25,727 bases of DNA from a virus. A model generated the notes under the pieces. That model made no database searches, was not told the DNA's origin, and worked only from the letters and a program-made list of their open reading frames with translations. Within the stretch, counting starts at the first letter, position 1. Each line of letters starts with the position of its first letter. The stretch spans positions 1 through 25,727 of IMG/VR virus record IMGVR_UViG_3300007734_000517; one strand, written 5' to 3'. A program made the position numbers and the translations under genes. Positions 1-25,727 of this stretch are shown here, piece by piece.

Positions 1-63
1 TATCAATGTAGTTCCGCTAGGGGCGTTCTTTGGCGGAAACACAAACTCTACTAGGAGATTGAA

Positions 64-1143
64 ATGTCTGATTTAGCACTGAAACACAATGAAATTGATA
101 TGGCGCTTGTAGCGCGAACTGTTGCCAAAGGATGCAGCAGCGATGAACTTAGTCTGTTTGGCGCCATTTGCAAGCGCACTGGGCTAGACCCATTTGCGCG
201 CCAGATCTACGCGATTAAGCGTGGCGGCGTAATGACCACGCAGGTCAGCATTGACGGCGCTCGTCTAGTTGCACAGCGCAGCGGCGAGTATGCGGGTCAA
301 GTTGGCCCATTCTGGTGCGGCGCGGATGGCGTGTGGGTTGATGTTTGGCTGGCTAAGACGCCACCTTTGGCGGCTAAAGTTGGCGTTCACCGCCGTGGTT
401 TTGAGCAGACATTGTTTGCCGTTGCCATTTGGAGCGAGTACGCACAAACTCAGGGCAACATGTGGGCGAAGTTTCCAAGCGTCATGTTGGCTAAGTGCGC
501 CGAGATGATCGCATTGCGTCGAGCATTTCCAGCCGAATTGTCAGGCTTGTATTCGACTGAAGAAATGAGCCAGGCAGATGATCATGTTGCCGTGTCCGTA
601 GTGCAAGCACCAGTTGTTGCCACCAAGAAGGTGGAACGCGCCCAGGCTCAAATCCCTGCGGCCGTTGGAATCAGCAGCGAAGTGATCCACACGGACACGG
701 CGACTTATGTTGAGTCAATTGTTGTCGAGGCGCCAAAGGCAAAGCCAGCGCCGAAGGCGAAGACAGCAGCGCCAGCGCCTGTAAGCGGTGGTTTGCATCA
801 TCGTGCAAGTCGTGTCCCCGCTGACGCCACAATTCAGGTTGAGCCTGTGTATATCCGCAAGGTAGGCGATCCAAAGCCAACGAAGGTTGGCACTTCGCGC
901 ACTGGCATTCTTGTGCAGGACAGCATGAAGGAGTATTGGGTGTCATGTTTTGATGACAAAATAGTTGACTGTTGCCGCAATGCAATTGACGCGGAATGCA
1001 GGATGCAACTTTTAGCGGTGAATAATGAGAAGGGAATTACCCTCTACGGTGTGCGCGAGTACCTCAGCGATGAGGTGACAGTGCCAGCGGAAGAGGAAGT
1101 TCCTCAATCGAAGCCGATTGATATTGACGAGATCCCATTCTAA
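64..1143 (+). CDS. bet: Bet/RecT-family single-strand annealing protein with SSB-like C-terminal tip
   Basis: This protein probably anneals complementary single strands during phage recombination, as lambda Red beta does, in the cytoplasm and usually with a partner exonuclease (none is visible in the window). The N-terminal ~175 residues match the Bet family: a 'GLDPFARQIYAIKRGG' block near residues 40-55, then 'TQVSIDGARLVAQRSGEYAGQ', 'GPFWCG' and 'CAEMIALRRAFPAELSGLYSTEEM'. A low-complexity Ala/Pro/Lys linker (about 225-240) leads to a ~70-residue region (about 262-335) with alternating beta-like hydrophobics that could be an OB fold. The protein ends in IDIDEIPF, which closely matches the acidic tip of bacterial SSB (DFDDDIPF). 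The start has a good AGGAG site 6 bases upstream. At 359 aa it is longer than lambda Bet (261 aa) because of this extension. The Bet assignment is secure; the OB fold is inference. Confidence 0.93.
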   Translation: MSDLALKHNEIDMALVARTVAKGCSSDELSLFGAICKRTGLDPFARQIYAIKRGGVMTTQVSIDGARLVAQRSGEYAGQVGPFWCGADGVWVDVWLAKTPPLAAKVGVHRRGFEQTLFAVAIWSEYAQTQGNMWAKFPSVMLAKCAEMIALRRAFPAELSGLYSTEEMSQADDHVAVSVVQAPVVATKKVERAQAQIPAAVGISSEVIHTDTATYVESIVVEAPKAKPAPKAKTAAPAPVSGGLHHRASRVPADATIQVEPVYIRKVGDPKPTKVGTSRTGILVQDSMKEYWVSCFDDKIVDCCRNAIDAECRMQLLAVNNEKGITLYGVREYLSDEVTVPAEEEVPQSKPIDIDEIPF

Positions 1144-1150
1144 AAACATA

Positions 1151-1184
1151 GGGGCTGGCGGTTCTCGACGGAGCCGTCAGCCTC
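1151..1184 (+). promoter_or_regulatory. Hairpin in the bet/gp157 intergenic leader
   Basis: GGCTGGCGG (1153-1161) pairs with CCGTCAGCC (1174-1182) with one G-U pair and a 12-nt loop, and two more pairs are possible outside. It lies 19 bases before the start codon at 1204, with an AAGGAAA ribosome site in between. No T-run follows, so it is not a standard terminator. It may stabilise the message or separate expression of bet from the next gene; function is unknown. Confidence 0.45.
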
Positions 1185-1203
1185 GATCTTACAAGGAAAC
1201 ACA

Positions 1204-1728
1204 ATGAACAGCATTACACAAAGAGTATTTACGGCGTCCGCAGCAGCGGTGGCATTGGAAGAACTAATCGCAGCAAGCGAAGCAAACGGCGGTGACATAA
1301 GCGCCGTGGAAGGCCAGATCGATTGGCTTGCATCGCAATCCACAGACTTGGCGCCAGCCATAGACGATCTGCTGGCTATCGCAAGCGAGATCGAACACCG
1401 CGCAGCAGGACGCAAAGCGGAAGCCAAGCGCATTGCCGATCTATCTAAGCGCGACCAAGCCATTGCGGATTGGATGAAGGGGCAGATCACCCGCGTGTTA
1501 GAGGCGAGTGGCGCCACATCAATTCAGACGCCCCGACACAAAGTGACTCTTGCTACACCAGGTGGAGTCCGAGCGCTGGAGATCGTGGGCGATGTCCCTG
1601 AAGCGTTCAGCACCACCGTGACTACGGTCGTTCCCAACAAGGAACTGATCCGCGCCACGCTTGAAGCAGGTCAATCGCTACCATTTGCAATGCTTCATTC
1701 CAAGCAGAAAGTACTCAAGGTTTCATAA
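1204..1728 (+). CDS. Siphovirus Gp157-type protein
   Basis: A 174-aa protein resembling the Siphovirus Gp157 family, first named from Streptococcus phages and usually found next to recombination genes. The visible pattern is typical: an N-terminal helix with 'AAVALEELIAASEANGGDIS', a central charged helical stretch ('HRAAGRKAEAKRIADLSKRD...') of coiled-coil character, then the 'LEASGATSIQTPRHKVTLATPGGVRALEI' beta segment and a C-terminal 'VPNKELIRATLEAGQSLPFAML' helix. The molecular role of the family is not firmly established; its neighbours suggest a part in recombination or replication. The start follows an AAGGAAA site. Its stop overlaps the next start (TAATG), indicating translational coupling. 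Confidence 0.85.
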   Translation: MNSITQRVFTASAAAVALEELIAASEANGGDISAVEGQIDWLASQSTDLAPAIDDLLAIASEIEHRAAGRKAEAKRIADLSKRDQAIADWMKGQITRVLEASGATSIQTPRHKVTLATPGGVRALEIVGDVPEAFSTTVTTVVPNKELIRATLEAGQSLPFAMLHSKQKVLKVS

Positions 1729-2039
1729 TGGGTTTATACGCAATCGAACTAGTCAACGCAGCCGTTCAAATTGCATTAAAGCGCCGTGGATTTAGTTATC
1801 CATCGTCGTCGGCGGATCGATCACGCGACAGCGTGACAGCGCGGACGCTGGCGTTTGACGCTATCTATTCGCTGACAGGCAACAGCGTTACAGGAACGGC
1901 CGTGTCGCTTGGCGCCAGCACGGCGTCAGGTAAATCGCTCAGGGAACGCACGGAAACATATGCGTCACCTGACGACAGAATTCTGTGGATCGCCGAGGTT
2001 CGCAGCCTGGTCGAAGAGTCGATGAAGGTGAAAAAGTGA
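1728..2039 (+). CDS. Small conserved phage protein, function unknown
   Basis: A 103-aa protein coupled to the gp157-type gene (TAATG overlap) and to the following gene (GTGA overlap). I do not recognise it with confidence. The segment 'TARTLAFDAIYSLTGNSVTGTAVSLGAST' faintly recalls the helix layout of DnaA C-terminal or other helix-turn-helix domains, but the key DnaA signature is absent. The base composition matches the surrounding phage genes. Its operon position suggests a replication or recombination accessory role, which is inference only. Confidence 0.7.
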   Translation: MGLYAIELVNAAVQIALKRRGFSYPSSSADRSRDSVTARTLAFDAIYSLTGNSVTGTAVSLGASTASGKSLRERTETYASPDDRILWIAEVRSLVEESMKVKK

Positions 2040-2350
2040 AATATCAATCTTCAAAAACATACAAACATTTTGAACCAATTATTATTCGTTTGTCTGACGG
2101 TGAATCAAATAAAGAAAAAGACATTTTATATACACGAAGAATGTCAGATCTTGCCTATATGCGTGGACTATGTCATGGCATTGTTTTGTGTCAGCAGGAA
2201 TTACCAACACAAAACGAACTGTCTTGGCTAAGAAGCCATGTGACTGATATGCGAGCGCAATCCTTATCAACTGGAGAATTTATATTTTTACCTATGGATG
2301 TATTGCGTGAACAACTTAAAAAATTTAGAAATAGAAAATTAAAAAAATGA
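2036..2350 (+). CDS. Small AT-rich hypothetical protein
   Basis: A 104-aa protein read from a GTG start at 2036, which overlaps the preceding stop by 4 bases (GTGA) and has an AAGGTG site just upstream. A longer reading from 1985 would run through the previous gene and is less likely. The sequence is charged, with a very basic C-terminus (KKFRNRKLKK), and has no motif I recognise. A hand count of one 60-base line (2101-2160) gives about 27% GC, against about 50% in flanking genes, and the codons are AT-ending. This suggests recent acquisition. The next gene overlaps its stop (ATGA). Confidence 0.7.
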   Translation: MKYQSSKTYKHFEPIIIRLSDGESNKEKDILYTRRMSDLAYMRGLCHGIVLCQQELPTQNELSWLRSHVTDMRAQSLSTGEFIFLPMDVLREQLKKFRNRKLKK

Positions 2351-2556
2351 CACTCCCACACGAAGAAGTCAACTCCCTCAAGATGACACGCGAGTTCCTG
2401 TACAAGTTGCTGATTGTCAAGGGAACGCCCAAGTGGATCAAAGACGAGGCGCGGTGCTGTCTCAGGCATTATCCGATTGTGATTGACGATACTTATTGCA
2501 GCGGGAAGGCGAGCAAGTTAGACTTGAAAGCGAAACAGCCTAGGCGTGTAACCTAG
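2347..2556 (+). CDS. BPSL0761-like small protein
   Basis: A 69-aa protein resembling the BPSL0761 family of small proteins found in prophages and proteobacterial genomes. The recognisable pattern is 'MTREFLYKLLIVKGTPKWIKDEARCCLRHYP', equivalent to the family's xxREFLxxLLxxxxTPxxxxxxARxxLRHYP. The family has no established function. It starts inside the stop of the preceding gene (ATGA overlap), so it belongs to the same translation unit. Composition returns to about 50% GC here. Confidence 0.7.
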   Translation: MTLPHEEVNSLKMTREFLYKLLIVKGTPKWIKDEARCCLRHYPIVIDDTYCSGKASKLDLKAKQPRRVT

Positions 2557-2603
2557 ACTGCTTCTAAATCATACGCGGCAACGAGGCCGCAGAGAGATCT
2601 GCA

Positions 2604-3440
2604 ATGAGTGTACAAAAAAAGCGCGGTTCGACTAGCGCGAATAATTCACCTTGGTTTAAGTTTTGGGGATCTGATTTCAAATCTGCCACGGTCGGCTGGA
2701 CGCTGGCTGAGAAGGGTGGATACATGGAACTGCTCATCGCGTCATGGGAGGCGGATGGTCTCCCATCCGACACCGAGCGCGTGTTCCTGATTCACGGAGG
2801 GATTGACAAGGTCTGGAAGTGTCTTGAATCCAAGTTTCCAATAGCCGCTGATGGTCGCCGTAGGAACCCAAGACAGGAGCGAATACGGATTGAAATGATT
2901 GAAACAGCAGAGCGCAAGAGCGGTCAAGCAAAGCGAGCAGCAGATCGCAGATGGGATGCTGACAGCAATGCTGACAGCAATGCGGGAGCATATGCGTCCG
3001 CATCACCAAATGACATGCGTGAGCAATGCGGAACACATGCCATGCTAGATGCTAGATGCCAGATGCTAGATGCTGAGACGCTAAACACAGAATTAAAACA
3101 TACGCTCAACGGCGTTGCCGTCGAGCCAGAATGTGACCGCAAAAGAAAGCCAGCATCAAGCATCAGCGATCAAGACTGCGAGCGAGTGTGGGAACTGTTC
3201 CCGCGCAAGGTCGGCAAGAAGAAAGCGTTTGCCCTGATCCGCAAGGTGGCAACCGAGATCGCATACAGCGAGGAATACGACCAAGACGAACCGAGCGCTG
3301 GCATCGAGGTGTTGTGCGAGCGCGTCAGATTGTTCGCCAAAGAGTGCCAATTGAAAGACCCGCAATATATCGCCCACCCATGCACTTGGCTCAACGGTGG
3401 ACGGTATCTTGATCCGATACATGGCACAGAATCGCATTAG
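2604..3440 (+). CDS. DUF1376-type phage replication protein
   Basis: A 278-aa protein of the kind often annotated as a phage replication initiator or primosome-recruiting protein. Residues about 14-100 match DUF1376: 'PWFKFWGSDFKSATVGWTLAEKGGYMELLIASWEADGLPSD...', ending 'NPRQERIRIEMIE'. A variable low-complexity linker (about 105-185) is encoded by tandem DNA repeats. The C-terminal part (about 193-275) has 'CERVWELFPRKVGKKKAFALIRK' and 'DPQYIAHPCTWLNGGRYLD', a module seen at the end of many phage replication proteins. A recruiting role for the host helicase is inference. The ribosome site is weak (GAGAG near 2590). Confidence 0.8.
   Translation: MSVQKKRGSTSANNSPWFKFWGSDFKSATVGWTLAEKGGYMELLIASWEADGLPSDTERVFLIHGGIDKVWKCLESKFPIAADGRRRNPRQERIRIEMIETAERKSGQAKRAADRRWDADSNADSNAGAYASASPNDMREQCGTHAMLDARCQMLDAETLNTELKHTLNGVAVEPECDRKRKPASSISDQDCERVWELFPRKVGKKKAFALIRKVATEIAYSEEYDQDEPSAGIEVLCERVRLFAKECQLKDPQYIAHPCTWLNGGRYLDPIHGTESH
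2956..2980 (+). repeat. Tandem 12-bp direct repeat inside the replication gene
   Basis: ATGCTGACAGCA occurs twice head to tail (2956-2967 and 2968-2979), with the beginning of a third unit (ATGC) after it. It encodes the repeated DADSNADSNA stretch in the linker of the DUF1376-type protein. Confidence 0.85.
3042..3076 (+). repeat. Tandem ATGCTAG heptamers, candidate origin iterons
   Basis: Five consecutive near-identical heptamers, ATGCTAG, ATGCTAG, ATGCCAG, ATGCTAG and ATGCTGAG (the last with one extra base), followed at once by an AT-rich stretch (3080-3102). Lambda-type origins lie inside the initiator gene in just this arrangement, so this is a candidate replication origin. It could also be only slippage in a low-constraint linker. 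Confidence 0.6.
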
Positions 3441-3533
3441 ATGACAGCCACGGCGTTCGTGGCGTGAATTGGTCTGTAGGTATTACCAAAGTAAAGAATC
3501 GATCCTAGAGCATTTAGCAGAATGGAGCATGAC

Positions 3534-4019
3534 ATGGATTCACTATTAATCGGACAGGCTTGGGAATTGAAATTGATTGACAATGTTGCCGACTCGATCC
3601 GCAGATCGAAGTGGCTTGACGGTGACCAGAAGATCGCAATCCTGCAACTCAGTTACGAGTACTCAGGACTGTTCGCCCAGGTGCTGGCGCATCGATTAAC
3701 ACTGACAGGCGAGCCGATGCCAATTGAGCCAGTGGACATCCCATACAAGAATGAGTTTGAAGTTGTCCTACATCCTGACAAACTTGATCCTTATCACAAG
3801 TTGATCGTATTAGATTCAGGGTGCCTGACAGGTGGCAACTTCACGCGGATCAGATCGCAACTCTACAACTACGGCTACAGACCAGAGGACTTGATCTTTG
3901 TTTGCCTGGCTTGCAGCACGGAATCGTTCTTCACGCCAGACCATTGCCCTTTGTACTTTGACGGCCGTGCTTCGATAGTTCACTTTTGGTGGGAGTGCAA
4001 GACAACAAAGTTTGATTGA
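3534..4019 (+). CDS. Divergent phosphoribosyltransferase-like protein
   Basis: A 161-aa protein with the outline of a type I phosphoribosyltransferase. It has a 'LSYEYSGLFAQVLAHRL' segment (39-55) where the family has a substrate/PPi-loop 'GGxxxAxxLAxxL', an 'LIVLDSGCLTGGNFTRI' segment (90-106) where the PRPP loop 'VLLVDDxxxTGxT' is expected, and 'YFDGRASIVHFWWE' (141-154), which resembles the end of xanthine-guanine type enzymes. The second acidic residue of the PRPP loop is Ser, and the TG is followed by Gly-Asn, so activity is doubtful. Start 3534 is chosen because GGAG lies 6 bases upstream; an in-frame ATG at 3522 would add four residues. The assignment rests on pattern recognition only. 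Confidence 0.5.
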   Translation: MDSLLIGQAWELKLIDNVADSIRRSKWLDGDQKIAILQLSYEYSGLFAQVLAHRLTLTGEPMPIEPVDIPYKNEFEVVLHPDKLDPYHKLIVLDSGCLTGGNFTRIRSQLYNYGYRPEDLIFVCLACSTESFFTPDHCPLYFDGRASIVHFWWECKTTKFD

Positions 4020-4027
4020 TGGTGGCG

Positions 4028-4076
4028 ATATCCCGACAAAGTGTCGGGAAAAGTGTCGCAAGAAGTGTCGGGATAT
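4028..4076 (+). promoter_or_regulatory. Iterated AAGTGTCG element with alternative hairpins
   Basis: AAGTGTCG occurs three times at an exact 12-base period (4039, 4051, 4063). An inverted copy at 4031-4038 can pair with the first repeat (TCCCGACA/TGTCGGGA, 3-nt loop), or as ATATCCCGACA with 4066-4076 (11 bp, 27-nt loop). The element fills the gap between the replication genes and the HTH/GIY-YIG pair. It could be an operator for the adjacent HTH protein, a set of iterons or a transcription-control hairpin. Confidence 0.6.
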
Positions 4077-4089
4077 TGTTGCATAACTA

Positions 4090-4118
4090 TTGACATTATG
4101 TAATGAAAATATGTAACA
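4090..4118 (+). promoter_or_regulatory. Possible sigma-70-type promoter
   Basis: A perfect TTGACA (-35) lies at 4090-4095. The best -10 candidates (TGTAAC or GTAACA near 4112-4118, spacing 16-17) are poor. The placement is sensible, immediately after the AAGTGTCG repeats and just before the HTH gene at 4128. Confidence 0.3.
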
Positions 4119-4127
4119 TCTTCTTAC

Positions 4128-4364
4128 ATGAGCAGAATCAAAGTGGCACTAAACGAGCATGGATACCGCATTGGTGCAACTCACCAGCGCGCTCGACACT
4201 CAGAGCAAACAGTGGATAAAATCAGAATTATGCATGAAACGCATGGATACGGATACCGCAAGATCAGCGCAATGCTTGGAATTGGGCGTTCTACAGTCCA
4301 AAAAGTGTGCAAGTACCTCATACGCGGACAGGCGCCGCATGAATACAGGGTTATCGATGGTTAA
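4128..4364 (+). CDS. Small helix-turn-helix protein
   Basis: A 78-aa basic protein. The segment 'SEQTVDKIRIMHETHGYGYRKISAMLGIGRSTVQKVCKYL' (about 25-64) has the trihelical layout of resolvase/Hin-type DNA-binding domains (Q-V-x-x-I ... Y-R-x-I-A-x-x-L-G-I-x-R-S-T-V). No catalytic domain is attached. It overlaps the start of the GIY-YIG gene by 8 bases, so the two are probably co-translated. It could repress its own promoter at the upstream repeats, or supply DNA binding for the nuclease; both are inference. No clear ribosome site precedes the ATG. Confidence 0.65.
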   Translation: MSRIKVALNEHGYRIGATHQRARHSEQTVDKIRIMHETHGYGYRKISAMLGIGRSTVQKVCKYLIRGQAPHEYRVIDG

Positions 4365-4953
4365 AAAGCCGAAAAGCGATGATGTCTTTATCTATACGCT
4401 GATTGATCCTAGAAACGGTCAAGTCAAGTATGTAGGAAAAACAGTAGATCCTAAAGACAGACTTAGGAGACATATAGCAATTCGTGTTGATCAACCAATG
4501 ACTAAGTGCAAGCAATGGATTGCACAATTGTTGGCATCTGGGCTTCGTCCATTGATGAGCGTAATTGATACTTGCAAGACATCTGATTGGGAATCTGTAG
4601 AGAAAATGTACATTAAAAAATTTAGAGATTCTGGAGTGGACATTACAAACATTGCAGATGGCGGTGCAATGCCTAGCCAGACAATTGAACAGCGAAGAAA
4701 CTCAGCCAAGAAAATGAATGCTAAGTGTCTAAATAAACCTAAATGCCCTTTTAGATTGTTGTTGGCTTATTTTGGTAGAAATGCAATAAGATTTAAAAAT
4801 CTAAACAATATGGAAAGTTATGAAAAAATGAGAAATGCCCAAGAGATTGTTAGGAATTCTTCTGGTAAAGCAAGGGAACGATTGATTCAATTTGCAAAAG
4901 AAAATTTTGAGATAAACAATGGCAAAAGTAACCAGACCATCGCGGCTTCTTGA
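4357..4953 (+). CDS. GIY-YIG endonuclease, likely homing-type
   Basis: A 198-aa protein with a clear N-terminal GIY-YIG nuclease fold: 'FIYTL' (11-15), 'VKYVGKT' (23-29), an Arg-rich helix 'DRLRRH' (34-39), the helix with the catalytic Glu candidates E79/E82 ('DWESVEKMYI') and 'ITNIADGG' (97-103). Residues 105-120 (PSQTIEQRRNSAKKMN) resemble the small DNA-binding modules of homing nucleases. I chose the ATG at 4357 with CAGGG upstream. Upstream in-frame ATGs (4159 on) would translate the HTH gene region in a shifted frame and give nonsense-like sequence. Sampled lines are about 28-37% GC, against about 52% in the terminase, which suggests a transferred mobile gene. Its 3' end overlaps the terminase small-subunit gene by 35 bases. 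Confidence 0.85.
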   Translation: MVKKPKSDDVFIYTLIDPRNGQVKYVGKTVDPKDRLRRHIAIRVDQPMTKCKQWIAQLLASGLRPLMSVIDTCKTSDWESVEKMYIKKFRDSGVDITNIADGGAMPSQTIEQRRNSAKKMNAKCLNKPKCPFRLLLAYFGRNAIRFKNLNNMESYEKMRNAQEIVRNSSGKARERLIQFAKENFEINNGKSNQTIAAS

Positions 4954-5416
4954 TTCTGTAAGACCAGGCCCGATTTGCAAATATTCAGTTAAATTGGCAG
5001 ATGAGATTTGCCATAGGTTGTCTTTAGGGGAATCTTTGCGAACTATTTGTAAAGATAAGGCAATGCCAAGCATTGCAACTATCATGCGATGGTTGAATGA
5101 AATCGAGGATTTCGAGAGCAAGTATATGCGCGCAAGGGCATTTCAAGCACATGTTTGGATAGATGAAATGAGGGATTTATCCACTTCTGAGCCTGAACGA
5201 AACCCTGTGACTGGCGCGCTTGATTCTGCCAGCGTGAACCACATCCGTAATCAGGTGTCTACCTTGCAATGGCTAGCAATGAAACTGAACCCAAAGCGTT
5301 ACGGTGACCGCACGGCCGTGGAACATCAGGGTGGAATCAGCCTGACCGTGGTGACTGGCGTTCCGCAGCCTGACGCCATCACAGGCAGGAAGCCAGATGC
5401 CAAGCAGATCACATGA
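4919..5416 (+). CDS. terS: Terminase small subunit (Sf6 gp1-like)
   Basis: A 165-aa DNA-recognition subunit that selects the packaging site and hands DNA to the large subunit. It resembles the Sf6 gp1 type: 'YSVKLADEICHRLSLGESLRTICKDKAMPSIATIMRWL' (about 23-60) is the N-terminal HTH. It is followed by 'FESKYMRARAFQAHVWIDEM', 'NHIRNQVSTLQWLAMKLNPKRYGDR' and a short flexible tail. The first ~60 codons share the low GC of the upstream GIY-YIG gene (35-38% in sampled lines), and GC rises to about 50% by 5161-5220. The start has only a weak ribosome site, but the ORF must begin near here. It overlaps terL by 4 bases (ATGA). Confidence 0.9.
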   Translation: MAKVTRPSRLLDSVRPGPICKYSVKLADEICHRLSLGESLRTICKDKAMPSIATIMRWLNEIEDFESKYMRARAFQAHVWIDEMRDLSTSEPERNPVTGALDSASVNHIRNQVSTLQWLAMKLNPKRYGDRTAVEHQGGISLTVVTGVPQPDAITGRKPDAKQIT

Positions 5417-6744
5417 CCAGCACTCATCTAGCCGTGGATTACTCGCCACGCGAATGGCAAAGAAACTGTCACCACGCGCTGAAGCGATTCAATGTGTTCG
5501 TTCTGCATCGACGCGCAGGGAAGACGGAACTGGCGATCATGGAACTGCTCGACAAGGCAATGCGTTTCGACAAAGGGATGGGCTTATTCTTTTACATCGC
5601 GCCATTCTTGAAACAGGCAAAGGCAATTGCCTGGAGCCGTATCAAGCACAAGTTGCAGCCGATGATTGGGACTGGCGCAGTTACTATCAATGAATCTGAA
5701 CTCAGCGTGACATTCGGGCACAACGCAAGCGTGATCAGAATCTTTGGAGCCGACAATCCTGACGCGATGCGCGGAGTTCGCTTGGACGGCATTGTCATCG
5801 ACGAGGTCGCACAAATCAAGCCAACAGTGTGGGAGGACATCATTCAGCCAACGCTGTCAGATCGAAACGGCTGGGCGATCTTCACTGGCACACCGAACGG
5901 CGTGAATCTGTTCAGCGAGATATTCTACAAAGCGCAGAAGTTGCCCGATTGGCATGCCGCCATTTACACCGTCTACGACACTGACGCCGTGATCCCATCC
6001 GAAGTCGAGCGCTTACGCCGCGATATGACGGAAACATCGTTCAGCCGTGAGTATCTGTGCGACTTCAACGCTAGCGCGGAAGACCAGTTGATCAGCCTGG
6101 TCGATGCGAACACAGCGGCCAACCGTGAGTATGCAGACAAGGATTATGAGAGCGCGCCCAAGATCGTGGGCGTTGATCCAGCACGGTTTGGTGATGATCG
6201 AAGCGTCATCATCAGGCGCCAAGGGCTGAAAGCAAGCGACATTGTTGTGTTTCGAGGGTTAGACAATATGCAACTGGCCGCGCGGGTGGCAATGGTGATG
6301 GATCTGTGGGAGCCTGACGCTGTATTTATCGATGCAGGTGGCGGCGCTGGCGTATTGGATCGCTTGCGACAACTGGACTACGACCCCATCGAAGTACACT
6401 TTGGAGGCAAGGCGAATCTTGAACAGCAGTTTGTCAATCGCCGTACAGAAATGTGGTGGCTTATGAAGGAATGGATCGAGAACGGTGGCGCCATCCCAAG
6501 CGATCCGATGCTTCGCCAGGAACTATCGACGCCAACCTATTGGTTCGACGCGCAAGGCCGCAAGATGCTAGAAAGCAAAGACGAGATCAAGAAGCGTTTG
6601 CAAGGCGGTGCATCGCCTGACATCGCTGACGCGCTTGCGTTGACATTCGCGTACCCAGTCGGCAAGCGACTGCCGCTAGAAGTGCGAAACAAACTGCGAT
6701 TAGGCAAGGCGAAAGACTACGACCCATACAGCAGAAACGACTGA
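5413..6744 (+). CDS. terL: Terminase large subunit
   Basis: A 443-aa packaging motor and nuclease. The ATPase half has Walker A 'HRRAGKTE' (32-39), Walker B 'IVIDE' with D130/E131, and a coupling motif 'FTGTPNG' (157-163). The nuclease half has an RNase H-like set of acidic residues: D255 in 'GVDPARFGDD', D307 in 'FIDAGGG', and D403/D406 in 'SPDIADALALTFA'. All key residues are present, so it should be active. It uses ATP to drive DNA into procapsids through the portal and cuts the concatemer. It is coupled to terS by an ATGA overlap. The stop codon lies within the first copy of a 16-bp repeated element. Confidence 0.97.
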   Translation: MTSTHLAVDYSPREWQRNCHHALKRFNVFVLHRRAGKTELAIMELLDKAMRFDKGMGLFFYIAPFLKQAKAIAWSRIKHKLQPMIGTGAVTINESELSVTFGHNASVIRIFGADNPDAMRGVRLDGIVIDEVAQIKPTVWEDIIQPTLSDRNGWAIFTGTPNGVNLFSEIFYKAQKLPDWHAAIYTVYDTDAVIPSEVERLRRDMTETSFSREYLCDFNASAEDQLISLVDANTAANREYADKDYESAPKIVGVDPARFGDDRSVIIRRQGLKASDIVVFRGLDNMQLAARVAMVMDLWEPDAVFIDAGGGAGVLDRLRQLDYDPIEVHFGGKANLEQQFVNRRTEMWWLMKEWIENGGAIPSDPMLRQELSTPTYWFDAQGRKMLESKDEIKKRLQGGASPDIADALALTFAYPVGKRLPLEVRNKLRLGKAKDYDPYSRND

Positions 6745-6757
6745 CGGTACCCATATC
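6742..6757 (+). repeat. 16-bp repeated intergenic element, copy 1
   Basis: TGACGGTACCCATATC, identical to 9981-9996, followed by a similar AATTT stretch. The TGA is the terL stop. It ends 36 bases before the next chosen start. It may be a phage-specific promoter or a module-boundary sequence; no host-type -10/-35 pair fits it. Confidence 0.7.
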
Positions 6758-6793
6758 GAATTTGGAATGCGTAGATTGATGAGGCAACAGAAT

Positions 6794-7258
6794 ATGCAAG
6801 ACATTGCAACCATTAACACCGACAACATCACAAAGATGAGTCAGTCGGCAATTGAAAAGGTATGCATGTTTGAGCAGTTGATGTTGACTTTGCCGCAAGT
6901 TGTGATGCCTGTAACGCACACACTGCACGGTGGAGTTTACTCGCGGACACTCACTATTCCAGCAGGAGTAGTCATCACTGGTGGTTTCATTCAGGTTCCA
7001 ACGACACTAATAATCAACGGTCGTGGAACCATTTACGCAAATGACGAGACGATGGAAGTCGATGGATATAAAGTGATTGTTGCAAGTGCTGGACGCAAAC
7101 AAATATATTCAGCGCACGAAGACACGACTGGAACAATGTTCTTTGCAACAAACGCAAAGACCGTTGAAGAGGCTGAAAATGAATTTACGATGGATGCTCA
7201 CATGCTCTTATCCCGAACACACGACCACTTGAATACTGAAATTATCACAGGAGAATGA
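6794..7258 (+). CDS. Conserved cupin-like phage protein
   Basis: A 154-aa protein of a type commonly found just after terL in podoviruses. Its sequence 'MQDIATINTDNITKMSQSAIEKVCMFEQLMLTLPQV...HTLHGGVYSRTLTIPAGVVITGGFIQVPTTLIINGRGTIY...GYKVIVASAGRKQIYSAHEDTTGTMFFATNAKTVEEAENEF' shows the run of short beta strands and 'IPAGVVITG' turn of small beta-barrel (cupin-like) proteins. The function is not established; a virion or assembly role is inferred from position. I chose ATG 6794, preceded by TGAGG at 6780-6784. ATGs at 6767 and 6779 are alternatives without good ribosome sites. Confidence 0.75.
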   Translation: MQDIATINTDNITKMSQSAIEKVCMFEQLMLTLPQVVMPVTHTLHGGVYSRTLTIPAGVVITGGFIQVPTTLIINGRGTIYANDETMEVDGYKVIVASAGRKQIYSAHEDTTGTMFFATNAKTVEEAENEFTMDAHMLLSRTHDHLNTEIITGE

Positions 7259-7259
7259 T

Positions 7260-7667
7260 ATGACTTACATGCTTGGATTTGGAGTATTCACCGCCGTTGC
7301 CGCTGCTTTGGGATCTTCCGCAGCAGTGGCAGCAACAATTGGTGCAATTGGAGCAGGTGTTACAGCCGCAGCCACGGCCGCTGGCGTTGGTTACTCAATC
7401 GCTTCGGGCGAAGACGCCAAGAAGAAACAAGCACAAGCATTGTCTAGGCAAGAATCGGCACAACAGCAAGCAGTCAACGCCGCACAAGGTCAACGCAAGA
7501 AGTCTGAGATGGCGATCAACCAGGCTAACCGACAGACTCCAAATGTCGCAGGAATCATGGAGTCAGCCAGTGCAATGGGTGGCGCAGCAGGAACCATGCT
7601 GACTGGCCCGACTGGTGTTGATCCAAACGCTCTTGCACTCGGCAAGTCAACACTCCTAGGAAGTTGA
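7260..7667 (+). CDS. Small Ala/Gln-rich protein before the portal
   Basis: A 135-aa protein. Residues about 8-50 are a hydrophobic Ala/Gly-rich stretch ('AAALGSSAAVAATIGAIGAGVTAAATAAGVG') that could insert in a membrane. A Gln/Lys/Ala-rich helical section follows (about 52-90), then a conserved end 'GTMLTGPTGVDPNALALGKSTLLG'. This C-terminal pattern is widespread in phages beside the portal gene but has no assigned function that I know. The ribosome site AGGAGA lies inside the preceding gene's end. Its stop overlaps the portal start (TGATG). Confidence 0.75.
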   Translation: MTYMLGFGVFTAVAAALGSSAAVAATIGAIGAGVTAAATAAGVGYSIASGEDAKKKQAQALSRQESAQQQAVNAAQGQRKKSEMAINQANRQTPNVAGIMESASAMGGAAGTMLTGPTGVDPNALALGKSTLLGS

Positions 7668-9385
7668 TGAGTCAATACCCAGCCAACAACGAGAGTTACA
7701 AGGGCGCTCCACAGCGCGAGAAGTTGTTGACTCGTTGGGGTCAACTCCAATCTGAGCGAGCGTCATGGTGGGCGCATTGGCAGGAGATCACATCATATGT
7801 GTTGCCGCGCAATGGTCGTTACTTCCGACAAGACCGCGACAAGGGATGGCGCCGACACAACAGCATTTACGACAACACTGGCACTCGCGCACTGCGAACG
7901 CTAGGCGCTGGCATGATGGCTGGCGCCACTAGCCCCGCTCGTCAATGGTTCCGACTTGGAACAGGAGATCCTGAACTAAACTCGTATGCGCCAGTCAAAG
8001 TATGGCTTGACGATGTCACAAAGCGAATGCAGTTAGTATTCCAGAAGTCGAATACTTACCGCGCTCTGCACACGATGTATGAAGAACTTGGAGCATTTGG
8101 CACGGCAGTTTCGATTGTCTTGCCAGACTTCAACAATGTCATACATCATTACCCTATCACGACTGGTGAATACGCTATCGCAACCGATTATCAAGGTCGA
8201 GTAACCACTCTCTACCGCGAATTTGAGCAAACTGTATCCCAGATCGTGACGGAATTCGGTTACAAAAACTGCTCGCACTCAGTGCGGAATCTGTTTGATC
8301 GCGGCAGTCTTGACCAGTGGATACCCATCATCCACGCAATTGAGCCGCGCACAGATCGAGACACGACCAAGAAGGACAGCAAGAACATGCCGTACAAGTC
8401 TTGCTACTTTGAGGTCGGCGGCGACCAAGGCAAGTTCTTGCGCGAGAGCGGATTCAACAAGTTCCCTGCATTGGTTCCACGCTGGAGCGTCAGCGGCGGC
8501 GACATCTACGGCAACTCGCCAGGCATGGAAGCGCTCGGCGACATCAAGCAACTGCAGCACGAGCAACTACGCAAAGCGCAATGCATTGACTATCAAACCA
8601 AACCACCGCTTCAGGTTCCGACGAGCATGAAGAATCGAGATGTGGAGACGCTCCCTGGCGGGATTTCGTTTGTTGATGGTGGTAGTCAGGGAATCAAAAC
8701 TGCATTTGAGGTCAACCTCAATCTGCAACACTTGCTGGGTGACATACAGGATGTGCGCGAGCGCGTACGCGGTGCGTTCTATGCAGACCTGTTCCTAATG
8801 CTGGCAAACGCTACAGACACTCGCATGACAGCGACCGAAGTCGCAGAACGCCATGAAGAGAAGTTGCTGATGCTCGGCCCAGTCTTAGAGCGTCTCCACA
8901 ACGAACTACTTGATCCGTTGATCGACATCACATTTGAGAACATGGTCAAGGCAAACATTGTGCCGCCAGCGCCGCCAGAACTACAGGGAATGGAACTCAA
9001 TGTTGAGTTCGTGTCCATGCTGGCGCAAGCGCAACGCGCAATTGGAACTAACAGCGTTGACCGATTCGTTGGAAATCTAGGCGCCATTGCACAGATGAAG
9101 CCAGATGTGTTGGACAAGTTCGACTCTGATCAGTGGGCAGAATCTTACAGCGACATGCTTGGCGTCGATCCAAACTTGATCGTCGCTGGTAAGCAAGTTG
9201 CAATGATCCGCGATGCTCGCAACAAAGCGATGGCTGCCAAGGAACAGGCTGCGATGATGCAGCAACAGTCAGCCACCGCAAAGAATCTTGCTCAGTCACC
9301 AACTGGTGGCGGTCAGCAAAACGCTTTGATGGATGTAATGAACCAGTTTAGTGGTTACTCATCACCGTCACCAAGTCAAGTCTAA
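7667..9385 (+). CDS. Portal (head-tail connector) protein, T7 gp8-type
   Basis: A 572-aa portal subunit, expected to form a dodecameric ring at one capsid vertex, docking the terminase and later the tail. It resembles the podovirus head-to-tail connector family: 'WGQLQSERASWWAHWQEITSYVLPRNGRYF', 'NTGTRALRTLGAGMMAGATSPARQWFRL', 'YEELGAFGTAV', 'GDIYGNSPGMEALGDIKQLQHEQLRKAQCIDYQTKPPL' and 'MTATEVAERHEEKLLMLGPVLERLHNELLDPLI'. T7 gp8 is 536 aa, so the length fits. The C-terminus is Gln/Ala/Ser-rich and probably flexible. ATG 7667 has AGGA 5 bases upstream; an in-frame TTG at 7664 is less likely. Confidence 0.96.
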   Translation: MSQYPANNESYKGAPQREKLLTRWGQLQSERASWWAHWQEITSYVLPRNGRYFRQDRDKGWRRHNSIYDNTGTRALRTLGAGMMAGATSPARQWFRLGTGDPELNSYAPVKVWLDDVTKRMQLVFQKSNTYRALHTMYEELGAFGTAVSIVLPDFNNVIHHYPITTGEYAIATDYQGRVTTLYREFEQTVSQIVTEFGYKNCSHSVRNLFDRGSLDQWIPIIHAIEPRTDRDTTKKDSKNMPYKSCYFEVGGDQGKFLRESGFNKFPALVPRWSVSGGDIYGNSPGMEALGDIKQLQHEQLRKAQCIDYQTKPPLQVPTSMKNRDVETLPGGISFVDGGSQGIKTAFEVNLNLQHLLGDIQDVRERVRGAFYADLFLMLANATDTRMTATEVAERHEEKLLMLGPVLERLHNELLDPLIDITFENMVKANIVPPAPPELQGMELNVEFVSMLAQAQRAIGTNSVDRFVGNLGAIAQMKPDVLDKFDSDQWAESYSDMLGVDPNLIVAGKQVAMIRDARNKAMAAKEQAAMMQQQSATAKNLAQSPTGGGQQNALMDVMNQFSGYSSPSPSQV

Positions 9386-9395
9386 GGAACAAGCA

Positions 9396-9701
9396 ATGCC
9401 AATGATCAGCATGAAAAGCGAACCAGCAATGCCTGGCGAAATGGAAATGAATGATTCCAAGTATCCAGAAGAATTGTGCATTGAACTTGAATCTGATCAA
9501 CTTGCAAAGTTGGGTATTAGCGTCATGCCAAAGATTGGCACCGTAATGATGATTACCGCCAAGGCCGTGGTCAAATCCAACGAAGAAACAGAATTGATGA
9601 TGGGCAAAGAAACATGCATTGAACTTCAAATTACTGACATGGAAATCAGCAAAGTTAAGCAGAAAAATGATTTCTCAACTGTTTTGTACGGCCCTCAATA
9701 A
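9396..9701 (+). CDS. Capsid-staple-like small protein
   Basis: A 101-aa protein. The pattern 'PEELCIELESDQLAKLGISVMPKIGTVMMITAKAVV...ELQITDMEIS' matches small phage proteins found after the portal gene that are often annotated as capsid staple proteins, which clamp capsid subunits. The start at 9396 is chosen for the AAGGAAC site 6 bases upstream; a longer reading from 9351 would overlap the portal end. The staple role here is inferred from resemblance and position. Confidence 0.65.
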   Translation: MPMISMKSEPAMPGEMEMNDSKYPEELCIELESDQLAKLGISVMPKIGTVMMITAKAVVKSNEETELMMGKETCIELQITDMEISKVKQKNDFSTVLYGPQ

Positions 9702-9710
9702 GAAAACATA

Positions 9711-9983
9711 ATGGCAATCCTATCAACACTATCACTTTCAAGTCAACCTAATACATACGACTACGCAGCCGCTGTAACAATCAGCGATTCAACCGTTCTT
9801 CCGTTGACAAGGGGCTTGCTAGTTACGCATAACGCCGCTGGCGCCGTAGTTGTGACAATGTCTAACGGCGACAACTGCACATTTAATTGGCATGGATCAA
9901 CAACAATCATTTTTCCTATTCGATGCACAAAGGTATTGAGTACAGGAACAACTGCTGCTGCAAACTTTGTCGCTTTGTATTGA
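9711..9983 (+). CDS. Small beta-rich virion protein, spike-base-like
   Basis: A 90-aa protein: 'SDSTVLPLTRGLLVTHNAAGAVVVTMSNGDNCTFNWHGSTTIIFPIRCTKVLSTGTTAAANFVALY'. The order of short beta strands and the ending 'PIRCTKVLSTGTTAAANFVALY' resemble the gene-transfer-agent spike-base type (rcc01079-like), where the family shows 'PVxVxRVxATGTTAxxIVALY'. A role at capsid or tail surfaces is therefore plausible but unproven. Its stop TGA opens the second copy of the 16-bp repeat. Confidence 0.6.
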   Translation: MAILSTLSLSSQPNTYDYAAAVTISDSTVLPLTRGLLVTHNAAGAVVVTMSNGDNCTFNWHGSTTIIFPIRCTKVLSTGTTAAANFVALY

Positions 9984-9996
9984 CGGTACCCATATC
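9981..9996 (+). repeat. 16-bp repeated intergenic element, copy 2
   Basis: TGACGGTACCCATATC, exact match to 6742-6757, again sharing its TGA with the stop of the preceding gene and again in a short gap before a gene. A TTGACA (10001-10006) follows, but no -10 is suitably placed. Confidence 0.7.
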
Positions 9997-10022
9997 AATT
10001 TTGACATTGATAAAGTTCTGAT

Positions 10023-10367
10023 GTGACGAATTACGATCCGCTCGATCTCAAGGGTCAGGAACGCGACAAGGCTGACAAAGACCTGCGCGCCAAACTGACC
10101 AAAGAGAACGAGGAAACGGATTTGAAGTGGATGATGGGAAACAAGCGCGGTCGCAGAATTCTGTGGCGGCTCTTGGATCAGGCTGGCGTGTTTCGTTTGT
10201 CGTTCGACCACAACTCCATGCAGATGGCGTTTAACGAAGGCACACGAAACAGTGGATTGAGAATGCTAAACATGATTCACTCGGTAGCGCCCGAACTCTA
10301 CCCAATAATGCTGAAGGAACAGAATGACTCAAGAATCAATGATGACCGAAGCGCCGACAACAACTAA
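10023..10367 (+). CDS. Bbp19-type phage protein
   Basis: A 114-aa protein with the Bbp19 pattern: 'DLKWMMGNKRGRRILWRLLDQAGVFRLSFDHNSMQMAFNEGTRNSGLRMLNMIHSVAPELYPIML' (about 33-98). The family is named from Bordetella phage BPP-1, where it lies in the structural region; its function is not known to me. The start is a GTG, oddly placed in ATGTGA so that the ATG two bases earlier is out of frame and immediately stopped. The ribosome site is weak. It overlaps the scaffold gene by 44 bases. Confidence 0.85.
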   Translation: MTNYDPLDLKGQERDKADKDLRAKLTKENEETDLKWMMGNKRGRRILWRLLDQAGVFRLSFDHNSMQMAFNEGTRNSGLRMLNMIHSVAPELYPIMLKEQNDSRINDDRSADNN

Positions 10368-10989
10368 CGAAGCCGCTGTCATCACACAAGAATCTGCGAA
10401 AGCAGATGTCACTAGCACGGAGATTGGCAAGACCCAGCAAGTCGCGGATGCGACCACTACTGGCAGTACCGATGGCGACACTAAGGAAACCACTAAGACC
10501 GAAGAGGTCAAAGATGGCGCTCCTGAAAAGTACGAATTTAAGGCGCCTGAAGGCCGTAACTTCGACAACGAGGTGATAACCACATTCTCGGAAGTTGCCA
10601 AGGAATTGAATCTAAGCCAAGAGTCCGCTCAGAAGGTATTGGATCGAGTTGGGCCAAAGATGGTTGAACGACAAATGGCTGAACTTGAAGCGATCCGCAA
10701 AGGTTGGATTGACTCCTCCAAAGTTGACAAAGAGTTCGGTGGCGATGCCATTGATCAAAACATGTCAACCGCAAAGAAGGCACTCGACACCTTTGGTACG
10801 CCTGAACTGAAAACGCTACTAAACCAGTCTGGTCTAGGGAATCATCCTGAAGTAATCAGGTTCTTCTTTAGGGCAGGTAAATCTCTCAGCGAAGATACTT
10901 TCGTAGGCGCAACGAACGGCGCTGGCTCTGCAAAGGGTCAGCCACGCGACTTCGCTTCGCAAGCATCCTTGCTGTACTCCAAACAGTAA
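10324..10989 (+). CDS. Capsid scaffolding/assembly protein
   Basis: A 221-aa protein lying just before the major capsid gene, as expected for a scaffold. The N-terminal third (1-70) is acidic, Thr/Glu-rich and probably disordered. The C-terminal part has the familiar 'FDNEVITTFSEVAKELNLSQESAQKVLDRVGPKM...IRKGWIDSSKVDKEFGGDAIDQNMSTAKKALDTFGTPELKTLLNQSGLGNHPEVIRFFFRAGKSLSEDTF', a pattern common in podovirus scaffold proteins. It would form the inner core of the procapsid and leave before or during packaging. A good AAGGAAC site precedes the start. Confidence 0.85.
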   Translation: MTQESMMTEAPTTTNEAAVITQESAKADVTSTEIGKTQQVADATTTGSTDGDTKETTKTEEVKDGAPEKYEFKAPEGRNFDNEVITTFSEVAKELNLSQESAQKVLDRVGPKMVERQMAELEAIRKGWIDSSKVDKEFGGDAIDQNMSTAKKALDTFGTPELKTLLNQSGLGNHPEVIRFFFRAGKSLSEDTFVGATNGAGSAKGQPRDFASQASLLYSKQ

Positions 10990-11012
10990 CTCTAACAAAA
11001 GGACACTAAATC

Positions 11013-12029
11013 ATGGCTACTCTTTCTACAACAAACCTCACTTTGGCTGATTGGGCGAAACGAACAGATCCAGATGGTCGCGTTCCTGTTGTCGCAGAAC
11101 TTCTGTCGCAAACCAACGAAATTCTTGATGACGCTGTCTTCAAGGAAGGCAACTTGCCAACTGGTGAGCGTGTTGTAATCCGTACAGGATTGCCAACCGT
11201 TTACTGGCGCGCACTGAACCAAGGTATTCCAAGCACCAAGTCAACGACTGCACAAGTCGATGAGGCGTGTGGCATGTTGGAAGCGCGTTCTGAAGTTGAC
11301 AAGGATCTTGCAATGTTGAATGGCAACACGGCTCAGTTCCGTTTGTCAGAAGACACTGCGTTCTTGGAAGCAATGAACCAAACCCAAGCGACCACAATGT
11401 TCTATGGCAACCCTGCCACTGAACCAAAATCGTTCCTCGGTTTGGCTGGTCGATACTCAAGTCTGTCGGGCGGAAACGCAGCAAATGTTCTTAGCGCTGG
11501 CGGTTCTGGTTCTGACAACACTTCGGTGTTCTTGGTCTGCTGGGGTGACAATACCGTGTATTGCCCATTCCCAAAGGGTTCCAAGGCTGGTCTGATCCAT
11601 GAGGATCTCGGCGAGCAAACCGTGTATGACTCTTCAAATCGTATGCAAGCGTATGCGACTCGTTACCAATGGAAGAACGGTCTTGTTGTAAAGGACTGGC
11701 GTTATGTTGTTCGTATTCCAAACATCGATGTTTCTGATTTGATTGGTCAAACTGGTACACAGGCTTCAACTGCTGCCACAAACATCATCAAGTTGATGGC
11801 TCGCGCTATCTACCGCATTCCAAACATGACAATGGGTCGTTGCGCGTTCTATATGAACCGTACCGTACACAGCGGCATGGCTTTGGCTGCGTTGGACAAG
11901 AGCAATGCAGTGTTGAATATCAACCAAGGTCTGACTCAATTCGGTCAACCAAACAGTTGGTTGTCGTTCCTGGGCGTACCACTTCGTAAGGTTGATTCTT
12001 TGGTCAACACAGAATCCGTTGTTTCCTAA
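11013..12029 (+). CDS. Major capsid protein
   Basis: A 338-aa shell protein of the BPP-1/podovirus capsid type (HK97-fold lineage). Recognisable blocks are 'TLADWAKRTDPDGRVPVVAELLSQTNEILDDAVFKEGNLPTGERVVIRTGLPTVYWRALNQG', 'STTAQVDEACGMLEARSEVDKDLAMLNGN', 'FRLSEDTAFLEAMNQTQATTMFYGNPATEPKSFLGLAGRYSSL' and the C-terminal 'FLGVPLRKVDSLVNTESVV'. No separate prohead protease is seen nearby and there is no N-terminal delta domain, consistent with a scaffold-dependent rather than a cleaved shell. A strong AAAGGACA site and codon bias toward well-translated forms suggest high expression. Confidence 0.96.
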   Translation: MATLSTTNLTLADWAKRTDPDGRVPVVAELLSQTNEILDDAVFKEGNLPTGERVVIRTGLPTVYWRALNQGIPSTKSTTAQVDEACGMLEARSEVDKDLAMLNGNTAQFRLSEDTAFLEAMNQTQATTMFYGNPATEPKSFLGLAGRYSSLSGGNAANVLSAGGSGSDNTSVFLVCWGDNTVYCPFPKGSKAGLIHEDLGEQTVYDSSNRMQAYATRYQWKNGLVVKDWRYVVRIPNIDVSDLIGQTGTQASTAATNIIKLMARAIYRIPNMTMGRCAFYMNRTVHSGMALAALDKSNAVLNINQGLTQFGQPNSWLSFLGVPLRKVDSLVNTESVVS

Positions 12030-12057
12030 TTCAAGTCTCTAAGAAAGGACAAATAAA

Positions 12058-12522
12058 ATGATTACTGATAATTTTCTCCGATTGTCTGGTTCACTAACGG
12101 CTGGTACTGCAACTGGCCAAGCCGTAACTGCTACAGCAAATTCAACCAATGTCGTTGATCTCTCGCTTGCGCGAGATGTTGGCGAAGGCGAAGATTTGTA
12201 TGTGCAGTTTACTGTTGGAACTGCGTTTACCGCAGCAGGTTCGGCTACTTTGACTCCAACAATTGTTGTTTCTGCTGCTGATACTCTTTCAACTCCAACC
12301 ACAATTGCTACGGCTGGTACTATTGCTGTTGCAACTTTGGTTGCTGGATACTCATTTGCGGTTCGTTTGAATCCACTAATTGCTTCGCTTGGATTGCGTT
12401 ATCTGGGAGCAATTTATACTGTTGCTACTGGCCCAATGACTGCTGGAACAATCACAGCAGATATTGTTACTGAGATCCAAGACGGCAAGAAGTTCTACGC
12501 GTCTGGTTTCACTGTTCTTTAA
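12058..12522 (+). CDS. Bbp16-type capsid cement protein
   Basis: A 154-aa beta-rich protein resembling the Bbp16 family, which decorates or cements the BPP-1 capsid at its threefold positions. The pattern is 'AVTATANSTNVVDLSLARDVGEGEDLYVQFTVGTAFTAAGSATLTPTIVVSAADTLSTPTTIATAGTIAVATLVAGYSFAVRLNP...LRYLGAIYTVATGPMTAGTITADIV'. It directly follows the capsid gene with an almost identical ribosome site (AAAGGACA), consistent with matched high expression. Confidence 0.88.
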   Translation: MITDNFLRLSGSLTAGTATGQAVTATANSTNVVDLSLARDVGEGEDLYVQFTVGTAFTAAGSATLTPTIVVSAADTLSTPTTIATAGTIAVATLVAGYSFAVRLNPLIASLGLRYLGAIYTVATGPMTAGTITADIVTEIQDGKKFYASGFTVL

Positions 12523-12537
12523 TTTAAGGAGTCACTT

Positions 12538-12735
12538 ATGGCACAAGTCAAAGCAGTTACAAAGTGTTTCATCGACAACTCTATTCGCGAAGAAGGCGAT
12601 GTCTTTGAATACAACGGCGCACCAAACACGAATGTCGTTCTTGTCGGAGCGGCTGTAGCAGAGGTGGCGGATGAACCTAAGGTGAAACAGAAATGGTCAC
12701 CAAAGGCGAAACGCGATGCTGAAGACTTGGGTTGA
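12538..12735 (+). CDS. Small conserved structural-region protein
   Basis: A 65-aa protein: an N-terminal beta-like part ('MAQVKAVTKCFIDNSIREEGDVFEYNGAPNTNV') and a basic tail ('KVKQKWSPKAKRDAEDLG'). Similar small proteins ('FIDNSLR..GDVFEY') occur between capsid and tail genes in many phages; their role is unknown. A strong AAGGAG site precedes it. It is the last gene before the terminator. Confidence 0.75.
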   Translation: MAQVKAVTKCFIDNSIREEGDVFEYNGAPNTNVVLVGAAVAEVADEPKVKQKWSPKAKRDAEDLG

Positions 12736-12767
12736 AATGACTCGCTAGTTACAAAGTTGCCCCAAAG

Positions 12768-12805
12768 CGAGGGGAGCAGTTGACCCCTGCTCTCCTCGTT
12801 TCTTA
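12768..12805 (+). terminator. Rho-independent terminator after the capsid genes
   Basis: A 12-bp stem, CGAGGGGAGCAG (12768-12779) with CTGCTCTCCTCG (12787-12798), contains a single G-U pair, a 7-nt loop and a following TTTCTT. It separates the capsid unit from the tail genes and would make late capsid mRNA more abundant than downstream tail mRNA if read-through is partial. Confidence 0.85.
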
Positions 12806-12819
12806 TCAGGAGATCTCGC

Positions 12820-13488
12820 ATGGCCTCAGTCGTAGACATCTGCAATCTCGCGCTCGCGCACTTAGGCGATGACGCAACCGTCTCCAGCATTGATCCGCCA
12901 GAAGGATCTGCTCAAGCCGAACACTGCAAGCGTTTCTACGCCATAGCGCGCGACACGCTGCTTCAACTGCATCCTTGGAACTTTGCGTCCAAGCGTATTG
13001 CGTTGGCTGAATTAACAAACACAGTCACCACTTGGGACTACTCGTACGCAGTCCCATCCGATTGTCAAACGGTTGTGTCCGTTTTGGCTGATGACGCCCA
13101 CGATGACTACGCTGGTCGATTGATTCCGACTGACACGCCTTACTTCCCACCTGTTGTAGTTGCTGGCTCGTACACGCCGCAACCGTACGGCGTTGAAGTT
13201 GACACGCTTGGCAACAAGATAATCCGAACCAACCAAGAAGCCGCCGTGTTGCGATACCAGGCTTTGATCACAGATTCAACCAAGTTTGATGCTTTGTTTG
13301 TTCTGACTTTGAGTTGGCACCTTGCCAGTATGTTGGCAGGGCCGATCATCAAGGGTGACGCTGGTTCCGCAGAAGCAAAGCGATGCACTCAAATGATGGC
13401 TGGATACTTGCAAACTGCGAAAGCATCTGACAGTAATCAGCGCAACATCAAGCCAGAACACATTGTTCCTTGGACGAGTGGGCGCTAA
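12820..13488 (+). CDS. Head-tail adaptor, T7 gp11-type tail tube protein A
   Basis: A 222-aa protein of the gp11 (tail tubular protein A) family, which forms a ring between the portal and the nozzle. Characteristic blocks are 'MASVVDICNLALAHLGDDATVSSIDPPEGSAQAEHCKRFYAIARDTLLQLHPWNFASKRIALAEL', 'WDYSYAVPSDC', 'VLRYQALITDSTKFDALFVLTLSWHLASMLAGPI' and 'IVPWTSGR'. T7 gp11 is 196 aa, a close length. A good CAGGAG site precedes the start. The next gene follows after 3 bases. Confidence 0.93.
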   Translation: MASVVDICNLALAHLGDDATVSSIDPPEGSAQAEHCKRFYAIARDTLLQLHPWNFASKRIALAELTNTVTTWDYSYAVPSDCQTVVSVLADDAHDDYAGRLIPTDTPYFPPVVVAGSYTPQPYGVEVDTLGNKIIRTNQEAAVLRYQALITDSTKFDALFVLTLSWHLASMLAGPIIKGDAGSAEAKRCTQMMAGYLQTAKASDSNQRNIKPEHIVPWTSGR

Positions 13489-13491
13489 ACG

Positions 13492-15948
13492 ATGCCAACA
13501 ACCCGCACATTCAACCGATCATTTGCGGGTGGCGAGTTGTCGCCAGAAATGTTTGGTCGAATCGACGATCAGAAGTTCCAGTCTGGCGCGGCAAAGATGC
13601 TTAACTTTGTGGCATTGCCGCAAGGCCCTGCCCAGAACCGCGCTGGCACCAAGTTTGTGCAAGAAGTCAAAGACAGCACCAAGAAAACACGAATCATTCC
13701 GTTTACATACAGCACCACTCAAACAATGGTGATTGAATTGGGTGCTGGATACATGCGATTCCATACGCAAGGCGCAACACTGTTGGCAGGAATTGGCGCC
13801 GCGTACAACAACGCAACACCGTACACGGTTGGAAGCATGGTCAGTTACGGCGGTTCAAACTATTATTGCATTCTTGCATCAATTGGCAATCTGCCAACCA
13901 ACGCGACATATTGGTTTTTGATATCTAGTCCCGCATACGAGATTCCAAATCCGTACGCGGAGGCCGACCTATTTGATATCCATTATGTGCAGTCAGCAGA
14001 TGTGATCACGCTTGTGCATCCAAATTATGCACCGCGTGAATTGCGTAGACTTGGAGCAACGCAATGGACTTTAGTTGTCATATCGTTTGCATCAACCGTG
14101 TTGCCACCAACAGGATTGGCTGTTGCCGTTACCACTCCAGCAGGGCCAGCCGCTGACACAAAGACTGCAATGCTTTATGTTGTGACGGCAATTGGAACAG
14201 AATTAGTTGATGAATCTGCCGCATCCGCAATTGTTACATCCGCAAATCAAAATATATTTGTTACAGGCGCATTTAACACAATTAGTTGGACTGCGTCAGC
14301 GGGAGCAACAAGATACAATGTCTACAAGTTGCAAGGCGGCTTGTTTGGATACATTGGAAGCACGACTGGTACAAGCATTATTGATGACAATATTGCACCA
14401 GACCTTGGACAAACTCCACCAATTTATGACAATGACTTTGTAAGTGCAGGAAATTATCCAGGCGCGGTAAGTTACTACCAACAGCGTCGAGTATTTGCAG
14501 GAACAACAAACGCACCGCAAAAAATTTGGATGACCAAATCTGGAACTGAATCAAACTTTAGTTATGGACTTCCACTTAAAGACGATGACAGAATTGAATT
14601 TCAGGTTGCTGCGCGTGAAGCAAACACGATCAGGCACATTGTCCCATTAACGCAATTGTTACTGTTGACTGGATCAGCGGAATGGAAAGTAACGAGTGTC
14701 AATTCTGATGCAATTACACCAACTACAATTTCTGTTTCTCCGCAGTCGTACATTGGATCAAACAATGTACAACCATCAATTATTAATAACAGCATGGTCT
14801 ATTGCGCGGCGCGTGGCGGCCATGTGCGCGAATTGGGATACTCATGGCAGTCAAACGGATATATCACAGGCGATCTGTCACTTCGGGCTTCACACTTATT
14901 CGATAATTACACAATTGACGACATGTGCTATTCCAAAGCGCCGCAACCAATCGTGTGGTTCATTTCATCGACTGGACTGTTGTTGGGTCTGACCTATGTT
15001 CCTGAACAGCAGATTGGCGCTTGGCACCAGCACGACACGGACGGACTGTTTGAAAGTTGCGCTGCCGTCTCCGAAAGCAATGAGGATGTCCTGTATGTGG
15101 TGGTAAACCGCACCGTAAATGGCAACACGGTTCGTTATGTTGAACAATTCCAAAGCAGGGTAATTAATCTGTTAGAAGACTGTTACTTTGTTGACTCAGG
15201 CGTTACTTATGACGGTAACAATACTACGGTTACGACTGTAACGGTCACAGGTGGAACACTTTGGGGAACGACTGAAATTCTGACTATTACGGCGTCCACT
15301 CCAATCTTTGCTTATCCCGCGCTGACCGACATCGATGATGCGTTTGTGTTTACGGATACGGACGGAACCAAGTACAGGCTGACAATTGAAGGATGCTCTT
15401 CAACCACGGTTGTGACTGCTAGACCAGACAAGGTTCTGGCGGTGGCGTTCCGCAATGTGCCTATATCAAATGGCGCGTTTGCAAGAAATACTGTGTCTGG
15501 TCTGTCACACTTGGAAGGCAAGACCGTTTCTATATTGGCGGACGGCGCAGTATTGCCGCAAGAAGTTGTTGTTGGCGGCTCAATTACAATCGAACGCGCT
15601 GCGGTCAAGATCCATATTGGTCTTGAGTATTTCAGCGATCTGCAAACTTTGCCGTTGTCTATCAACATTGACGCATTTGGTCAGGGTCGAGTCAAGAACA
15701 TTAATCAGGCTTGGGTTCGCGTGTTTAAGTCGAGCGGTTTATTTGTCGGCCCTACCGAAGACAAGTTGACCGAAGCCAAGATGAGAACCACTGAACCGTA
15801 CGGCGAACCGCCAGCGCTGCGTAGCGACGAGATCAATGTCAACATCACGCCAACATGGGCGCAAGGCGGTCAGATTTACATTCGCCAACACGATCCGCTT
15901 CCGCTGACTGTGGTTGGGTTCACTATAGAAGCGGTCATAGGAGCATAA
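13492..15948 (+). CDS. Tail nozzle, T7 gp12-type tail tube protein B
   Basis: An 818-aa protein of the gp12 (tail tubular protein B) family, forming the hexameric nozzle at the end of the short tail. It starts with the typical 'TFNRSFAGGELSPEMFGRIDDQKFQSGAAKMLNFVALPQGPAQNRAGTKFV', then 'IPFTYSTTQTMVIELGAGYMRFH'. Further on come 'VSYYQQRRVFAGTTNAPQKIWMTKSGTESNF', 'LTGSAEWKV', 'MVYCAARGGHVRELGYSW' and 'EQQIGAWHQHDTDG'. T7 gp12 is 794 aa. The Thr/Gly-rich beta section near residues 205-300 may be an inserted surface domain. Confidence 0.93.
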   Translation: MPTTRTFNRSFAGGELSPEMFGRIDDQKFQSGAAKMLNFVALPQGPAQNRAGTKFVQEVKDSTKKTRIIPFTYSTTQTMVIELGAGYMRFHTQGATLLAGIGAAYNNATPYTVGSMVSYGGSNYYCILASIGNLPTNATYWFLISSPAYEIPNPYAEADLFDIHYVQSADVITLVHPNYAPRELRRLGATQWTLVVISFASTVLPPTGLAVAVTTPAGPAADTKTAMLYVVTAIGTELVDESAASAIVTSANQNIFVTGAFNTISWTASAGATRYNVYKLQGGLFGYIGSTTGTSIIDDNIAPDLGQTPPIYDNDFVSAGNYPGAVSYYQQRRVFAGTTNAPQKIWMTKSGTESNFSYGLPLKDDDRIEFQVAAREANTIRHIVPLTQLLLLTGSAEWKVTSVNSDAITPTTISVSPQSYIGSNNVQPSIINNSMVYCAARGGHVRELGYSWQSNGYITGDLSLRASHLFDNYTIDDMCYSKAPQPIVWFISSTGLLLGLTYVPEQQIGAWHQHDTDGLFESCAAVSESNEDVLYVVVNRTVNGNTVRYVEQFQSRVINLLEDCYFVDSGVTYDGNNTTVTTVTVTGGTLWGTTEILTITASTPIFAYPALTDIDDAFVFTDTDGTKYRLTIEGCSSTTVVTARPDKVLAVAFRNVPISNGAFARNTVSGLSHLEGKTVSILADGAVLPQEVVVGGSITIERAAVKIHIGLEYFSDLQTLPLSINIDAFGQGRVKNINQAWVRVFKSSGLFVGPTEDKLTEAKMRTTEPYGEPPALRSDEINVNITPTWAQGGQIYIRQHDPLPLTVVGFTIEAVIGA

Positions 15949-15950
15949 AT

Positions 15951-16676
15951 ATGTCGCAACTTAGTTTCACACAATGGAATTCTCAGATCCACACGGACAG
16001 TGCCGCTGGCGCGGTGACTTTTACTAATGCTGGAAGGGATATTTCTAATTCTGCTGGCGGCGGCGGTTTTGCGTCAAATCTTGCCGAAGGACTGCAAACG
16101 CTTGGCCCTATCATGTCGATCTTTGGCGCCGCCAACAGCGCAATCGGAACCTTCTACCAAGCCAAGAGCGCACAGAATCAACTCAAGAGCCAAGCACTTA
16201 ACCAGCAGTTCCAGTCTGAGATGTCTGCGATCAACGCCAAGAGCGCAGAGTTTGGCGCGCAGCAGTCGCTGCTGTCTAGCGAGCGTCAGATCGGTCGATA
16301 CACAATGGGCGCTGGTCAGGCTAAATCGTCAGCCAAGGCGTCAATGGCGGCTCGTGGCATTCAGGGTGGCGTAGGAAGCGCCGCAGAGGTCATTGGAAGC
16401 ATGGATCTGATCAAAGAGATCGACAGGATGACTATGTCTGCGAACAGCGTACGACAGGCTGAATCCATTAGGAACCAAGCCATGAACTACCGCAACCAGT
16501 CCGTGATGTCTGGCTTGAGCGCCGACAACTTGAACACCACGGCTGGAACGATTAGTCCTGGCTTTGGCATGTCAACCAGTCTGTTGACCAGCGCCGCATC
16601 CATTGGACAGAACTGGGCGCGTGACAATCGAATGAATCAATTGATTGCTGCGGATTCAGCAGCAAGATTTGGATAA
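15951..16676 (+). CDS. Ejection (internal virion) protein, gp14-like
   Basis: A 241-aa protein in the position of T7 gp14 and similar in style. It has an Ala/Gly/Ser-rich N-terminal segment ('GPIMSIFGAANSAIGTFYQAKSAQNQLKSQALNQQFQSEMSAINAKSAEFGAQQ'), a long Gln/Ala/Ser helix, 'AKASMAARGIQGGVGSAAEVIGSMDLIKEIDRMTMSANSVRQAESIRNQAMNYRNQSVMSG', and a C-terminal 'GTISPGFGMSTSLLTSAASIGQNW'. Such proteins leave the capsid with the DNA and help form a conduit through the outer membrane. The start at 15951 has a TAGGAGC site; the longer reading from 15855 overlaps the nozzle gene. Confidence 0.85.
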   Translation: MSQLSFTQWNSQIHTDSAAGAVTFTNAGRDISNSAGGGGFASNLAEGLQTLGPIMSIFGAANSAIGTFYQAKSAQNQLKSQALNQQFQSEMSAINAKSAEFGAQQSLLSSERQIGRYTMGAGQAKSSAKASMAARGIQGGVGSAAEVIGSMDLIKEIDRMTMSANSVRQAESIRNQAMNYRNQSVMSGLSADNLNTTAGTISPGFGMSTSLLTSAASIGQNWARDNRMNQLIAADSAARFG

Positions 16677-16679
16677 ACA

Positions 16680-18839
16680 ATGCCAACAGTACCTTCAAAT
16701 TTTGTTCCACAGGCCGACATGCAAGACAGGGGCGAAGTCCCACTACAGGCGCCAGGCGTTGAACCAGTCCGCAACTTAGCGGCTGATCAAGAAGTCCAGT
16801 TGGGCGAAGCAATGACTCGCGCTGGCAATGTTGCTTGGAATGTGGGTAGCAACATTCAAGATCACATTGATGAGTCTGGCGCCAAGGCTGCGGATGTGCA
16901 GTTCCTGCAATCAACACAGCAACTATTGAACGGCAAGAATGGGTATTTCAATCAAGAGGGAAAAAACGCGGAAACCAACTTTCAGGCGACAAATGAGGCG
17001 ATGCTTCAAACCGCCAACTCAATATCCGACAGTCTTCCAAACGAAACACAGAAGCAGATGTTTAAGCAAGCCGCCGCAAGAAACTTAGTATCGTTTCAAG
17101 GGCAAGTGCTTGACCACAGAAACAAGCAAGCGCGTGTGTATGCGTTAAACGAATCGGAAGCAAGAGCCACGGAATACGCTGGTCAAGCAGCACAAAACTG
17201 GGACAGCATTGGCAAGAAAGACGAAGCGGGAAATCCAATTGGAAAGTACAGCGTTGCGCTTGGCGTTGTTGATGTTGAGACAAGTCACATTGGACAATTG
17301 CTTGGATACGCGCAAGATTCGGAGCAGATGAAGGCGTTGAAACAAAAGTTTAATGGCATCACCGCAACTGGCGTTGTTGATAAATATGCCAAGGATGGCG
17401 ACTATGTTTCAGCGTCAAATTATCTAAAAGATCAAGATGAAAATGGAATGCTTGATGTCAAGACGCGACAATCACTAATGGACTTTGTTGACAAGAATCA
17501 GAAGATTCAATCAACTATTGAGGCCGCCGAAAGCATTGTCTACGAAGGACACGCCAAGTCATTTTCTAGGTTTGGTTACAAGCCAGTCATTGATCAAATG
17601 ACATCCAAGGTAATGGACACTAAATACTTAGACGAAGGCGTTGACTATTCGGCGGCGGCTAGAACAAAGGTGACGGCGCCGCAAGATTGTGTTGTCGAAA
17701 TCATCAAACAAGAAGGCAAGTACGACACAATTACATTGCGAATGCGAGACGGAACAAAGGCAACAATCACCAACCTTGACAACAAACTTGTTTACGAAGG
17801 TGAAAGCATTCAATCTGGAACACAGATCGCCAGCGCTGGAACTGATTTGATGCATTACACAATGGAACGCAATGGCGAATTTATAAATCCGCAACAAGCA
17901 AATGCATTCAACGCCAAAGAAGACATGAAAAATATAAAGCCGCCACCAAGTTTGCGGGACGCTTTATACATTGCAAATCAAATTGACAATAAAGATTTGA
18001 AAGAAGCCGTCAAAAATCAAGTGCATAGATTGTGGTCTGAAAATGAAGGCTTGAAACAACAAGAATCTCAAACTTTGCATTTGGATGCGTTGCGATTTAT
18101 GGCAGATCCAAAGCATCCAAGAGTGTCTGACATTCCAATTGCAATGAGAATGAAGATGGAGCAAACTAGCCCAGGCACTCTTGCGGAACTTGTTAAATCA
18201 GAAAATGCAAAGGATGACGCCGCAACTATGTGGGATGCCGCGCAGAATCCAGCCAAGTACACACCAGCATATTTAACCAGTCCAGAGATGGCTAACAAAC
18301 TTTCAACGAGTTCAAAGATAGAACTGCTTAACAAGTACAACAACTTTGACGCCATGCGTGAATCGAGTTTGAATTCAGAACAATTCAAGCAAACGCTGTT
18401 GGACGCTGGTCTTGAAAACATTGTGTTTCCATCTGGAACAGATGAACAAAAACACGCGCTGGCAATGCAAGGTCTTGCAATTAAACAAATGGCAGACGAA
18501 AGAATTGCTAGTCAGGAAAAGGAAACGCGCAAAAGACTTTCCCCAGCCGAGAGGCAAGACATTTATGACAAGGTGCTTATGGATATGGCGACCCCAACTG
18601 GATCTTCGTTTTGGCATTGGAACGGCGGATACAGATACGACCCTAAGCCAATTGTCACCATGACCAAAGAAGAACGCCAATCGGCTGTTGTTACGGTTGG
18701 AAATCAAGAAGTGTTCTTGCGCGACATCCCAAAAGACTTTGCGGATCAATCAACCGCCGCATTGAAAAAAGTTGGATTTGCAAATCCGTCGGTTCAACAA
18801 ATAGCACAACAATGGTTAGAGTTTAAAAATAAAAAATGA
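16680..18839 (+). CDS. Ejection protein (gp15-like position) with inactive M23-like domain
   Basis: A 719-aa largely helical protein between the gp14-like and the giant ejection protein, the position of T7 gp15. About residues 328-405 match the layout of an M23/lysostaphin-type peptidoglycan peptidase: 'VTAPQDCVVEII', 'ITLRMRDGTKATITNL', 'VYEGESIQSGTQIASAGTD', 'LMHYTMERNGEFINPQQA'. However, the usual ligand and catalytic histidines are replaced: 'IRHG' becomes 'LRMRDG', 'YAHL' becomes 'ITNL', and 'HLH' becomes 'LMH', keeping only H392. It may therefore bind cell wall without cutting it. Flanking regions are Lys/Glu/Gln-rich helices with little recognisable similarity. It is coupled to the next gene by ATGA. 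Confidence 0.8.
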   Translation: MPTVPSNFVPQADMQDRGEVPLQAPGVEPVRNLAADQEVQLGEAMTRAGNVAWNVGSNIQDHIDESGAKAADVQFLQSTQQLLNGKNGYFNQEGKNAETNFQATNEAMLQTANSISDSLPNETQKQMFKQAAARNLVSFQGQVLDHRNKQARVYALNESEARATEYAGQAAQNWDSIGKKDEAGNPIGKYSVALGVVDVETSHIGQLLGYAQDSEQMKALKQKFNGITATGVVDKYAKDGDYVSASNYLKDQDENGMLDVKTRQSLMDFVDKNQKIQSTIEAAESIVYEGHAKSFSRFGYKPVIDQMTSKVMDTKYLDEGVDYSAAARTKVTAPQDCVVEIIKQEGKYDTITLRMRDGTKATITNLDNKLVYEGESIQSGTQIASAGTDLMHYTMERNGEFINPQQANAFNAKEDMKNIKPPPSLRDALYIANQIDNKDLKEAVKNQVHRLWSENEGLKQQESQTLHLDALRFMADPKHPRVSDIPIAMRMKMEQTSPGTLAELVKSENAKDDAATMWDAAQNPAKYTPAYLTSPEMANKLSTSSKIELLNKYNNFDAMRESSLNSEQFKQTLLDAGLENIVFPSGTDEQKHALAMQGLAIKQMADERIASQEKETRKRLSPAERQDIYDKVLMDMATPTGSSFWHWNGGYRYDPKPIVTMTKEERQSAVVTVGNQEVFLRDIPKDFADQSTAALKKVGFANPSVQQIAQQWLEFKNKK

Positions 18840-21800
18840 TTGATCCAAACACAGAAGATCAGGCAGTTTCCGCCGCGCCGCCATCAATTCAACCTGTTGC
18901 TGTTGATTACAAACTAGATGCTTCCGCAAAGGCAATGTCTTTGCAAGAGCCAGCGCCAACGCCAGAACCATTTGAACCACCAAGTCAAATGGCTGATGCA
19001 TTGCGTAAATCAGCAGAAGGAATGTTCAATCAAAGCAGACAGGAATTGAACGCTTCTATCTTTCAAGCCACATCAAAGAATCCTGACGAGGAAGCGGCTG
19101 CACAGAAACTTGGCGCCGCAACTGGCGTTGGATCAGGGATTGCTTTGCGTAACAAAAACGAACTTGAGCGCCGTAAGGCAATGAATGACGCTCGAAATCT
19201 TGATCTTACAAATAACAATCCAGCCTTGGCTAACAAGTTAATTGCAGATCCGCAGTTCGCAGCCGTGGCGCATGACGATCTTTCGTGGTGGGACAAATAT
19301 GGAAAACTCGCGCACAGCGTCATGTTTCCAACCGCAAATCCCGCATGGTTTGCGGAATCAGTCATGCAGACTTCGATGGGCAAAGCGTTTGCTGGAGGAG
19401 TGCAAGTTCCACAAATTACTGAATTGCAAAGAGAACAAGCGTTGTCTCCAAATGGAATACTGCCACCAGAAAGGGAGCAAGAACTTCAGGCGTTAGAAGC
19501 GCAGCAAGCGCAAACACAAAAAGAAACTGGCGGCATGTTAAACACGCCAGCATCAATGGCTGGAAACATTGTTGGAATGGGCGAAAGTTTGGCGAAGTTC
19601 ACGACCGCTGGCGCAACTATTGGCGGAACCGCTGGCTTGCTTGGCGGCCCATTCGCTGAAGTAACTGTTCCAGGCGGAATTATTGCGGGAGCAACAGGCG
19701 GATTTAGCACTGGAATGGCTACTGAATTTTCCAAGCAAGCAATGTACTCAAACTACAGGCAGTCACGTTTGCAAGGACTTTCACATGAACTGGCTTTGAG
19801 CAACGCGCACATTGTTGGAATTGCAAGCGCGGTCTTCAACGCTGGCGCGCTTAAATTGGTTGGCGCTCCAATTGGGGTTGCGATCTCAAGTTTGGCTGCA
19901 CCTGTCACAAAATCTGTGGTTGTTCCAACAGCCAAGGCTATCTTGATCGACTATGTGAAAGCGTATGGTCTTCACGAAGTTGGCGCGTTTGGTCTAGGCG
20001 CAGGATTAAAGGCGTCTGAAATTGGTGCCGCAAAAATATCTGGCATCAAAACAACCGAAGGCGCAATGAATATTGCCGAAGAAATTTTGACATCAGGCGT
20101 TCACACCGCCTACGACTTTGCGTTGCTGAATGCTTTGTTTCCGTTGTTGCCAGCGGCTGCTCAATACAGGGTGTTAAAAGATTCTCAAATGCGTCAGGCA
20201 AAATTCAAAGCCAAAATTAAATCTGTAGCCGAGAACAATAAGACAAAAAAGAGAAGTCCTGAACAAATGCAGAATGGCATTGAATCTGTAACACCCGAAT
20301 CAGAGCAGTTTGTTTATGTGGACAAAGATCAATTAAGCAATGTTTTGATGCAGTCTGGCGCATCTGCAAATGAAATTGAACAAATACTTCCTGGCGTCCT
20401 TGCACAACTAAAAGCCGAAAATCCTGAAATAGCAATTAATAGCGCCAACTATTTGGCAAACGAAGTTGCGTCAACAAATATTGGCAAGGTTCTTGAACCA
20501 AACCTAAGAATGGAAAAGGGCGGTCTTTCTCCAAATGAAATCTTGCAACAGAACATTGACGCCAACCGTGTCCGCGCAGAATCTAAAGCAGCCGTTGAAC
20601 AATACGCAAAGATGAACGCTGGGTTTGTTGAGAGCGCGCAAAAGGTTGAGGATTTGTATTTCAATCAATTTGTTGCCGCTGGACTTGATTCCAAGTTTGC
20701 ACGATTGAAGGCAATGTTGATTCGCGATTGGTATGCAACCAACGCCGCTCGCGCAAACATGATGCCTGAACAATTGCAAGCGCAGAAAGCATACGAAGTC
20801 ATCAGCGAGCAACAAGCGCAAGAGCGAGCCGCACAGGCCGCGCAACAGGCGCCAGCAAAGCCGTTTGTTCGTCCTCCTCATAAAATTGTTGCTAGCGAAA
20901 AATTATTGAGAGCCGCAAAAAAACAAGGAACACCAGATTCTGTATTAGCAGAAGCGGAAGACATTGCATCAAAGTTGGCAAACGAAGAAGGTGCAAATGG
21001 ATTATGGATGGCGAATTTAGACAACCAAGAACAGGGAGATGCCCGAAGAATGAAAGGGCAGTTGTCTGTAGAAAAACACAAAGGAAATCCAAATGTACAA
21101 GTTAAATTTGGAAATGTAGAACTTAGTGTTGTAATGTCATCCGTTGACCCAAATATTACAACAAAAACTCTTGAAACAGCAATTGCAAACATAAATCAAA
21201 TTGATAATCCGCAAGACGGATTGCCACTTCAATTTGTATCTATTGGTATTTCAAATGGAAAGCCAGTAGTGACTTTGAGACGAGTAAGTGTTTCTGAATC
21301 AGCCGTTCGCGCAGAACTAGAAAAAAGACGCGCACAAGAGCAACAGGCGCCAGCGCAAGGATCGTTGGAGCAAGCGTCCCGCGCTGACTTGAATCTTGGT
21401 GAACAGGCAGCGTTTAACGAAGCAAGTCAACGACCTGAAATAGTCACATGGGCAAAAGAAAAGTTTGGTGACCGCACGGCGCCTGACGGATCAAGCGTGT
21501 GGCAGAACTTCACTGAGTGGTTTGGCGACAGCAAAGTTGTTGACGCTGAAGGTAAGCCGATGGTGGTTTATCACGGAACAGGAACTGCAATAGATGAATT
21601 TAAAGAAGAGTTTACTGGACAAGGAAATGATCAACTTGGAACAGGATTTTACTTTACAACATCAGAAAATCAAGCAAAGGGATATGAAACAAATCGCCTT
21701 CCTGCGGCAAATGGTTTAACAAAACCAGGTGGAGAGGATTCTCCAAATACAATTAACGCTATTTTGTCAATTAAAAATCCGCTTAAATTAGATAAAAATA

Positions 21801-24800
21801 CAGAAACAACAAAAGATTTTATTTTAACAAAAAAACAAGTTGAACAAATATTATTGTCTGCACCAAATATTTTCGATGAAAATGAAAGTCCATTAACAAA
21901 TTGGATAGATAGCGGCGGAAAGCCATACACAAAAACACAAGTTCTTTCTGTAGCAAAAAATTACGATAATCTTTTACACATACAAAATGATTTTTTTAGA
22001 AACGAAGGAACTGCATTTAGAAAAGCAGTAAACAAAGCAACTGGATTTGATGGAGTTGAAAAAACTTTTGCAGATGGAACAAAGCATTATGTTGCTTGGT
22101 TTCCTACTCAAATCAAATCAGCCATAGCCAATGTCGGCACATTTGGTCAGCAAGATCCGAACATATTGAGGCAGAGCGCAGTTGAAAATTTGCAAATGGT
22201 TGCAGAGCGTGGTCAAAGAGTATTGGCAAAAAACTCTAATATTTCTAAAGAAGAGCAGGTTGCTATTGAGGCATCATCTAAGGAAACTGGAGTGCCTGTA
22301 AGTGAAATAGAAAGTGCTGTAAGAAAAACTAAACTTGCACATCCAGAAGACCAAGGCTGGGCGCCGTTGGTTTATTCAAGAACAATCATTGTAGACGACA
22401 AGGTAGAACACGAGTTTCAAACGATTCCATATGATTTTAGTACCAGTCAAGAGGGAAATGCTTTAGAAGTTGGAAGCGAAGCATATACAAATAGAGTTGC
22501 GTCAATTGCAAAATCTATGACAGAAGAAGTTCGTTCCGTTCTTCGCCGTGCAAAATCTGGAGACAAAAACGCATTAAACATATTGGCCCAGGCTGGTTGG
22601 TACAAGGCGTTTAGATCTAGATTGCGACAAGAATTTGGCGGACTTGGAGATCTGTTTGCTGATCTTTTGGGTGCAACAAGTCCAAACACTCCAGTGCGCG
22701 GGAACTATTGGAACGCAATTGATTCTTTGCGTAGGGCAACAAGGGGAGATTTTGATGCGCTTATGCCTCAATGGGAAGCATGGGCTGACAAAATAGATCC
22801 GTTAGAGACAGATCTAAAAAGTTTTTTTAATGCTCAGTTGGCTCTTGGAAAAACAAAGGCCGACATACGGCGGATGCCAGAATTCATTCAGAAATTGGCT
22901 GAGGTAAAGGCTGCAAGAAAGGTTGGAGACGAACTACTTCCAACTAAAGAAACTGGAATGAAGTATGGGTTCAATGGGAAAAATGTTATTAGGGCAATGG
23001 TCAACTTGTGGCGCATTGTTAAAGATCCTGATACCGATATTGATCGCGGCGGAACCGCTCCAAAAGCAGTTACATTTTCTGGCAATTTAATTGGATTTAA
23101 ATCTAGAGCAACAATTGATGTTTGGGCTGCGCGATTTTTGCAAAGACTTAACGGCGGAAAACGAATTCCAAGTGCAGCAGAAAGTGGTGTTAGTGGCGAA
23201 CTGAAAGAATCTGGCGTCACGACATTGCAATTTGGCTTTGGTCAAGATGTGTTTACGGAAGCCGTAGGATTAATTAGAAATGATCCAGAATTGCAAATGA
23301 ATGATGTGTTGGCTTCCATAAACGATGATGATTTACAAGCGGTTGTATGGTTTATTGAAAAAGAATTTTGGACTGTAAACGATTGGACAAGTGTTGCTGG
23401 CGAGGGCGGATCATTTGAACTTGAAGCAAATCTTTCTGGAACATCGAAGCAAGAAAGAGTTACAGAATTGCGTAAAATTGTTGACGCTTCTCCTGTCAGC
23501 AAGGATGTCATTTTAGTTGAAACCGATACCACTAAAGCCGTCAAAGCAATTGAAGACTTTGACAATTTGCACAAAGATGAAATTAAAGAACTTCAGGAAC
23601 TTGAAACAGAAATAATTCCTAAGTACAAAGGTTCCGAAAAAAGAAAAGCAGAACTTAAAAAACTTACGCGTCCAGAAAAAGGTAGCGAAGTAGATCTTGC
23701 TAAAAGACTTCTTGGAAACATTGGCCGCGCATCTGACAGACTTCAAAAAACTGAGGCAAATAGAATTGCTGCTAAAGCAGAACTGGCTTCTTTAGAAAGA
23801 TCTGTTGACAGATTTATTGGTGGATTATCAATTCAGATGTCAATGGATACGCAAGGAACATCATTTGTTCCAGCAGATTCTGACATGGCGCGTCTATCTC
23901 ATTCTATTAAAACAGCAATTTATGAATCAGATTCAAGCAATGTTGTTCTTGCATCAAAGGCTTTATCTACTGAAGGCAGATACGGCGGCGTGGAACGAGC
24001 GCTAGATTTAGAAGTTGTTGCAAGAGAGGGATACAACGCAAATTTATTATGGAAGGAAATGTTGCAACAAGCCAAAGAAGCGCGTCAAGATAGTGCGTTT
24101 CTTTCTAGGGTTTTAAGAACAGATGAAGACTATGACCCTATTACGCATAGACCTGGAATAGAAATATATTTCAGAGAAGCAACTTCTAAAGTAGAACTTG
24201 ACAAAGTTCTAGCAGAACTTGCTAAGGAAAATGTTGAGTTTCTTACGGTGGTTGTAGACGGCAGAAGGCAGACTGCGTTTGTCGCTGGGGCAATGCCATC
24301 TGCGGTTGGCGTCAGAATGCAATACATACCTGAATTTGAACAGCGGTATGGCATGGACAATATGACAGATATGGACGATGCTGCAATTGCCGCCAAAGTA
24401 GAAGCAAAGGCTGCTGAATTAAGAACGATTGCTGCCAAAGTTACAGCGGCTATTAAGGGCGTTTCATTTGCTGGTCAATTTTGGTACGATACTCAAGTTG
24501 CTTTTAGTCACCAATATCAGGAGAAAATAGATGCCATCACAACTACAGAGTCTGAAGGAATCGTTGAAGACGCTGGAGCCGCAGTTTGGCAAGGACAATC
24601 CATTGGTTCAGGGATTGAAGATGCAAATCGCCAGATTAGAGAAACCTCTCTCCAGCAATCCAGTAGAGACATACTCAGCGGGAATGCGACCAGAGCCGAC
24701 CAACTAGGTCAAGCAGCCACAGGCGGCGCACGGAAATTCAATGCAACATTTGATCCGTCCACATTACTTGCGACAATTTATAAAACTGGAAATAAATCAA

Positions 24801-25727
24801 AATGGTTGCATGAGTTATCGCATTTCTTTTTGCATGTGACAATGGACTTGGCATCAAAAGAAAGTGTTGATTCTTTAACAAGGCAAGACGCTCAAATATT
24901 GCTTGACTGGTTTGGCGTCAAGGATGTTGCCGCATGGAATGCAATGACTCTTGACGAGCAGCGCCAGCACCATGAAGCGTTTGCGTACAACTGGGAAATC
25001 TATTTGCACGAAGGCAAGGCGCCAAGCGTTGGACTTCAGCGCGTGTTTGATGCGTTCTCGCGTTACCTAAAGCGTGTGTATGTTTCTATTCGTACTCAAC
25101 TAAACGAAACTTATCGCAAGGAAAATGGCGTAGATCTTCCAATCCTGAACGACGAAGTCAAGGGCGTTATGGATCGAATGCTTGCTAATGACGCTCAGAT
25201 TTCACAGCGCGAGGCCATCGACAACATTAAGGCTCAATGGGAAACGCAGGAAGAGTCTGGGATGAATGACGGCGAGTGGGCTGCTCTGAAGGAAATGGAA
25301 AGGGAAGCGCACGACCAGGCTGAATCTGATTTAAACAAAGCAAGCCTGAAGCAGGTCGAGTGGTTGACCAAGGCAACAGAGCGGTTGAACACTCAGGCAA
25401 TGATGGAATTCAAGCGCTTGCGTAAGACGGTATCCGCTGAAGAAACCGCAAAGATGGAGAAGGAACCGCTACGAAAAGCAGAAAATTTCCTAAAGACTGG
25501 AAAGATGTTTGACACGGACGGCAATGAAATTGAAGTAGCGGAAGGCTTTAAACTGGACAAGTCCGCTGTTGGCGCCATGTATCCGACTAGCACGACTGGT
25601 TTGGCGCCAGCCGTTGACTTGAGCAAGTTGAAAGGCATGACAATGGATGGCGGACTGGCGCCAGACCTAGTAGCGGAAATGTTTGGGTTATCTAGCGGCG
25701 ACGAACTAATTCGCAAACTTGTTGATC
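18836..25727 (+). CDS. Giant polyvalent ejection protein (partial), with ADP-ribosyltransferase-like and zinc-peptidase-like domains
   Basis: One frame stays open from ATG 18836 to the window end, at least 2297 codons; the 3' end lies outside. I read the frame through and saw no stop. Visible order: a Pro-rich N-terminus; Gly/Ala-rich hydrophobic stretches (about 255-295 and 318-405) suited to membrane insertion; a polyvalent-protein region with 'VYVDKDQLSNVLMQSG' (about 485-640); a Gln/Ala linker; an AT-rich module (about 669-834); an ART-like domain (about 895-1105; 'VVYHGT' H913, 'GFYFTT' Y939, 'QIKSA...NVGTF' from Q1092). Next come a conserved region with 'FGFGQDVF' and 'DLQAVVWFIEKEFW' (about 1168-1510), a coiled coil (about 1565-1660), a block starting 'GIEIYFRE' (about 1770-1900), and a zincin-like domain with HELSH (1992-1996) and 'HHEAFAYNWEIYLHEGKAP' (from 2045). 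It follows gp14- and gp15-like genes as T7 gp16 does, so delivery into the host is likely. Confidence 0.9.
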   Translation, partial: MIDPNTEDQAVSAAPPSIQPVAVDYKLDASAKAMSLQEPAPTPEPFEPPSQMADALRKSAEGMFNQSRQELNASIFQATSKNPDEEAAAQKLGAATGVGSGIALRNKNELERRKAMNDARNLDLTNNNPALANKLIADPQFAAVAHDDLSWWDKYGKLAHSVMFPTANPAWFAESVMQTSMGKAFAGGVQVPQITELQREQALSPNGILPPEREQELQALEAQQAQTQKETGGMLNTPASMAGNIVGMGESLAKFTTAGATIGGTAGLLGGPFAEVTVPGGIIAGATGGFSTGMATEFSKQAMYSNYRQSRLQGLSHELALSNAHIVGIASAVFNAGALKLVGAPIGVAISSLAAPVTKSVVVPTAKAILIDYVKAYGLHEVGAFGLGAGLKASEIGAAKISGIKTTEGAMNIAEEILTSGVHTAYDFALLNALFPLLPAAAQYRVLKDSQMRQAKFKAKIKSVAENNKTKKRSPEQMQNGIESVTPESEQFVYVDKDQLSNVLMQSGASANEIEQILPGVLAQLKAENPEIAINSANYLANEVASTNIGKVLEPNLRMEKGGLSPNEILQQNIDANRVRAESKAAVEQYAKMNAGFVESAQKVEDLYFNQFVAAGLDSKFARLKAMLIRDWYATNAARANMMPEQLQAQKAYEVISEQQAQERAAQAAQQAPAKPFVRPPHKIVASEKLLRAAKKQGTPDSVLAEAEDIASKLANEEGANGLWMANLDNQEQGDARRMKGQLSVEKHKGNPNVQVKFGNVELSVVMSSVDPNITTKTLETAIANINQIDNPQDGLPLQFVSIGISNGKPVVTLRRVSVSESAVRAELEKRRAQEQQAPAQGSLEQASRADLNLGEQAAFNEASQRPEIVTWAKEKFGDRTAPDGSSVWQNFTEWFGDSKVVDAEGKPMVVYHGTGTAIDEFKEEFTGQGNDQLGTGFYFTTSENQAKGYETNRLPAANGLTKPGGEDSPNTINAILSIKNPLKLDKNTETTKDFILTKKQVEQILLSAPNIFDENESPLTNWIDSGGKPYTKTQVLSVAKNYDNLLHIQNDFFRNEGTAFRKAVNKATGFDGVEKTFADGTKHYVAWFPTQIKSAIANVGTFGQQDPNILRQSAVENLQMVAERGQRVLAKNSNISKEEQVAIEASSKETGVPVSEIESAVRKTKLAHPEDQGWAPLVYSRTIIVDDKVEHEFQTIPYDFSTSQEGNALEVGSEAYTNRVASIAKSMTEEVRSVLRRAKSGDKNALNILAQAGWYKAFRSRLRQEFGGLGDLFADLLGATSPNTPVRGNYWNAIDSLRRATRGDFDALMPQWEAWADKIDPLETDLKSFFNAQLALGKTKADIRRMPEFIQKLAEVKAARKVGDELLPTKETGMKYGFNGKNVIRAMVNLWRIVKDPDTDIDRGGTAPKAVTFSGNLIGFKSRATIDVWAARFLQRLNGGKRIPSAAESGVSGELKESGVTTLQFGFGQDVFTEAVGLIRNDPELQMNDVLASINDDDLQAVVWFIEKEFWTVNDWTSVAGEGGSFELEANLSGTSKQERVTELRKIVDASPVSKDVILVETDTTKAVKAIEDFDNLHKDEIKELQELETEIIPKYKGSEKRKAELKKLTRPEKGSEVDLAKRLLGNIGRASDRLQKTEANRIAAKAELASLERSVDRFIGGLSIQMSMDTQGTSFVPADSDMARLSHSIKTAIYESDSSNVVLASKALSTEGRYGGVERALDLEVVAREGYNANLLWKEMLQQAKEARQDSAFLSRVLRTDEDYDPITHRPGIEIYFREATSKVELDKVLAELAKENVEFLTVVVDGRRQTAFVAGAMPSAVGVRMQYIPEFEQRYGMDNMTDMDDAAIAAKVEAKAAELRTIAAKVTAAIKGVSFAGQFWYDTQVAFSHQYQEKIDAITTTESEGIVEDAGAAVWQGQSIGSGIEDANRQIRETSLQQSSRDILSGNATRADQLGQAATGGARKFNATFDPSTLLATIYKTGNKSKWLHELSHFFLHVTMDLASKESVDSLTRQDAQILLDWFGVKDVAAWNAMTLDEQRQHHEAFAYNWEIYLHEGKAPSVGLQRVFDAFSRYLKRVYVSIRTQLNETYRKENGVDLPILNDEVKGVMDRMLANDAQISQREAIDNIKAQWETQEESGMNDGEWAALKEMEREAHDQAESDLNKASLKQVEWLTKATERLNTQAMMEFKRLRKTVSAEETAKMEKEPLRKAENFLKTGKMFDTDGNEIEVAEGFKLDKSAVGAMYPTSTTGLAPAVDLSKLKGMTMDGGLAPDLVAEMFGLSSGDELIRKLVD
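20842..20856 (+). repeat. 15-bp direct repeat, left copy, flanking an in-frame module
   Basis: GCAACAGGCGCCAGC, identical to 21340-21354. The distance is 498 bases (166 codons), so both copies are read in the same frame and lie in Gln/Ala linkers on either side of an AT-rich domain of the giant protein. Confidence 0.8.
21340..21354 (+). repeat. 15-bp direct repeat, right copy, flanking an in-frame module
   Basis: GCAACAGGCGCCAGC, identical to 20842-20856 and in the same codon phase. It marks the return to GC-richer sequence before the ADP-ribosyltransferase-like domain. Confidence 0.8.

What the first reader, a model, noticed from the sequence alone, without database searches (positions are those of the whole stretch)
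18836..25727. Giant polyvalent protein in the gp16 slot of the ejection cassette
The frame is open for at least 2297 codons, far longer than T7 gp16 (1318 aa), and combines membrane-suited segments with at least two toxin/effector-type domains. Its position after the gp14- and gp15-like genes suggests the virion carries it into the host before any phage gene is expressed. Polyvalent proteins (Iyer and Aravind's term) are thought to counter host defences on entry. The combination of conduit-forming and effector domains in one chain is the strongest candidate here for a poorly described system.
Basis: partly seen in the sequence, partly recalled or inferred. Interest (0 to 1): 0.8.

Follow-up and report, generated by a model that had tools for sequence, protein, structure and literature searches.

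The report
Phage injection protein with swappable effectors
This is a very large protein that a short-tailed phage probably injects into its host first: a constant delivery frame with a central slot in which related phages carry different toxin-like enzymes, from none at all to more than 2,000 amino acids' worth.

Summary
An ATG at 18836 opens 2,297 codons with no stop to the contig end, directly after gp14-like and gp15-slot genes. The gene is cut by the end of the contig; complete relatives predict about 3,270 aa.

It belongs to PHROG 9880, the family of Bordetella phage BPP-1 Bbp10. In 80 distinct complete relatives the gene has a constant N-terminal shell (median 654 aa) and a constant zinc-peptidase/C-terminal part (median 1,318 aa). 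Between them lies a bay of 1 to 2,232 aa, which explains 97% of gene-length variance.

The window's bay holds an ADP-ribosyltransferase with its H-Y-D triad intact (H913, Y939, D1072) and an 818-aa module (divergent DUF7178 plus an alpha/beta domain). That module matches nothing in 50,697 phage records and no solved fold. Other bays hold PBECR RNase-like, MuF-C or GNAT domains, or are empty.

Bay contents are exchanged. Relatives with about 95% identical shells and tails can have unrelated bays. Window and L015 share 95% identical DNA at the edge of the ART, but only 68% in the peptidase region.

"Polyvalent protein in the gp16 slot" is supported by content and synteny. Homology to T7 gp16 was not established. 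Virion packaging and injection remain inferred. This is a new variant of a known kind.

The parts
18836..25726 (+). Giant open frame, 2297 codons, truncated by the contig end (Bbp10/PHROG 9880 family)
18836..20860 (+). Constant N-terminal shell, aa 1-675
   Evidence: profile over 46 relatives; shell HMM end at aa 675
19061..19318 (+). LPD22 domain, aa 76-161
   Evidence: Pfam PF18834, 48.1 bits, cut-off 28.6
19553..19915 (+). Gly/Ala-rich, weakly hydrophobic stretch of the shell, aa 240-360 (possible membrane-interacting part)
   Evidence: hydropathy; inference
20861..24685 (+). Cargo bay, aa 676-1950
   Evidence: bounded by shell and core profiles; length varies 1-2232 aa across relatives
20861..21340 (+). 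Orphan part of the bay, aa 676-835, no relative found in the set
   Evidence: phmmer search; no Pfam match at E 0.001
21341..21580 (+). 5' seam, aa 836-915, 95% DNA identity with L015; includes the first ART strand (VVYHG)
21482..22198 (+). ART-PolyVal domain, aa 883-1121; H913, Y939, D1072 triad present
   Evidence: Pfam PF18760 75.1 bits; alignment
22103..22180 (+). 3' seam, aa 1090-1115 (..QIKSAIANVGTFGQQDPNILRQ), 94% DNA identity with L015
22172..24625 (+). 818-aa second module ('mod2'), aa 1113-1930: all-helical divergent DUF7178 part (about aa 1215-1582) plus alpha/beta part (about aa 1657-1904)
   Evidence: 40 loci in IMG/VR; 24-member alignment; AlphaFold2 pLDDT 80; all 24 members match DUF7178, best E=1e-5
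24686..25726 (+). Zincin (CLCA_X-like) peptidase core, aa 1951-2297, start of the constant C-terminal part
   Evidence: alignment A1, invariant HExxH; PMC3650047 for Bbp10
24809..24823 (+). HELSH zinc-binding motif, aa 1992-1996
16680..18839 (+). Second ejection gene (gp15 slot), 719 aa, with Peptidase_M23 at aa 319-404
   Evidence: Pfam PF01551 38.5 bits; PHROG 10475 endolysin E=4e-20
15855..16676 (+). First ejection gene (gp14-like), 273 aa
   Evidence: PHROG 418 internal virion protein E=8.5e-11; PF24072 E=2e-4 below cut-off
11013..15948 (+). Major capsid, Bbp16, tail tube and nozzle genes: same order as BPP-1

Best explanation
The gene encodes the third ejection protein of a BPP-1-like podovirus. 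It is a delivery frame (N-terminal LPD22 shell plus C-terminal zincin/helical tail) with one main insertion bay for effector domains. Mechanism, step by step: the frame is packaged in the head and ejected after the gp14-like and M23-bearing gp15-slot proteins, helping to bridge the envelope (inferred from position and precedent). The frame carries the bay's enzymes into the cytoplasm before phage genes are expressed (inferred). There the HYD-type ART modifies host proteins or nucleic acid, and the second module acts on an unknown target, to disarm or redirect the host (inferred from domain family). The zincin next to the bay trims or releases parts of the chain (inferred). Shown here: the frame is constant and the bay is variable, dispensable and exchanged between phages as cassettes by recombination at conserved seams.
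For: Length partition in 80 distinct complete genes: shell sd 37 aa, tail sd 78 aa, bay sd 452 aa, with r2=0.974 between bay and total length. Near-empty bays in L118, L119 and L102. Cassette exchange: L092/L093 shell 96%, tail 95%, bay unrelated; L005/L059 96%/92%/unrelated. The reverse also occurs: L065/L079 shell 37%, tail 36%, bay 84%; L067/L074 33%/36%/81%. At DNA level, window vs L015 seams are 94-95% identical, the ART interior has no match and the core is 67.6%; fourfold sites 33/38 vs 40/67, p=0.004. Effector content of 44 distinct bays: ART 24, LPD3 3, DUF7178 3, PBECR1/3/5 two each, MuF_C 1, GNAT 1. BPP-1's bay holds PBECR1, 37.5 bits. Synteny with BPP-1, and with the N4 order gp52-gp51-vRNAP. 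Precedents: the N4 vRNAP, about 3,500 aa, is ejected (PMC12633501); the 4,515-aa DarB-like protein of JC1 was found in virions by MS (PMC9144972).
Against: No proteomic evidence for this family in virions was found in the papers searched. Homology to T7 gp16 was not established. Some ART alleles of relatives replace the triad tyrosine by W or F, so not every bay ART need be active. HExxH is kept even where the bay is empty, so cargo release cannot be the peptidase's only role. Some relatives carry cargo elsewhere (L142, L143 inside the core loop; L140, L144 behind the core).
Confidence: 0.72

Rival explanations
1. Purely structural reading: the whole chain is a large ejection/scaffold protein and the bay domains are inert spacers or pseudo-enzymes without a role in the host cell.
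For: Some ART alleles lose the triad tyrosine; the second module has no recognised enzyme fold.
Against: The window ART keeps H913, Y939 and D1072. Bays hold unrelated enzyme families known as toxins (ART, PBECR, GNAT). Module 2 keeps dozens of invariant polar residues over 24 diverse members. Spacers would not need exchange of catalytic interiors.
Confidence: 0.1
2. Lysis protein: the gene acts at the end of infection, as annotated for the homologues in Caulobacter phage RapA ('lysis protein').
For: Annotation in RapA and BL94.
Against: A separate holin and L-Ala-D-Glu endolysin lie downstream in MW202722, and DC33 has the same endolysin. No peptidoglycan-active family matched in the giant protein. 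The annotation has no stated evidence.
Confidence: 0.04
3. The zincin is the main effector and the bay domains are its companions: the peptidase cuts host proteins after entry rather than processing the chain.
For: The peptidase is the best conserved part of the family (H, E, H invariant in 44 tails) and is kept in empty-bay members. Iyer et al. list host proteolysis as one option (PMC5512222).
Against: Its constant place at the bay edge fits processing as well. N4 vRNAP is packaged unprocessed although it has a zincin (PMC5512222). No target is known.
Confidence: 0.14

Closest known systems
Bbp10 of Bordetella phage BPP-1 (Rauchvirus), PHROG 9880
   Same: Same gene position, same shell and zincin/tail, 34% identity over aa 1963-2297; its bay holds a PBECR1 domain.
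   Different: 2,052 aa, with a bay of about 150 aa instead of 1,275 aa; no ART and no module 2.
Polyvalent proteins of phages and conjugative elements (Iyer et al. 2017, PMC5512222)
   Same: Zincin hub, Tox-ART-HYD2-type ART, LPD domains, late-gene context.
   Different: That work surveys architectures in general. In the parts I read I found no description of this frame with a single bay, empty-bay members or DNA seams; Bordetella phage is not mentioned.
N4 virion RNA polymerase (gp50) and its role as third ejection protein (PMC12633501)
   Same: Giant multidomain chain in the slot after two smaller ejection genes; has a zincin (HELVH at aa 2228 onward).
   Different: The payload is one fixed RNA polymerase. 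No sequence similarity was detectable outside the general plan.
DarB-like 4,515-aa protein of Bcep22-like phages such as JC1 (PMC9144972)
   Same: Giant virion-associated multidomain protein of a podovirus, confirmed by mass spectrometry there.
   Different: Different family and genome context; described as anti-restriction.
Polymorphic toxins (Zhang et al. 2012, PMC3482391)
   Same: Constant trafficking part plus exchangeable toxin domains; peptidase for processing.
   Different: There the variable domain is at the C-terminus with an immunity gene; here it sits in the middle, and immunity genes were not looked for systematically.
T7 gp16 internal virion protein
   Same: Third gene of the ejection cassette.
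   Different: 1,318 aa with a transglycosylase at its N-terminus; homology not established.

Membership tests
Bbp10 family (PHROG 9880) | Sequence match to the family profile | tested here: met
   E=2.8e-87 for the window protein; shell and tail of relatives also match
Bbp10 family (PHROG 9880) | Gene order capsid - Bbp16 - tube - nozzle - gp14-like - peptidoglycan-enzyme protein - giant | tested here: met
Polyvalent protein | Two or more domains of disparate activity in one chain | tested here: met
   LPD22, ART-PolyVal, zincin motif, module 2
Polyvalent protein | Late-gene/virion context | tested here: met
Polyvalent protein | Transfer into the host cell with the DNA | not testable with these tools
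   needs virion proteomics and translocation assay
Tox-ART-HYD2 / ART-PolyVal | H, Y and D active-site residues | tested here: met
   H913, Y939, D1072 aligned with relatives; triad as defined in PMC5512222
Zincin peptidase (CLCA_X / MPTase) | HExxH motif conserved across the family | tested here: met
   HELSH at 1992-1996; H, E, H invariant in 44 tails
Zincin peptidase (CLCA_X / MPTase) | Third zinc ligand on a downstream helix and zincin fold | tested here: inconclusive
   invariant glutamates downstream but no structure predicted for this part
DUF7178 (second module, helical part) | Pfam gathering score 27 bits | tested here: not met
   19.1 bits for the window; all 24 members match at E <= 0.1, best E=9.7e-6
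T7 gp16 family | Sequence or fold similarity to gp16 | tested here: not met
   HHalign probability 0.2-9%; Foldseek of the L015 tail: T7 core protein only at rank 37, E=8.7
T7 gp16 family | N-terminal transglycosylase | tested here: not met
   LPD22 instead; peptidoglycan enzyme (M23) sits in the preceding protein
N4 virion RNA polymerase | Single-chain RNA polymerase domain | tested here: not met
   no such Pfam or PHROG match

The most novel reading that the evidence does not exclude
Podoviruses of this group run a polymorphic-effector system inside their ejection protein. Phages trade ART interiors and whole enzyme modules at short conserved DNA seams, much as bacteria trade polymorphic toxin tips. 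The 818-aa second module is a new host-directed enzyme injected before the first phage gene is expressed.
Probability: 0.4. Interest if true: 0.8.

Novelty: new variant of a known kind. Interest (0 to 1): 0.62.

Why it matters
If the frame-and-bay reading is right, the ejection protein of a common group of environmental podoviruses is a natural delivery vehicle with a defined insertion point, and the bay is a catalogue of enzymes that phages use in the first minutes of infection. It makes an old question directly testable, namely what injected proteins do to the host before phage transcription: isolates with an ART (Caulobacter phage RapA), with a PBECR1 domain (BPP-1) and prophages with an almost empty bay exist, so bay and frame functions can be separated genetically.

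Tried and rejected
1) Homology of shell or tail to T7 gp16: HHalign with T7 alone and with a 7-member gp16 alignment, sub-alignments, and an AlphaFold2 model of the L015 tail against the PDB. Nothing significant; the best was a GGYYP/GTYVP motif, E=0.0038 at 9% probability. 2) My guess from sequence pattern that the helical part of module 2 is an HhH-GPD DNA glycosylase: no such fold among the PDB matches, dropped. 3) phmmer of the window protein against PDB sequences: none. Profile of the shell against PDB hit designed PPR proteins by composition only, no matched stretch passing, dismissed. 4) NCBIfam: nothing for the window protein. 5) Module 2 in phage records: none; in plasmids two weak partial hits. 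6) A single-sequence scan of viral contigs for module 2 failed, while the alignment-based scan found 40 loci. 7) Virion proteomics of the family in the literature: BPP-1 work identified only the two capsid proteins; other searches gave none. 8) A first hmmbuild in a script failed silently for lack of a format flag and was redone.

Full report
WHAT WAS CHECKED. The window is a 25,727-base IMG/VR viral contig. The frame 18836..25726 starts with ATG, overlaps the stop of the previous gene by 4 bases, is open for 2,297 codons and runs off the contig. Relatives have single, uninterrupted frames in the same position, so the length is not an assembly accident.

NEIGHBOURHOOD. Upstream lie RecT-like, Gam-like and replication genes, then terminase, tail-fibre-like, portal, protease, major capsid GP7, Bbp16, tail tube, nozzle, a gp14-like protein (PHROG 418) and a 719-aa protein with a Peptidase_M23 domain in the gp15 slot. 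This is the order of Bordetella phage BPP-1 (bbp21 to bbp10), of MW202722 and of Caulobacter phage RapA. N4 has the corresponding order gp52, gp51, vRNAP. Position therefore makes this the third ejection protein; that is inference from synteny, not proof of packaging.

FAMILY. The protein matches PHROG 9880 with E=3e-87. Pfam finds LPD22 at aa 76-161 and ART-PolyVal at aa 903-1103, both above their cut-offs. A zincin motif HELSH lies at aa 1992-1996 and aligns with HExxH of all nine relatives compared; the flanking 350 residues are 34-49% identical. For BPP-1 Bbp10 this region (residues 700-1000) was already recognised as a CLCA_X metalloprotease (PMC3650047).

FRAME AND BAY. An alignment of the zincin core found at least 579 relatives in IMG/VR (80 kept) and 33 in species-representative bacterial and archaeal genomes, the named ones mostly Burkholderiales, Pseudomonas and other proteobacteria. 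In 80 distinct complete genes the shell measures 562-753 aa (median 654, sd 37), the part from zincin to C-terminus has a median of 1,318 aa (sd 78), and the stretch between them 1-2,232 aa (sd 452). The middle stretch alone explains 97% of the variance of gene length. In L118 and L119 (Burkholderiaceae prophage-like loci) and L102 the shell runs almost directly into the zincin, with only a short linker. So the middle is a dispensable insertion. Hydrophobic segments (KD19 >= 1.6) occur in 89% of tails, at a constant place about 153 residues from the C-terminus, in 26% of shells and in no bay. The membrane-suited parts thus belong to the frame and the effectors to the bay. The window's bay is aa 676-1950, and the expected full length is about 3,270 aa.

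BAY CONTENTS. Pfam on 44 mutually dissimilar bays: ART-PolyVal in 24, LPD3 in 3, DUF7178 in 3, PBECR1, 3 and 5 in 2 each, MuF_C in 1, GNAT in 1. BPP-1's small bay is a PBECR1 domain. In the window the ART keeps H913, Y939 and D1072, the H-Y-D triad that Iyer et al. give for ARTs of polyvalent proteins. Some relatives have W or F in place of the tyrosine.

THE SECOND MODULE. Residues 1113-1930 form an 818-aa module found in 40 IMG/VR loci but in none of 50,697 phage records. It occurs in the bay of this family, behind the zincin (L140, L144), and in giant proteins without this frame (L147-L151, L155 with InPase, ART and glucosaminidase, L166, L168-L175). It is therefore an independent unit. AlphaFold2 from 24 sequences gives mean pLDDT 80: a helical part (module residues about 103-470) and an alpha/beta part (545-792). 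No PDB match reaches E 0.001; the alpha/beta part weakly resembles ferredoxin-like proteins such as a phage SAM lyase (E=0.21). The viral library returns uncharacterised or polyvalent phage proteins. All 24 members match DUF7178, the window below the curated cut-off, while a related bay (L065) matches at 79 bits. I call the helical part a divergent DUF7178; its activity is unknown.

EXCHANGE. L092 and L093 share 96% of the shell and 95% of the tail but have unrelated bays; L005 and L059 likewise (96%, 92%, none). Conversely L065 and L079 share only 37% and 36% but have 84% identical bays, and window and L002 share 26% of the shell but 67% of the bay. Of 240 pairs with tails at least 60% identical, 62 have bays that match over less than 40% (pairs are not independent). 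At DNA level, window and L015 share aa 836-915 at 95% and aa 1090-1115 at 94%, with no match for the ART interior between them and 67.6% in the core. Fourfold-degenerate sites are 87% identical in the 5' seam and 60% in the core (Fisher p=0.004), which protein constraint alone does not explain. L002 and L006 match at 91.7% and 95.9% DNA identity outside the bay and only at the seams inside it. I conclude that ART interiors and larger modules are replaced by recombination. The seam protein motif (WFGDSKVV..G.P.VVYHG) also serves as the N-terminal edge of the ART fold, so conservation of the motif itself is partly functional.

MECHANISM. Shown: the constant frame, the exchangeable bay, intact ART and zincin motifs, and the position in the ejection cassette. 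Inferred: packaging, ejection, and action of the ART and module 2 in the cytoplasm before phage expression. Precedents are N4 vRNAP (PMC12633501), the MS-confirmed DarB-like giant of JC1 (PMC9144972) and the general argument of Iyer et al. (PMC5512222). The zincin sits at the bay edge and could release cargo. It is, however, also kept where the bay is empty, so it must have a role for the frame itself, or a target of its own.

LIMITS. The gene's last third is missing from the contig. Homology with T7 gp16 could not be shown by profiles or by a fold comparison of the L015 tail, so 'gp16 slot' is a statement of position. The census rests on the 80 best IMG/VR hits and one genome scan, not on all relatives, and includes loci shared by near-identical contigs (identical proteins were removed). 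I found no published virion proteomics for this family in the open papers held.

VERDICT. A real and well-founded finding. The polyvalent class is known. The fixed ejection frame with a swappable effector bay, with empty members and DNA seams, is a new variant worth testing in cultured relatives.

Noticed in passing
L142 aa 1833-1964; L140 aa 1353-2159: A second insertion site: an ART inside a loop of the zincin core (L142, L143), and module 2 placed behind the core (L140, L144).
   Followed up: partly
L155:2442-11801: A 3,120-aa polyvalent protein of another scaffold combines glucosaminidase, InPase, ART and module 2 (81-kb contig).
   Followed up: partly
window 16680-18839: The gp15-slot protein carries an M23 peptidase, while BPP-1 bbp11 is annotated with a transglycosylase: the peptidoglycan enzyme sits in the second, not the third, ejection protein.
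   Followed up: no
L012:13527-13982 (BPP-1 bbp10): The well-studied phage BPP-1 has a PBECR1 RNase-like domain between shell and zincin, although its record calls the protein 'crystallin beta/gamma motif-containing'.
   Followed up: yes
L188:2938-3615 (Dickeya phage JA13): A solo ART of about 225 aa related to the window ART, next to replication genes of a jumbo phage: a possible donor pool for bay cassettes.
   Followed up: no
L011 (PQ492659.1): Limnohabitans phage DC33 is filed under Inoviridae in the record's taxonomy line, but its gene content is that of a tailed podovirus-like phage.
   Followed up: no
window 6767-7258: A protein matching short tail fibre PHROGs lies between terminase and portal, as bbp23 does in BPP-1.
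   Followed up: no
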